Source: Gammaproteobacteria bacterium
GTDB lineage: Bacteria; Pseudomonadota; Gammaproteobacteria; Steroidobacterales; JABDKV01
Assembly: GCA_029862165.1 (NCBI GenBank)
Contig: JAOTXU010000003.1
Span: 124,001-188,000, forward strand
Direction of reading: 5' to 3'
Length of the DNA: 64,000 bases
Made by a program: the position numbers and the translations under genes. The notes beneath the pieces are model-generated. The model ran no database searches. It was not told the origin of the DNA and saw nothing but the letters and a program-made list of their open reading frames with translations. Within the stretch, counting starts at the first letter, position 1. The number at the start of each line of letters is the position of its first letter. Shown here piece after piece: positions 1 to 64,000 of the stretch.

Positions 1-1
1 G

Positions 2-190
2 CCTGAAAACCGACGTCCCCGTAGCAACCTGGCGCACAAGCGCCTATATTTATCGTATCAGAGGGGGGCGATGCATCTGGTTGTTTCAGATCAAGAATAT
101 TCTGAGCCATACCGTTTGGGCAGAGGACTTGTGGCCGGGCCAAGCGACTACAAGGTGATGCAGCAACCTCAATCGGCGCCAGGTTATTAG
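2..190 (+). CDS. 3' end of an upstream CDS (partial, unknown product)
   Basis: Frame open from window edge (PENRRPRSNLAHKRLYLSYQRGAMHLVV...SAPGY) to TAG at 188-190, just before the next gene. Confidence 0.35.
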   Translation, partial: PENRRPRSNLAHKRLYLSYQRGAMHLVVSDQEYSEPYRLGRGLVAGPSDYKVMQQPQSAPGY

Positions 191-193
191 TCA

Positions 194-1444
194 TTGAACA
201 CACCGAACGAAATTTCACGCGAATCGCTGGTACAGATTCTTGAGATCATGCACCGGCTGGCGGCACCCGAAGCGATGCCGGAACTATTACGCGAGATTAT
301 CGAGGTTGGCAAAGTGGCCATTGTGGCCGAGGCCGGCGTGTTGTGGTTGCTGGATCGAAAGTCGCAGGAGTTGGTGATGGTGGCTCCACCGGCAGATCCA
401 CCTGCAAGACTAGGGTTCGGCATAGGTTGGGCCGGCGAATGCGCCGATAATCATCAAATCACCAACATTCATGACTGCCGTGACGACGGGCGTTTTCAAG
501 AGCACCCGGTTCACGCAGCGGGTTTCGAAACGCGTTCGTTACTCAATGTGCCGATACTGGGGCAGGAAGAATCGTTGCTTGGCGTGATGCAATGGCTAGG
601 CGAGGAGGTCGGTCAGTTTGACGAGCACGATGAATGGATTGGACCCGCACTCGCGGCGCAGGCCGCTGTTGCGATTCAGCATTCCTACATGACCGACGAA
701 TTACTCGCCAACGCCATTTTGGCGCAGGAAGTAGCCGTTGCCCGTGAGATCCAGATAAGTACTTTGCCAAAAGTTATGCCAGACGTGCCGGGTTACGATC
801 TCTACGGACACTTTCTGCCTACGGATCACACAGGGGGCGATTTGTATGACCTGGTCGTACTCGACGGCAAGGTGTTCATGTTGTTGGGTGATGCGACTGG
901 TCACGGTTTTGGCCCCGCATTGTCAGCGACTCAAATGCAGGCAATGTTACGGGTTGCTTTCCGGTTGGGTGCCAGCCTGGATCAGGCTTATATACAGGTC
1001 AACAATCAGTTAAACGAAGATCTGCCCGACGACCGGTTTATCACCGCTTTTATCGGCTTTCTTGATCCACAAACACACGAAGTGGAATTTCATTCAGGTG
1101 GTCAGGGACCGATTCTGCATTTCTGCGCCGCGAGTGGTAAGTGCGAATGGTACAAGCCGACCAGTTTTCCGGTAGGGATCATGGAACTCGATGGAACCGA
1201 CGGAGCGCAGCGACTGAAACTGGAGCCAGGAGACATACTCGCCCTCATATCTGATGGTGTCTACGAGTACACGACGCTTGACGGCGCCGAATTTGGTGAG
1301 GAGCGCGTGGCAGACGTGATCAGGAACGGTCATGCCCTGGAGATGTCGGAGCTCAGTCAGCGGCTCGTCGATGCGGCTTTTGAATTTGGCGGCGAAGCGC
1401 CACAAGCGGACGACATCACTCTGGTGCTGGTCCGACGGGAGTAG
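194..1444 (+). CDS. GAF-like sensor + PP2C/SpoIIE-type serine phosphatase (RsbU-like)
   Basis: N-terminal GAF-like region; C-terminal ...AREIQISTLPKVMP...GGDLYDLVVLDGKVFMLLGDATGHGFGPAL...LISDGVYEYTT...ADDITLVLVRR typical of SpoIIE/PP2C phosphatases; TTG start uncertain. Confidence 0.85.
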   Translation: MNTPNEISRESLVQILEIMHRLAAPEAMPELLREIIEVGKVAIVAEAGVLWLLDRKSQELVMVAPPADPPARLGFGIGWAGECADNHQITNIHDCRDDGRFQEHPVHAAGFETRSLLNVPILGQEESLLGVMQWLGEEVGQFDEHDEWIGPALAAQAAVAIQHSYMTDELLANAILAQEVAVAREIQISTLPKVMPDVPGYDLYGHFLPTDHTGGDLYDLVVLDGKVFMLLGDATGHGFGPALSATQMQAMLRVAFRLGASLDQAYIQVNNQLNEDLPDDRFITAFIGFLDPQTHEVEFHSGGQGPILHFCAASGKCEWYKPTSFPVGIMELDGTDGAQRLKLEPGDILALISDGVYEYTTLDGAEFGEERVADVIRNGHALEMSELSQRLVDAAFEFGGEAPQADDITLVLVRRE

Positions 1445-1448
1445 ATTA

Positions 1449-1850
1449 ATGCAACGAAAATTTTCAAGAAGCTTTGACGAGATTAAGGAAATTGTTTTCT
1501 TCACCGAGCAGTTTTTCAAGAAACACGATATCGACACTTCCAAGCGTTATCTTGTCGATCTCTGCGTGGAGGAAATATTTGTTAATATGGTGACATACGA
1601 TACTGAGACCGATGCCGATATTCTTATAGAGATGTTGCCACATGAGAACGGTGTTGAAGTAAGTCTGACGGATTATGGCGTAGAGCGTTTCGACCCACGC
1701 GAAGCCGGTTCAGTAGATATCAACGCACCGCTCGAGCAACGTACGCCGGGTGGGCTCGGGCTCTACCTAGTCCTCAAGATGGTTGATGAGATTCATTACG
1801 AATATAAGAATCGCACTAGCAAGATCAGTTTCGTCGCAGGTGGGAAATAA
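1449..1850 (+). CDS. RsbW-like anti-sigma serine kinase (HATPase)
   Basis: ATG at 1449; CVEEIFVNMV N-box and PGGLGLYLV G-box; between phosphatase and STAS genes. Confidence 0.8.
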   Translation: MQRKFSRSFDEIKEIVFFTEQFFKKHDIDTSKRYLVDLCVEEIFVNMVTYDTETDADILIEMLPHENGVEVSLTDYGVERFDPREAGSVDINAPLEQRTPGGLGLYLVLKMVDEIHYEYKNRTSKISFVAGGK

Positions 1851-1854
1851 GAAC

Positions 1855-2163
1855 ATGTTTCAGATCGAATTTAACGAAGCAGGCAGCGTGGTTGTGGCGG
1901 GGCGCCTGGACGCCGCCCAAGCGCCCAGGGCTCAGGAATTTCTCGATGAGGTGAAGGATGAGTGCGTAGTCGATATGGCAAGGCTGGAATACGTTTCCAG
2001 CGCCGGTCTGGGCGTTTTGCTGCGAACGCACAAACGTCTGATGGGGGATGGCCGAGGGCTGAGACTGATCAATGTTAGTAACCATATCAAAGACATATTC
2101 ATGTATTCTGGCTTCGATAAACTGTTTCAGATCGAAGTGGCAGATCAATCCGGCCCGGATTAG
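1855..2163 (+). CDS. STAS-domain anti-sigma factor antagonist (RsbV-like)
   Basis: ATG at 1855; VVDMARLEYVSSAGLGVLL with conserved phosphorylatable Ser. Confidence 0.85.
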   Translation: MFQIEFNEAGSVVVAGRLDAAQAPRAQEFLDEVKDECVVDMARLEYVSSAGLGVLLRTHKRLMGDGRGLRLINVSNHIKDIFMYSGFDKLFQIEVADQSGPD

Positions 2164-2224
2164 CCTGTCTTAATGAGCACCAGTCTCGGAAAACCACCAA
2201 CTTTTCGCCCAACCGATTGTACTT

Positions 2225-2770
2225 ATGCATAAGGAACGCGAAAAAGCGTTGCTGGAGGACTGTAAAGCCGGTGATCGTACAGCCATGGAGACTCTCGTCC
2301 GACAATATGAACGCCCGGTTTACAACGCCGCGTATCGGATGCTGGGAAACCCGGACGATGCGGCTGACGTTACCCAAACTACTTTCACCAATGTCCTGGA
2401 ACATCTCGATCAATTTAATCCGAAGTTTAGATTCTTCAGCTGGATATACCGAATTGCCGTCAACGAATCCATTAATCAGCTCAAACGACGCAAAAGCTGT
2501 GAGCCGCTGGTTGACACACAACCTGCGGCCGGCCCGGGCATTGATGAAATTGTCGCCTCAGGGCAAGTAGGCAAAGAAGTGCAAGCGGTTTTAATGAAAT
2601 TACAGGAAGACCACAGGGCAGTGATTGTGCTGCGGTATTTCACCGAGTGTAGCTATCTGCAGATAGCAGAGATTCTGAGAATTCCAGAAAAGACCGTAAA
2701 ATCTCGTCTGTTTAGTGCCCGACAACAGATGAAAAGTAAATTGAAAAAACTTGGAATTCTGGAAGGATGA
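2225..2770 (+). CDS. ECF-family RNA polymerase sigma factor
   Basis: Region 2 (YNAAYRMLGNPDDAADVTQTTF...FFSWIYRIAVNESINQLKRRK) and region 4 (VIVLRYFTECSYLQIAEILRIPEKTVKSRLFSARQQMK). Confidence 0.92.
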   Translation: MHKEREKALLEDCKAGDRTAMETLVRQYERPVYNAAYRMLGNPDDAADVTQTTFTNVLEHLDQFNPKFRFFSWIYRIAVNESINQLKRRKSCEPLVDTQPAAGPGIDEIVASGQVGKEVQAVLMKLQEDHRAVIVLRYFTECSYLQIAEILRIPEKTVKSRLFSARQQMKSKLKKLGILEG

Positions 2771-3528
2771 TTGAAGAACGTACAATGGAGCTAATCAACG
2801 ACGCCATGGATGGCGAGTTGAGCGAAGCTGAACAGGCGGAGCTGGCCGGACGCCTGGCGCAATCCGAAGAAGCCCGCAACTATCAGACCGGCATGAATGA
2901 GCTAGATGTTTTATTGCAGGAACTACCGAATCAGCCTATGCCGGAAGAGTTGCATAGAAATATCATCCACAACATCAAGCTTGCCGACCGGCCGACGATG
3001 AGACCGCTGTCAAGAATTGGTAATTGGTCTGGTTTCGTCCGTTATGGTTTCGCCGCGGCAGCCGGTTTGCTGCTGGCTGTCGGTATATACCAATTTGGGT
3101 CGGAAACCGGTCCGAAAGATGTGGACCGAATGATCGGAACGATCGCGCCCGGTGATACCAATGCGGTCGTGCTAGGTACCTATGCCGTCGATTTGGATGA
3201 ACTGAACAGTTTGGTCAGTCTGGAGCGTCGCGGTGCTGCGATAGTTTTGAATGTGGAACTCGATTCCACGCTACCGGTTGACCTCAGAGTTGATTTTGCC
3301 GGCAGCAATCTGCGTTACGACACAATGGCACAAATGGACAATGATCTCGAGTCTTTTGAATCGGCCGATCAGGTGATCCGGTCAAGTAGCGGTGTTGGGC
3401 GGCAGAAGTTTGCTGTGTTGTTGCGCCATGCAGACGACACAGTCACTCACAAGGACGAGGCCATCGTGCTCGAGTATTCGAGCAATGGCAATTTGATACA
3501 GCAGGGTACGCTCACTCCACGTTGGTGA
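2767..3528 (+). CDS. Membrane-anchored anti-sigma factor
   Basis: ATGA overlap with the sigma gene; N-terminal ELINDAMDGELSEAEQAEL..., single TM (YGFAAAAGLLLAVGIYQFG), extracytoplasmic C-term. Confidence 0.75.
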   Translation: MIEERTMELINDAMDGELSEAEQAELAGRLAQSEEARNYQTGMNELDVLLQELPNQPMPEELHRNIIHNIKLADRPTMRPLSRIGNWSGFVRYGFAAAAGLLLAVGIYQFGSETGPKDVDRMIGTIAPGDTNAVVLGTYAVDLDELNSLVSLERRGAAIVLNVELDSTLPVDLRVDFAGSNLRYDTMAQMDNDLESFESADQVIRSSSGVGRQKFAVLLRHADDTVTHKDEAIVLEYSSNGNLIQQGTLTPRW

Positions 3529-3567
3529 GTGCAGAGCTTTTTTTAGGGTTACAACAGGAGCAGAGCG

Positions 3568-4899
3568 ATGAGTAGCGAGCAAACAAAATCGAAAATGCCA
3601 ATGCTAATAGCGGCATTTGCGGTTGTTATCGCAGTGGTTGCCTATTTTGGCATCAACTATCCGGTTTCGGATGACGAGGCCGTGGGCACGATTTCCCCCG
3701 CTGAGCGTTATCGTGGTGAACAGATAGAAAGCGGCGATGTTGTCCTGGGCGATGAATCAGTCGCGCAATTTATGCAGACCGATGAATTCGAGTTGCTGGT
3801 TAATGATGAAGTCTTTATGGAGGCTATTAGCCAGGAAGCATTCCAGGCAGCATTGGCTAACGAATCATTCCAGGCAGCATTAGCCGATCAGAACTTCCAG
3901 GCGGCTTTGGGTAATCAAAACTTCCAGGCAGCATTAGCCGATCAGAACTTCCAGGCGGCTTTGGGTAATCAAAACTTCCAGGCAGCATTAGCCGATCAGA
4001 ACTTCCAGGCGGCTTTGGGTGATCAAAACTTCCAGGCAGCTTTGGGTGATCAAAACTTCCAGGCGGCTTTGGGTGATCAAAACTTCCAGGCAGCTTTGGG
4101 TGATCAGAACTTCCAGGCAGCTTTGGGTGATCAAAACTTCCAGGCAGCTTTGGGTGATCAGAACTTCCAGGCAGCTTTGGGTGATCAAAACTTCCAGGCG
4201 GCTTTGGGTGATCAGAACTTCCAGGCAGCTTTGGGTGATCAAAACTTCCAGGCAGCTTTGGGTGATCAAAACTTCCAGGCAGCTTTGGGTGATCAGAACT
4301 TCCTGTCTGCTATGAGTGATCAAAACTTCCAGGCGGCATTGGGCGATCAAAACTTCCAGGCAGCTCTGAGTAGCCAGGCGGCCAGGGATGCACTCGGCAG
4401 CCAGGCGGTCAGATCTGCACTGGGCAGCCACGCGGTCAGGTCTGCGCTGGGCAACCAGGCAGTCAGGTCTGCACTGGGCAACCAGGCGGTCAGGTCTGCA
4501 CTCGGCAGCCAGGCAGTCAGGTCTGCATTGGGTAGTCAGGCGATGGGATCTGCATTGGGTAACCACGCCGTGAGGTCTGCGTTGGGTGACCAGGCGATTC
4601 GGTCAGCACTGGGCAACCAGGCAATCAGGTTAGCACTGGGCAGCCAGGCGACGCGGTCAGCACTGGGCAGCCAAGCGATTCGGTCAGCACTGGGCAACCA
4701 GGCAATCAGGTCTGCACTCGGTAACCAGGCGGTCCGATCTGCATTGGGCAACCAGGCAGTCAGATCTGCACTGGGTAGCCAGGCGATCAGATCTGCACTG
4801 GGCAGCCAGGCGATGCGATCTGCGCTGGGCAATCAGGCGATGCGATCTGCACTGAGGAATCAGGCAGCTGCCAATGCTTTAAAAAGTAATCTACGCTAG
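3568..4899 (+). CDS. Membrane-anchored nonapeptide-repeat protein, unknown function
   Basis: N-terminal TM (MLIAAFAVVIAVVAYFGI) followed by uninterrupted 9-aa repeats (FQAALGDQN then [VI]RSALG[NS]QA). Confidence 0.9.
   Translation: MSSEQTKSKMPMLIAAFAVVIAVVAYFGINYPVSDDEAVGTISPAERYRGEQIESGDVVLGDESVAQFMQTDEFELLVNDEVFMEAISQEAFQAALANESFQAALADQNFQAALGNQNFQAALADQNFQAALGNQNFQAALADQNFQAALGDQNFQAALGDQNFQAALGDQNFQAALGDQNFQAALGDQNFQAALGDQNFQAALGDQNFQAALGDQNFQAALGDQNFQAALGDQNFQAALGDQNFLSAMSDQNFQAALGDQNFQAALSSQAARDALGSQAVRSALGSHAVRSALGNQAVRSALGNQAVRSALGSQAVRSALGSQAMGSALGNHAVRSALGDQAIRSALGNQAIRLALGSQATRSALGSQAIRSALGNQAIRSALGNQAVRSALGNQAVRSALGSQAIRSALGSQAMRSALGNQAMRSALRNQAAANALKSNLR
3841..4380 (+). repeat. 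27-bp tandem repeats x20, F-type (FQAALGDQN)
   Basis: Phe codon every 27 bp from 3841; near-identical nucleotides with caa/cag and gca/gcg alternation suggesting 54-bp higher-order units. Confidence 0.97.
4381..4896 (+). repeat. 27-bp tandem repeats x~19, V/I-type ([VI]RSALG[NS]QA), same register, more diverged
   Basis: Continues the 27-bp register without interruption to the C-terminus (AANALKSNLR*). Confidence 0.95.
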
Positions 4900-4940
4900 G
4901 GAAAATTAGGTTACTAATAAATTACAAAGTGCCCTAATCA

Positions 4941-4969
4941 GGCCGCCTGCTTTTGCAGGCGGCCTTTTT
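4941..4969 (+). terminator. Rho-independent terminator after the nonapeptide-repeat gene
   Basis: GGCCGCCTGC-TTTT-GCAGGCGGCC followed by TTTTTGTTTTTG. Confidence 0.93.
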
Positions 4970-4990
4970 GTTTTTGTCTGGTGATCATGT

Positions 4991-7969
4991 ATGCTAATAA
5001 ATAAGGGAGAAATCATCATGATGTCAGGCACAAGAGTGATGCTGACTGGCTTTCTGCTATTCGTCACCCTGGTGTCAGGCACAGTTCGCGCAGATCCGTT
5101 CGTGCTGGATGTTTTGGAGACGGATGAACTGCGGCTGCTTTATTTTGACCCTTTGCAAACCTACCTGGTACCTCATGTCGGGAGGAGTTTCCACAACTCC
5201 ATAGCTTTCCAGCGCAACATATTGAACTGGGCACCCTGGGAAAAAACCACTGTCATGCTCACTGATTTCAGTGATTATGCCAATGCCGCAGCAGGTGTAG
5301 TCCCGCATAATTCGATTCAATTGGATGTTGCCCCGCTCAACCGTATATTCGAGACCTTTTCGGCCAGCGAACGGGTCTACATGATGATGAATCATGAACT
5401 GGTGCATGTGGCAACGATGGATGGCTGGAATGAACAGGACCGCCGATGGCGCCGGTTTTTTCTGGGCAAGCCAACGCCGGAGCAAGTTCATCCGGAGTCG
5501 ATACTTTATTTCTACCTGACTGCTCCACGTGCTGTAGCGCCGCGCTGGTATACGGAAGGCAGTGCCGTTTTCATGGAAACCTGGATGGCAGGGGGGATTG
5601 GAAGGGCCCAGGGCGCCTACGATGAAATGGTGTTTCGATCGATGGTGCGCGACGACGCCCACTTCTACAGTAACCTCGGCCTCGTTTCGGAGGGGACCCT
5701 GGTGGATTTTCAGGTCGGTGTGAATGCCTATTTGTACGGAACACGGTTTTTCAGCTACATGGCTTACCAATACTCGCCGGAGCAGGTCATTGAGTGGTTA
5801 AAGCGTGATGAAGACAGCGAGAGATATTACGCCAGTCAATTCAGGAAAGTTTTTAGCAAAACTTTGGAGGATGCCTGGGATGACTGGATTGCATTTGAGC
5901 ATGAATTTCAGGAGAAAAACCTCGAGGCGGTCAGGCAACATCCGCTCACAGCTAGCGAGCCATTGACCGAGCAAGGCGTGGGTTCCATTTCACGCGCCTT
6001 CATTGATACCGCCAGAAACAGCATGATTGCAGCCTTTCGCTACCCTGGCGTAGTGGCTCACATAGGTGAGTTTTCTCTGGATGAAAGAACTACGCGCAGA
6101 ATCACGGACATCAAGGGCCCCATGTTGTTCAATGTCACATCATTGGCTTTTGATGAAAGCAACCGTACGCTGTTCTTCACCACCGACAACAACGCCTTTC
6201 GCGATTTGATGTCTGTCAACGCCGATAAAAGCAAGCCACGGATGCTGATGAAGGATGCCCGTATTGGCGATCTTGTGTTCGACAAAAGCACTCAGTCCCT
6301 GTTGGGTCTGAGGCACCAGAACGGATTTGTGACACTGGTAAAGATTCCGCCGCCGTATGAGGTTTGGGAACAGGTCCATACCTGGCCGTATGGCGAAGTT
6401 CTTTACGATATTGATATTTCGCCAAACGGAAAACTACTTTCCGCATCCATGGGCGAGGTTAATGGCAATCAGTACCTGCGTGTTTTTCCGCTCGATGACC
6501 TGGCGAACGGAAAAAGCGAACCCATGCTGCAGTTTGATTTTGGTACTTTTGTGCCCGAAGGCTTTGTGTTTTCCCAGGATGGGCGCTTTCTTTATGGCAG
6601 CTCCTATTACACTGGAATTTCCAACATTTTCCGTTATGAAATCGCGACAGCCGACATCCAGGCTGTCAGCAATGCTGAAACCGGTTTCTTTCGGCCTGTT
6701 CCGATGGACGATGGCCGCTTGATGGTTTTTGAGTACACCGGACAGGGTTTCAAACCGACGATCATTGATCCGGTACCATTGGAAGACCTCAGCGCGATCA
6801 AATTTCTCGGTGCAGAAATTGTGAAGAAACATCCAGTGGTCAAAGACTGGGCGGTTGGATCGCCTGCAGATGTGCCACTGGATGACCTGGTGAGTCATCG
6901 GGGTAAATATAGCCCGACGCATGAACTGGATCTCTCATCGGGTTACCCGGTAATTGAGGGTTATCGGGATAGCGTTGCACTCGGTTACAACCTCAGCTGG
7001 TCAGATCCGATGCTGTTTAACCGATTGACAACCACGCTTTCTCACAGCCTGGACAGTTCTCTGAGCTCGAGCGAAACACTCCACGCCGACATCGAATACC
7101 GCAAATTTAACTGGCGCTTTCACTACTGGCATAACACTGCCGATTTCTACGACCTTTCTGGTCCAACCGAACGCAGCCGCAAAGGTGATGCCTTCATTGT
7201 TGGTTATGAGAAAGCGTTGATCTTCGATAAACCGAGGCGAATGGACCTGGATGTCAGCGTGGCCCACTACACCGGCCTGGACACTTTGCCGAATAATCAG
7301 AACGTCGCTACTAGTTTTACAAAACTTTCGTCTGCCAATATTGATTTATCCTACAGTCACACTCGAAAATCACTGGGTTCAGTAGATCATGAAAAAGGCT
7401 TTCGCTGGGATGTCGCGAGTTATGCAGATTATGTGGGCAGCGATTTCATCTCAAAGTTTCGCGCAGGCCTGGATTTTGGTTTTGCACTGCCGTTGAAACA
7501 CTCTTCGCTTTGGTTTTACAACTCGGCAGGCCGATCGTCTGGCGACAGGAATAATGCGTTCGCCAATTGGTTTTTCGGTTCATACGGAAATAACTACGTG
7601 GATGACGGTGAAGTCAAACGATACCGCGACTTTGACAGTTTTCCTGGTTTCGATATTGATCAACTCAGTGGTCAGGATTTTGGTAAATCCATAATTGAGT
7701 GGAATTTACCACCAGTCACTTTCAAGGAAGTCGGTATACCGGCTTTTTACCTGAGTTGGATGCGCACAGCGTTGTTCGCCGGCACGCTGGTCACAGACAT
7801 TGGAAGCGGGACATTTGATAAGACCTATAATAGTCTGGGAATCCAGACCGACCTGCATTTTACCATCGTCCATCGGCTGCCAATGACGCTTTCGGTCGGT
7901 TTTGCACAAGGATACGTCGGCAGTAACAAGTTTGATAATGAGTGGATGGTCTCGCTCAAGATTCTTTAG
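4991..7969 (+). CDS. Exported protein: HExxH metallopeptidase-like domain + propeller-like middle + C-terminal beta-barrel-like region
   Basis: Signal peptide; MMNHELVHVATMDG (HExxH) and downstream YTEGSAVFMETW; propeller-like repeats; aromatic/beta-rich C-term. Confidence 0.72.
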   Translation: MLINKGEIIMMSGTRVMLTGFLLFVTLVSGTVRADPFVLDVLETDELRLLYFDPLQTYLVPHVGRSFHNSIAFQRNILNWAPWEKTTVMLTDFSDYANAAAGVVPHNSIQLDVAPLNRIFETFSASERVYMMMNHELVHVATMDGWNEQDRRWRRFFLGKPTPEQVHPESILYFYLTAPRAVAPRWYTEGSAVFMETWMAGGIGRAQGAYDEMVFRSMVRDDAHFYSNLGLVSEGTLVDFQVGVNAYLYGTRFFSYMAYQYSPEQVIEWLKRDEDSERYYASQFRKVFSKTLEDAWDDWIAFEHEFQEKNLEAVRQHPLTASEPLTEQGVGSISRAFIDTARNSMIAAFRYPGVVAHIGEFSLDERTTRRITDIKGPMLFNVTSLAFDESNRTLFFTTDNNAFRDLMSVNADKSKPRMLMKDARIGDLVFDKSTQSLLGLRHQNGFVTLVKIPPPYEVWEQVHTWPYGEVLYDIDISPNGKLLSASMGEVNGNQYLRVFPLDDLANGKSEPMLQFDFGTFVPEGFVFSQDGRFLYGSSYYTGISNIFRYEIATADIQAVSNAETGFFRPVPMDDGRLMVFEYTGQGFKPTIIDPVPLEDLSAIKFLGAEIVKKHPVVKDWAVGSPADVPLDDLVSHRGKYSPTHELDLSSGYPVIEGYRDSVALGYNLSWSDPMLFNRLTTTLSHSLDSSLSSSETLHADIEYRKFNWRFHYWHNTADFYDLSGPTERSRKGDAFIVGYEKALIFDKPRRMDLDVSVAHYTGLDTLPNNQNVATSFTKLSSANIDLSYSHTRKSLGSVDHEKGFRWDVASYADYVGSDFISKFRAGLDFGFALPLKHSSLWFYNSAGRSSGDRNNAFANWFFGSYGNNYVDDGEVKRYRDFDSFPGFDIDQLSGQDFGKSIIEWNLPPVTFKEVGIPAFYLSWMRTALFAGTLVTDIGSGTFDKTYNSLGIQTDLHFTIVHRLPMTLSVGFAQGYVGSNKFDNEWMVSLKIL

Positions 7970-8135
7970 AAACCTCTCAGTTCTGGTCAGCAGCTCAAGC
8001 GCCGGCGAAGACCGCACATGTTTTCGCCGAAAATATTGTGAAACGATCCCGTATTCAAGCACTATAACGTTTCAATCTGAAGTTTAAGCGGTCTGTGGCC
8101 GGCAGCAGGAGTCCGGTATTGGGAGGTAACGCGGC

Positions 8136-9149
8136 ATTTCTTTAGAGCTACTCATTAGAGCGCCCGTCGGCTTACTACCGGTACTGATATTTTTGGTAGT
8201 GCTGTTGTATCTGGACAGCTACAAACTGGTCCGTTTCAAAACCATTTTGTGGGTAATCGCCGGCGGTGGCTTGCTAACCATTACAGCCTATTTTGTGAAC
8301 GGCTTCATGTTGTCCATGGCCCCCATGGAAATGAAGTACTTTAGTCGTTACGTCTCGCCGGTTGTTGAGGAATCACTCAAGGCGCTGGTAATTGTTTATC
8401 TATTTCGTAGCCACCGAATCGGATTTCTGGTCGACGCAGCGATTATGGGGTTTGCTGTCGGCGCCGGGTTTGCTGTGGTTGAGGCCTTCTATTATTTGTA
8501 CACGGCCGGCGACGCCAATTTGGGTGTTTGGATCGTACGTGGTTTTGGCACCGCCGTAATGCACGGTGGTGTAACGGCCATCTTTGGCATCGTGTCGCAG
8601 ACGCTCACCGAGCGAAACATGAAGATTAATCCGGTGCTCTATCTGCCCGGCTTACTGGCGGCGATTGTATTGCATTCGATGTTCAATCATTTTGTGCTGC
8701 CACCAATCCTGATGACTCTAAGCATCCTTGCGGTGTTGCCACCGATTTTGTACATCGTTTTTGGAAGAAGTGCCGCTCACATGCATGAATGGTTGGAGCT
8801 GGATTTCGACGCGGACGCCAATTTATTGGAACAGATTAACTCTGGCAAATTTGCCCAAGGCAAGATCGGCCGGTTTTTGCAGGATTTCAGGAGCAAATTT
8901 TCTGGGCCTGTGGTTGTGGACATGTTGTGTTATCTACGCCTGTACACAGAGCTTGCTTTGCGGGCAAAGGGCGTATTGATGATGAGAGAGAATGGCCTCG
9001 ACGCACCGGTCGGCGATCGCACCAAAGAAAAATTCACCGAGATGGTGTACCTCGAAAAGAGCATCGGAAGAACCGGGGTACTCGCGATGCGCCCATTTCT
9101 TCACATGACCCGGAAAGACCTGTGGCAGCTATACGTGCTTGACAGCTAA
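8136..9149 (+). CDS. PrsW-family intramembrane metalloprotease (proposed ATT start at 8136)
   Basis: VVEESLKALVIVYLF, GFAVVEAFYYLY, MHGGVTAIFGI, LHSMFNHF PrsW motifs; frame extends upstream of the listed TTG (8193) to ATT with SD GGAGGT at 8122-8127. Confidence 0.85.
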   Translation: MSLELLIRAPVGLLPVLIFLVVLLYLDSYKLVRFKTILWVIAGGGLLTITAYFVNGFMLSMAPMEMKYFSRYVSPVVEESLKALVIVYLFRSHRIGFLVDAAIMGFAVGAGFAVVEAFYYLYTAGDANLGVWIVRGFGTAVMHGGVTAIFGIVSQTLTERNMKINPVLYLPGLLAAIVLHSMFNHFVLPPILMTLSILAVLPPILYIVFGRSAAHMHEWLELDFDADANLLEQINSGKFAQGKIGRFLQDFRSKFSGPVVVDMLCYLRLYTELALRAKGVLMMRENGLDAPVGDRTKEKFTEMVYLEKSIGRTGVLAMRPFLHMTRKDLWQLYVLDS

Positions 9150-9346
9150 TGGCCCTGCCCCTACGCGCCATGGACCAACTTTTCCGTCGCTCGGGTGTAC
9201 TTATATTGAAACCACACAGAACACGGCGATATTGCGATGCAACATAAAATACACAGATCTTTGATTGGCAAGCACCCGGCAACGGATATGAGCAGAGTGG
9301 CCCTGGCGATTATCGCTGCTATCTGTTTGGCGTCTGTCAGCGCCAG

Positions 9347-9436
9347 CTAGCACCAGCTAGCACCAGCCAGCACCAGTAGCCACCAGCTAGCACCAGTCAG
9401 CCACCAGCTAGCACCAGTCAGCCACCAGCTAGCATC
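9347..9436. repeat. Short tandem repeats (10-bp CACCAGCTAG and 21-bp AGCCACCAGCTAGCACCAGTC units)
   Basis: Direct reading; 21-bp units at 9378-9398, 9399-9419, and a partial from 9420. Confidence 0.9.
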
Positions 9437-9442
9437 CGGACA

Positions 9443-9462
9443 GGAGCCCCCGCGGGGGCTCC
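9443..9462 (-). terminator. Perfect 20-bp palindrome downstream of the HPPD-like gene (possible terminator)
   Basis: GGAGCCCCCGCGGGGGCTCC; no clear U-tract. Confidence 0.5.
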
Positions 9463-9476
9463 GCTGATATCAGGCC

Positions 9477-10133
9477 TTAGATACTGATCAGTTTGGCAGG
9501 CGGATTGGCGTCGCCCTTGGCTTGCTCGGCCGGCACTTCCCAATCTGTTGGCATGCGACTGAAGTCAAAGAAAGGTTCGGTATCCCCGTCGTCGATGGCG
9601 TTTTGTACTTGCTTGTAGAATTCGCCGCCTGCTTTGTTGGAAAAGGTAATCTCAACTTCCTTGGCTTCGTCTGCTGTTTCGGGTCGCTGGCAATATTCCG
9701 GGAAAGTCGCCTCGCCTGCGTGGCCGGTCGCGTAGCCTTTGGCAAACATCTGCTTCAGAATTCCGAAACCATCGTCCTGCACGAGTACGTCGCCACGCTG
9801 ATGCCCGCCTAGCGATTTCATATGCTTGATAAAATTATCCAGGTTGTAGCAATCATAGGCGACATGCTGACAGGAGTGATCGCCGTGTTTTTCGACAAAG
9901 TTCGTCACCTGCGACTTTTCTTCGCGATCGATACCCTCAATCAGTGCAATACCAAAATCACCGTAATCAATACACCAGATTTTCATGCTGCTGTTTGGAT
10001 CGCCCGGGCGCGCGTCGTCGATACGTTTAATCAGTGTGCCGCCCTCGACTTCGATATGAAACCAGGCCCATTTTTCGATGTTGCCTGAGTCCACGGCATA
10101 GGAGATGTGATCGACTTTCTTAAGGTGTGACAT
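9477..10133 (-). CDS. Short VOC/4-hydroxyphenylpyruvate dioxygenase-like protein
   Basis: VDHISYAV, CQHVAYDC, FPEYCQRP resemble the H/H/E metal-ligand motifs of HPPD; only 218 aa. Confidence 0.7.
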   Translation of the reverse strand: MSHLKKVDHISYAVDSGNIEKWAWFHIEVEGGTLIKRIDDARPGDPNSSMKIWCIDYGDFGIALIEGIDREEKSQVTNFVEKHGDHSCQHVAYDCYNLDNFIKHMKSLGGHQRGDVLVQDDGFGILKQMFAKGYATGHAGEATFPEYCQRPETADEAKEVEITFSNKAGGEFYKQVQNAIDDGDTEPFFDFSRMPTDWEVPAEQAKGDANPPAKLISI

Positions 10134-10274
10134 GGGCTGCTCCGGATATCCGTACGGCTAAGCCGGCAGTCTAGCGAAAAAGGCAGGCAGGGAGCTGGCG
10201 TTTTTTGCCCTGAAATCGGTATACTGCGCAGGATCTCATAGTTTTTTATATATCTAACGCAGGATTACTGTCAT

Positions 10275-10736
10275 ATGGATAAATACGACGCCCGCATCCT
10301 GTCCACGCTCCAGGCCGACGGGCGTATTAGCTGGTCGCGGCTGGCCGGGCAGATCAATCTTTCAGCGAGCGCCTGTCAGCGCCGGGTCGAGGCCCTGATT
10401 GAACGTGGCGTCATTGAGAACTTTAGCGTCAACATCAACGAGGCGGCCTTGGGGCATCACGTCAAGGCGTTTGTCGCGGTCAACGTCGATCGGCAAAACA
10501 CAAAAATGGCACAGGATTTTCGCCGCAAGGTACGCGAGCACCCACAGGTGCAGGCATGCCACATGATTTCTGGTGGTATTGATTTCATGCTCGAAGTGGT
10601 GGCGTCGGATCTCGACTCGTTTGGCCAGTTCATTGACGGTAACCTACTCAGCATGCCGGCGGTAAAAGACGCGTCCTCTTCGATCGTGCTTAAAGAAGTT
10701 AAACCCAAGCAAACCATGATCGCGGCGGACCGTTAG
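10275..10736 (+). CDS. Lrp/AsnC-family transcriptional regulator
   Basis: MDKYDARILSTLQADGRISWSRLAGQINLSASACQRRVEALIERGVI HTH; C-terminal AsnC/RAM-type region. Confidence 0.93.
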   Translation: MDKYDARILSTLQADGRISWSRLAGQINLSASACQRRVEALIERGVIENFSVNINEAALGHHVKAFVAVNVDRQNTKMAQDFRRKVREHPQVQACHMISGGIDFMLEVVASDLDSFGQFIDGNLLSMPAVKDASSSIVLKEVKPKQTMIAADR

Positions 10737-10872
10737 CGCGAACCTCCGTAGTCGTGTGTTTGTGGCGCGATACCGCGATGCAGCATCCGACGGGGATATT
10801 AAGTCAAGTTGAATCAGCCGGTGGGGCCCGTTTGTACTATGATTGGCGGGCGTCGAGAAAAATAATAAGGAT

Positions 10873-12303
10873 ATGAGTATGTCGATTTTCATTAGAACCG
10901 TAGCCGTGATTGGGCTATTCGGTGTTATTGCGACGGTCCGCGCAGAACTGGTTGGCGAAGGCCCGGCGCTCGGGGCACCAGAGCTGCGCATGTCCCAAAG
11001 CGAGGTCGAGTCGGGCCTGCTTTCACTACATGATTTACGCCAGGCAGGCCTGAAGATCTTCGGCACGCAATTTAACCAATACGACGGTTATGGCGACGGA
11101 CCAATGAATCCGGCCAACCCAACCGCCCTTGGCGGACGGCCGACCCTTGGTGGCAATGGTACCTTTTTGCGTGTTAATGGTCTTGATGCGCAAAGCTGCA
11201 ACGATTGCCACGGCATAGTTAGTTCCGCGACGGTACCTGCAACGCTTGGCGTCGGCGGCGCAGGTGGCTTGAACAATGCCGTCATGTTCATGCCAACCAA
11301 CATCGACGTAAACGATAGTGACGTGAATGGTCACGCGGGATTCAATGGCCGTCTAATCGTACCGCCTGCGTTGTTTGGCGCCGGTGGGATCCAGTTGCTT
11401 GCGAAAGAGATGACCATTGAGCTGCAGGCACTCAAGACCCACGCGTTGGCCAACCCTGGCAAGACCATAAGACTCACCACAAAATCGGTAGACTTCGGTG
11501 TCTTAACGGCCGATTCTGGTGGCACTCTGGACGCGTCGGGAATCGAAGGAATCGATGCGGACCTCGTCGTGCGACCGTTTGGGCGCAAGGGCGAATTCGC
11601 AACTGCAAGGGCATTCGGCCAGGGTGCGATGATGTTCCACTTTGGTATGCAACCGGTCGAAATTGTTGGTGTGGGACTGGACGATGATGGCGATGGCGTA
11701 ACGGACGAAATCCTACCCGGTGAGTTGTCTGCCCTGGAAATATTTATCACGACTCAGAACACACCGCGGCGGCTGCAATTAGACAGCGACAGCCGTCGTG
11801 GCCTGCGAAATTTCCGCAGGGCCGGCTGTACGGAGTGTCACCGACCACAGCTAACCACCAAAAGCCGAATGTTAACCTATAGTTTTCCGGAGATTGCAGA
11901 CCAACCCGACGCCAACGTTTACTATGCGTCTAATCTTGCTGCGAGGCCAGCGAGTTTCCCACAGCATCGTGGTGGCCTTGTCGTGCAATTGTTTGGCGAT
12001 CTAAAGCGTCATGACATGGGTTACGATCTCGCGGAGAATTTTCAAGGGGCCAGCGAGCAGGCAAATCACGAATTTATGACTGCCGAACTTTGGGGTGTGG
12101 CCGACACCGGTCCTTACCTGCACGATGGACGTGCATTGACACTTAACGCGGCCATACTCGCCCACGGTGGCGAGGCCGAAACGGCACGCACTGCATATGC
12201 CAATCTGGGTGAAACAGGGCAGAGCGAGTTACTGATATTTCTGCGGACGCTGCGCAACCCCGTGTCGCCAAACGCTGACGTGCTCGGTATCGATTCCAAA
12301 TAA
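10873..12303 (+). CDS. Di-haem c-type cytochrome / thiol oxidoreductase-like protein
   Basis: Signal peptide; two CxxCH motifs (CNDCH, CTECH); GVADTGPYLHDGRALTL. Confidence 0.82.
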   Translation: MSMSIFIRTVAVIGLFGVIATVRAELVGEGPALGAPELRMSQSEVESGLLSLHDLRQAGLKIFGTQFNQYDGYGDGPMNPANPTALGGRPTLGGNGTFLRVNGLDAQSCNDCHGIVSSATVPATLGVGGAGGLNNAVMFMPTNIDVNDSDVNGHAGFNGRLIVPPALFGAGGIQLLAKEMTIELQALKTHALANPGKTIRLTTKSVDFGVLTADSGGTLDASGIEGIDADLVVRPFGRKGEFATARAFGQGAMMFHFGMQPVEIVGVGLDDDGDGVTDEILPGELSALEIFITTQNTPRRLQLDSDSRRGLRNFRRAGCTECHRPQLTTKSRMLTYSFPEIADQPDANVYYASNLAARPASFPQHRGGLVVQLFGDLKRHDMGYDLAENFQGASEQANHEFMTAELWGVADTGPYLHDGRALTLNAAILAHGGEAETARTAYANLGETGQSELLIFLRTLRNPVSPNADVLGIDSK

Positions 12304-12471
12304 CAATGGCGTGGACGCCGCAACAGTCGCCCCCACTATTGCGGGGCGCTCGGCGAATTAGCCGAAACGATCGATCCGACCTCTGCACAACACAACCCGT
12401 CAGCTTCTAGTAAGCTAGAGCGGCCGGCGGTGATGGCCCGCTGCGTATTTCCAGATATCCCAGGATTCCCG

Positions 12472-13767
12472 ATGAAGCCACAGCCCGCATCGACGGCGTA
12501 TCGAAGCTACGTCATGTTCATCCTGGTGGTGGTGTACACCTTTAACTTTATAGACCGTCAGATAGTGAGCATTCTGGCGGTACCTATCAAAGCAGATCTG
12601 GGACTCAGCGACACCCAATTGGGGTTGATGGGTGGTCTTGCCTTTGCTCTTTTTTATACGTCACTGGGTATTCCCGTTGCGATGCTTGCGGACCGCTGGA
12701 ACCGCACGTGGATCATGACCGGCGCACTGACCATATGGAGCGCTATGACCGCCGCGTGCGGGTTTGCTCAGAATTTCTGGCAGCTATTCGCGGCGCGTCT
12801 CGGTGTTGGCATAGGTGAGGCGGGCGGTGTTGCACCAGCGTATTCATTAGTTTCGGATTACTTCCCACCCGAGCAACGCGGGCGGGCACTTAGCGTTTAT
12901 TCCTTTGGTATACCCATTGGCAGTGCCTTGGGTATCGTCTTTGGCGGAGTTATTGCAAGTCTGGTCGATTGGCGTTATGCGTTTTTTGCAGTCGGTCTGG
13001 CTGGTATCGCCATTGCGCCGATATTTCGACTGACGGTGCGTGAACCGCGACGCGGACAATTCGATAGCAGCAGCGCAGAGATCGCACCGGTCAGCCTAAA
13101 AACAATCGTACAACAGTTGTCCAGGAAACCCAGTTTTTGGACGATGTGTCTCGGCGGCGCTTTCACGTCGATGATCGGTTATGGTCTGTTTTTCTGGTTG
13201 CCTTCTTTTTTCGTGCGCAGTTACGGCATGTCGCTACTGGATGCATCGTTGTTTTTTGGTGCCATCGTGCTGATTGGTGGTCTGGCCGGAATCTGGATCG
13301 GCGGTGCGCTGGCCGATCGTTATGGGCAGCGCAACCGGTCGGCGTACGCTTTGATTCCCGCTATAGCTCTTTTATCGACACTGCCGTTCTATGTTGTTGG
13401 CGTACTCTCACCATCGCTCGTGCTCACTTTTTTTGTGTTACTGGTGCCGACGGCCCTGGGACTTGTATGGTTGGCCCCGGTAATCGCCGCAATTCAGCAT
13501 ATGGTCCAACCCAATATGCGCGCCACAGCTTCGGCGGTATTCTTATTTATCAATAATTTGGTCGGAATCGGCGCAGGCACAGTGTTGTTCGGTGCTCTGT
13601 CCGATGCCCTGGAAAGCCGTTTCGCCGAGAATTCCTTGCGGTATTCTATACTCGCCGGCTCGGTTTTTTATATCGTCGCGGCGATGTTTTTCATCGTTGC
13701 AGCGCGCGGACTGGCACGCGATTGGGAAAACGGGCGTGATCAGACTGGTCAGAAAAGACCTGTTTAG
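12472..13767 (+). CDS. MFS transporter
   Basis: Twelve-TM-like pattern, DRQIVSILAVPIKADLGLSDTQLGLMGGLAFALFY, LADRWNRTWIM. Confidence 0.88.
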   Translation: MKPQPASTAYRSYVMFILVVVYTFNFIDRQIVSILAVPIKADLGLSDTQLGLMGGLAFALFYTSLGIPVAMLADRWNRTWIMTGALTIWSAMTAACGFAQNFWQLFAARLGVGIGEAGGVAPAYSLVSDYFPPEQRGRALSVYSFGIPIGSALGIVFGGVIASLVDWRYAFFAVGLAGIAIAPIFRLTVREPRRGQFDSSSAEIAPVSLKTIVQQLSRKPSFWTMCLGGAFTSMIGYGLFFWLPSFFVRSYGMSLLDASLFFGAIVLIGGLAGIWIGGALADRYGQRNRSAYALIPAIALLSTLPFYVVGVLSPSLVLTFFVLLVPTALGLVWLAPVIAAIQHMVQPNMRATASAVFLFINNLVGIGAGTVLFGALSDALESRFAENSLRYSILAGSVFYIVAAMFFIVAARGLARDWENGRDQTGQKRPV

Positions 13768-13824
13768 CTTGGCGGCTTCAGGTTTTGTTTCTATGGTTAA
13801 GGTAGTACAGGAAGGAGAGGAGCC

Positions 13825-14751
13825 TTGATCAAGGTTAGAGAATTACAGAAATCCTATGGGGATTTTCTGGCGGTGAAGAAAATCAGCTTTTCTGCCGGTG
13901 AAGCCACTGTGTTCGGGCTGCTCGGCCCGAATGGAGCTGGTAAATCAACCGCCATAAACTGTATTTCGGGCTTGCTTAAGCCGACCGCCGGTACCATTGA
14001 GGTCGGTGGTTTTAATGTAGTTACACAGGCGGTAAAGGCCAAAACATCGTTGGGGATTGTGCCGCAGGAACTGGCTATTTATGAAGATCTGTCAGCCACG
14101 GACAACCTGAACTACTGGGGCGCGGCTTATGGTCTGAGTGGGACTAAACTAAAAGATCGCGTCACCTACGTGCTGGACCGTATTGGCTTGACCGACCGTG
14201 CGAAGGATCAACCGAAGAATTATTCCGGCGGTATGAAAAGACGCCTGAACTTTGGCTGTGGATTGGTGCACGAGCCCGGAATATTGTTGCTCGATGAGCC
14301 CACCGTCGGCGTCGATCCGCAGTCGCGCGAACGTCTGTTTGAACTCGTAGAGGAAGAAAAAGCTAAGGGCACCTGTGTGCTCTACACCACACACTACATG
14401 GAAGAGGCAGAGAAACTGTGCGACGAATTAGCCATCATGGATCACGGTGAAATCATCGCCGCTGGAACATTGCAGGAACTGCGAGCCGAAGTTGGCGAGA
14501 AGGATATTATCCAGCTATCCGGAACTTTTGATGTCAGAAAAGTCGAGCGGGAGGTCGCGCGGCTAAACGCGGACGCTCTTGTCCTGGATACAGAGACGGT
14601 GATGATTTCAGTCCGCGATGGGGCCGGTAGTTTACAGTCCTTTCTCAACGCTATCGTTGCCACCGGGGCCGTCATTCGGGATACGCGTCTGTCCGAACCC
14701 AACCTGGAGAGTTTGTTCCTTAAGTTAACAGGCAAGGAACTCCGGGCCTGA
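13825..14751 (+). CDS. ABC transporter ATP-binding protein
   Basis: Walker A GPNGAGKS, signature YSGGMKRR, Walker B ILLLDEPTVGVD. Confidence 0.95.
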   Translation: MIKVRELQKSYGDFLAVKKISFSAGEATVFGLLGPNGAGKSTAINCISGLLKPTAGTIEVGGFNVVTQAVKAKTSLGIVPQELAIYEDLSATDNLNYWGAAYGLSGTKLKDRVTYVLDRIGLTDRAKDQPKNYSGGMKRRLNFGCGLVHEPGILLLDEPTVGVDPQSRERLFELVEEEKAKGTCVLYTTHYMEEAEKLCDELAIMDHGEIIAAGTLQELRAEVGEKDIIQLSGTFDVRKVEREVARLNADALVLDTETVMISVRDGAGSLQSFLNAIVATGAVIRDTRLSEPNLESLFLKLTGKELRA

Positions 14752-15977
14752 TGCGTTTCGTTTTTATCACTGTAGCGAAAGAACTGAAACGGCGTTTTAA
14801 CGATCCCGGTGGTCTGCTGTCCGCGGTCCTGGTTCCGTTCGCCGTCGGTTTTCTCATGGCTAGTGTCATGGGCGGCGGCGGTGGGCCGTCGATCAAGGCC
14901 GCGCTGATGGTCAGCGATCTCGATGACAGCTTTGTCAGCCAGGGACTGCTGAGCGCGTTGGGCCAGGACCAGGTCGCGGAGATGATCTCTGTCGAGAAAG
15001 TGGCCCAGGAAGATGGTGACCGGCGTATCAACAAAGGCGAAGGTGCCGCTCACCTGGTAATACCGAAAGGATTTGGCGACGCCTGGTTGAATCGGGAAGC
15101 TGTGAACTTGCATTTGACCGTGAATCCCGCCGAGAACATTGCGCCGCGGCTGATCCGCGAAATGCTTGAAGCCTTTCTGGACCTTGGCGATTACCTGCAC
15201 AAGGTTTTTGGCGCAGAGCTAAATATCATTTCCCGGTCCCTACAAACCGGGCAGTCCGATATTTCCGTGTCCGATTTATCCGGCGGTATTGCCGATAAGG
15301 TTTCAGGATTTGCCGGTTTCGTGTTTCCACCGGTATTGAGTGTCGAGGATGTGACGGCCCAGACAACCGGTCTGAATGTCAGCATGCCGCTACTGATGTT
15401 TCCTGGAATCTTGCTGATGACCGCGTTTTTTTCCGCCAACGGCCAATCTAGTAATTTCTGGGCCGAAAAGGAAAAGGGCACGCTTGCGCGGTGGGTCGCC
15501 AGCCCCAATGCTTTTTTCTCTTTTTGGATCGCTCAGTGGTTTACTGCCATGATTTTGACGGCGCTGGTTGCCGCTCCGATCATGCTACTGGGGTTTTTCT
15601 ATCTGGGTATCAGTTTTGAAAAGTACTTTGCGGCGCTAGCCTGGCTGGCGTTGACCGGTCCGATACTGTTTGCGTTACTGACGCTGATTCAGGTACTGGC
15701 CCCGTCCAGAAAAGCAGGTGGAATGATTTCAACGTTGGTCATGTTTCCGTTGCTGATGGCAGGCGGCAGTTTCTTCCCGGTTGAAACTATGCCTGATGTC
15801 ATTGCCGCTGCAGCCGATTACACGCCAAACGGGCGAGTGCTTGAGCCCATGAAGGGCTATTTTATCGGTGAATATGGCGTGACCGGCCTGTTTGCTGATC
15901 TGTGGCCTATTCTGGCTGTTGCGGTCTTGTTATTGCTTCTGGCCGGCCGGTTGTCGGCCAGAAAGACGCTGGCGTAG
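14751..15977 (+). CDS. ABC-2 type transporter permease
   Basis: Overlaps ATPase stop; N-term TM, large periplasmic domain, C-terminal TM cluster. Confidence 0.88.
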   Translation: MRFVFITVAKELKRRFNDPGGLLSAVLVPFAVGFLMASVMGGGGGPSIKAALMVSDLDDSFVSQGLLSALGQDQVAEMISVEKVAQEDGDRRINKGEGAAHLVIPKGFGDAWLNREAVNLHLTVNPAENIAPRLIREMLEAFLDLGDYLHKVFGAELNIISRSLQTGQSDISVSDLSGGIADKVSGFAGFVFPPVLSVEDVTAQTTGLNVSMPLLMFPGILLMTAFFSANGQSSNFWAEKEKGTLARWVASPNAFFSFWIAQWFTAMILTALVAAPIMLLGFFYLGISFEKYFAALAWLALTGPILFALLTLIQVLAPSRKAGGMISTLVMFPLLMAGGSFFPVETMPDVIAAAADYTPNGRVLEPMKGYFIGEYGVTGLFADLWPILAVAVLLLLLAGRLSARKTLA

Positions 15978-15983
15978 ATCGCG

Positions 15984-17147
15984 ATGACAGGCTTTTTCAA
16001 GAAAATCGCCCTGCTTGCCAGGATTGATCTGAAACTTGCGCTAAAGGATCGGTCGACTTTCCTGTGGTTGTTCATCATGCCGGCTGTGTTTTTTTACTTC
16101 ATCGGTACCGTCACTCAGGGCGGAATTAATTTTTCCAATAGTCCGGTTGAATTGATCGTCGAGAATAATGATGACGGCTTTTTGTCGAGCCATCTTGAAA
16201 CGCGTCTTAATGAAAACCTGTTTACTGTGGTGCACCCACAAGACGTGCCGCCGGTGCAAGCCGGAGAGGAGCCGGCGCAGACCCGCCGACTCATTATCCC
16301 GCGTGGTTTTACTGAACAGCTAGCATCGGAAAACCAGGTGATCGTCCGCTACGAGGGACTGCAAACGGGTTTTACCAACCAGTACGATTTTTTCCGCATC
16401 CAGAAAGCAGCTTATAGTGTCATTGGTGATCTGATTGTCATCAGGTCCACAGGTGAAGCCATCTCGCCTGACACGGTTGCGGTCGCAACGGCACAGGCAC
16501 GTCCTGTTGGACTTGCAGTGGTTCCAGCCGGGCGTCAGATGCAGATACCGAGTGGTTTTCAGCAGGCGATCCCAGGGACACTCGTGATGTTTACATTACT
16601 GGTCTTGCTGTCATCCGGCGCAAGCATGCTGGTCGATGAGCGGGAAAAACAGCTGCTGCGACGGCTTGCCTCGGCGCCTTTTACGCGTGGTCAGGTGGTG
16701 CTGGGAAAATGGGCCGGTCGTATGGCCCTTGCCACGGTGCAAATCGGTGTCGCGGTCGGGCTTTCATTTACGCCGTTGTTTGACATGAACTGGGGTCATG
16801 CGCTGCCGATGGTGCTGGTAATCCTGTTGGCGTGGGGAGCGCTTTGCACGTCGTTGGCATTACTGTTGGGCAGTGTCGCCCGTACCGACAGTCAGGCGGC
16901 AGGACTAGGCGTGTTTTTCACCATGGTGCTGGCAGCACTGGGTGGTTGCTGGTGGCCTATCGAGGTCGCTCCGGTCTGGATGCAGCGGCTGCAACTTTTT
17001 ACGCCGACCGGTTGGACCATGGATGCGCTGCACAAATTGATCAGTTTTGATCTGGCCTGGCAACATTCGTTGCCCAATCTCGCAACACTGCTCGTAGCTA
17101 CCATATTGATCGGCTGGGCCGCCTCCAGACGCTTCCGGTTTGTCTAG
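15984..17147 (+). CDS. ABC-2 type transporter permease
   Basis: Same architecture as preceding permease. Confidence 0.88.
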   Translation: MTGFFKKIALLARIDLKLALKDRSTFLWLFIMPAVFFYFIGTVTQGGINFSNSPVELIVENNDDGFLSSHLETRLNENLFTVVHPQDVPPVQAGEEPAQTRRLIIPRGFTEQLASENQVIVRYEGLQTGFTNQYDFFRIQKAAYSVIGDLIVIRSTGEAISPDTVAVATAQARPVGLAVVPAGRQMQIPSGFQQAIPGTLVMFTLLVLLSSGASMLVDEREKQLLRRLASAPFTRGQVVLGKWAGRMALATVQIGVAVGLSFTPLFDMNWGHALPMVLVILLAWGALCTSLALLLGSVARTDSQAAGLGVFFTMVLAALGGCWWPIEVAPVWMQRLQLFTPTGWTMDALHKLISFDLAWQHSLPNLATLLVATILIGWAASRRFRFV

Positions 17148-17206
17148 CGGCGGCTTGGTTGACGTACTAGGCTATACTGAAAATCCGGCAACAGGGGAGA
17201 ATTCCG

Positions 17207-17776
17207 ATGACGGTAAATTTATCGCAATTGTGGATGCCAATTGTGCTCGGCACGGTGCTGGCCTGGGTAGCCAGTGCTTTGATCCATATGCTGATCAAGT
17301 ACCACAACACCGACTACAAACCACTGTCGAATGAAGACGAAGTAAGGGCAGCAGTGCGTAAGGGTTCGGCGGCAGTCGGCTTCTATTGTTTTCCGTTTTG
17401 CTCTGATATGTCGGAGATGAAAAACGAGGCACTACAACAAAAGTTCATAGAGGGGCCGGTCGGCTTTCTGGCCATTTTTCCAAACGGCATGCCGCCAATG
17501 GGTAAGTTGCTGATTCAGCAGGTGCTATTTTTTCTCATCGGCTGTTTTCTGATTGCCTATTGCGCCGGCTTGGCGTTGGCGCCCGGTACCGAGTACATGA
17601 CGGTGTTTCGCTTCGTCGCCACAGTTGGTTTTATGACTTTTGGATGGGCCGTAGTCCCGTACAGTATCTGGTACGGACATCCGTGGTCTACAACCGCCAA
17701 ATACCTGCTTGACGCCCTGATTTATGGTGCTGTCGTCGCCGGCGCATTTGCCTGGCTATGGCCAGCTGCGGTCTGA
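17207..17776 (+). CDS. Conserved membrane protein of unknown function
   Basis: Multiple TM segments, good SD (gggga) before ATG. Confidence 0.75.
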   Translation: MTVNLSQLWMPIVLGTVLAWVASALIHMLIKYHNTDYKPLSNEDEVRAAVRKGSAAVGFYCFPFCSDMSEMKNEALQQKFIEGPVGFLAIFPNGMPPMGKLLIQQVLFFLIGCFLIAYCAGLALAPGTEYMTVFRFVATVGFMTFGWAVVPYSIWYGHPWSTTAKYLLDALIYGAVVAGAFAWLWPAAV

Positions 17777-17892
17777 GCCGTGTCATAACTATGTGTGCGT
17801 TGCTGGCCTTCATGGCCAGACTCATGGTGATGCAGACCCACAGCCCTGGAACGGACGCATGAAGATCTGAGTCAGCTCGTGGTTGTTGCTCC

Positions 17893-18765
17893 TTATTCTT
17901 TGCGCGCAACGGTCGCCAGTGTGCCGTCACGATAGTCTGAGATGGCCTGTTCGATTTCTTTCCGGGTATTCATTACGAAGGGCCCCTGTTGCTCGACAGG
18001 TTCGTTTATCGGTTTACCCGCCAGCACAATAACCCGGGTATCAGCTAGCGCTTTTAGCCGCACCGCGTCGCCCGGCGTTAGCACGCCGGCGGCCTGGCGC
18101 GGTAATGTTAATGCGCTATCTTCCGGTCCGACTTCGACTTGTCCCTCGTAGGCGTAGACAAACGCGCTGTGCGTGGCCGTCAAACCGTGCTCAAAAACAG
18201 TGTCCTTGTCCAGACAGACATCAAAGAACAGCGGCTCGGTTGTGAGTCCGGAAATCGGTCCGGTAATAGTATCGTTGCCATGAAAGGTACCGGCGATGAC
18301 CTTGACTGTACCCCCAGTGATTTTGGCCAATGGGATATCGTCGGCCGGTATGTCGCGATAAGTGGCCGGCTTCATTTTTTCTGCACTGGGCAAATTAATC
18401 CAGAGTTGAAAACCACGCATGCGGCCGTCGGCTTGTTGTGGCAATTCTGAATGAATGATGCCGCGGCCGGCAGTCATCCATTGCACGCCACCGGGGGTCA
18501 GATCACCGACATTGCCCATGTGATCCTCGTGACGCATGTGGCCGTCGAGCATGTAGGTTACGGTTTCAAATCCTCGGTGCGGATGCGGCGGAAACCCACC
18601 GATATAGTCGTCCGGGTTGTCGGTGCCAAATTCGTCCAACATCAAAAAAGGGTCAACGCGAAGCGTAGATCTTGCACCGAGACTGCGACGGAGCTTGACA
18701 CCGGCTCCATCCGAAGTTGGAATTGACGCAATGACGCTGGCTAGTGTTCGAGTACTCACAGCCAT
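17893..18765 (-). CDS. Pirin-family protein
   Basis: FPPHPHRGFETVTYMLDGHMRHEDHMGN...GGVQWMTAGRGIIHSE pirin motifs. Confidence 0.92.
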   Translation of the reverse strand: MAVSTRTLASVIASIPTSDGAGVKLRRSLGARSTLRVDPFLMLDEFGTDNPDDYIGGFPPHPHRGFETVTYMLDGHMRHEDHMGNVGDLTPGGVQWMTAGRGIIHSELPQQADGRMRGFQLWINLPSAEKMKPATYRDIPADDIPLAKITGGTVKVIAGTFHGNDTITGPISGLTTEPLFFDVCLDKDTVFEHGLTATHSAFVYAYEGQVEVGPEDSALTLPRQAAGVLTPGDAVRLKALADTRVIVLAGKPINEPVEQQGPFVMNTRKEIEQAISDYRDGTLATVARKE

Positions 18766-18927
18766 ACTATCTACTATTTTGGCGACGTAGGGCAACGCGT
18801 CGCTATTCAGCATGCGTCGTGCGGGCCTGGGAATGCCTATTCTGAACAAAGCCGCCGCATTCCCTGGTCAGAGCCTGTTATGCTTGAAAGTGGCGCGCAG
18901 TGGTCACTTGAAGATGAAAAAGAACCC

Positions 18928-19896
18928 ATGACAGAGTCCAATACAAACCCTGTGGCCCGAAGCTGGGACACGTACTGGAGCGGCGCTCGTAATAACGCGG
19001 CGCTGACATCTGGCGGTGTCAACAATCCTACGATTCTATCGTTCTGGAAGGAGTACTTCAGTGACGTCCGCGGCCAATTGCCGGAACCCAGCATTATTGA
19101 TATCGCCAGCGGTAACGGTGCAGTTGTGGAGTGTGCCAAATTGGCTTTTGACGGAGATCTGCCGCAATTTGCCTGCCTCGATATTTCCGAATCAGCGATT
19201 GCCATGTTGCAAAAACGCTTTCCGGAAGTTAACGGCATTGTCGCCGACGCCACATCAATACCCTTGGACACGGCGTGTATCGACATAGTTACGAGCCAGT
19301 TTGGGCTTGAATATGCGGGTAGCGAGGCTCTGGATGAGGCCTGTCGTCTAGTAGCGTCGGGTGGCCAGCTTGCATTTTTGCTACATCATGCCGATGGCAG
19401 CATCTATCAAAAATGCTCCACCAGTTTGGTGGCGGTTGATGAAATGCAGACTGCACGCTTCATTCCTGCGTGTACAGCCATGTTCAAGACCGGTTTTGCA
19501 GCCAGAAGTGGCGGCGACCGGGCTGAATATGAGATTGCGGCAAAGGAATTTGTACCGGCTATCAGGGTGATGGAATCAATAATGATGAATCATGGCCGTG
19601 ATGTAGCCGACGGAACCATCGTGAAGTTGTACCGCGATGTTAGAACCATCCACGAACGACTGCAGAACTATGAGGCCTCTGACGTGCTGGATTGGCTGGA
19701 CAAAATGCAGGGCGAAATTAGCGAATACGCTGAGCGAATGAGTTCTATGTGTAATGCGGCCATCGACGAAAAATCGTTTCAAGAATTTTGCCTGCGCCTG
19801 AAAACGCTCGGCTTCACGTTACATCGCAACGAGCCGTTGCCTGAATCTGGCACAAGCACCCCTTTGGCGTGGGTACTCGTCGCGAAGAAGCCGTAA
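18928..19896 (+). CDS. Class I SAM-dependent methyltransferase
   Basis: IIDIASGNGAVVECAK motif I; LDTACIDIVTSQFGLEY. Confidence 0.8.
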   Translation: MTESNTNPVARSWDTYWSGARNNAALTSGGVNNPTILSFWKEYFSDVRGQLPEPSIIDIASGNGAVVECAKLAFDGDLPQFACLDISESAIAMLQKRFPEVNGIVADATSIPLDTACIDIVTSQFGLEYAGSEALDEACRLVASGGQLAFLLHHADGSIYQKCSTSLVAVDEMQTARFIPACTAMFKTGFAARSGGDRAEYEIAAKEFVPAIRVMESIMMNHGRDVADGTIVKLYRDVRTIHERLQNYEASDVLDWLDKMQGEISEYAERMSSMCNAAIDEKSFQEFCLRLKTLGFTLHRNEPLPESGTSTPLAWVLVAKKP

Positions 19897-19902
19897 CGGC
19901 GG

Positions 19903-21552
19903 TTAATCAGATTCCAGTTTTTCGACGTCTGGAATAAACGCACGATAGTTTTGCCACCGTCCGCTGGACCCGGTGTGTAGACCCTCTCGTACCTGCCAGA
20001 TACTAGCCGTTTTTACGGTATTGTCCGAGCGCCAGAATTCCAGGCACCGTTTGTCCCACTCGAGCCCGAGGAATTCAAGCAGCTGACGCAACACCGGCTC
20101 CGGGGTTTGCACCAGCTGGTCATAATCGACCGTAAAAATATTCTCGCCAAACGAGCTCTGCCAATGATCCATTAGACGTGTATGCAAACGATAGTAATGA
20201 TCGATATCGTGTAGGTCAGCGGCATAACCGAGTTGTTCGCCCAGTTGTTGAAAAAAGACGGACAGGCAATTGTCCTGGCGACGTCGGTGCGTGTACACAA
20301 TGCGGACCGATGGAAAAATAGATCGGACCAGTCCCAGATGTAGAAAATTATCCGGCCGCTTGTCGGTTACGTGTTCGGCATCGGGGAATAGCTCTTGTAC
20401 CCGCGCAAGATATTCTTCCCCGATAGGCTGCAGATGCGGTGCCGCCGTGCTTTCGATCTGTTCTGGACTCGGCGTCAATCTGTGTGCGATAAGCCAGGGC
20501 AAGAAGTCCAGCTCGCCACCAGCAGTGATTGCCGGGTGCGCACCGAGCATTTGTTCAACCAGCGTTGATCCGGACCGATACATGCCGCAAATAAATATTG
20601 GGCTGTCCTTGAGCCGCGTCTGTGCGCTGGCCAACCAATTTGTGTCGAAGAGACGAATGATCTGGTCGAATCCCTGTTCGGCGGCCTGGCGATCGTAACG
20701 AGAGCGTCGGCTGCCAAGGGTGTTAGCGCTGGTGTACGCGGTGAATGCTTCCTCGTAGAGTTCGACATCATCCAGGACTTTACCCAGTGCAAAATAGAGT
20801 CCTTCCTGGGCCAAAGGATCGTTGCTCGACTGCTGGACCGCAGCAAGCAATATGTCGATTAGTGGATCGTCACGGTCGTCTAGTTTGCCGATATTAGCCA
20901 GGCGGCATAGCGAGTCGGCGTGTGCAGGATTGGCGTCGTGTATGCGACGATAAAGCGCCACGGCCTGTTCTCTTTCACCGCTTTCTTCATGCAATGCGGC
21001 GAGGTTGAACAGAGCAGGCACATAAGCGGGATCCACTTCGAGCGCGCGCATATACATTTCCCGCGCCTTAGCTGGTCTGCGCATGTCTGAGTACAGCACA
21101 CCGGTGTTGGAATAGACTTCCTGCACGCCATCGATACCAAGGCTGGCGGCTTTCTCGTACGCAAGCAACGCGTCCTGGTAACGCAATGTGCGCTTGTATA
21201 GGAGAGCTACATTGAAATGCCCGGCCGCCAGTTCGGGCTGTCGCTTGAGCAATCGCTCATAGTGAGCGATTGCACCGTCGATATCGCCCAGTCCGTCGAG
21301 TAGACTCGCCAGCCGGGCGTAGTAAGAGAGGCTGTCCGGCTGCTCTTCGGTCAGTTCAACCAACACATCGGCCGCCAGGGTCGGGCGGCGCGTTTGTAGG
21401 TAGAGTTCGAGCAACGCCTGCAACACGATCTCCCGGTTTGCCCCAGGCGTCGCCATCGCGCGATAGGCTTGCTCGGCTTCGGCAAAGCTGCCGTTGGCAT
21501 GTAATTTTCGCGCTTCGGTAAACGCTGTATCAAAATCGACAGTCCTGCTCAT
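19903..21552 (-). CDS. TPR-repeat sulfotransferase
   Basis: N-terminal TPRs; PAPS-binding FICGMYRSGSTLVEQML and RIVYTHRRRQDNCLSVFFQ. Confidence 0.9.
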   Translation of the reverse strand: MSRTVDFDTAFTEARKLHANGSFAEAEQAYRAMATPGANREIVLQALLELYLQTRRPTLAADVLVELTEEQPDSLSYYARLASLLDGLGDIDGAIAHYERLLKRQPELAAGHFNVALLYKRTLRYQDALLAYEKAASLGIDGVQEVYSNTGVLYSDMRRPAKAREMYMRALEVDPAYVPALFNLAALHEESGEREQAVALYRRIHDANPAHADSLCRLANIGKLDDRDDPLIDILLAAVQQSSNDPLAQEGLYFALGKVLDDVELYEEAFTAYTSANTLGSRRSRYDRQAAEQGFDQIIRLFDTNWLASAQTRLKDSPIFICGMYRSGSTLVEQMLGAHPAITAGGELDFLPWLIAHRLTPSPEQIESTAAPHLQPIGEEYLARVQELFPDAEHVTDKRPDNFLHLGLVRSIFPSVRIVYTHRRRQDNCLSVFFQQLGEQLGYAADLHDIDHYYRLHTRLMDHWQSSFGENIFTVDYDQLVQTPEPVLRQLLEFLGLEWDKRCLEFWRSDNTVKTASIWQVREGLHTGSSGRWQNYRAFIPDVEKLESD

Positions 21553-23396
21553 TGCACGCCGGGCACGACATCAAATGCAACCGTCATCCTGGGGTCGTCC
21601 GACTCAAATGGCACAGTTCCGTGCCACATATAAGAGGGGAAAAGAACCAGTCGCCCTGTCGTCGGCTGAATAAGCCGGCGGGCCTGGCCCTTTTCGCCGA
21701 GATCGATATCGGGTTCGCCAAACTTGATGCCACCGCCATGTTCGTCGGATTCGACTATCTCAGGTGGTACCTGCACGTAATAGGCCGAGCTGATCCAACC
21801 GAGCGGATGGGTGTGCATTTTATGGTACCCACAACGCCCGAGACGCACTGACCACGATGCCGCAAATCGGTAAATATCGTTGTTTCGTGCAAACAAGGGG
21901 TGCTCTTTATTAGCCGGAAAACGGCCAACGTAATCCTGGACGCACTCTTTGATACCTGCGACCAGATCCAATATTTCCTGGTCTCTCAGATTGAAAAGAT
22001 TGCCACTGGTCTGACTGCCACCGCGTAGCGTCTGCTCCGCAGGGTAGCGCTTGGCGATATGTAGGGGCTCCAGAACACGGCCTAGGCTTTCGTTAAACTC
22101 GGTTGCATTGGCAAAACCCGACGGAACAGGTACGTCGTATGCGCGGACCAGGTTTTCATAGTCGTTAAGTACAGCATCGCGTTCATCGTCGAGCATCCGC
22201 CAGCATAGTCCCAGATAGGCCAGCGCCCGCTGGTTGTAGGGCATCTGCGCCGCACCGGCCTGCACGTGTTGCAACGCTTCGTCGGGCCGCTTGCACGCCA
22301 GCAACGCGCGTGCATAACTAATGCGGTGCATCGGTGTTGAGCCCGGCATGTTCACAGCGGCCTCGTGCACCAGCAACGCGTCGTCCCAACGACCTTGCCC
22401 CTCTCTGGCATACGCAAGCAGGCTCTTTGTCTCACTGTCATTAGGCGTGTGATGCAGACCTTCCTGAAGCACAGATGCTGCTTCGTCAAAATCTTCGATT
22501 TGCGTCAGCGATCTCGCATAAGCTAGTCGTAACGGCACTGCCGCCGGATCGTCTTTCAACGCAACCCGGTACGAGCTGAGGTAGTCGTCGAGGTAATCCT
22601 GCTGCCACAGCAGTGAATTAAGATTCTTGTGTGTATCCAGATCACCTGGATTGCGGGCCAGTGCCGCCTTATAGGAGTCTATTGCCCGGTCGGGCTGGTG
22701 CATGTCGATCAGCGCATTACCGATATTGTGTGACAATTCCGGCCGGTCCAGACCGAGTTTTTGCGCTGTCTCGTAGTGTTCGAGCGCTTCCTCCGGACGC
22801 TGCATCAGACGCAGGACCAAACCGAGGTTGTGATGTGCATCGGCATAGTCAGGATTCAGTTCCAACGCTTTTTCGAAACACTCCAAAGCGTCGGCGAGAT
22901 TGCCCTGCTGCTGTCGAATATTGCCCAGACTCAACCACGAAGCCGGGTCTGCCGGGCGAAATTCGAGACAGCGTTCAAAAGACGCGGCGGCGTCATCAAG
23001 ACGGTTGGCCTGCGCATAGCACAATCCGCGATTGCGTAACGCATCGACATATTCCGGGAAAATTCTAATGGCGTTGTCGTAACTGGCAATAGCCTCGTCG
23101 AACCTGCCGCATCGTACCAGTGCGTTGCCGAGGTTATTCGCTACCTCAGCCTGATCAGGAAACAGCTGCAGCGACTCCTGCATCAGGACGACGGCCGATT
23201 CGTACATGCCACGTTGAGAAAGCAGCAGACCAAAGAGCTGCAATGCGGTCGGGTGACGAGGATTCTCTTTTGCAAACTGACGATAGAGGGGATAGGCCGC
23301 TTCGAGATCACCGTCCTCGTGCGCCACCACGGCCTGGCGTAACAGTTCGGGTAGTTGTGCGTGGCGCGAGTCGCCACCGGTCGTATTGGTAGTCAT
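21549..23396 (-). CDS. TPR-repeat protein with C-terminal 2OG-Fe(II) oxygenase-like domain
   Basis: Many TPRs; C-term HKMHTHPLGWISSAYYVQVP...GRLVLFPSYMWHGTVPFESDDPRMTVAFDV. Confidence 0.85.
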   Translation of the reverse strand: MTTNTTGGDSRHAQLPELLRQAVVAHEDGDLEAAYPLYRQFAKENPRHPTALQLFGLLLSQRGMYESAVVLMQESLQLFPDQAEVANNLGNALVRCGRFDEAIASYDNAIRIFPEYVDALRNRGLCYAQANRLDDAAASFERCLEFRPADPASWLSLGNIRQQQGNLADALECFEKALELNPDYADAHHNLGLVLRLMQRPEEALEHYETAQKLGLDRPELSHNIGNALIDMHQPDRAIDSYKAALARNPGDLDTHKNLNSLLWQQDYLDDYLSSYRVALKDDPAAVPLRLAYARSLTQIEDFDEAASVLQEGLHHTPNDSETKSLLAYAREGQGRWDDALLVHEAAVNMPGSTPMHRISYARALLACKRPDEALQHVQAGAAQMPYNQRALAYLGLCWRMLDDERDAVLNDYENLVRAYDVPVPSGFANATEFNESLGRVLEPLHIAKRYPAEQTLRGGSQTSGNLFNLRDQEILDLVAGIKECVQDYVGRFPANKEHPLFARNNDIYRFAASWSVRLGRCGYHKMHTHPLGWISSAYYVQVPPEIVESDEHGGGIKFGEPDIDLGEKGQARRLIQPTTGRLVLFPSYMWHGTVPFESDDPRMTVAFDVVPGVQ

Positions 23397-23412
23397 GGTG
23401 CAACGGAATCCA

Positions 23413-23441
23413 AAAAAAATCGGCGGGCCGAAGCCCGCCGA
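23413..23441 (-). terminator. Rho-independent terminator between receptor and oxygenase genes
   Basis: Minus strand: TCGGCGGGC-TTCG-GCCCGCCGA followed by T8. Confidence 0.88.
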
Positions 23442-23466
23442 TCATTATCGCACTTACTACAGTCTT

Positions 23467-26370
23467 TTAGCGACTGTGAGTCAGGCCCAAGAACCAGTAG
23501 CGACCCAATGGGTCCCAGGTTCCCGGAATCGTGTTGCCGTTGCTGTACGGAGCCGTATTGAACAGTCCGTGCGTAGGCGGATCCTCATCCGTGATGTTGG
23601 TTATACCGGCGACAATGGTCGTCTCGCCACCGAGCCAATCGGTCGAATAGGCGGCCGACAGATCAAAGTAGCTCTCATTATCAGACGAGAACCGGTCTTG
23701 GCTGAATTCATCGACTTCCCCGACATAACGCCAGGCACCAACGACTTCCAGACCTTCCTGCGGTGTGTTCCACTTGGTCGAGAACGTGTGCTTCCATTCA
23801 GGCCGCGGACGACCACAAGCACCACCCCATTTACCGACGCAATCGTTGATGGCGCCGCCAGGTTGCGGTTGGTCATCCCACGTGTCGAGTAACGTGCCAC
23901 GCAGGGTAAAGCCCAGTCCGTGATTGCCGAACTCGACATCGTAGTTGCCGTTGATGTCAAAACCGGTTACTTCGAATTTACCAATGTTGACCTGGGTTGC
24001 CTGTACGCGTGGTGCGTTCGGGCCAGAACCTACCCAGACGTTACCGTTAGTCGGATTACGCCGAATTAACGAGCAAAGCGAAGCATCGCCGGTCGTGCCG
24101 CACTGTCTGATGACAAACTCTGGATCGATAGTTGAGATGGCATCTTCAACCTCAATATTCCAATAGTCCAGACTCAGCGTGAGGCCGTTCGCCCAACTCT
24201 CGGGCGTGAGCACGACACCAACGGTGAATGAATCTGACGTCTCGGCATCGAGAGCAGCGTTGCCGCCAAACAGACCGTTGTACTGATCAGCCGGGCTGGG
24301 AGCTACACCGCCGTAGGTTCCGGCAGGTACGCCGGTCAAAGCACACTGCGCTTCGGTCAGCTCAGGCGTCGGCCCGGCGCAGGGATCGGTACCCTGCCAC
24401 AAGCCAATCGTCTGCGGCGAGAACAGCTCGTTGAGGTTCGGTGCACGAACTGCGCGGTTAGCGCTGCCACGGAACCGGAACTCATCGTTCGGCGAATACT
24501 CAAGACCCAGGTTCCAGGTATCGGCATCAACACCGAGATCGTAGTCCGAGAAGCGATAACGCACATCAGCCGAAAGTGACTGTATGCCCGGGCGATCCTG
24601 AATTAGTGGGATCTTGGCTTCCGTGAAGAATTCCTTCACGAGAATAGCGCCGGAAACGTCAGCCGTTGCGCCACCCTGACCGGCAGCATTACCATTGTTG
24701 TAGTTGTTGTCGAGATCGAATACCGACGTTTCGTCACGGTATTCCACACCGGCAACCAGCTGAATGCCGTCGGTAGCTGATGGCAGCTTGAGACCGGCAT
24801 TAGTCAGATCACCAGTGACGTAGGCCACACCCTGACTCATCTCCATGTCTGCCTTGGAAAACAGCGGCAGATTGAGATAGTTGATAGCAGCTTGTGTCAC
24901 CTGACCAGGCTGGAAGATATTGTAGACAACACAGCTCGGATCGGAGCCGTCTACGACGGACCGGCAAACAGCGTTACCAGAGCCATCATCTACGACATCC
25001 AGCGCACGGATAATGTTGGTGATAGACAGGTCGTTGTTGTACGTCTCGTTGAAGTTCATCCGCGCAAAGTTGGCGAAGACATCGAACTGCCAATCGTCAT
25101 TGATGTCGCCACGGAACCCGACGAGGCTACGCAACGATGTATGACTGATATCGTCGAAACGCGGGCCACCCTCGACGTTGCGACGACCGACGTAAATCGG
25201 CACGAAGTCAGTAGGGTTGACGCAACCAAGCGCAGTGAATTGCTGGGCCGACAACAATGGGTTTTCGCAGCTCAGACCGGTGTTGTTGAAGAATGTTCCA
25301 GACGGTGCGATCTGCGCCAGGCTGCGGTCATCCATGAATTGAAATTCGACGTAGCCTTCCAGCCTGTCGTCAAGTTCATAGGTGCCAAACAGACCACCGG
25401 TGTAACGCTCGTCCGGGCGTTGGAAGTAGTTCAACGGACCGTAGTTGTAGCTCTCACCGGCGCGATCTTCAAAGTCGCCTGATGTCAGATTGAGTGTCAG
25501 ATCGATTGTGTTGGGCGCGGCTGCAAAGTTCCGGAACGAACCGCGTGGTGTCGTTGACGAACCACGGCAGTTGCCGACAGGCAAAGCGGACCCACCGAGC
25601 GCACAAGCGCTGTAGTCGCGCTCCGAGTGCCGGATGGCCGCGATATCGCGATAGCCGAGGTAGCCGGTAACGTTACCGCGACCGTCGGCTGAGTTCATGC
25701 CGACAATGACGTTGACGTCCGTCGTTTCACCATCGGTGACATCACCTGGAGCCTGTGGGAATCCCAATGCGGCGATTTCCGCCTGTGCAGCACTGTTGTC
25801 GTTCTTGTGCTGATAACCGGATTTTTGGACATTGATCTCGAATCCTTCGAAATCATCTCTCATGATGAAGTTAACAACACCAGCAACAGCGTCCGAACCG
25901 TAGGTGGATGATGCGCCACCGGTCAGCAGCTCTACCCGCTCAACAAGCGAGCCCGGAATCTGATTGATATCCGGCGCCAGTGCGTACGGATCGCCAAAGC
26001 CCATGCGGTGACCGTTGGTAAGAACCAAAGTACGGTCTGAGCCCAAACCACGAAGGTCAAGGGTTGCGGTACCGGTTGATCCATTTGAATCGTTGGATGT
26101 TAGTGAGGGCACAACCTGTGGCAGGTCGTTGACCAGGTCTTCTACGCGGGTAATACCGCTGTAGGAGAGCTCTTGTGCGTCAACGGTTGTGACCGGACTA
26201 GTAGTAACTAAGTTTGAATCGACCGGGATACGTGATCCGGTCGTAATAACCTCTTCCACAGGCTGAGTGTCCTGTGCTTGAGCTGGTGCTGCGACTGCGC
26301 CTACGATCGCGGCACTAAATAGTGCGCGATGTACGCCGTCGCTTAGCAGTTTGTTTGTCGTCATACCCAT
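23467..26370 (-). CDS. TonB-dependent outer membrane receptor
   Basis: Signal peptide, EEVITTGSRI TonB box, plug (LVLTNGHRM, VERVELLTGGASSTYGSDAVAGVVNFI), C-terminal barrel. Confidence 0.95.
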   Translation of the reverse strand: MGMTTNKLLSDGVHRALFSAAIVGAVAAPAQAQDTQPVEEVITTGSRIPVDSNLVTTSPVTTVDAQELSYSGITRVEDLVNDLPQVVPSLTSNDSNGSTGTATLDLRGLGSDRTLVLTNGHRMGFGDPYALAPDINQIPGSLVERVELLTGGASSTYGSDAVAGVVNFIMRDDFEGFEINVQKSGYQHKNDNSAAQAEIAALGFPQAPGDVTDGETTDVNVIVGMNSADGRGNVTGYLGYRDIAAIRHSERDYSACALGGSALPVGNCRGSSTTPRGSFRNFAAAPNTIDLTLNLTSGDFEDRAGESYNYGPLNYFQRPDERYTGGLFGTYELDDRLEGYVEFQFMDDRSLAQIAPSGTFFNNTGLSCENPLLSAQQFTALGCVNPTDFVPIYVGRRNVEGGPRFDDISHTSLRSLVGFRGDINDDWQFDVFANFARMNFNETYNNDLSITNIIRALDVVDDGSGNAVCRSVVDGSDPSCVVYNIFQPGQVTQAAINYLNLPLFSKADMEMSQGVAYVTGDLTNAGLKLPSATDGIQLVAGVEYRDETSVFDLDNNYNNGNAAGQGGATADVSGAILVKEFFTEAKIPLIQDRPGIQSLSADVRYRFSDYDLGVDADTWNLGLEYSPNDEFRFRGSANRAVRAPNLNELFSPQTIGLWQGTDPCAGPTPELTEAQCALTGVPAGTYGGVAPSPADQYNGLFGGNAALDAETSDSFTVGVVLTPESWANGLTLSLDYWNIEVEDAISTIDPEFVIRQCGTTGDASLCSLIRRNPTNGNVWVGSGPNAPRVQATQVNIGKFEVTGFDINGNYDVEFGNHGLGFTLRGTLLDTWDDQPQPGGAINDCVGKWGGACGRPRPEWKHTFSTKWNTPQEGLEVVGAWRYVGEVDEFSQDRFSSDNESYFDLSAAYSTDWLGGETTIVAGITNITDEDPPTHGLFNTAPYSNGNTIPGTWDPLGRYWFLGLTHSR

Positions 26371-26808
26371 TCTCCCGAAAGGCCTCCGATGATATTTACG
26401 CTACACGGGCCACGACGTTGTATCTTTGATACACCTGTGACTCGATAGGGGCCAGAGTATCCAGAAATAGGCAATGCTTTGCAATACACGGGCATTAATG
26501 ACTGTTGCGCTGGCGCTACAAACAAGTCCAGGCGACAGGCTGTTGCATAAACACGACAGCAATCCACCCCCTTCACGGGCGTATGCACCGGGGGCCAACT
26601 ATCCCCTGATTTGCCAAGATAAAGGCTCTGCCCGACTGGAAATGCCGGTTTTGCTGGCAGGGACGGATCTTGGAGGCCAGGGCTGATCTTGCGTGATTGG
26701 GCCAATGCTCCCACCGGGCTTTGGGGCGGATGCCCCGACCGTGCGGCAAGGAGGAGGGCCCAATTGGGCCTGGATGCGCGGAAAACGTGATTCTGGCGCA
26801 GAAATTGG

Positions 26809-27900
26809 CTAGTCGTTCAGGCGATCAATGAAACTCTGGGTCTGCCATAGCGACTGAATCGTGGGCAAAATGAGGCTGACGACCCGGTTCCAGCGCGCCA
26901 GGTTCGATGTGGCCACGTATACGACATCCTGTGGCATCAGGCCAAACTGGGTTGCCAGCAGCATTGCGTCGGGTGATTTCGCATCGAGCCAATACACTGC
27001 TGCGCCCTCCGGCTCATTACGGAAAACAAACAAACGACTGGCGTCAGCAATATCCTCGTTGATGCCGCCGCTACTGCTTAGCGCTTCAGCCAGGTTCAGT
27101 TGGCCATCGGGCATTGGGATCGTGCCCGGGTTTATGACTGCTCCCATAACGTGTGTCATGAAGAAGCTGTTCTTGGGTACGTAGACGACGTCGCCATTTT
27201 GCAGCAGCGTATTCTGCGTCAGATCGCCTCGGTGCAACAGCCGCACCATATCAAAACTCAGTTTCTTTCCGTCGCGTAATACGGTGACCTTTTGAATAGC
27301 GGAATTCTCGCTGGGCCCACCGGAGAGATTGAGGGCTTCAACAAGAGTCATCGGTGTATCGGTTATAGGAAAAAAGCCAGGCTGTACAACCTCACCGGTT
27401 ACGTTTACTCGCTTACTGCGGAAACCGGCAATTCGCACATCCAGTTGCGGGTTGTTTATATAACGGCTGAGACGACTGGTGAGGTTGCCGCGAATCTCCG
27501 CCAGTGTGTTACCCCCTACATGAACCTCGCCGACGTATGGGAAGAAAATGTCGCCACTGGAGGATACGAGATGACCCTGAATATCCGGAGCTCGAAATTC
27601 GCCCGCGGGGATCGTTAGTTCGGGATGATCCCAAACCGTAAATATCAGAATATCTCTCGGGCCGACCTGATATTCGTAATTACGAAGCTGGTCGTCCAGT
27701 GTTGTATTCGAGGAAACAACCTGGCTTTGAGGAACCGACTTCGACGCAACGACCTGCGATGACAGGCGCACAATTCTGGGTTGCAACGACTGTTCCGCTG
27801 GTGTCGCCGGTTCGTATTTCCATGATTGTGTCTTCAGGTGCTGTCCCGGAATGGCGCATCCAGTCACGGCGAAAACGGCCAGAAAAACAATTAATCTCAC
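26809..27900 (-). CDS. Polysaccharide export lipoprotein (Wza-like)
   Basis: GTG at 27900; lipobox FLAVFAVTGC; YEYQVGPRDILIFTVWDHPEL, GEVHVGGNTLAEI, VNVTGEVVQPGFFPI. Confidence 0.9.
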   Translation of the reverse strand: MRLIVFLAVFAVTGCAIPGQHLKTQSWKYEPATPAEQSLQPRIVRLSSQVVASKSVPQSQVVSSNTTLDDQLRNYEYQVGPRDILIFTVWDHPELTIPAGEFRAPDIQGHLVSSSGDIFFPYVGEVHVGGNTLAEIRGNLTSRLSRYINNPQLDVRIAGFRSKRVNVTGEVVQPGFFPITDTPMTLVEALNLSGGPSENSAIQKVTVLRDGKKLSFDMVRLLHRGDLTQNTLLQNGDVVYVPKNSFFMTHVMGAVINPGTIPMPDGQLNLAEALSSSGGINEDIADASRLFVFRNEPEGAAVYWLDAKSPDAMLLATQFGLMPQDVVYVATSNLARWNRVVSLILPTIQSLWQTQSFIDRLND

Positions 27901-28105
27901 GTTTTCTATTTCCCTAAGCGTGCGATCATGCGCATTACGGTACAAATCAGGCGGATTGTAAGCAACTTGAAGCTGCAGCACCACCGGTACTCGCGCGAGT
28001 CTATTCATTTTCGGTGTGAATGCACAACGAACACCGTGAAATCGAGATATGGCATAATGAAACACCCACTTGATTCCAGCCCTTTGCTGCCCAGGCAATG
28101 ACGGC

Positions 28106-29266
28106 ATGAAAAAGAAACTCGTATTGATTGGACCATTGCCGAAGAGGCGAATTGAAGGCGTCTCTGTGTGTTTCAGCACGCTGGTGGCAGGGTTGCAGGA
28201 AGACAACATAGTAGTCGTAAACTCCAACTGGATGCGTCACGTCGAGACGCCAGGTAGATTCCAATTGTTACGGGCTATTGAGTCAGTCTTTGTCATACTA
28301 AAAGCAGCCTTTTTCTTGCCGCGTTCCCGTGCGGTATACCTAATCGTCGCGTCGAGCAAATGGGGATTCCTGCGGGACGCAGGCATCGTCATGATAGCCA
28401 GTCTTTTTCGGCGGCCTGTGGTTGCTCATTTGCACGGTGGGGGAATGCGTGGTTTCTACGTCCACAGGAGCAGAACTTTCAGGCGGTTCGTTCGCCATGT
28501 CTATTCCAGGGTCTCAACCGTTATTGTGTTGGGGGAGGGACTTCGCGGTCAATTCAGGTTTGTTCCGAAGACAACCAGGATTACCGTCGTGGCAAACGGA
28601 CTGCCGGTCGACATGGAGCCGACCGCCAAACAAGATCGCACGCTCGAATCACCGTTACGCCTGCTTTACATGTCCAACATCACACCGTCGAAAGGACTCG
28701 CTGATCTTATTGAGGCGCTGGCGATAGCACGCCGCTCTGCTGATGTCGAGTTAGATATATGTGGGGCGTTTTTAGGTGATGTGGACCATAGTGGAAGTCA
28801 AAGCGGCGACCAGTTTGCAGCAATCCTGGAAAAGAGAATCGATGAGCTGCAGGTACGAGATGCTGTGATTTTTCATGGCACAGTTTCGGGGGCAGAGAAA
28901 ACCGAAGTGTTCGGTAACGCACATGTGCTGGTTTTGCCGACATACTACAAGTGGGAGGGTCAGCCAATCAGCATTATCGAGGCCCAGGCCTGGGCGTTGC
29001 CGGTGGTGACAACCGATCACCGCGCCATCGGCGATTCCGTGATCTTTGGCGAGACCGCTGAGCGATGTGAGCCCCGGAATCCGACCAGCATCGCGCAAGC
29101 GATAGATAAGATAGTTGCAAGTCCTGAGATCTATGCGCGGTATGCCGCGGCAGCCTACCGAAATTATCGTGAACATTTCCAAATGGAAACCCATATTCGC
29201 AATATGCGCGGTGTTATCGAGGCTGCCGCCACAGTCCCGCTTTCCCCCTCAGCGGTCACGGAATGA
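28106..29266 (+). CDS. Glycosyltransferase family 4-like
   Basis: LLYMSNITPSKGLADLIEAL..., PISIIEAQAWALPVVTTDH. Confidence 0.85.
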   Translation: MKKKLVLIGPLPKRRIEGVSVCFSTLVAGLQEDNIVVVNSNWMRHVETPGRFQLLRAIESVFVILKAAFFLPRSRAVYLIVASSKWGFLRDAGIVMIASLFRRPVVAHLHGGGMRGFYVHRSRTFRRFVRHVYSRVSTVIVLGEGLRGQFRFVPKTTRITVVANGLPVDMEPTAKQDRTLESPLRLLYMSNITPSKGLADLIEALAIARRSADVELDICGAFLGDVDHSGSQSGDQFAAILEKRIDELQVRDAVIFHGTVSGAEKTEVFGNAHVLVLPTYYKWEGQPISIIEAQAWALPVVTTDHRAIGDSVIFGETAERCEPRNPTSIAQAIDKIVASPEIYARYAAAAYRNYREHFQMETHIRNMRGVIEAAATVPLSPSAVTE

Positions 29267-29390
29267 CCCAGGCATCCTTGGGCAGCATTTAAACGATGGC
29301 ATGCCATCACGCTCATGACTCCCGCTGGCCTTGCCTGGCTGAGTTGCCTAGAATCGCACCGTTTGCCTTGCCCATGTGAAACAAAGGTTT

Positions 29391-29831
29391 ATGCTAAAGA
29401 GAATCTTGGTGGTCTGTATCGGTAACATCTGCCGCAGCCCCATGGCTGCCGCTTTGCTGGACGCCTCACTGGCCGGAGACGCGTCAGTCAGCTCGGCAGG
29501 AATTGGTGCAATGGTGGGCTCGCCTGCCGATATCGTTGCAGTCGAGCTCATGGAGGAACGCGGCTTGGATATTACTGCTCATGTCGCTCGTCAGCTCGAC
29601 GAGAACTTGTTAAGGGATTCGGACGTTGTCGTGACCATGGATAGTGAACAGGTCAAATGGATTGAAAAGCACTGGCCGCAGTCGTGCGGTCGCGTGTATC
29701 GCTGGGGACACTGGGGCGATTTTGATGTTCCCGATCCTTACCGGCGCGGCGATCGAGCGTTCAGGGATGCGCTCGAGCTCATTCTCGACGGTCTCGATGA
29801 CTGGTCTACCAGGTTGCGGCAAATAACATGA
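29391..29831 (+). CDS. Low-molecular-weight protein tyrosine phosphatase (Wzb-like)
   Basis: VCIGNICRSPMAAALL (C-x5-R-S), VPDPYRRGD. Confidence 0.92.
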   Translation: MLKRILVVCIGNICRSPMAAALLDASLAGDASVSSAGIGAMVGSPADIVAVELMEERGLDITAHVARQLDENLLRDSDVVVTMDSEQVKWIEKHWPQSCGRVYRWGHWGDFDVPDPYRRGDRAFRDALELILDGLDDWSTRLRQIT

Positions 29832-29874
29832 GACTCAGCATTCGCCATGAGTTGTCGAGGGGTGAGATCACAAT

Positions 29875-32070
29875 ATGAATGACGTCGGTCCAGCCGGATC
29901 GCACAACTACGGTGAGCGCCGTGGTGAGGTTGATCTACGAGAGCTACTGGCCATATTCGGCGACAGATGGCGCTGGATCGCTGGTTTCTGGGTGATCGCG
30001 GTACTCGCAACCGCGTTTTACGCACTGACCACCACCCCTATTTATCGGACCAATGCGTTGATTCAAGTCGAGGAGAAGAATAGTGGCATGAGCGCGCTTG
30101 GCGATCTTACTTCAGTGCTGGCAGGCAAGACGCAAACCGAGGCTGAGCGCGAAATAATTCGGTCGCGTGCCGTATTGGGCGCTGCGATTGAACGAGAGAG
30201 TCTCCATATCGAGGTCCGTCCCGTATATTTTCCCTTTATTGGTGAGGCACTCGCACGGCGCCATGATCCGCTCGACGGACCAGCGAAGCCTCCATTGGGG
30301 CTGAAAAGTTTCGCCTGGGGTGGTGAACGCATTCAGATCGACCGTCTGGACATTCCGAGAGACTTGCAGGGTCAGGAACTGACCCTGAGCGCACGCAGCA
30401 AAAACGAGTTTGAGCTACTCCTCGAAGAAAACGTGTTACTAAAAGGTAAAGTTGGTGAAGCGGCCGATGGGCGCGGCACATCCGTATTCGTAGCTGAACT
30501 CATAGCGCGCCCTGAAACCCGCTTTCGCCTGGTGCGTCACAACAGGTTGAGTGCGCTCGGTCGGCTGAAGGCTGGGTTGTCCGTGGCAGAGGTTGGCCGG
30601 CAAACCGGGATACTCGAATTGACTCTGGACGGTGCTTCGCCTGATCAAATAGCCGCAACGTTAAACGCGATCGCTTCGATCTATCTTCGGCAAAACGTTG
30701 AGAGGACCTCCGAAGATGCGGCCAAGACACTTACCTTTCTTGATGCGCAATTGCCCGAGCTAAAGAAGCAATTGGACGCGGCCGAAGCCGCGCTGAATCA
30801 GTATCGAGTAACGCAAGGCAGTATTGACTTGAGTCTTGAAGCTCAAAGCCTGCTTGAGCAGATGGCTGAAGTGGAGAGGCAAATATCGGAATTGGAATTG
30901 AAGCAGGCTGAGCTGGGGCAACGCTTTACTGCAGAACACCCGGTAATGGCCGCCGTCCAGCAGCAACGGTCGGAACTGTCAACCATCCGATCGACGATGC
31001 AGGCACAGATACGACAGGTGCCGGAGGCAGAACGGTTTTCTCTCCGTCTTATGCGTGATGTTCAGGTTGCCAATGAGCTTTACATGCTTCTGTTGAATCG
31101 AGCACAGGAATTGAAGGTGGTTAGGGCCGGCACGGTGGGAAATGTCCGAATAATCGATGAAGCTTTTGTTCCGTTGCGTCCCATTAAGCCAAAGAAGGCG
31201 CTTCTCCTCATGTTCGGTTCTGTCCTGGGTGTAATGCTCGGAATGATATTCATTGTTATTAGAGAAGCGCTCAACCCCGCGATTCGGGATCCGGACGAAC
31301 TGGAAAAAATTGGTGGCTTGCCCGTCTATGCGATTATTCCGCACAGTGAGCAGGAGCAAAGCCTCAACGCAAAACTGTCTGAACGCTCTTCCACAGGCCA
31401 GCTTCTCGTTACGGCAAAGTCCGATGATGCTGCCGTTGAGAGTCTCCGGTCGCTGCGAACCAGCCTTGAGTTTCTGTTGATAGATATTGAGCCCAAGATT
31501 GTAACGGTCACCGGGCCTGCGCCGGGGGCCGGCAAATCGTTTGTTACAGCCAACCTTGCCGCCTTGTTTCTGCAAGCCGGGAAAAAAGCGTTGCTTGTGG
31601 ATGCCGATTTACGAAAAGGTCACTTGCACAGGTTGTTTTCGCTGGCGCGTCAGCCTGGTCTCGTTGAAGTGATCTCGTGTCAGCAAACAATCGATGATGC
31701 TATTCGTCGTGTAATAGCCGAGGGGTTGGATTTTATTTCGACCGGCGAAATACCGCCAAATCCCTCGGAGCTGATCACCAGCAGCCAATTCGAAAAGGTC
31801 TTGACGGAGCTGGGGCAGCGCTACGACATCGTCCTAATGGATGCGCCACCGGTACTCGGTGCGGCTGAATCAGCTGCGCTGGCGAGGCTTTCAACGATAA
31901 ATCTGCTGGTTGTACGCAGCGAGCAACAGACGCCGCGTGAGGTGGAGCTCGCTCTGACCATGCTTCGTCAGGCCGGCGCAAACCCGAAGGGTTTCGTTCT
32001 GAACGACTTGCAGAGTTCCAGACGCCATTCCTACGCCGGCTACCACTACTATCGTTATCACAAAGAGTAA
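29875..32070 (+). CDS. Polysaccharide co-polymerase / tyrosine autokinase (Wzc-like BY-kinase)
   Basis: Wzz-like N-term; Walker A GPAPGAGKS, A' LLVDADLRKG, B IVLMDAPPVL; C-terminal Tyr cluster YAGYHYYRYHKE. Confidence 0.95.
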   Translation: MNDVGPAGSHNYGERRGEVDLRELLAIFGDRWRWIAGFWVIAVLATAFYALTTTPIYRTNALIQVEEKNSGMSALGDLTSVLAGKTQTEAEREIIRSRAVLGAAIERESLHIEVRPVYFPFIGEALARRHDPLDGPAKPPLGLKSFAWGGERIQIDRLDIPRDLQGQELTLSARSKNEFELLLEENVLLKGKVGEAADGRGTSVFVAELIARPETRFRLVRHNRLSALGRLKAGLSVAEVGRQTGILELTLDGASPDQIAATLNAIASIYLRQNVERTSEDAAKTLTFLDAQLPELKKQLDAAEAALNQYRVTQGSIDLSLEAQSLLEQMAEVERQISELELKQAELGQRFTAEHPVMAAVQQQRSELSTIRSTMQAQIRQVPEAERFSLRLMRDVQVANELYMLLLNRAQELKVVRAGTVGNVRIIDEAFVPLRPIKPKKALLLMFGSVLGVMLGMIFIVIREALNPAIRDPDELEKIGGLPVYAIIPHSEQEQSLNAKLSERSSTGQLLVTAKSDDAAVESLRSLRTSLEFLLIDIEPKIVTVTGPAPGAGKSFVTANLAALFLQAGKKALLVDADLRKGHLHRLFSLARQPGLVEVISCQQTIDDAIRRVIAEGLDFISTGEIPPNPSELITSSQFEKVLTELGQRYDIVLMDAPPVLGAAESAALARLSTINLLVVRSEQQTPREVELALTMLRQAGANPKGFVLNDLQSSRRHSYAGYHYYRYHKE

Positions 32071-32087
32071 GATATCCGACGTTTTTC

Positions 32088-33200
32088 TTAGTCTTGCAGG
32101 CCGCGGATAAAATTCTGTGCCATTTTTTTCGCACTGAGACGATGACGCACGAGGTTCTGCGCAGCCAATCCCATTGATGTTCGATTAGTGTCATTCAGCA
32201 GGGTCTGCATCGCTTCTGCGAGGAACGACGGCTCTCCCCCCTTGAATGACATGCCGTGCTCCCCATCGCGAAACAAAAGCGCTTCTGGCATATGACCGCT
32301 GGCAGGAGATGAAATGACCGCCGGCAGCGCGTAACAAAAAGCGTGGACCAGTGACAGCCCAACGGCACCACCGTAGACGAAAAGATCCGAGCTGCGCATC
32401 CACAGTCCGATTTGCGCTTCATCGAACACGGGCCCGACAAAAAACACATTGTCCATAACGCCAAGTCTGGCTGCAGTTTTCTTCAGGTCGTCCAGTTCCT
32501 CGCCACCGCCGAGGATCGCCAGACGGATATTGTCTACAGCGCGTAGCTCCGCCAATGCCCGTAGAACCAGGTCGACCCTTGCCTTCTTTGTCAGGCGACC
32601 AATCGTAAGAACCATTTTTTCAGTGCCGAGGCCCAGTCCGGTTTTGAAATTCTCGATTTGGTGCTTGGTCAATGTGTCGCTAACAGCGAGGCACTTTTCC
32701 GTATCGACGGAATTATCAATTCCGACTGCGCGTTTACGCAGTACCGCCGGTAATAGCGGGACCTCCTCCGGGTAGTAGAGAAAAACGCGATGGGCCAGGC
32801 GCATTAGCTGCTTTCTGAGCCAGGCACGCAGCGGACGCGAAGTTGAGGACATTGCGTGGCCCCACCACACGATCTTGATGCCTTTTATCCGTGCAACAAC
32901 AAGTGCCACCAGCGTCGACAGATAGCGCGGATTGCCGTTCACGACAAGTACTTCGGGTGGATCGCGTAGCAGGCGTCTCACCACATTCTTTTGCCACGCA
33001 GCCATCCGGCCAAAAGCTGTCGTCTCGACGAGCTCCACCGGACAATTGATTCCTGCAACGTCACTCTTTGCGCCATCTATAGAAACTTCCGAACAGATGA
33101 GGAGAACGTTAAGCTGTCGAGCCAGCAATTCGAAAAAGGCCCGTCTGTAGTCCGGGCAGGCTGGCTGAACAACTAATACACGCTGTTGCGGTCCTGACAT
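32088..33200 (-). CDS. Glycosyltransferase
   Basis: LTIGRLTKKARVDLVLRALAEL, GGAVGLSLVHAFCYALPAVIS. Confidence 0.82.
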   Translation of the reverse strand: MSGPQQRVLVVQPACPDYRRAFFELLARQLNVLLICSEVSIDGAKSDVAGINCPVELVETTAFGRMAAWQKNVVRRLLRDPPEVLVVNGNPRYLSTLVALVVARIKGIKIVWWGHAMSSTSRPLRAWLRKQLMRLAHRVFLYYPEEVPLLPAVLRKRAVGIDNSVDTEKCLAVSDTLTKHQIENFKTGLGLGTEKMVLTIGRLTKKARVDLVLRALAELRAVDNIRLAILGGGEELDDLKKTAARLGVMDNVFFVGPVFDEAQIGLWMRSSDLFVYGGAVGLSLVHAFCYALPAVISSPASGHMPEALLFRDGEHGMSFKGGEPSFLAEAMQTLLNDTNRTSMGLAAQNLVRHRLSAKKMAQNFIRGLQD

Positions 33201-33215
33201 GGCCGTTTGGAGCCC

Positions 33216-33959
33216 TCAGTGCCCGGAGTGTTTTGTGGACAGGGCAAATGTGTAATTGCAACCGTCCACTGCTATCAGTCTATAACCTGAATCGATCAGG
33301 CTGCTGATTGATTCCCTTATTCTCGTCAAAAAACCGTCATCGATTGGAGTATGCGCCTCATCGTATTCGATACAAATTATTTTGATGTTCAACCGATCAT
33401 AGAGTAGGGATTCAATGACTTTGTACTCCGCACCTTCGATGTCCAATTTCAATAAGTCGATTTGCTTGTGCCCGTTTTCGTTCATAATCTGACTCAGGCG
33501 CAAGCATCGCGCCTCAAAAAACTCATCGCTCTTATGCAGGTTCATTATTGAGTGCGATACGTGTTCGCTATTTGCCGGAGCAAAAAACTTCAAAACAGAA
33601 TCAGAATCCCACAAACCAATCTGGGAAAAATGGAAGCCTTTATAATCGCTGTAATTTTCTTGCACATAATTAACCGCTCTGGGCGTGGGGTCAAACGCGT
33701 ATACAGCACAGTTGTATTTTTCGATTAGTCCGATATCGAACGAAACATCTTCGCCCACACCGCCGCAATAACAGATTGAGTGCTTGTTCAGCACACCGTC
33801 GGGGACTACCCACCCACCGTAGCGCGTGCCTATCCGGGTTAAGGGAATACCACGTGTGATAGGAAATCCAGTTCGCCAGTCACGTCCACGGACAGCGCCA
33901 ACTGCGGTGCGCGTTCTTTTCAAGAGAGCGTTTCGAACCCTTAGCAACAGAGCAAACAT
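33216..33959 (-). CDS. FkbM-family methyltransferase
   Basis: CYCGGVGEDVSFDIGLI, YAFDPTPRAVNYV, IDLLKLDIEGAEYKVIESLL. Confidence 0.85.
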   Translation of the reverse strand: MFALLLRVRNALLKRTRTAVGAVRGRDWRTGFPITRGIPLTRIGTRYGGWVVPDGVLNKHSICYCGGVGEDVSFDIGLIEKYNCAVYAFDPTPRAVNYVQENYSDYKGFHFSQIGLWDSDSVLKFFAPANSEHVSHSIMNLHKSDEFFEARCLRLSQIMNENGHKQIDLLKLDIEGAEYKVIESLLYDRLNIKIICIEYDEAHTPIDDGFLTRIRESISSLIDSGYRLIAVDGCNYTFALSTKHSGH

Positions 33960-34240
33960 CGGCTAATCCTTCGATTATAGTGGGATCGCTGACCGATCCA
34001 CATCGGGAGTATTGGCGTTGGGGCGGTAAAAATGGAACCGCGAGCAGGAGATGGCTTCGATATGGTTGTTTTGCCCACAAACAGGTCTGGTGTATGGCTC
34101 TGGAGCATCAACAGTGGTGGATCATTGTGCCGCCGGCCCGTAGGCGTGACAAGCCAGGCACGCCGGGGAGATGTTTGCCTTGGCGACGTTAGGTACCGCC
34201 TGTGACATAATTTGATCCTCTTTCAAAGCGCCAGCATCGC

Positions 34241-35383
34241 GTGAATCCGGAAAAACAACGTCTATTAATCGTGAGCCCGACGCCGCCACCGGTGTCAGGA
34301 CCGGAAGTGATGACGCAGCACCTGCTCAACTCCAGTCTGCGGGATAAATACGAGCTGGTTCACTACAACATCAGTAAGAATCGCGGTATCGAAAAGAAGG
34401 CCAGATTCGACACCGTCAATGTGTTCTTCGGGATTGTGCAGCCGTTCGTTCTGGCGTGGATTTTGCTGACACGGCGGCCAGCGGCCATGTATACGAACCT
34501 GGCTCAGAATCTCGGCGGGGTTTTGCGGTACACCTCTTTTATATGGATAGCACGCCTTTTCCGAATCCCGGTCGTGACGCGCGTCATGGGTGACGGTTTT
34601 GGGCATTTCTACCAGCGCACACGTTTGAAGTGGCTGGTCGATGCGACCGTAAAGCGCATCGACCGGGTGATCGTCCGTGCTGAGCTTTTAAAAGAACAAT
34701 TTGAAGGCATTATCCCGATGGATAAGTTGCGCGTGATATATAGCGGAATCGCCGTCGAGGAGTTCGAGCGTACGGATCTCAAGGAAGAGCGCGCCGACGT
34801 CTTTAACGTCCTGTTCGTCGGTTACCTTAGTCAGGCAAAAGGGGCATTCGATTTGCTGCGTGCAATTCCCGATGTCGTCAAAGAAGAACCGCACACAAAG
34901 TTTCGCTTCATGGGCGCGCGGCTCACTGAAGAGCGAAACATCGTCTATATCGACGGAGTCGAGCGGCCTCAGAACGAAGTCCTGGACGAGCTGATAAACA
35001 ACGACTCAGTGCGGGAGCATGTCGAATTCCTGGGTATCCTGCAGGGAACTGAAAAAGTGCGGGAATTTCTCAACGCAGACGTGCTAGTGTTTCCGTCCCA
35101 TTCTGAGGCCTTTCCTACTGTGGTGCTGGAGGCAATGGCGGCCGGGTTGCCGATTATTTCGACGCCTGTCGGCGTATTGCCGGAAGCATTTGATGAGCGC
35201 AGTATTATCTTTAATGATCCTGGTGATGTAGAGGCGCTGAAGACCTCTATCCTGAGGATCACGCGCGATGCGGAGTTGAGGCGGACAATGGGCCGCTACA
35301 ACTACGAAGAAGCGCGAAGGAATTATACGGTGGACTGTTACGGCGAGCGGCTTAAATCGCTATTCGATGAGTTGTTGGCTTAG
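34241..35383 (+). CDS. Glycosyltransferase family 4
   Basis: VLFVGYLSQAKGAFDLLRAI, FPSHSEAFPTVVLEAMAAGLPIISTPVG. Confidence 0.9.
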   Translation: MNPEKQRLLIVSPTPPPVSGPEVMTQHLLNSSLRDKYELVHYNISKNRGIEKKARFDTVNVFFGIVQPFVLAWILLTRRPAAMYTNLAQNLGGVLRYTSFIWIARLFRIPVVTRVMGDGFGHFYQRTRLKWLVDATVKRIDRVIVRAELLKEQFEGIIPMDKLRVIYSGIAVEEFERTDLKEERADVFNVLFVGYLSQAKGAFDLLRAIPDVVKEEPHTKFRFMGARLTEERNIVYIDGVERPQNEVLDELINNDSVREHVEFLGILQGTEKVREFLNADVLVFPSHSEAFPTVVLEAMAAGLPIISTPVGVLPEAFDERSIIFNDPGDVEALKTSILRITRDAELRRTMGRYNYEEARRNYTVDCYGERLKSLFDELLA

Positions 35384-35422
35384 TTTCTAAGGGCTCAAGC
35401 GAGAGTGCAAAAAAGGAAAAAA

Positions 35423-36115
35423 ATGAAGATACTCGAGACAGATAGACGCCTCCTCGAAGTACGATCGGCTGAAGAACGTGTCGCATGGATTCTGCAACAT
35501 TGTGGCGGGCGGGCCATTGTGTCCACAAGTTTTGGTATCCAAAGTGCTGTCTTGTTGCACATGGTCGCAGCGCAGCGACCGGATGTTCCTGTCGTGTTCA
35601 TTGACACAGGATTTCTCTTCGACGAAACCTACCGTTTCGCAGCGGAACTGGAACAACAACTCGGCCTGAACGTCAGGGTCTATAAACCTGCGCTGTCGCC
35701 GCAACAATTGGTTGAATCGCACGGCGAGCTTTGGGCGGCTGGTGAAGACGGTCTTGCTCAGTACAACCAGATCGTAAAGGTCGAGCCGATGCAGCGGGCG
35801 ATCAAAGAACTGCGTCCGTTAGCATGGCTGTCGGGAGTACGGCGCCTGCAGGCATCTTCCCGGTCCAACCGGCCGGTGAGCGATGAGCAGTGGGGGGTTG
35901 CCAAGATGTATCCGCTGATCGACTGGACCGACCGGGACGTTTATCGCTACCTCAAGAAGCACGACTTGTCGTACCATCCCCTGTGGGAGCAAGGCTACGT
36001 GTCGGTCGGTGATTACCACAGCTCCAAACCGTTGACCGCAGGTGCCGATCATGAGGCCACGCGCTTTGGCGGAACGAAGCGGGAATGCGGATTGCACCAA
36101 GAAAACGCCAAATGA
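35423..36115 (+). CDS. cysH: Phosphoadenosine phosphosulfate (PAPS) reductase
   Basis: IVSTSFGIQSAVLLHM, VFIDTGFLFDETY, catalytic KRECGLH near C-term; lacks the extra CC...CxxC cysteines of Fe-S APS reductases. Confidence 0.93.
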   Translation: MKILETDRRLLEVRSAEERVAWILQHCGGRAIVSTSFGIQSAVLLHMVAAQRPDVPVVFIDTGFLFDETYRFAAELEQQLGLNVRVYKPALSPQQLVESHGELWAAGEDGLAQYNQIVKVEPMQRAIKELRPLAWLSGVRRLQASSRSNRPVSDEQWGVAKMYPLIDWTDRDVYRYLKKHDLSYHPLWEQGYVSVGDYHSSKPLTAGADHEATRFGGTKRECGLHQENAK

Positions 36116-37197
36116 ATTTTCTCACAAACAAACGCATTTTTATCACCGGCTGCTGTGGGACGGTCGGCGCGGAGCTATTGTCGCGTCTGAACTCGGACGA
36201 GTTTCAGCCCCTTGAGATCGTCGGTCTGGATAACTATGAGAGTGGGCTGTTTTACCTGGAACAACGATACGTCGGTACCCCAAACACAAGCTTCTTTTTG
36301 GGCGACGTGCGCGACTATCAGGCTCTTAATCGCCTCATGCGCAACATTGACGTGGTTTTTCATACCGCAGCCCTGAAGCACGTTTCATTATGCGAGCGCG
36401 CGCCGTTTGACGCTGTGCAGTCTAATATTCAAGGCGTTCAGAATGTTGCGCAGGCCGCGGCCGCCAATGGCGTCGAGTGCGTGTTGTTCACCAGCTCCGA
36501 CAAGGCGGTGAACCCAACCAATGTTATGGGAACCTCGAAATTGATGGGCGAGCGGCTGATTACGGCTGCGAATAACACCAGGCGCGGTAGCGGCCCGGTT
36601 CTGGGTTCTACGCGTTTTGGAAACGTTCTGGGTTCGAGTGGATCTGTCGTGCCGGTATTCCGGCGGCAGATTGCGGCGGGTGGGCCGGTCACGCTGACCG
36701 ATCCGCGTATGACACGCTTTGTAATGACCATCGGCCAGGCGGCAAGCCTCGTTCTGGAATCGGCAGAATTGGTCCGCGGCGGTGAAGTTTTTATTACCAA
36801 GATGCCCGTGATTCGGATCGAGGACCTCGCGCGGGTCATGATCCGTGAATTGGCGCCGATCTATGGTCACGATCCTGCGAAGATCGAGACTGAAATCATT
36901 GGCACCAAGCCGGGGGAGAAACTATACGAGGAGCTGATGAGCGAGGAAGAGACTCGCCGTGCGATGGAGTTGGAGAACTATTTCGCGGTGTTGCCTGCTT
37001 ATCGCGGTATCTACCAAAAGATCGATTACAGTTATGACGGTGTAGTGAGAGACACGGTCAGCAAACCCTACAATTCGAGTGCCGAAACGCCGATGAGCGA
37101 GGAAGAACTGACGCGCTTCATGCACGATAGCGCGCTACTCGATGATGGCGACGGTGACCGTCAGTTGCCGCCCAAGCGCTTCTGGCCGGGCGACTGA
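36112..37197 (+). CDS. Nucleotide-sugar 4,6-dehydratase/epimerase, CapD/PseB-like
   Basis: ATGA overlap with cysH; FITGCCGTVGAEL, HTAALKHVSLCERAPFDAVQSN, SSDKAVNPTNVMGTSKLMGE, GTKPGEKLYEEL. Confidence 0.88.
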   Translation: MNFLTNKRIFITGCCGTVGAELLSRLNSDEFQPLEIVGLDNYESGLFYLEQRYVGTPNTSFFLGDVRDYQALNRLMRNIDVVFHTAALKHVSLCERAPFDAVQSNIQGVQNVAQAAAANGVECVLFTSSDKAVNPTNVMGTSKLMGERLITAANNTRRGSGPVLGSTRFGNVLGSSGSVVPVFRRQIAAGGPVTLTDPRMTRFVMTIGQAASLVLESAELVRGGEVFITKMPVIRIEDLARVMIRELAPIYGHDPAKIETEIIGTKPGEKLYEELMSEEETRRAMELENYFAVLPAYRGIYQKIDYSYDGVVRDTVSKPYNSSAETPMSEEELTRFMHDSALLDDGDGDRQLPPKRFWPGD

Positions 37198-37213
37198 CCA
37201 ACGAACCGGGCCG

Positions 37214-38371
37214 ATGAAGATACTGATACTAGGCGGCGATGGTTACCTCGGTTGGCCGACCGCGATGAACCTTAGTGCTCACGGGCACGAGGTGGCGGTG
37301 CTGGATAATTACTTGCGCCGCAAGTTAGCGACCGAAGAAGAGTCAGGACCGCTATATGATTTGCCGGAGCTGGCCGAGCGTTGCCGGTTGTGGCAAGCGC
37401 ATTCCGGAAAAGAGATTACTTCGTACATTGGCGATCTCTGCGATTGGGATTTTGTTGCAGGCGTATTCCAGACGTTCACGCCCGAAGCGGTCGTGCACTA
37501 TGCTGAGCAACCTTCGGCGCCTTACTCAATGTTACGCCGTAGTGCGGCGACTTTGACAATCAACAATAATCTTTTAGCCACCGCCAATACGATCTTCGCG
37601 GTACGCGCGTTTTGCCCCGATGCCCATATAGTGAAGTTGGGGACAATGGGCGAGTACGGAACGCCAAACATCGACATCGAGGAAGGCTGGCTGGATGTCG
37701 AGCACAAGGGTCGCAAGCATAAATTCCTCTACCCGCGGCAGGCAGGCAGCCTTTATCACACGACCAAAGTGATGGACACAGATTTGCTGTGGTTTTATGT
37801 GCGGATGTGGGACTTGAGGGTTACGGATCTCATGCAAGGACCGGTCTACGGAATGATGACCGATGAAAACGAGGGACAACCGGATCTTTATCCGCACTTT
37901 GCCTATGACGAGATATTTGGAACGGTACTGAACCGTTTCGTCGTACAGGCAGTGGCGAATTACCCGCTTACCGTCTATGGGAAAGGCGGACAGACTCGTG
38001 GATATCTGAATATCAAAGACACGCTGAACTGCATCCGGCTTTCAGTCGAAACCCCGGCAGACGCCGGCGAGCTGCGGATCTTTAATCAGTTTGTCGAGAC
38101 TTTCTCGGTCAACGACCTGGCGGGACGCGTGAAATCGGCCGGTGAGCAATTGGGGCTTGATGTGGAAATCAAAAGCATCGACAACCCGCGCAAAGAGATG
38201 GAAGAGCACTACTACAACCCGGCTCACACGGGCCTGCTCGATCTCGGGCTCGAGCCGCATTTTCTCACCGAGGAAGTGTTGCAGGGAATTTTTGCAGTCG
38301 TTCTGCAACACAAGGACCGAATTTCGGATGACTGTATTTTCCGTGGCGTGAAGTGGTCAAGAACTGGTTGA
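37214..38371 (+). CDS. UDP-sulfoquinovose synthase (SQD1-like)
   Basis: GGDGYLGWPTA, AEQPSAPYSM, IVKLGTMGEYGTPNIDIEEG, YHTTK, YDEIFGTVLNRFVVQA...LTVYGKGGQTRGYLNIKDT, EEHYYNPAHTGLLDLGLEPH match SQD1-family blocks. Confidence 0.92.
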   Translation: MKILILGGDGYLGWPTAMNLSAHGHEVAVLDNYLRRKLATEEESGPLYDLPELAERCRLWQAHSGKEITSYIGDLCDWDFVAGVFQTFTPEAVVHYAEQPSAPYSMLRRSAATLTINNNLLATANTIFAVRAFCPDAHIVKLGTMGEYGTPNIDIEEGWLDVEHKGRKHKFLYPRQAGSLYHTTKVMDTDLLWFYVRMWDLRVTDLMQGPVYGMMTDENEGQPDLYPHFAYDEIFGTVLNRFVVQAVANYPLTVYGKGGQTRGYLNIKDTLNCIRLSVETPADAGELRIFNQFVETFSVNDLAGRVKSAGEQLGLDVEIKSIDNPRKEMEEHYYNPAHTGLLDLGLEPHFLTEEVLQGIFAVVLQHKDRISDDCIFRGVKWSRTG

Positions 38372-39327
38372 TCACCGGCGGTTGCGGGTTCATCGGTTTG
38401 AACCTAGTGCGGCGGCTCATAAAAGAGCCGGACGTGCGGGTGCGCGTGCTTGACAACCTCTCGGTTGGGACCGCCGACGATTTACGACGGGTCAGCGAAT
38501 TTCGTGAGTTGCCTGTTGCGCAGTCGCCTTTTGGCGACGGTGTGGCGCTGATGGTGGGGGATATTCTCGACGATAACGTCGTTGAGGCCGCCAGCGAGGG
38601 TGCAGACGTTGTCGTGCATTTGGCTGCCAATACCGGAGTCGGTCCCTCAGTAGAGGATCCACGTGCCGACTGCCGGACGAATGTCACTGGGACTCTCAAT
38701 ACTTTGGACGCGGCCCGGCACGCTGGTGTGACACGTTTCGTGTTTGCTTCCAGTGGTGCACCAGTTGGTGAATGCGAGCCACCGATACACGAGGAAATGG
38801 TGCCGCATCCAGTCTCGCCCTACGGCGCCAGCAAACTGGCCGGCGAGGCGTATTGCTCGGCCTACTTTCGTACTTTTGGGCTCGAAACCGTGGCGCTGCG
38901 ATTTGGTAACGTTTACGGGCCGTATTCGGGCAAAAAGTCGAGCGTAGTTGCCAAGTTCATCCGGCAGGTCGAATCGGGCGAGACACTGGAAATCTACGGT
39001 GACGGTAAGCAGACGCGCGACTTCATTTTCGTGGAAGACATCGTCGATGCAATCGTACTCGCGGTGCGATGCGACGATATCGGCGGTGAGATATTTCAGA
39101 TTGCCACCAACCGCGAATCGACTATTCTGGAACTGATCGATCAATTATTGCCCATCATGCGTGACGCCGGTTTCGGCGATGTAAAAATCGAGCATGGACA
39201 GCAGCGGCCTGGCGACGTGCGTCGTAATTTCAGCGATACGACGAAGGCACGGGAACAACTCGGTTGGCAATCGGAGACGCTGTTGGCAACGGGCCTGCGT
39301 CGCACCGTGGATTGGTTTGTCGGCTAA
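38353..39327 (+). CDS. NAD-dependent sugar epimerase/dehydratase
   Basis: [44 protein letters not shown] start overlapping the SQD1-like gene. Confidence 0.9.
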
Positions 39328-40991
39328 ATGTCGGTTAGCGCACCGGTCGAAGCACTGCCGACGAGTCTCGCGTATTTTCCCAGCACACCGCGGCGTTCCA
39401 GCGCCGGTGCCGTCCAGGCTGCGCGTCGTACTGCGAGTAATTGTTCAGAAATATCGAGGGTAATTGTTCGGGCTACCGCATCGATAGTGATCTGGTCGCC
39501 ATTTTCGACCAGCGCCAACGGGCCACCGACCGCTGCCTCGGGCGCAACATGACCGACGACAAATCCGTGACTTCCACCTGAAAAACGTCCGTCAGTAATC
39601 AACGCAACCGAATCGCCCAAACCCTTGCCAACGAGAGCGGAGGTCGGGCTGAGCATTTCTCGCATACCCGGTCCGCCTTTGGGGCCTTCATGACGAATTA
39701 CGACAACGTCGCCCGCGACGACCGTCCCGTCGAGTATGGCCGACAGGGCCGACTCCTCGGACTCAAACACGCGTGCCGAACCGGTGAATTGCACTCCCTC
39801 TTTGCCGGTTATCTTTGCGACCGCGCCCTCGGGTGCCAGGTTGCCGTAGAGAATGATCAGATGGCTGTCTTTTTTTATCGGATTGGAAAGAGGCCGGATT
39901 ATTTCCTGGCCATCGGGATAGGGCGCCGTGTCGCGTAAGTCTTCGGCGAGTGTATTGCCGGTCACAGTGAGACAGTCGCCATGCAAGAGACCAGCATCGA
40001 GCAGGGTTTTCATCAATGGCCGAATTCCGCCGATTGCGATCAATTCCGACATCAGGAAACGCCCACTCGGTTTGAGATCGGCCAGTACCGGCACACGGCG
40101 GCCAATTCGCGTGAAGTCATCCAGACTCAGTTCGACACCACCCGATGCGGCCATAGCCAGCAAATGTAGCACTGCGTTTGTCGAGCCACCGAGCGCAATC
40201 ACAACAGTAATCGCGTTCTCATAAGACTCCCGGCTAAGAATCTTTGACGGCCGGATATCGTTTTCGAGCAAATGACAGATCGCCGCGCCGGCGCGCTGGC
40301 AGTCATCTGTCTTGTTGGACGAAACCGCTTCCTGGGCCGAACTGTTCGGCAGGCTCAGACCCAATGCCTCGATGGCCGACGCCATAGTGTTAGCCGTATA
40401 CATGCCACCACATGAGCCGGGGCCTGGAATAGCGGTTCTCTCGACTTCGGTGAGCTGCGCATCGGAGACCTTTCCGCCGGCATGTCCGCCGACAGCCTCG
40501 AATACAGAAACGATGTCCCGCTGACCGGCACCGGGCCGAATCGTGCCTCCATATATAAAGATGGCCGGCCGGTCCAGCCGCGCCATGGCCATGACGCAGG
40601 CTGGCATGTTCTTGTCACAGCCACCGATTGCGATGATGCCGTCGAAGCCTTCGGCCGCGGCCACCGTCTCGATCGAATCGGCGATCACTTCGCGTGACAC
40701 CAGTGAATAACGCATCCCCGGCGTGCCCATAGAGATTCCATCGGACACCGTTATTGTGTTAAAAATCAGGCTCTTGCCACCAGCGGTGTCGACCGATTCG
40801 GCTGCCACCCGGGCCAGTCCGTCGATATGCATGTTGCAGGGCGTGACCATGCTCCAGGTTGATGCAATACCGACCTGTGGCCGGCTGAAATCGTCATCGC
40901 TAAAGCCCACCGCTCGTAGCATCGAGCGGCTCGGGGCCCGGTCGAGGCCATCGACGACGACCCGGGAATATTTGCGTTTATCTGCTGCCAT
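39324..40991 (-). CDS. ilvD: Dihydroxy-acid dehydratase
   Basis: [74 protein letters not shown]. Confidence 0.97.
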
Positions 40992-41077
40992 TAAACTTAA
41001 AGTGATACATATGCCAAAGATAAACTATCAATTGTGTAACCCCAGCGATCGATATCCTCAAGACGTTACTCAGGTTG

Positions 41078-41106
41078 TTGACAAGTTGTCCGATAGTTGA
41101 TTACAT
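41078..41106 (+). promoter_or_regulatory. Candidate sigma-70 promoter for the ilv leader
   Basis: TTGACA (41078-41083), 17-bp spacer, TTACAT (41101-41106; weak -10). Confidence 0.45.
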
Positions 41107-41134
41107 CATCAGTAATTGCGGATAGCCAGTTGAA

Positions 41135-41269
41135 ATGAAAGTACAAGCCCACATCGCAAAGCTCGAAACCGACCCGGTCGAAATAGACCGAGTGGTCGCG
41201 CTGTCCGTTATTCTGCTTAGCCTAGTAGTCGTAGTCCTTATTAGCATGAGGAGCGGGATTCTGAGCTAA
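41135..41269 (+). CDS. BCAA-rich leader peptide (44 aa), not in the ORF track
   Basis: MKVQAHIAKLETDPVEIDRVVALSVILLSLVVVVLISMRSGILS*; V/I/L run, followed by a terminator and ilvC. Confidence 0.85.
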   Translation: MKVQAHIAKLETDPVEIDRVVALSVILLSLVVVVLISMRSGILS

Positions 41270-41300
41270 AGCAAGCCACCAAGAACATCAGAAACCTCGC
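41253..41300 (+). promoter_or_regulatory. Candidate antiterminator
   Basis: GCGGGATTCTGA (41253-41264) can pair imperfectly with TCAGAAACCTCGC (41288-41300), which overlaps the terminator 5' arm. Confidence 0.55.
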
Positions 41301-41328
41301 ACCGCCAAACGGATGCGGGGTTTTTTTT
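41295..41328 (+). terminator. Attenuator terminator upstream of ilvC
   Basis: CCTCGCA/TGCGGGG stem followed by T8. Confidence 0.88.
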
Positions 41329-41359
41329 AACCTACATACTTGAGATTGAGGTCGTGACA

Positions 41360-42364
41360 ATGAAACTCTACGTTGAAGATGACGTTAAAAGCAGCACGCT
41401 GGAAGGTGCACGAATCGCCGTACTCGGTTACGGCAGCCAGGGTCGTGCTCACGCGCTGAATCTCAAAGACAGTGGCCACAATGTTGTCGTCGGTCTGCGC
41501 CCTGATGGCGAGAGCTGGGCGAAGGCACAAGCCGACGGTTTGGACGTCGCCGCGCCGGAAGCCGCAGCAAAAGACGCTGACCTGATTGCTTTTCTGGTGC
41601 CGGACATGGCGCAAGCGGCGGTATATGAGCAAGTTCGCGATCAAATCAAACCGGGCGCTGCATTGTTATTCGCCCATGGGTTCAATATTCACTACGGCCA
41701 GATCGCCGCGCCGGCGGAGCTTGACGTGATTCTGGTTGCCCCAAAAGGCCCGGGCGATCTCGTGCGTCGTCAGTATGAGCAGGACCGCGGCGTGCCGTGT
41801 CTGTTCGCGATCGAGAAAGATGCCAGCGGCCAGGCGCGCGATCGCGCTCTGGAGTATGCGCATGGCATCGGCGGCACTCGCGCCGGTGTGCTTGAAACGA
41901 CGTTTGCCGAAGAGACCGAAACCGATTTGTTCGGTGAGCAGGCAGTGCTGTGCGGTGGCGCGACCGAACTGGTGTTGCAAGGCTTCGACACCCTCACCGA
42001 AGCCGGATACCAGCCCGAGGTGGCCTATTTCGAGTGCATGCACGAACTCAAGCTGATCGTCGACCTGCTTTACGAAGGCGGACTGGCCAAGATGCATGAG
42101 TTTGTCAGTGAGACTGCGAAGTACGGCGATCTGACCCGTGGCCCAAGGGTGATCGACGATCATACGCGCGAGCGGATGCGTGAAGTGCTGGGCGAGATTC
42201 GCGACGGCACGTTCGCTCGTGAATGGATCCAGGAGAACGCAGACGGTCGAAAAGAGTATCAACGCTTGATGGACAAGGACCTCGCACACCCTGTGGAGAA
42301 AGTCGGGCGCCAGTTGCGGGAATGCATGTCCTGGCTTAAAGCAAAGAGGGCGCGTGCCGCTTAA
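41360..42364 (+). CDS. ilvC: Ketol-acid reductoisomerase
   Basis: [54 protein letters not shown]. Confidence 0.98.
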
Positions 42365-42375
42365 GGCTCGCAATC

Positions 42376-44022
42376 GTGAATGGCGCACAATTAATCGTTG
42401 CCTGCCTCGAAACCGAGGGTACCGAGATAGTTTTCGGCTATCCGGGTGGGGCGATCATGCCCGTGTACGACGCGCTGTATGACAGCTCGCTCAAGCATGT
42501 ACTGGTACGACATGAGCAGGGCGCTGCGTTGGCGGCCGATGGCTTTGCCCGCGCGACCGGCAAAGTCGGTGTCTGCATTGCCACCTCCGGACCCGGTGGT
42601 ACCAACCTGGTGACCGGCATCGCGAATGCATTTGCCGATTCCGTGCCGATGGTTGCGATTACCGGCCAGGTGGCCACACCGCTTATGGGCACTGACTCTT
42701 TTCAGGAAGTGGACATCTTCGGTATCACGATGCCGGTTGTTAAGCACAGTTTTCTGTTGCGTGACGTGGCTGACATACCGCGAGTCATGCGTGAAGCCTT
42801 CCGCATTGCGGCCGAAGGTCGCCCCGGTCCGGTGTTAATTGACGTACCAAAAGATGTTGCGGCTGCGCAAACAGATTTGCATCCATTGCTGGCCGGTCCG
42901 CAACAACAGGTTGCGGGTGCCGATGCCGCTTCGATCCGCAAGGCGGGAGAACTCGTGCGCGCAGCGCGGCGACCGGTGTTGTATGCAGGTGGCGGCATAG
43001 TCATAGCACAGGCCGTGGAGGCGTTTCGCCAGTACGTGGAATTGAGCGGCATCCCCGTCGTTACAACTTTGAAAGGATTGGGATCCGTGCCGACCCGACA
43101 CGAGCGGTGTCTCGGCATGCTGGGCATGCACGGCACGCGGGCGGCCAATCAGGCTGTGCAGGATGCCGATCTGCTGGTTTGCGTCGGGGCGCGTTTTGAT
43201 GATCGCGCGACCGGCAAGCTGGACGGGTTCGCGCCTAAGGCAAAGGTTTTGCATATGGATGCCGATCCCAGTGAGGTCGGCAAGTTGCGAGCTGCCGATG
43301 TCGGATTGCTCGGTGATCTGAGCAAGAATCTGGCGCAGTTGCCGGCGCCAGTCGACATTGAAGCCTGGCAGGCGCAGTGCGAGCGGGACAAAGTGGAACA
43401 TCAAAACCGTTATGACGCCCCAGGCACCGGTGTGTACGCGCCCGCTTTGTTGCGTCAGCTTTCGGAAGAAGCGGATGAGCGCCTGCTGCTGACCTGTGAT
43501 GTCGGTCAACACCAGATGTGGGTCGCACAGCACTGCGAGATTTCCAGTCCAGACCGGCATCTCACAAGTGGGGGACTGGGCACGATGGGTTTTGGCCTGC
43601 CGGCTGCGATCGGCGCACAACTGGGCACACCGGATGCCTGCGTCGTCTGCGTGACCGGCGATGGCTCGATCATGATGAATGTGCAGGAACTTGCAACGAT
43701 CAAGCGATACAACTTGCCGGTCAAGATCGTGCTGCTGGATAACTCCTGTCTCGGCATGGTGCGTCAATGGCAGGATTTGTTTTTTGACGGACGCCAGAGC
43801 GAAGTCGATTTGTCAGACAACCCGGATTTTGTACGGGTTGCCGAATCCTTTGGCATCCCGGCGTTTCGTGTCGACCGTCGCGACCAGGTCGACGACGCTA
43901 TTCAGACAATTCTCAATTCAGATGGACCTGTGCTTGCACATGTTCAGATCGATCCGGCAGCCAATGTCTGGCCGTTGGTTCCCCCAGGAATGACAAATTC
44001 CACAATGATGGATGAGGCTTAA
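42376..44022 (+). CDS. ilvG: Acetolactate synthase large subunit
   Basis: FGYPGGAIMPVYDALYDS, RHEQGAALAADGFARATGKVG, GDGSIMMNVQELATIKRYNLPVKIVLLDN; IlvG/B/I assignment uncertain. Confidence 0.95.
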   Translation: MNGAQLIVACLETEGTEIVFGYPGGAIMPVYDALYDSSLKHVLVRHEQGAALAADGFARATGKVGVCIATSGPGGTNLVTGIANAFADSVPMVAITGQVATPLMGTDSFQEVDIFGITMPVVKHSFLLRDVADIPRVMREAFRIAAEGRPGPVLIDVPKDVAAAQTDLHPLLAGPQQQVAGADAASIRKAGELVRAARRPVLYAGGGIVIAQAVEAFRQYVELSGIPVVTTLKGLGSVPTRHERCLGMLGMHGTRAANQAVQDADLLVCVGARFDDRATGKLDGFAPKAKVLHMDADPSEVGKLRAADVGLLGDLSKNLAQLPAPVDIEAWQAQCERDKVEHQNRYDAPGTGVYAPALLRQLSEEADERLLLTCDVGQHQMWVAQHCEISSPDRHLTSGGLGTMGFGLPAAIGAQLGTPDACVVCVTGDGSIMMNVQELATIKRYNLPVKIVLLDNSCLGMVRQWQDLFFDGRQSEVDLSDNPDFVRVAESFGIPAFRVDRRDQVDDAIQTILNSDGPVLAHVQIDPAANVWPLVPPGMTNSTMMDEA

Positions 44023-44026
44023 AAAA

Positions 44027-44302
44027 ATGAAATACACACTCAGGCTTTCTGTACACACTGCCGAAGGCGCCATTATTCGAATTCTCGGGCTCGTCGAACG
44101 TCGCGGTTTTGCCCTTGCGCGCGTCGACACTACGAGCCCGGAAGACAACGGGCATCTCGATATGGAACTTGATGTCGTGTCCGCTGAGCGCTCGATAGAT
44201 GTACTCATGCGGCAACTGGACAAATTGTTTGACGTTAGCCACGTCTTGCATCTGCAGAGCGACACTCGCCGGCTTGTATTGAAAAAGGGTGAAGCATGTT
44301 AA
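44027..44302 (+). CDS. ilvM: Acetolactate synthase small subunit (IlvM-like ACT domain)
   Basis: TLRLSVHTAEGAIIRILGLVERRGFALARV; ~91 aa. Confidence 0.85.
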   Translation: MKYTLRLSVHTAEGAIIRILGLVERRGFALARVDTTSPEDNGHLDMELDVVSAERSIDVLMRQLDKLFDVSHVLHLQSDTRRLVLKKGEAC

Positions 44303-45375
44303 ATAGTGCCCAAGTAAAAGACCACGGACTTAGTGACGTAACCGGCCATCAGCCGGTTAGCCTGGATGATGTGTACGCGGCGCAAGAGGTCATCCGGGAA
44401 CGCCTTGCGCCAACCCCACTGATTACACACCCACTGTTGTCAAAGGCTTTGGGCTGCGAAGCACAGGTCAAACTGGAGAACACACACGAAATAGGTTCTT
44501 TCAAGATTCGCGGTGGTCTGAATCTGTTGGCAGTTATGCCGGCTATGGAACGTCGCCTCGGGCTGGTCACAGCCACGCGTGGTAATCACGGTCAGTCGCT
44601 GGCTTATGCAGCAAGAGCACACGAAGTGCCGTGCACGATTTTTGTTCCCGAAGGCAACAACGAGGACAAGACCGCGGCCATGACGGCGTTGGGCGCCCAG
44701 GTAGTCGTGGAAGGGCACGATTTTGATGCCGCCTGGGCAGCATCCGAACGCTTTGCGAAGGAAACGGGCGCACGTTCGGTACACCCGGCAAAAGAACCGG
44801 AACTCATCGCCGGTGTTGCAACTCTGGCACTGGAAATGCTGGAGCAGTCGGCGCAGTCTTTCGATACGGTTTTTGTGCCCGTCGGTGGTGGCAGTATCGC
44901 TTCCGGTACGGCTCTCGTATTTAAAACGCTGAGCTCGAAAACACGCATCATCGGTGTGCAGGCAGAAAACGCACCGGCACAATTCCATGCCTGGCAGACT
45001 GGCAAAAAACAGCCTTTCGTAGTTACCGAAACGGTCGCAGATGGTCTGGCTGTGCGAATCCCTGTCGATTTCACGATGGGTATCATGCGCAGCCTGGTCG
45101 ATGACATGCTGCTCGTATCCGAGGAAGAGATTTACGCAGCTATCCGCTGTTATGCCGCGACCGTACACCAGATGGCCGAAGGTGCCGGCGCCGTGTCACT
45201 GGCGGGGGCGATGCAGATGCGTGAGGATCTGGTTGGTCAGCGCGTCGGACTCGTATTGACCGGTGGCAACATCGAGGCGCACACGCTGATCGATGCATTG
45301 AGTGAGCGCGCACCGTCGTTCAGACCGCAGGCTATGCCGATGTATCCTATCGGCGAAATGGATTACGGCTACTAA
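44296..45375 (+). CDS. ilvA: Threonine ammonia-lyase, short form without C-terminal ACT-like domain
   Basis: KLENTHEIGSFKIRGGLN (PLP Lys), TRGNHGQSLAYAAR, VPVGGGSIASG; 359 aa. Confidence 0.88.
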   Translation: MLNSAQVKDHGLSDVTGHQPVSLDDVYAAQEVIRERLAPTPLITHPLLSKALGCEAQVKLENTHEIGSFKIRGGLNLLAVMPAMERRLGLVTATRGNHGQSLAYAARAHEVPCTIFVPEGNNEDKTAAMTALGAQVVVEGHDFDAAWAASERFAKETGARSVHPAKEPELIAGVATLALEMLEQSAQSFDTVFVPVGGGSIASGTALVFKTLSSKTRIIGVQAENAPAQFHAWQTGKKQPFVVTETVADGLAVRIPVDFTMGIMRSLVDDMLLVSEEEIYAAIRCYAATVHQMAEGAGAVSLAGAMQMREDLVGQRVGLVLTGGNIEAHTLIDALSERAPSFRPQAMPMYPIGEMDYGY

Positions 45376-45392
45376 ATCAATCTGGAGTAATC

Positions 45393-46955
45393 ATGCAGGC
45401 AACGGCGACCGATAAATTGCTGATATTTGATACCACACTGCGAGACGGCGAGCAGGCGCCGGGCTGCAGCATGACTTTCAAAGAGAAGCTGCGGGTCGCC
45501 GCGCTACTGGCTGAACTGCGTGTGGATGTTATCGAAGCAGGCTTTCCGGCCGCTTCGCCCGGTGATCTTGATGCAGTGCGCGCGGTGGCAACAGAGATCG
45601 ACGGACCGGTTATTTGTGGTCTGGCACGTTGCAATGCCAGTGACATTGAACACGCCTGGGAGGCGCTGCGACCCGCTGCACGTCAGCGGCTGCATCTTTT
45701 TCTGGCCACAAGCCCGATTCATCGTAAGTACAAGCTCACGATGAACAAGGAACAAGTGCTCAATCGACTGGTAGAAAGCATAAACCTTGCACGCAAGTAT
45801 TTCGACGATGTGGAATTCTCGCCTGAGGACGCGTCACGCACCGAACCCGAATTTCTGGCCGAAGTGATTGAAGCAGCTATCGAAGCCGGTGCGAACACTG
45901 TCAACATTCCTGACACAGTCGGTTTCGCCGTACCGAACGAGTTTGCAAAACTGCTTCGGTATCTCAACGAACATGTGCCCAACATTGATCAAGCCGTATT
46001 GAGTGTGCATTGTCACGATGATTTGGGTCTCGCAGTGGCCAACAGTCTGGCCGCCATACAGGCAGGTGCGCGGCAGGTGGAATGCACGGTCAATGGTATC
46101 GGGGAGCGTGCCGGTAACTGTTCGCTGGAAGAAATCGTGATGGCATTAAAGACCCGTCAAGATGCCTTTGATTGCGATACGGGTATCGATACCACGCGTC
46201 TGTACCCGGCCAGCCGCCTGGTGGCAAGTGTTACCGGGCTACACGTGCAGCGTAACAAGGCGATCGTGGGTGAGAACGCTTTTTCACACGAAGCTGGTAT
46301 TCATCAGCATGGCATGCTCAAGCACCACTCTACCTACGAGATTATGCGACCCGAGCATGTCGGCATCCCCAAAACCAGTTTGGTGCTGGGCAAGCACAGC
46401 GGCCGGCATGCAGTGCGTGATCGTATCTCCGAATTGGGTTTTGAAATTGATGATGAGGAACTAAATCGAGTATTCAGTGAATTTAAACAACTTGCCGATC
46501 GCAAGAAAGATATTCTTGATGCTGATATTGAGGCATTGGTTTTAAACAACGAGTCAGGCCATGCCGGACCGTGGCAGTTGATCGAACTGAACACATCGTC
46601 CGGTACCGGTCGTAGCGCCTCGGCCGTCGTGAGGCTCGCACATACAGATGGCAAGGTGTATGAGGAAACCGCGGTCGGGCATGGCCCTGTAGAAGCTGCC
46701 TGTCGGGCCATCGAGAGCATGACCGGTGTGGCGCCAACGCTGCGCAAATATGATGTGCGCAATGTCACTGTGGGTGAAGATGCTCAGGGCGATGTGACAC
46801 TCATTGTGGAATACAATGGCCGCGAATATCACGGTCATGGTTTGAATACCGATGTCATCCAGGCGAGCGCGTCTGCATTCTTGCAGACCGTCAACCGGAT
46901 ATCACTGAGACTGCAGAGCAAAAAAACGCCGCAACCCATTGCGGCACAAGCATAA
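45393..46955 (+). CDS. leuA: 2-isopropylmalate synthase
   Basis: [66 protein letters not shown]-terminal regulatory domain. Confidence 0.97.
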
Positions 46956-46968
46956 CGGAGCTTTAGCC

Positions 46969-47940
46969 ATGGCAACAAAGAAAAGCAAATTAATCTGGAG
47001 TAACGGCACGCTTGTGCCTTGGGAAAACGCAACCGTGCATGTTTTATCGCATGCGTTGCACTATGGCTCGTCAGTTTTCGAGGGTGTGCGTGTCTACAAT
47101 ACGCCCGCAGGCTCACGTGCATTCCGTTTGAGCGATCACATCGAACGGCTATTTAATTCGGCTGCTCTATATCGCATAGAAATTCCGTTTAGCCAGGATG
47201 AGATCATTGCCGCCTGCGCGCAGGCGGTGCTTGAGAATGGTCTGAACAATGGTGCCTATATTCGACCGATCGCTTTCCGTGGAGATGCGGGTCTGGGCGT
47301 GGCTGCACCAGCCGGCTCGCCGGTAGAGGTTGCGATCGCTGCAATGGAGTGGGGCGCGTATCTGGGTGCGGAAGGCCTCGCCGAAGGGGTCGATGTTTGC
47401 GTCTCTTCGTGGCAACGCGTCGCGCCCAATACCATCCCCGCCGGTGTCAAGGCTGGGGGTAACTACCTGTCAAGTCAGCTCATAAGCATGGAAGCGAAAC
47501 GACTCGGTTTCGCCGAAGGCATTGGTCTGGCGACCGACGGCACCGTGAGCGAAGGTGCCGGTGAAAACTTATTCATGGTGAAAGACGGCGTCCTTTACAC
47601 GCCCTCATCGTCTGCATCGATACTGGGTGGCATCACCCGTGACACGATTATGATGCTGGCTCGGGATGCCGGTCTGGAAGTTATTGAGCAGGCGATCACA
47701 CGCGAAGCGCTCTATTTTGCAGACGAATTGTTTTTCACCGGCACAGCAGCCGAAGTAACACCGATTCGTTCTGTCGATCGTATGGACATCGGTGCAGGTT
47801 GTCGCGGACCAGTGACTGAACAGTTGCAAACCGCATTTTTTGGTTTGTTTTCCGGTCAAACTGAGGATAAAAGGGGTTGGCTTCAGGAGCTGGAGTGCAA
47901 CACGCCGTCCTATCGGGCGCGTGTCGTCTCGTCCAGTTAG
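46969..47940 (+). CDS. ilvE: Branched-chain amino acid aminotransferase
   Basis: LHYGSSVFEGVRVYNT, GVKAGGNYLSSQLI, GLATDGTVSEGAGENLFMVKDG. Confidence 0.96.
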   Translation: MATKKSKLIWSNGTLVPWENATVHVLSHALHYGSSVFEGVRVYNTPAGSRAFRLSDHIERLFNSAALYRIEIPFSQDEIIAACAQAVLENGLNNGAYIRPIAFRGDAGLGVAAPAGSPVEVAIAAMEWGAYLGAEGLAEGVDVCVSSWQRVAPNTIPAGVKAGGNYLSSQLISMEAKRLGFAEGIGLATDGTVSEGAGENLFMVKDGVLYTPSSSASILGGITRDTIMMLARDAGLEVIEQAITREALYFADELFFTGTAAEVTPIRSVDRMDIGAGCRGPVTEQLQTAFFGLFSGQTEDKRGWLQELECNTPSYRARVVSSS

Positions 47941-47967
47941 TGTCTGCTCACGCAAATAGGCAAAACA

Positions 47968-49371
47968 TTGGAAAATAGCCCCAAGACGCTCTTTGAGAAG
48001 GTTTGGGAGGACCATCTTGTTACGTCCGAGACTGAAGAGACTCCAGCGGTCCTCTATGTAGATCTGCATTTGATACACGAAGTGACATCGCCGCAGGCAT
48101 TTAGCTCGCTGCGAGAACGCGGTCTGCGTGTACGTCGACCCGAGCGCACATTGGCCACTATGGATCACTCGACACCGACCCGGGCAGACGTACTGTATGG
48201 CGGAATGCCAAAAGGCGCCGCACAAAACCAGATTGCAACGCTGGAAGGCAATTGCAAAGAGTTCGGTATTGAACTGTACGATCTCAAAAGCAAGCAGCGT
48301 GGCATCGTGCACGTGATGGGTCCGGAGCTCGGTGCCACCCAGCCTGGCAGCACGATTGTGTGTGGTGACAGTCATACCAGCACGCATGGCGCGTTTGGTG
48401 CCCTGGCCTTTGGAATAGGTACCACCGAGGTTGCCCATGTGTTGGCAACGCAAAGCTTGTTGCAACGCAAGCCAAAAACCCTGGGAATCAACATCAAGGG
48501 CACCTTGGGTAAGTCCGTTACTGCAAAAGACTTGATACTGGCGATCATTGGCAAGATCGGCGTAGACGGTGGTACTGGCCATGTTATTGAGTATCGCGGC
48601 GATGCGATCTCTGCCATGTCCATGGATGCGCGTATGACTGTGTGCAATATGTCTATCGAGGCCGGTGCGCGTGCCGGTTTGATAGCGCCAGATGAGACGA
48701 CTTATCACTACCTGGAAGGCCGGCCGATGTGTCCGACTGGCACGGATTGGGATCACGCAGTGGCTCGTTGGCAACAACTGAAGACCGATGAAGGCGCAGC
48801 TTTCGACAAGGAGATCCACTTTGACGCGACGGCGTTGGAGCCGATGATCACTTATGGCACAAATCCCGGCATGATGATGCCGATTACCGGCCGTGTGCCG
48901 GCGAACGAGGGTGATGCCGCGCTCAACCGGGCGCTGGACTATATGGGTATTGCACCCGGAGAGCCGCTGATGGGCCGGCCGATTGATGTGGTATTTGTGG
49001 GCAGTTGTACAAACGCCAGACTTAGTGATCTGCGCCAGGCCGCTGTGCTCATGGCAGGGCGTCGTGTTGCTTCGGGTGTTCGCATGCTGGTTGTTCCAGG
49101 TTCGCAAGAGATCAAGCGTCGTGCCGAAGCAGAAGGTCTGGCCCAGGTGTTTGTCGACGCCGGGGCGGAGTGGCGTGAATCGGGATGTTCGATGTGTATA
49201 GCGATGAACGGAGACAGCGTCGGACCGGGGCAATATGCCGTCAGCACGAGCAACCGGAATTTCGAGGGCCGCCAGGGCACTGGTGCGCGTACGTTTTTGG
49301 CCAGTCCGTTAACCGCCGCAGCCGCAGCGGTTTCCGGTTGTATCAGCGACCCGCGACAATTCCTCAACTAA
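47968..49371 (+). CDS. leuC: 3-isopropylmalate dehydratase large subunit
   Basis: [59 protein letters not shown] start. Confidence 0.97.
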
Positions 49372-49383
49372 GGTCATTCCCCG

Positions 49384-49968
49384 ATGGAACCCATTACCCA
49401 ATTGCGATCAAAAACGGTTGTCATAGCCAACTCCGATATCGATACGGATCAAATTATTCCGGCACGTTTTCTGACGACAACGGATCAGGATGGTCTCGGC
49501 AAATATGTTTTTGCCGACTGGCGTTTTGACGACAAAGGCGATTCGATTGAGGATTTTGTGCTGAACAAGACCGAGGCCAATGATTGTGGTGTGCTTGTGG
49601 CTGGTCACAACTTTGGTTGCGGTTCGTCGCGTGAGCATGCGGCCTGGGCTTTGCGCGACTTTGGCTTTCGTGCTGTTGTGAGCACCAGCATCGCCGATAT
49701 CTTTCGCTCAAATGCACTGAAAAATGGCATCGTGCCTGTTGAAGTCAATGACGATACGCATCAGTGGCTGCTGGCAAATCCCCGGTGCGAGGTGACAATC
49801 GATATTGGCCATAGTGTGCTGCGGCTGCCAAACGGCACGCAGTGCGTGTTTTCGATCGACAGTTTCGCGCGACACTGTTTGTTATATGGGGTCGATCCCC
49901 TGGGCTATTTGCTAAGCCAGGAGCAGGCAATCAGCACATACGAGAGATCGCACCCTTGCGGGCAGTAA
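49384..49968 (+). CDS. leuD: 3-isopropylmalate dehydratase small subunit
   Basis: NSDIDTDQIIPARFL, GHNFGCGSSREHAAWALRDFGFRAV. Confidence 0.97.
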   Translation: MEPITQLRSKTVVIANSDIDTDQIIPARFLTTTDQDGLGKYVFADWRFDDKGDSIEDFVLNKTEANDCGVLVAGHNFGCGSSREHAAWALRDFGFRAVVSTSIADIFRSNALKNGIVPVEVNDDTHQWLLANPRCEVTIDIGHSVLRLPNGTQCVFSIDSFARHCLLYGVDPLGYLLSQEQAISTYERSHPCGQ

Positions 49969-51041
49969 TCGCCGTATTACCTGGCGATGGCGTCGGTGCC
50001 GAAGTCACCACCGAGGCGGTGCGGGTGCTCGAGGCGATTGCTGCGGCTTACGGTCACGAATTTGAATTTCGCGAGGCACTCATTGGTGGTGCGGCAATCG
50101 ACGCCGGCGCCGATCCGCTGCCGGAGGCAACGCTGGAGTTGTGTCGTCAATCCGACGCGGTTTTGCTTGGTGCCGTAGGCGGGCCAAAGTGGTCAGATCC
50201 CGAAGCGGACGTGCGCCCCGAGCAGGGGCTGCTGGCTATGCGCAAGGAACTTGGGCTTTTTGCCAATCTCAGACCTGTGGTACCACACCCGGAACTCTGT
50301 ACTGCCTCGCCAATCAAAGCGGAGCTGTTGCGCAACGTTGACATTATTGTAGTGCGTGAACTGACCGGTGGTATCTACTTCGGCGACAAAACACAGACCA
50401 ATACTACGGCTAGCGACTTGTGCAGCTATACCACAGACGAAATTGAGCGCGTTGTTCGTGTCGCGTGCCGGCTGGCACAAAAACGCCGTGGACGTTTGAC
50501 GTCGGTCGACAAGGCGAATGTGCTGGCAACGGGGAGACTATGGCGCATTACGGTCGATCGAGTCGTGCGCGAGGAATTTCCTGATCTCAGCCTGGAACAC
50601 CTGCTCGTCGATGCCGCCGCAATGCACCTGCTTAGTCGCCCCGCGGACTTCGACGTCATCGTTACTGAAAACATGTTCGGCGACATCCTCACCGACGAGG
50701 CGTCGATGTTGGCCGGGTCGATGGGACTGTTGCCATCGGCTTCGCTGGGTGCCGATGGCCCGGGCGTTTACGAGCCGATACATGGTTCGGCACCGGATAT
50801 CGCCGGTAAGGGTATCGCCAATCCCTATGCTGCAATTCTCAGTACGGCCATGTTGCTGCGGCACTCCCTCAATTTAAACGACGAGGCGGTAGCTGTTGAG
50901 ACAGCAGTTGCCGAAGCGATCGATACCGGTGCAAGAACACCTGACCTGTGTGCCGATTCCGCAAGTGCCATGTCGACACGCGATGTTGGCACGGCGGTCG
51001 TGAGCCGCATCGAACACACGCGACACGCATTGCGCGCATAG
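49956..51041 (+). CDS. leuB: 3-isopropylmalate dehydrogenase (TTG start proposed)
   Basis: IAVLPGDGVGAEVTTEAVRVL, VRELTGGIYFG, DVIVTENMFGDILTDEASMLAGSMGLLPSASLG. Confidence 0.96.
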   Translation: MRAVIAVLPGDGVGAEVTTEAVRVLEAIAAAYGHEFEFREALIGGAAIDAGADPLPEATLELCRQSDAVLLGAVGGPKWSDPEADVRPEQGLLAMRKELGLFANLRPVVPHPELCTASPIKAELLRNVDIIVVRELTGGIYFGDKTQTNTTASDLCSYTTDEIERVVRVACRLAQKRRGRLTSVDKANVLATGRLWRITVDRVVREEFPDLSLEHLLVDAAAMHLLSRPADFDVIVTENMFGDILTDEASMLAGSMGLLPSASLGADGPGVYEPIHGSAPDIAGKGIANPYAAILSTAMLLRHSLNLNDEAVAVETAVAEAIDTGARTPDLCADSASAMSTRDVGTAVVSRIEHTRHALRA

Positions 51042-51061
51042 GCCCGAGGAAAAAGAACAGG

Positions 51062-51087
51062 GGACAGACCCCGAAAGCAGTCTGTCC
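51062..51087. terminator. Inverted repeat between convergent leuB and amt
   Basis: GGACAGAC-10 nt-GTCTGTCC. Confidence 0.5.
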
Positions 51088-51123
51088 ATGTTGCCACTAG
51101 ATCCTGGCAGTGTTTTGTTCCTT

Positions 51124-52455
51124 TCAAGAATCTAGAACGTGCTGTGTACTGTACGCCGAGGTTAACGCGCCGGGGGTGGTACCGCTGCGGCCGACACCCA
51201 ATGTGAATTCAGGATAGGCTTCCAGACCGCATTCGCTCACGTCTACACCTTCGAATTCGTCCTGTTCGGATACCCGGATACCCATGATCTTTCGAATCAA
51301 CCACCAGGTTGCGAAGCTGGTGCCAAAGACCCAGGCAAAGATAACGGTGATGCCGAGTAACTGCGCCAGTAGCTGCAACCAGACGGAACCGGATTCACCC
51401 TGATTTGATATTACAACGGCCAACAGACCCCAGATTCCGACTATGCCGTGAACCGATATTGCGCCCACCGGGTCGTCGATTTTGAGCTTGTCGATGGAGA
51501 CGATCGCGGTTACAACGATCAGTCCACCCACGGCGCCGATTGCCGTTGCCAACAACGGTGTTGGGGTGAGTGGTTCGGCAGTGATCGCCACGAGACCGGC
51601 CAGCGCGCCATTGAGCGCCATGGTCAGGTCGGCTTTGCCGAACAAGGCCCGCGCCAGAAACAACGCCGCCATAAGTCCGCCAGCAGCTGCCATGTTGGTG
51701 TTGACGAATACCAGCGCAACCGAGTTTGCCTCACCGACATCCGACACTTTCAACTCCGAACCGCCATTGAAGCCGAACCACCCCAGCCAGAGTATGAAAG
51801 TACCCAGCGTTGCGAGTGGCAGGTTGCAGCCCGGGATCGCCAGGATCTTTCCATCGGGACCGTATTTACCCTTGCGGGCACCGAGCAATAGCACGCCGGC
51901 CAATGCTGCCGCTGCACCCGTCATATGTACGACACCGGAGCCCGCAAAATCCAGGAAACCGGCCTGCTCGAGGAATCCGCCGCCCCATTTCCAGAATCCC
52001 TGCACCGGATAGATGAAGCCCGTCATGACCACAGCAAACAGAAGAAACGCCCAGAGTTTCATGCGTTCGGCAACCGCGCCTGAAACTATCGACATGGCTG
52101 TTGCCACGAAAACAACCTGGAAGAAAAAATCCGACAGATTTGAGTAATACGGTGCGTCCACGCCGCCGGCCAGTACGGCTTGCGCCGTATTGTCGTCTGC
52201 ACCCAGCATGCCGATGCCGGGAATGAACGCATTGATGGCATCGCCATACATGATGCCGTAACCACAGAGCATGTACATGATGCACGCTACTGCATACAGC
52301 CCCACGTTCTTGGTCAATATCTCGGCCGTATTCTTGGCACGCACGAGACCGGCTTCGAGCATCGTGAAGCCCGCAGCCATCCACATGACCAGCGCACCGC
52401 ACATCAGAAAATAGAAAGTATCGAGTGCGTAGCTCAGCTCAATTACTCTATCCAC
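51124..52455 (-). CDS. amtB: Ammonium transporter
   Basis: Amt-family pattern: GFTMLEAGLVRAKNTAEILTKN, GSGVVHMTGAAAALAGVLLLG, DPVGAISVHGIVGIWGLL. Confidence 0.95.
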   Translation of the reverse strand: MDRVIELSYALDTFYFLMCGALVMWMAAGFTMLEAGLVRAKNTAEILTKNVGLYAVACIMYMLCGYGIMYGDAINAFIPGIGMLGADDNTAQAVLAGGVDAPYYSNLSDFFFQVVFVATAMSIVSGAVAERMKLWAFLLFAVVMTGFIYPVQGFWKWGGGFLEQAGFLDFAGSGVVHMTGAAAALAGVLLLGARKGKYGPDGKILAIPGCNLPLATLGTFILWLGWFGFNGGSELKVSDVGEANSVALVFVNTNMAAAGGLMAALFLARALFGKADLTMALNGALAGLVAITAEPLTPTPLLATAIGAVGGLIVVTAIVSIDKLKIDDPVGAISVHGIVGIWGLLAVVISNQGESGSVWLQLLAQLLGITVIFAWVFGTSFATWWLIRKIMGIRVSEQDEFEGVDVSECGLEAYPEFTLGVGRSGTTPGALTSAYSTQHVLDS

Positions 52456-52490
52456 GTATTCTTCTCCCGTCCTTCCGGACTCGCGCTCGT

Positions 52491-53111
52491 TTACTGATTG
52501 AAGTCAAAACCCTTGCTGATTCCAAATACCAGATTGGATTCTTTGTTTCCGCCCAACAGGTCGTTGTCGCTGTACACCCACTCGAGCGACAGATCAACGC
52601 CTTCTACTTCAAAGCCGTAACCGGCGGAGTAGTAGTTGCCATCAAAGTCCTGACCAAAAGTTCCGAGTACGGCATACAAGCCGCTTTCGTGTTCAAAGGT
52701 CAATGAGCTAAAGCTGTAGTCCAGAGTCGGGCCGGTGAAGTTATCGTATTTTCCGCCGGCGTAATCCAGCGTGACGAAATCGAAGCCTGCGCTGAGATTT
52801 ATTTCCTGGTAGGTGTCATCGAACTTGTCCGTGTAGAAATAGCCCGTGGCGCCGATGCCAAAACTAAAGTCACCTGCGGTCCAGCCATAACCACCATAGC
52901 CGTCGATTTCTGCACCCTGGCCGACATCTGCCGCCCAGGTACCCAGATAGAAGCCACTTTTTTCGAAGTCGACGCCACCTTGGGCTGAGGACGTGCTTTG
53001 GGGGATTCCGCGATAGATATAGTGGCTCTGCCAGCCAATATTGCCGGAGACGTCGGCATAAGCCGGTATCGTCGTGATCAGTAGTGCGCCGATGAGAGTC
53101 TTGCGTAGCAT
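52491..53111 (-). CDS. TorF-type putative porin (TIGR02001-like)
   Basis: Signal peptide, ADVSGNIGWQSHYIYRGIPQSTSSAQGGVDFEKSGFYLGTWAADV. Confidence 0.85.
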   Translation of the reverse strand: MLRKTLIGALLITTIPAYADVSGNIGWQSHYIYRGIPQSTSSAQGGVDFEKSGFYLGTWAADVGQGAEIDGYGGYGWTAGDFSFGIGATGYFYTDKFDDTYQEINLSAGFDFVTLDYAGGKYDNFTGPTLDYSFSSLTFEHESGLYAVLGTFGQDFDGNYYSAGYGFEVEGVDLSLEWVYSDNDLLGGNKESNLVFGISKGFDFNQ

Positions 53112-53310
53112 CGAAGTATCCCCCTAGAGTCCCAACCATTTGGCACCAACGGAAGACTCCAAAGCATGATTCATGCCAACAGCCAGGAATCAATGAGAAT
53201 CAAGCGCTTGGGGATGTGGTGGGGGAGCGGGTTGTTACTGCCGCAAGGACTTTGGCGCATCGGGCCGGTGGTGTCGCACCCTTTTGGTGCGATTTCTCGC
53301 GTAGCCGCAG

Positions 53311-54081
53311 TTACAGATGCCGCGCCGGGGCGATACCGGATCGCCGGGCAGCCAGGCACAGCAACAGCCCTAACAAAGCGATCGACAGGGATCCGCCGCC
53401 ACCGCTGGATAACGCAGCCCGGGGCAACGATCGATTGTCCAGGATGACGTCCTCCATGGCCAACAGGCTCAGGGCCGGGCTTTCTGCCGGACCATATTCC
53501 AGCACCAGCTCACCTGTGTAGGCGTCGTAGACTTCGATGAGCACGTCGTAGTAATCCGGCGGGAAGCCTGAGAGCAATTCAGTTTCGACTTCATAATCGT
53601 CCAGACCGGAATTGCCATAGATGGTGAACACTTCACTGTCGAATACCCGAAACCAGTTGCCAATTTCACCACGCAGGTAAACCTGCACGAACAATTGCGC
53701 ATCGAAATAATCCGTATCGATATCCATACTCACCCGCAGATAGGTGTAAAAGCCGTCCAGGTCCAGGTCGTCAAAGAGCTGCGTGCGCGCCGAATAGATC
53801 CGGTATGGGCAACAATTCAGGTTTTGTGCGCCGACTGAGCTCTGTTTTTCAGAGCGTGCCGGCGTAGATTTCGCTTTCACGTCGTAGTCTTGCAGCGTAG
53901 CCGGGTCGTGTCGATCTGCAGTGCCACGATCGCTTTTGAAACCTGCGGTGGAACGCACCATTTGCGCACTGTCTTCAGCCAGGGCGATGTTATTCGTGCT
54001 GATTGCAAGTATCAACGCAATCATGAATTGTATGTGCCGGCCGGTGCCGGACCTTGAAAAGTTCATAGCAACCTCTTGCAT
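53311..54081 (-). CDS. Secreted protein with GlyGly-CTERM-like C-terminus (choice-of-anchor H-like)
   Basis: Signal peptide; C-term SSGGGGSLSIALLGLLLCLAARRSG. Confidence 0.65.
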   Translation of the reverse strand: MQEVAMNFSRSGTGRHIQFMIALILAISTNNIALAEDSAQMVRSTAGFKSDRGTADRHDPATLQDYDVKAKSTPARSEKQSSVGAQNLNCCPYRIYSARTQLFDDLDLDGFYTYLRVSMDIDTDYFDAQLFVQVYLRGEIGNWFRVFDSEVFTIYGNSGLDDYEVETELLSGFPPDYYDVLIEVYDAYTGELVLEYGPAESPALSLLAMEDVILDNRSLPRAALSSGGGGSLSIALLGLLLCLAARRSGIAPARHL

Positions 54082-54198
54082 GTCTATTGCTGAGCGTTGC
54101 GTCTATTTAAGCGCAGACTGGATGAACGTAGACTGAATTTCCCGCAGGGCTTTGTGGTGGGGCCGAGACGGCCCGCTGGCCTGGCGGCGTTGCGTTGT

Positions 54199-54354
54199 TC
54201 AGGTTTTGCGTTTGGCTCTGAACACGAAAGGAATGGCGAGTGGCCCAATCAACAGAGCAATAACCACCCAGAATACGACGTCAGCCTGTCGTGACTTCGC
54301 GATCTGATAGCAAGCCACCATGGACAACAGAGTTAGGGCTAATAACCAAACCAT
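54199..54354 (-). CDS. Small membrane protein (51 aa), not in the ORF track
   Basis: MVWLLALTLLSMVACYQIAKSRQADVVFWVVIALLIGPLAIPFVFRAKRKT*; two TMs; 5 bp downstream of argH. Confidence 0.65.
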   Translation of the reverse strand: MVWLLALTLLSMVACYQIAKSRQADVVFWVVIALLIGPLAIPFVFRAKRKT

Positions 54355-54358
54355 GCGC

Positions 54359-55666
54359 TTATTTTGGCACTTTTGCCCGCGTCAGCTTTGCGAGTCGCTG
54401 TTCCAGGGTTTCCAGGCAGAGATTGCCGGCGGCACCGGGCGAGACTTTTTTGGTCAGGCTCTCCTCTGGTGTGCTCTCGGTCGTGTCGACGAGATCAGTT
54501 TTTGCTGCCCGATAGGCCTGGCGGAACGGCATGCCCTGCCGGGCATTTTCGATCGCCTGATCGGTTGCATACATGGCAGGCTCGATTGCACCTCGCAGTT
54601 TTTCCTCGTTGAAGCTTGTGCTCAGAATCAACGCCGGCATACAGGACATGGCCTCCAGTCCCCGCGCGAAAGCACGCAGTAACGGTCCCTTCGTAGTTTG
54701 CAGGTCACGGTGATAGCCGCTGGGTAGTGACAACACTGCATGCATCTCAGTGATGGCGCCCTGAACCACGCCATGCGTGGCACGCAATAACTCGATCAGA
54801 TCGGGATTACGTTTGTTGGGCATGATCGATGAACCGGTCGTGAGCTGTTCGGGCAGTTTCACAAAGCCGAACTCGCTGCTGGTAAATAAACTCAAATCCC
54901 AGGCGTAACGCCGGACATCCAGCAATGCCTGACCCAGGCTGTTGAGCGCCTGTAACTCAAATTTGCCTCGGCTGTTTTGCGTGTAAACGGGGTTGAGTTG
55001 CAGGCGATCGAACGCAAGGGCGCTGGTAGTGTAATCGCGATCCAGTAGCAGATTCACGCCGTAACCGGCAGCGGTGCCGAGCGGGTTGGCGTTAATCCAG
55101 TTGTGTGATGCTTCGGCCAATACTGCATTGTCGATAAACGCCTCTGCAAAACCGGCAAACCAGGTACCGACCGACGACACGACGGCGCGTTGCATATGCG
55201 TGTAGCCAGGCATCGGGGTGTGTGCGTAGTCACGGGCTTGTGCCAGACAGGCTTCTGCTGTGACGCGACAGTGCCCGACCAGCTCCTCTAACGCATCACG
55301 CATGAACAACCGTGTGGCCACCAGCACCTGGTCGTTGCGGCTGCGGCCGGTGTGTACTTTCTCTCCGACTTCGCCCAAGCGTTCGACCAGCCACGCCTCG
55401 ATCGCTGAATGACCGTCCTCATAACGTTCGTCCAGTACGAATTTTCCGTCGGCGACTTGCCGCGCCAATTCATCGAGCCCCGTGCATAGATCCGATTGTT
55501 CGGCTGGCGACAGCAAACCGATCCTGGCCAGCCCTTCGACATGTGCGACGGTTGCCTGAATATCGTAGTGCAATAGCTGGCGATCGAGGATCACGTCATC
55601 CGCAGCCAGAAACCGCATGACGCGTTCGTCAACGTCCGTTGTGTTATTGCCCCACAGATAATTCAT
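54359..55666 (-). CDS. argH: Argininosuccinate lyase
   Basis: VHTGRSRNDQVLVATRLF, GSSIMPNKRNPDLIELLRA. Confidence 0.96.
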   Translation of the reverse strand: MNYLWGNNTTDVDERVMRFLAADDVILDRQLLHYDIQATVAHVEGLARIGLLSPAEQSDLCTGLDELARQVADGKFVLDERYEDGHSAIEAWLVERLGEVGEKVHTGRSRNDQVLVATRLFMRDALEELVGHCRVTAEACLAQARDYAHTPMPGYTHMQRAVVSSVGTWFAGFAEAFIDNAVLAEASHNWINANPLGTAAGYGVNLLLDRDYTTSALAFDRLQLNPVYTQNSRGKFELQALNSLGQALLDVRRYAWDLSLFTSSEFGFVKLPEQLTTGSSIMPNKRNPDLIELLRATHGVVQGAITEMHAVLSLPSGYHRDLQTTKGPLLRAFARGLEAMSCMPALILSTSFNEEKLRGAIEPAMYATDQAIENARQGMPFRQAYRAAKTDLVDTTESTPEESLTKKVSPGAAGNLCLETLEQRLAKLTRAKVPK

Positions 55667-56609
55667 CGTCCAGGCCCTCCAGCTCGGCATGCTCACATGC
55701 CAGGTTGATATTTTGGATTGCCTGCGTGGCTGCGCCCTTGAGCAGGTTGTCGAGTGTAGAAAACACGACCAGACGACGTCCGTTGGCAGACAGTTGCCAG
55801 CCTCCGACCGTCGCGTGATGCCGGCCGACGCTGTCCGCTACCAGCGGCACTTCATCAGTCACGTGTACAAGGGGTTCACTGGCGTAAACCCGCTCATAGC
55901 ACATGCGCACATCACCATGGGTCATCGATTTGTCGAGTGTCATGGTTACGGTCATCGATATGCCGCGAAAAAATTCCGCGACATGTGGGAAAAAGCGCAC
56001 CTCGGTACCGAGGCGATGACTCACTTCCTGCTCGTGCAGATGACCGATGGGCTGATAAGGCAGCAGGTTGCCGGCTAACAGGGTTGCATCATTTTTCTTC
56101 GATGGTTTCGTGCCCGCGCCGCTGTAACCCGAGACGCCAAAACAATGTGGTGGCTCACTGACAAAGTTCCGTAACGGAGCGATTGCAAGCTGCATGGCAG
56201 TGGCATAACAACCGGGGTTGCTGATACACAGGCGGCCTTCGCGTTCATTTCGCGACAGTTCCGGCAGGCCATAGTGCCACTGGTTGTCGAAACGGTGATC
56301 GCCACTGAGATCGACGATGATCGTATTCGTTTTTTTTAGTTTGGCCGCGTAATTATCAGACAGGCCGTTGGGCAGGGCCAGCACGCAGATATCGACGTCG
56401 CGTTTAGCAACAGCCTCAGCGTCAAGCGTTTCAAAGCGCAAATCTGGATCGGCGTTCTTGACGTGTTTGACCAAGCGTTGCCCAACCAGCTCACGCGAGC
56501 TCGCATAGCCGAGTTGGAGGCCGGGATGGTCGCCAATGAGGCGCATGAGTTCCAGGCCAACGTAGCCCCGCGCGCCTACCAAACCCAGTTTTATCGGTGA
56601 TGCAGTCAT
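55644..56609 (-). CDS. argC: N-acetyl-gamma-glutamyl-phosphate reductase
   Basis: GLVGARGYVGLELMRL, ISNPGCYATAMQLAIAPL, GVSGYSGAGTKPS. Confidence 0.95.
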   Translation of the reverse strand: MTASPIKLGLVGARGYVGLELMRLIGDHPGLQLGYASSRELVGQRLVKHVKNADPDLRFETLDAEAVAKRDVDICVLALPNGLSDNYAAKLKKTNTIIVDLSGDHRFDNQWHYGLPELSRNEREGRLCISNPGCYATAMQLAIAPLRNFVSEPPHCFGVSGYSGAGTKPSKKNDATLLAGNLLPYQPIGHLHEQEVSHRLGTEVRFFPHVAEFFRGISMTVTMTLDKSMTHGDVRMCYERVYASEPLVHVTDEVPLVADSVGRHHATVGGWQLSANGRRLVVFSTLDNLLKGAATQAIQNINLACEHAELEGLDDELSVGQ

Positions 56610-56619
56610 AAATATGTAC

Positions 56620-57936
56620 TCAGGTCAGTGTTTCCCTTGCCGACATGGCACGATCCACGCAATTGCGAATCGTCTTCATGTCATCGATTCCGTACCAGAA
56701 GACGTTCCAGGCGTCGCCTTTGATGCAGCCGTCGCAATGCTGAAAATAAAAGCGATTGATTGGATTGTCCGGACGCGCGCGCCAATACAACGACGGGTGT
56801 GCCTTGCGTAGCCGTGCCCACAATGCGGAACCGAGACCTTCGCCCTGCGCCTGTTCGGTTACTGCAAATTTGTCCAGTCGTGCAGCCAGCCCGCCGTTCA
56901 CTACGATGGCAGCTGCATGATAGGTGTCGCTTACATAGGCTGCAGCAAGCTCGGTCTTTCCAGTGTAGTCCTCAGCCAGAGACCGGCCGAAGCTAGACGC
57001 AACCAGCTTACGCAAGCGTTGCATATCGACACTGTCCCAATCGTCATAAACGACAATGCGTTCACCAACACGCACGAAAGTCCCAGACCCACGATGTGTA
57101 AAGAGTTCTTTGGCCAGCAACCCCGGCCGGGTGATCGAAACGGACGACGTGTGGGGGATATCGCGCAGCAGTGAGTTGATCTGCTCCAGCTTCAGCCGCA
57201 TGCCAGAGTGCAGCCAGTCCTGTTGCATCAATTTTTCGTAATCGGTGGCCAGATTGATTGAGGGAATGACCTTGCCGTCGGCATCTATGATGCCACCGGT
57301 GCCGGTAAGGAATATGATTTTCAGCGGTTGTAGTTCGTTGACGAGCGCTTGCGTGGCCACATCGGCATTGACGTTGACGATTTGCCCATCGACAGTCTCG
57401 CCCAGCGGAGACAACACCGGCACGATGTGACTCTCGAGCGAATGGCGCACGATATCCGGGTGCACATTGCTGACTTTTCCGACCATGCCGTATTTGCCGC
57501 TGTCGAGCAGGCGCGTCTCGAATACGCCGTTGGTAATCGAAACCGCCTGGGTGCCGGCCTCACGCAGCGCTTTTACGAGCGTAAGATTTTCCCGCATAAA
57601 TACCTGTCGCGCAGTCTGTAGGACAGCAGGAGAGGTAACCCGGAGCCCGTCGCGAATTTGTGTATCAATACCGCGCTCGGCCAATGCCGCATTGAGTTGT
57701 GGTCCGGCGCCATGCACCACGATGGGCGTCAGTCCGACTTGCTGCAGAAAAACCAAAGAAGAGGTCAGTTCTCTGAGATCGGATTTCAGCGTCGCCCCGC
57801 CAATCTTGATAACAGCAAACTGATCAGCGTCGAGATCGGAGTAACGTTGCAGATACTGCTGAATTTCCTTCTCGTTGCCCAGGTTGCCCAGCAACCGGCG
57901 AATTACGGTACGTAGTTGTTTGTTTGGTGAATTCAT
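56620..57936 (-). CDS. Bifunctional N-acetylglutamate kinase/synthase (NAGK-GNAT fusion)
   Basis: KIGGATLKSDLRELTSSLVFLQQVGLTPIVVHGAGPQLN kinase; C-terminal NAT domain EQAQGEGLGSALWARLRKAHPSLYWRARPDNPINRFYF. Confidence 0.92.
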   Translation of the reverse strand: MNSPNKQLRTVIRRLLGNLGNEKEIQQYLQRYSDLDADQFAVIKIGGATLKSDLRELTSSLVFLQQVGLTPIVVHGAGPQLNAALAERGIDTQIRDGLRVTSPAVLQTARQVFMRENLTLVKALREAGTQAVSITNGVFETRLLDSGKYGMVGKVSNVHPDIVRHSLESHIVPVLSPLGETVDGQIVNVNADVATQALVNELQPLKIIFLTGTGGIIDADGKVIPSINLATDYEKLMQQDWLHSGMRLKLEQINSLLRDIPHTSSVSITRPGLLAKELFTHRGSGTFVRVGERIVVYDDWDSVDMQRLRKLVASSFGRSLAEDYTGKTELAAAYVSDTYHAAAIVVNGGLAARLDKFAVTEQAQGEGLGSALWARLRKAHPSLYWRARPDNPINRFYFQHCDGCIKGDAWNVFWYGIDDMKTIRNCVDRAMSARETLT

Positions 57937-59009
57937 TGGATGAGTCTTGTGTAGGTTTCGGTCACCTGCGCCAACTGTGCTAGCGCAACCCATTCGTCGG
58001 CGTTGTGAGCCTGGGCGATATCACCGGGGCCGTACACGATTGCGGTCAGGCCTGCGGCAGAAAACAACGCGGCCTCGGTCCAGAAGTCGACCGCATCAGC
58101 AAGTGGCAATCCCAGTGACTCCGCCAACTGTTTGCCTTGGTCTAATTGACTGTCTCTTGCCGGCAGCGATGGCGCCAGAAAGACCGGTTCGAAGCTGGCT
58201 ACTTCATGGGGTTCGGCGAGGTTGCGGAAATCGGTCAGTAGTTTTGATCCGTCTTGCCCCGGCAGCGTGCGCACGCCAAATTTTACGAGAGTATCCGCTG
58301 CGATCATGTTGGGTTTGATACCCCCTTCGATGCGCCCAATATTGAAACGGATGCCCTGCAGGTTTTCGTACGACTTACTTTTCTGTTCGCCGGCGAAATC
58401 GAGTGCGCGCACTGCCCAGCGTGTTGCACGGTGTATGGCGCTGTCATCGGATGCACGTTCTGCGCTGGCATGCCCGGCTACGCCATCAAACGTCATCTGT
58501 GCGGTGGCGATGCCACGGTGCGCCAGCACCGCGCACGCGCCAGACGGTTCCGCCACGATCACATGGTCGTAGTCATGATTGCCGGCGAGAAACTGTTTGA
58601 TGCAACGACTGCTGCCCGCTTCTTCGTCAGAACTGAATAACAGTGCGAGATCGCCCTGGCTGCACGCCGCCGCCGTCAACATGCAGGCCGCCGCGCCTTT
58701 GATATCGCAGGCGCCCAGACCAGTGGCGTGCTCGCTATCGACCTGTAGTGTGAAAGGGTCGGTGTTCCAGGCCGGCGAGACCGGCACCGTGTCGATATGA
58801 AAATTGAATAGCGTTTTCGGCCGACCCCGTTTGGCCAGCAAGTTGACGCTACCGTCTCCGAGGTCGTCCAGTGTTAATTCAAAACCAGTCAGGTGCTCGG
58901 ACAGATAGGCAAAGATGCCCGTGCGGTCTATTGCCCTGGGCGGGTTTTGCGTATCAAAAGCCACCAGCGCCGCCAGATGATCGAGCGTTTGTTTCAGCGA
59001 CGTGTTCAT
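57933..59009 (-). CDS. M20 peptidase: N-acetylcitrulline deacetylase (ArgE'-like)
   Basis: [75 protein letters not shown]. Confidence 0.88.
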
Positions 59010-60265
59010 CTGCGATCGCGGCTGGAAGCCGCTCCTACGGAATCGTCGCCGTCTCGACGGCTCGCCGCAAGATCTTTATTGACTTTTGCCCAAACGGCAG
59101 AGCTCTGCCCAAACAATTTGATAAATCCCTGTGCCTCCGCCGATGTCCAGTCGGCGGACTGGGCATACGTAGCACTGTCGTTGACCAGCAGATGGTCGGA
59201 TTCGATCGCTACCGCATCAACGGTGCCGCCGTGTGTTAGCAGTGTGACCGTGCCATTCAAAGCGGACTGTGCGGAGGCGAGATACGCCTCGAGATCAGTC
59301 TTTAGCGGCTCATAGAAAAAACCCTGGTAAACCAGTTCTGCCCATTGCCTGGCAGCAACCGGCTTGAAGCGGTTCTGGTGACGGGTGCAGGTAGCCTCCT
59401 CCAGCGCCCGATGTGCCACGTCCAGGGCCGTCAATCCAGGTGCTTCGTAGACTATGCGACCCTTCAGGCCGACATTCGTGTCGCCGGTGTAGATGCCACG
59501 ACCTACACCATAGGCGCCAAAACGCCGGTTGAGTTCAGCAAGCATGTCGGGGCCTGGACGGGACTCCCCATCAAGAGCAACAGGGATTCCCGCCTCGAAA
59601 GTGATCGCGATTTGCAACGGCTGGTCAGGCCATTCCCCGCGTGGCCGGGTCAGTTGCCGGGTATCGGGGCCTGGTGTTTCCCAGCGGTCAATCTCCGCAC
59701 CGGAAATCGTAACACCGAGCAGGTTTTCGTTAATGGTATAGGTGCTGGTCTTGTCGCGTACGGCGTAGCCACGTTCCTGTAAGTACGATTTTTCGAACTC
59801 CCGTACCTGACGATCACGTTGTTGTATCTCACGGATCGGAGCGACGATCTGATAGTTACCCAGCGCCTGGGTGGTCAGGTCAAAACGCACCTGATCGTTG
59901 CCCATGCCGGTACAACCGTGTGCGAAGTGACGCGTTCCGAGTTCATCGCACAGTTCCAGCGCCTTACGTACGATGACATAGCGATCTGAACACAGTAACG
60001 GATACTGCGATTGGTAAAATTCACCGGCGCGCACAAGTGGTACGACAACTTCCTGCCAGATGTCCTGCGCGGCATCAACGGCTACATGCTTTACAGCACC
60101 GAGCTCCACGGCCCGTTGAGCGATGTAGTCCCGTTCATTTGCCTCCACGCCGCCGGTATCGACAAACAGCGTTGTTACCGCATAGCCTTGTTCTGTGAGC
60201 CACGGCACACAGAAGCTGGTGTCCAGCCCGCCGGAAAATGCCAACACGATTGTTTTGTCTGTCAT
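59006..60265 (-). CDS. argG: Argininosuccinate synthase
   Basis: [33 protein letters not shown], GGAxID-type region. Confidence 0.95.
59014..59038. repeat. REP-like palindromic element inside the argG 3' end
   Basis: GATCGCGGCTGGAAGCCGCTCCTAC (GCGGCT-GGA-AGCCGC); resembles the GTAGGAGCGGCTTC-AGCCGCG REP consensus of pseudomonad/xanthomonad genomes. Confidence 0.7.
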
Positions 60266-61269
60266 TCGGATAGTCCTCCGGCCAGCGTGGTCATCAAAGC
60301 CTTTTGCACGTGCAGGCGATTCTCGGCCTCGTCAACTGCAATGCAGTAATCGGCATCCATTACCTCGTCGGTCGCTTTGATATTCCGACGCAGCGGCAGG
60401 CAATGGCTGAACAAGGCGTTATTGGTCCTTAGCATTTTGTGCTCGTCGACGATGAAATGCCGGTTCGCATCGCGCAGGGGTTTTTCCTCTTCCCAGTTGC
60501 CGAAATAGGGCAGGGCACCCCAACTCTTTGCGTAAACCACATCCGCATCCGCATAAGCACTATCGATGTCGTGTGTCACTGTCACCGAAGTGCCGCTGGC
60601 ATGGGCGGCGGTATGTGCCGCATCCATGTACCGTGGGTCGAGTAAGTATTCTTCGCTGGGACAAAGCAGGGTGACATTCATTCCGAACTTGCTGGCGATC
60701 AACAGCGCTGAGTTGGCCACCGCGGTATTGAGCGGTTTCGGATGATAGGTCCAGGTCAACAGAAATTTCTTGCCATCACACATGCCGAGGTGTTCTTGCA
60801 GCGTATGCATGAGTGCAAGCTCCTGGCAGGGATGCACAATAGTTTCCATGTTGATGACCGGTACCGTTGCATGCTCAGCAAATGCTTGCAGCACCCGATC
60901 CTGCCGGTCGATTTGCCAATCCTGGAATTTGGGAAAAGCTCGCACAGCAATCAGATCACAGTAACGCGACAAAACACGAGCAGCCTCGACCACGTGTTCC
61001 TCGGCGGTCCCGTCCATCACACCACCCGGTTCAAATGCCAGTGGCCATGCATCGCGACCGGGTGCAAGCACTACTGCATGTGCGCCAAGCTGAAATGCGC
61101 CGATTTCAAATGAGGTGCGCGTGCGCATGGAAGGATTGAAAAACAACAATGCGACAGACTTGCCGGCCAGCGTGGCGCCGTGCTCACCCTGTTTTAGCTG
61201 CGCTGCCAGATCGAGCAGGGCTTGAAGCTCTGTCCGTGACCAGGTTTCTGTCGTCAAAAAATGCCGCAT
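60262..61269 (-). CDS. argF': N-acetylornithine carbamoyltransferase (ArgF'/AOTCase)
   Basis: [86 protein letters not shown]; as remembered, close to the Xanthomonas AOTCase. Confidence 0.92.
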
Positions 61270-61304
61270 CGCCTTGTGTAACTCCTGCCCCGCTTGTCGA
61301 AGGT

Positions 61305-61331
61305 AAAAAAAAACCCAGCCATGTGGCTGGG
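61305..61331 (-). terminator. Attenuator terminator upstream of argF'
   Basis: Minus strand CCCAGCC-ACAT-GGCTGGG-T9. Confidence 0.93.
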
Positions 61332-61367
61332 CTTATATGATTCTTGGTTGACGCGTACTACCCAGCC
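61325..61367 (-). promoter_or_regulatory. Candidate antiterminator for arg operon
   Basis: Minus strand GGCTGGG at 61367-61361 (last codons of the leader) is complementary to the terminator 5' arm CCCAGCC (61331-61325). Confidence 0.75.
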
Positions 61368-61429
61368 GCAGCGTTAGCTCCTGTACGGCGACGTCGCGAA
61401 ATGGAAACGGTAATGTGTGCGTTCAACAT
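61358..61429 (-). CDS. Arginine-rich leader peptide (23 aa), not in the ORF track
   Basis: MLNAHITVSISRRRRTGANAAAG*; codons CGA CGT CGC CGT; stop abuts antiterminator arm; terminator and argF' follow; SD is weak and an in-frame GTG at 61501 is an alternative start. Confidence 0.75.
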   Translation of the reverse strand: MLNAHITVSISRRRRTGANAAAG

Positions 61430-61637
61430 AGCCGTAGTGATAACACAGGTACGGGCCGGATCGCAAGGAATGGCCCGGACAAGTTCGCTCCGGGCAGTCA
61501 CTGGCCTCTTTGTCGGTCTGAAGGCTTGCTTTGCGTTGGCCTGATCCGATATGTTCAGGTCTCATATCAGCGCACTCGAACAGTCCGCGATACATGATTA
61601 CAACACCGTGATGAGGGCATCACGGGAGGGGGAGCCT

Positions 61638-64000
61638 GTGGATAAACATAGGCGTAGCGGGCTTTATAGCAGCGAATTCGAACACGATAGCTGCGGTTTT
61701 GGTCTCACCGCGCAGATGGACGACGTAGCCAGCCACGCGCTGGTTCGTGCGGCGATACGCTCGTTGTGCCGTCTGACCCACCGTGGTGCAGTGGCCGCCG
61801 ACGGCAAGTCCGGCGACGGTTGCGGCCTGCTGCTCAAACAACCCGAAGGCTTTCTGCGCGCCGTCGCAAAAACGTCGGGTATTAGCCTAAATACAAGATT
61901 TGCGGCGGGATTAGTTTTTCTTAACACCGTCGACGACATGGCGCGGGCGGCTCGCGACTGCATGGAGTCGGAGTTAGTTGCGGTCGGTCTTGCCACTGCC
62001 GGTTGGCGTGAGGTTCCGGTCGACTCGCAAGCCTGTGGCGAAACCGCGTTGGAAACACTGCCAAGAATTGAGCAGATTTTCGTCAACGCCGCTGACGACA
62101 TGGATGACGCAGAGTTCGAGCGGAAACTATTTGTCGTTCGGCGCCGAGTCGAAAACACCTTGCGTAATCGTGACCCGGTCTTTTACGTTGCCAGCTTGTC
62201 TGCACGTACGCTTTCCTACAAAGCAATGGTGATGCCGGCCAATCTGGACACTTTTTATCCTGACCTGCTCAATCCAAAGCTGAGTTCCTCAGTCTGTGTC
62301 TTCCACCAGCGATTCTCCACCAACACATTGCCACAGTGGCGTCTGGCACAACCGTTTCGCTTGTTGGCACACAACGGTGAGATCAACACGATTCAGGGCA
62401 ATCGCAACTGGGCACAGGCGCGCGCCAGTGTGTGGCAATCGCCGTTGCTACCGGACCTGACGGAGTTGCAGCCTCTGGTATCGATGTTCGGGTCGGACTC
62501 GGCGTCACTGGATAACATGCTTGAAGTATTGTTGGCCGGGCAGCTGGACATGTTGCAGGCATTGCGTCTGTTAATTCCACCCGCGTGGCAGACGGTCAGC
62601 GCTGTCGATCCGGACGTGCGTGCTTTCTACGAATTCTATGCGCCGCACCTGGAACCGTGGGACGGACCGGCCGGCATCGTTGCCTGTGACGGTCGCTATG
62701 CCATATGTGTACTGGACCGTAACGGTCTGCGTCCGGCACGTTATACCGTCACACGTGATCGCATCATCACCATTGCCTCGGAGACTGGTGTTTACGCTTG
62801 CGAGCCCGAAGAAATTCTGGCCAAAGGCAAACTGGGGCCGGGCGAGATGTTGGCGGTTGACCTGGCCACCAGCCAGTTGCTGCACAATTCCGACATCGAC
62901 GACATTCTCAAGTCGCGTGCACCGTACAAGAAGTGGCTAAAGGACGGCGTGCGTTATCTAGAGTCGGATCTCTATGACCTGCAACTGATCAACAAACCCG
63001 TGGATCCCGATACGCTGGCCCAATACCAGAAAATGTTTGGCGTGTCTTTTGAGGAACGTACCGACGTCATTCGCGTGCTGGCCGAAACTGAGCGAGAAGC
63101 GGTGGGCTCGATGGGCGATGACACGCCGATTGCCGTCATGTCAGGTCGCGTGCGTTCGCTTTATGACTATTTCCGGCAGCAGTTCGCCCAGGTCACGAAT
63201 CCGCCAATCGACTCACTGCGTGAAACCGTGGTGATGTCGTTACAAACCCAGATAGGTGCCGAATGTAATCTCTTTGCGCCCGGGCCGGAACACGCCTGGC
63301 AAATAGTGCTCAACTCGCCGGTACTCGCGCAACGCAAGCTCGCACAGATACTCTCAACACAAAGACCCCATGTCAGCCATGAATTTATTGAGCTGAATGT
63401 TGACTGCACAGTGAAGCTGACTGCTGCACTGGACGCTATTTGCGAGCAAGCTGAATCGGCGGCCCGTGCCGGCAAGCAGGTTTTGTTGCTCAGCGATCGC
63501 AATATCAGTCCGGATACCGTACCGGTACATGCGTTGCTTGCAACAGGCGCCGTGCATCAGCGGCTGGTTGAGACGGGTTTGCGCTGCAATTGCAATATTA
63601 TCGTTGAGACGGGCACCGCACGCGATCCGCATCACTTCGCATGTTTGATCGGTTATGGTGCGACCGCGGTTTATCCTTATCTGGCATACCAGGTGCTGTT
63701 CGATATGACACGCACCGGTGAGATCAAGGCCGATTATCAAAAACGCCAGCTCGGACGAAGTTATCGCCGGGGTATCCGCAAGGGCCTGCTGAAAATCATG
63801 TCCAAGATGGGTATCTCGACGGTAGCCAGCTATCGGGGTGCACAGCTCTTTGAAATCGTTGGTTTACACGACAGCATCGTCGAGCGTTGTTTTACCGGTA
63901 CGACCAGCCGGCTGCAGGGCGCCGATTTTGCCGATCTGGAAAATGATCAGCGCGAACTGGCCACCCGCGCCTGGCGGCATAGTGAAAAGATTGAACATGG
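61638..64000 (+). CDS. gltB: Glutamate synthase large subunit (partial, runs off window)
   Basis: HDSCGFGLTAQMDD, LTHRGAVAADGKSGDGCGLLL, VFHQRFSTNTLPQWRLAQPFRLLAHNGEINTIQGNRNW; GTG 61638 after GGGAGGGGGAG (in-frame ATG at 61611 alternative). Confidence 0.95.
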   Translation, partial: MDKHRRSGLYSSEFEHDSCGFGLTAQMDDVASHALVRAAIRSLCRLTHRGAVAADGKSGDGCGLLLKQPEGFLRAVAKTSGISLNTRFAAGLVFLNTVDDMARAARDCMESELVAVGLATAGWREVPVDSQACGETALETLPRIEQIFVNAADDMDDAEFERKLFVVRRRVENTLRNRDPVFYVASLSARTLSYKAMVMPANLDTFYPDLLNPKLSSSVCVFHQRFSTNTLPQWRLAQPFRLLAHNGEINTIQGNRNWAQARASVWQSPLLPDLTELQPLVSMFGSDSASLDNMLEVLLAGQLDMLQALRLLIPPAWQTVSAVDPDVRAFYEFYAPHLEPWDGPAGIVACDGRYAICVLDRNGLRPARYTVTRDRIITIASETGVYACEPEEILAKGKLGPGEMLAVDLATSQLLHNSDIDDILKSRAPYKKWLKDGVRYLESDLYDLQLINKPVDPDTLAQYQKMFGVSFEERTDVIRVLAETEREAVGSMGDDTPIAVMSGRVRSLYDYFRQQFAQVTNPPIDSLRETVVMSLQTQIGAECNLFAPGPEHAWQIVLNSPVLAQRKLAQILSTQRPHVSHEFIELNVDCTVKLTAALDAICEQAESAARAGKQVLLLSDRNISPDTVPVHALLATGAVHQRLVETGLRCNCNIIVETGTARDPHHFACLIGYGATAVYPYLAYQVLFDMTRTGEIKADYQKRQLGRSYRRGIRKGLLKIMSKMGISTVASYRGAQLFEIVGLHDSIVERCFTGTTSRLQGADFADLENDQRELATRAWRHSEKIEH

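Follow-up and report, generated by a model that had tools for sequence, protein, structure and literature searches.

The acetylated-arginine operon argF'-argG-argE-argAB-argC-argH analyzed here is very probably controlled by a ribosome-mediated transcription attenuator, which senses the charging of arginyl-tRNA. This reading is based on sequence comparison without expression data. At that level the anatomy of the element, its conservation, the co-variation of its pairing arms, its geometry, the mutual exclusion with ArgR and the placement of a promoter-like motif are established. As judged from the compared genomes, the same layout recurs in dozens of related genera without the usual arginine repressor.

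The operon is located on the minus strand of the window, i.e., the whole stretch of 64,000 nucleotides of DNA that was analyzed. The first-pass annotation had assumed an acetylated-arginine operon downstream of the leader, and the NCBIfam models give exactly such a gene order:

60262 to 61269, minus strand: argF', N-acetylornithine carbamoyltransferase, first gene of the operon (NCBIfam NF003384, 565 bits, cut-off 288)
59006 to 60265, minus strand: argG, argininosuccinate synthase (NF003385)
57933 to 59009, minus strand: argE-type deacetylase (NF006439)
56620 to 57993, minus strand: acetylglutamate kinase of the fused argB-argA (synthase-kinase) kind (NF003387)
55644 to 56609, minus strand: argC (TIGR01850)
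54359 to 55696, minus strand: argH (TIGR00838)

The divergent neighbour upstream of the leader is gltB, encoding glutamate synthase. About 120 nt (window positions 61430 to 61550) separate the leader promoter and the gltB start, and one intergenic region is common to arginine and glutamate synthesis genes. Elsewhere in the genome of the window, a second transcarbamylase-like match with 34% identity to argF' was identified (G000:C6:5940-6905). Upstream of carA of this genome no Arg leader of this kind was found, which is a point against the attenuator reading.

The leader ORF consists of 23 codons and contains four consecutive Arg codons. Its start at ATG 61429 and the codons CGA CGT CGC CGT had been given by the first-pass annotation with coordinates that are exact to the base. 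Its further statements, that the GGCTGGG at the end of the ORF equals the terminator 3' arm and that argF' begins shortly past the U-tract of a terminator at 61331-61305, were confirmed as well; the two copies of GGCTGGG are at 61367-61361 and 61320-61314. The elements of the leader region are:

61461 to 61466, minus strand: -35-like TTGCGA of the leader promoter, recurring at the same distance from the leader ATG in relatives
61437 to 61442, minus strand: -10-like TATCAC with TG at 61445-61444, separated from the leader ATG by 7 nt; all four closest loci have TGTG-TAT unchanged
61358 to 61429, minus strand: leader ORF from ATG 61429 to TAG 61358, peptide MLNAHITVSISRRRRTGANAAAG followed by the stop, probably leaderless, conserved in relatives
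61385 to 61396, minus strand: regulatory codons CGA CGT CGC CGT (four Arg), read from the sequence; Arg clusters are conserved
61361 to 61367, minus strand: leader arm GGCTGGG (antiterminator strand) in the last codons of the ORF, 7/7 complementary to the terminator 5' arm
61325 to 61331, minus strand: terminator 5' arm CCCAGCC, common to terminator and antiterminator, from pairing and folding
61314 to 61320, minus strand: terminator 3' arm GGCTGGG, from pairing
61305 to 61313, minus strand: U-tract T9, read from the sequence

The leader ORF ends with ...GCGGCTGGGTAG and is followed after 26 nt by the terminator CCCAGCC-ACAT-GGCTGGG-T9 (61331-61305, minus strand), in which ACAT is the loop between the two arms. 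Between the U-tract and the argF' start at 61269 there are 35 nt. This terminator is the sole terminator-like site in the neighbourhood, and its sequence occurs only once in the 3.34 Mb genome when searched with up to 2 mismatches. None of the Pfam or NCBIfam models matched the leader peptides. Weak Rfam matches at the locus (isrJ, MicC, anti-hemB and others) were discarded, as they are below the gathering scores and reflect the terminator. Folding of a longer stretch suggested pairing of a CCGGCCC upstream of the ATG with GGCTGGG, which was rejected because this segment is located upstream of the predicted transcription start.

In the proposed mechanism, the transcript would begin with the leader AUG itself or with a few bases in front of it, and the leader would be translated as an ORF that is leaderless or nearly so. 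A shortage of charged tRNA-Arg would make the ribosome stall at CGA-CGU-CGC-CGU. The downstream GGCUGGG would then stay exposed and could pair with the emerging CCCAGCC, forming the antiterminator, and the polymerase would enter argF'. With ample arginine, the ribosome would reach the stop codon and cover GGCUGGG, so that CCCAGCC would pair with the downstream GGCUGGG, the U9 terminator would form and the operon would be switched off. Stalling, kinetic antitermination and the response to arginine are inferred. The first-pass annotation had invoked the logic of his/ilv/leu attenuation for this locus. It is strongly supported by the comparison of Arg leaders, arm co-change and geometry, with arginine-dependent readthrough as the inferred part.

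For the comparison, the 400 nt upstream of argF' were collected from three sources: relatives within the window's order; named genome contigs, largely of Rhodanobacteraceae but also of Aliikangiella, Tahibacter, Dokdonella, Woeseiaceae and others; and sampled genomes of the order comprising Rhodanobacteraceae and Xanthomonadaceae, here called Xanthomonadales. The family names are our own reading. All loci were picked by similarity of argF' and not by the leader, and a few genomes appear in duplicate, once from each of two collections. A terminator-like hairpin was found in 177 of 192 upstream regions. It is preceded by a short ORF with at least three Arg in five codons in 172 of the 177 (97%), compared to 12.3% of dinucleotide shuffles. 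ORFs were counted if they had at most 50 codons, ended 10-60 nt before the hairpin and reached this Arg content in some five-codon stretch. The first-pass annotation had suggested to look for Arg-rich leaders and covarying stems in relatives, and the leaders are indeed conserved. Related loci are not independent of each other; nonetheless, the pattern extends over many families, with peptides that differ considerably. RRRR is typical for the window's clade, SARMAAGMTSRARRP for Rhodanobacteraceae and Xanthomonadaceae, VVVRRRRP for family f178 and RRRRRPYWAGC for Aliikangiella. Within a large group of Gammaproteobacteria, to which Xanthomonas and its relatives belong, most of the sampled genomes carry the element. 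Some loci of family f179 (L124, L141, L143, L190, L195, L198-L200) do not fit the attenuator reading: they have neither an Arg leader nor a recognized terminator upstream of argF', and no ArgR match was found in their genomes.

GC-rich DNA could by its composition alone yield Arg codons and CCCGGC hairpins, and the terminator would then merely insulate argF'. That 12% of the shuffles also reach at least three Arg in five codons speaks for such a chance origin, but the 97% of the natural loci are far above this value, and the AT-rich loci L032, L102, L183 and L186 also carry Arg-rich leaders before terminators. Furthermore, gltB in the window is transcribed away from argF', which leaves no readthrough against which argF' would have to be insulated. 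We consider this explanation practically ruled out.

Within the window's clade, the only parts of the sequence that do not drift are the -10-like TGTGNTAT, the ATG, CGNCGNCGTA, GGAG, CGGCTGGGT and the terminator. The codon CGA accounts for 24-27% of the codons in the leader Arg clusters, compared to 6% and 2% in the argF' genes, and may slow down the ribosome there. CGU, CGC and CGA are decoded by one tRNA-Arg, and the leader therefore probably gauges the charging of this tRNA.

The leader arm is identical (GGCTGGG) in all four closest loci. Over the whole sample, the end of the ORF mostly contains such a copy of the terminator 3' arm, but it pairs fully (6/6) with the terminator 5' arm in only 139 of the 172 loci. 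As leader arms were tabulated by best pairing, such counts are inflated, and changes affecting all three arms are the better evidence. Most Rhodanobacteraceae have the arms CCCGGC/GCCGGG/GCCGGG. In L137 of the same family they are CCCAGC/GCTGGG/GCTGGG, unlike in the rest of f181. The three arms also change together within family f15 (L014 compared to L015 and L016), and they read CCCGAC/GTCGGG/GTCGGG in L032 and CCTGGT/GCCAGG/GCCAGG in L183. With these cases the covarying stems were found, too. A cross-tabulation of one arm position (p=5e-19) was not accepted as independent evidence, because its two states split along one family boundary; single changes inside families were relied on in its place.

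The position of the leader arm fits the dimensions of a ribosome. Among 127 loci with 6/6 pairing, its start follows the first clustered Arg codon at a distance of 25-36 nt (5th to 95th percentile), and in 100 of them it lies within the last two codons. With an assumed footprint size, it would be covered by a ribosome at the stop codon in 124 of the 127 (98%) and exposed during a stall at the Arg codons in 96-100%. The RNA of the window was also folded after removal of the ribosome-covered part. With the ribosome stalled at any one of the four Arg codons, the RNA was predicted to adopt structures of -17 to -20 kcal/mol that include the antiterminator, before the 3' arm is made; with the ribosome at the stop codon, the terminator is the only one of the two that can form. 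The predicted equilibrium stability of the terminator exceeds that of the antiterminator by about 5 kcal/mol, even with a stalled ribosome, and consequently the switch would have to be kinetic. A kinetic decision is also generally held for the classical attenuators. The classical 1:2 upstream pause hairpin, which in such attenuators permits termination in the absence of translation, shows only a marginal excess (pairing 0.76, compared to 0.69 in shuffles). Apart from this hairpin, all features of an attenuator that are testable on DNA sequence are met.

Bacterial arg operons are textbook examples of repression by ArgR/AhrC. ArgR (PF01316) likewise provides arginine-responsive control of arginine genes, but no match to it was found in the genome of the window. 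In the window's order, 19 genomes carry argF' without ArgR, 81 carry ArgR, none carries both and 17 carry neither (p=2.5e-12, kinship ignored). The 81 ArgR genomes contain ornithine-type argF matches. The Xanthomonadales sample comprises 130 genomes with argF', 5 with ArgR and none with both, i.e., the two were not found together in any of the 267 genomes of the two orders. The first few ArgR-bearing relatives served as controls; by eye, coding sequence precedes argF there and no leader is present. The test was based on PF01316 only, and an unrelated arginine regulator, e.g., the AraC-family ArgR of Pseudomonas, is not excluded. The attenuator appears to stand in for ArgR in these lineages.

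The promoter-like elements in the window are spaced as TTGCGA, 18 nt, TATCAC, 7 nt, ATG. A TTG(A/C/T) -35 with a matching -10 that ends 6-10 nt before the leader ATG was detected in 46 of the 72 loci outside the Rhodanobacteraceae, while the same motif at shifted positions, used as control, reached 1-13%. With the promoter ending 7 nt before the AUG, the expected 5' UTR has zero to few nucleotides, which would also explain that the window leader has no clear Shine-Dalgarno sequence. From this spacing, the window leader is probably leaderless or nearly so, as are about two thirds of the loci outside the Rhodanobacteraceae. In the Rhodanobacteraceae, by eye, a short 5' UTR appears to precede the leader start and to contain a weak Shine-Dalgarno sequence of the GGA type. 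According to the first-pass annotation, a weak Shine-Dalgarno sequence would speak against translation of the leader. A clear one is indeed missing, but the objection is void if the leader is leaderless. Two observations argue against its second objection, a promoter located downstream of the leader, namely the promoter-like motif conserved 6-10 nt before the AUG and the RACE-derived 5' end published for the Xanthomonas homologue, placed via the Rfam model.

This homologue is Xoo5 (RF02242), which was found above the gathering threshold upstream of argF' at five Xanthomonadaceae loci (L111, L112, L144, L145, L155). The model aligns at the leader, in four of the five loci over its full length, and its first bases cuAUG are the leader start. 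It stops short of the terminator, and it has no match in the window or its genome. Xoo5 was cloned as an RNA of 124 nt with a 5' end determined by RACE, and Liang et al. (2011; PMC3039613) described it as an orphan sRNA of Xanthomonas. In Northern blots it appeared as bands of about 130 and 100 nt which varied with the growth phase, and neither argF nor a leader peptide is mentioned anywhere in the text of that paper (PMC3039613). From the matching length of 124 nt we infer that the RACE-mapped 5' end is the first base of RF02242, 2 nt before the leader AUG. The cloned 3' end falls short of the predicted terminator hairpin by about 10 nt, and termination at the U-tract would yield an RNA of about 155-160 nt, longer than either Northern band. 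Trimming of the 3' end or truncation during cloning would explain this mismatch, which is unresolved.

As published, Xoo5 would be an independent trans-acting sRNA, with the terminator as its own end and the argF' promoter downstream. Its detection by cloning, Northern blot and 5' RACE is compatible with this, as is the deviation of the cloned 3' end from the predicted terminator. However, neither conservation of an Arg ORF nor a terminator-arm copy placed according to ribosome geometry is expected for such an RNA, and the element stays beside argF' across many families. In addition, seven of the eight confirmed sRNAs could be deleted without an obvious phenotype, and only Xoo1, Xoo3 and Xoo4 were treated in functional sections (PMC3039613). 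A trans-acting sRNA is therefore highly improbable here, and the annotation of Xoo5 probably needs to be changed to a cis-regulatory leader.

Alternatively, the same RNA switch could be set by an arrest peptide, in which the nascent chain itself senses arginine or a related metabolite and stalls the ribosome. SpeFL, an ornithine arrest peptide, is a precedent for this. Support comes from the MTSRARR clade (Xanthomonadaceae, Rhodanobacteraceae and neighbours), of which 73 distinct sequences were compared. Their three Arg positions are invariant with variable Arg codons. The non-Arg residues A(-6), A(-3), M, T, S and A are present in 73/73 and G(-1) in 72/73, although several of these codons vary synonymously. 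These sequences were selected by the MTSRARR motif itself, and the synonymous variation is the informative part. Conservation of such leaders (e.g., L033 and L155) goes beyond the needs of a pure codon sensor. In contrast, conservation in the window's clade is limited to the Arg cluster, a Gly-rich stretch and the end (SRRRRTG, LRRRNGG, PRRRTGG, VRRRIGG), and the remaining clades keep RRRR alone; Arg stretches recur across families, but a fixed motif does not. Moreover, a stall at abundant arginine would lead to induction by arginine, which is the wrong sign for a biosynthetic operon. As a general explanation an arrest peptide is hardly likely. For the MTSRARR clade there is a slim but real chance that an arginine-related arrest peptide acts besides or instead of the codon-starvation sensor; it would be made from a leaderless mRNA in part of the clade, set an intrinsic terminator and have replaced ArgR.

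The attenuator that reads arginyl-tRNA charging would explain how arginine genes are regulated in bacteria which use the N-acetylornithine route and lack ArgR. Arginine is probably sensed by the speed of the ribosome through the leader mini-gene, and the orphan Rfam family Xoo5 would gain a function. It also suggests that attenuators can run on leaderless leader ORFs, for which the timing of initiation relative to RNA polymerase should differ from that of leaders with a Shine-Dalgarno sequence. To our knowledge, no arginine biosynthesis operon has been reported to be controlled by leader-peptide attenuation, and no description of such an attenuator was found in the open-access literature. The first-pass annotation was not aware of any, which is not contradicted there, but the RNA itself is already known as Xoo5 and leaders with Arg codons are known from elsewhere. 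The novelty of an arginine attenuator is likely but not certain.

Several known systems share single features with the argF' leader. Xoo5 has the same leader start (cuAUG) in Xanthomonadaceae, but differs as a published orphan sRNA whose model lacks the terminator. The arginine T-boxes of Firmicutes respond to tRNA-Arg, but no T-box match was found with Rfam at the window locus (E-values up to 5). For carA of P. aeruginosa, a gene of the arginine/pyrimidine pathway, a leader peptide with possible attenuation was reported (Kwon, 1994, cited in PMC4997734); it is described as concerning pyrimidine control, with arginine control acting at the transcriptional level (PMC4997734). In the Salmonella speF leader, consecutive Arg codons of ORF34 sense arginine through ribosome pausing (PMC6386406). 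That leader, however, controls polyamine synthesis by Rho termination, sequestration of the ribosome binding site and decay by RNase G, without an intrinsic terminator before an arginine operon. The closest likeness is to the his, trp, thr, ilv, leu and phe leaders of enteric bacteria, with which the argF' leader has tandem codons for the product, an intrinsic terminator, an overlapping antiterminator and the decision by ribosome position in common. In contrast to these classical attenuators, the argF' leader is specific for arginine and probably has a leaderless ORF without Shine-Dalgarno sequence, two alternative hairpins would suffice without a clearly selected pause hairpin, and it occurs where ArgR is absent.
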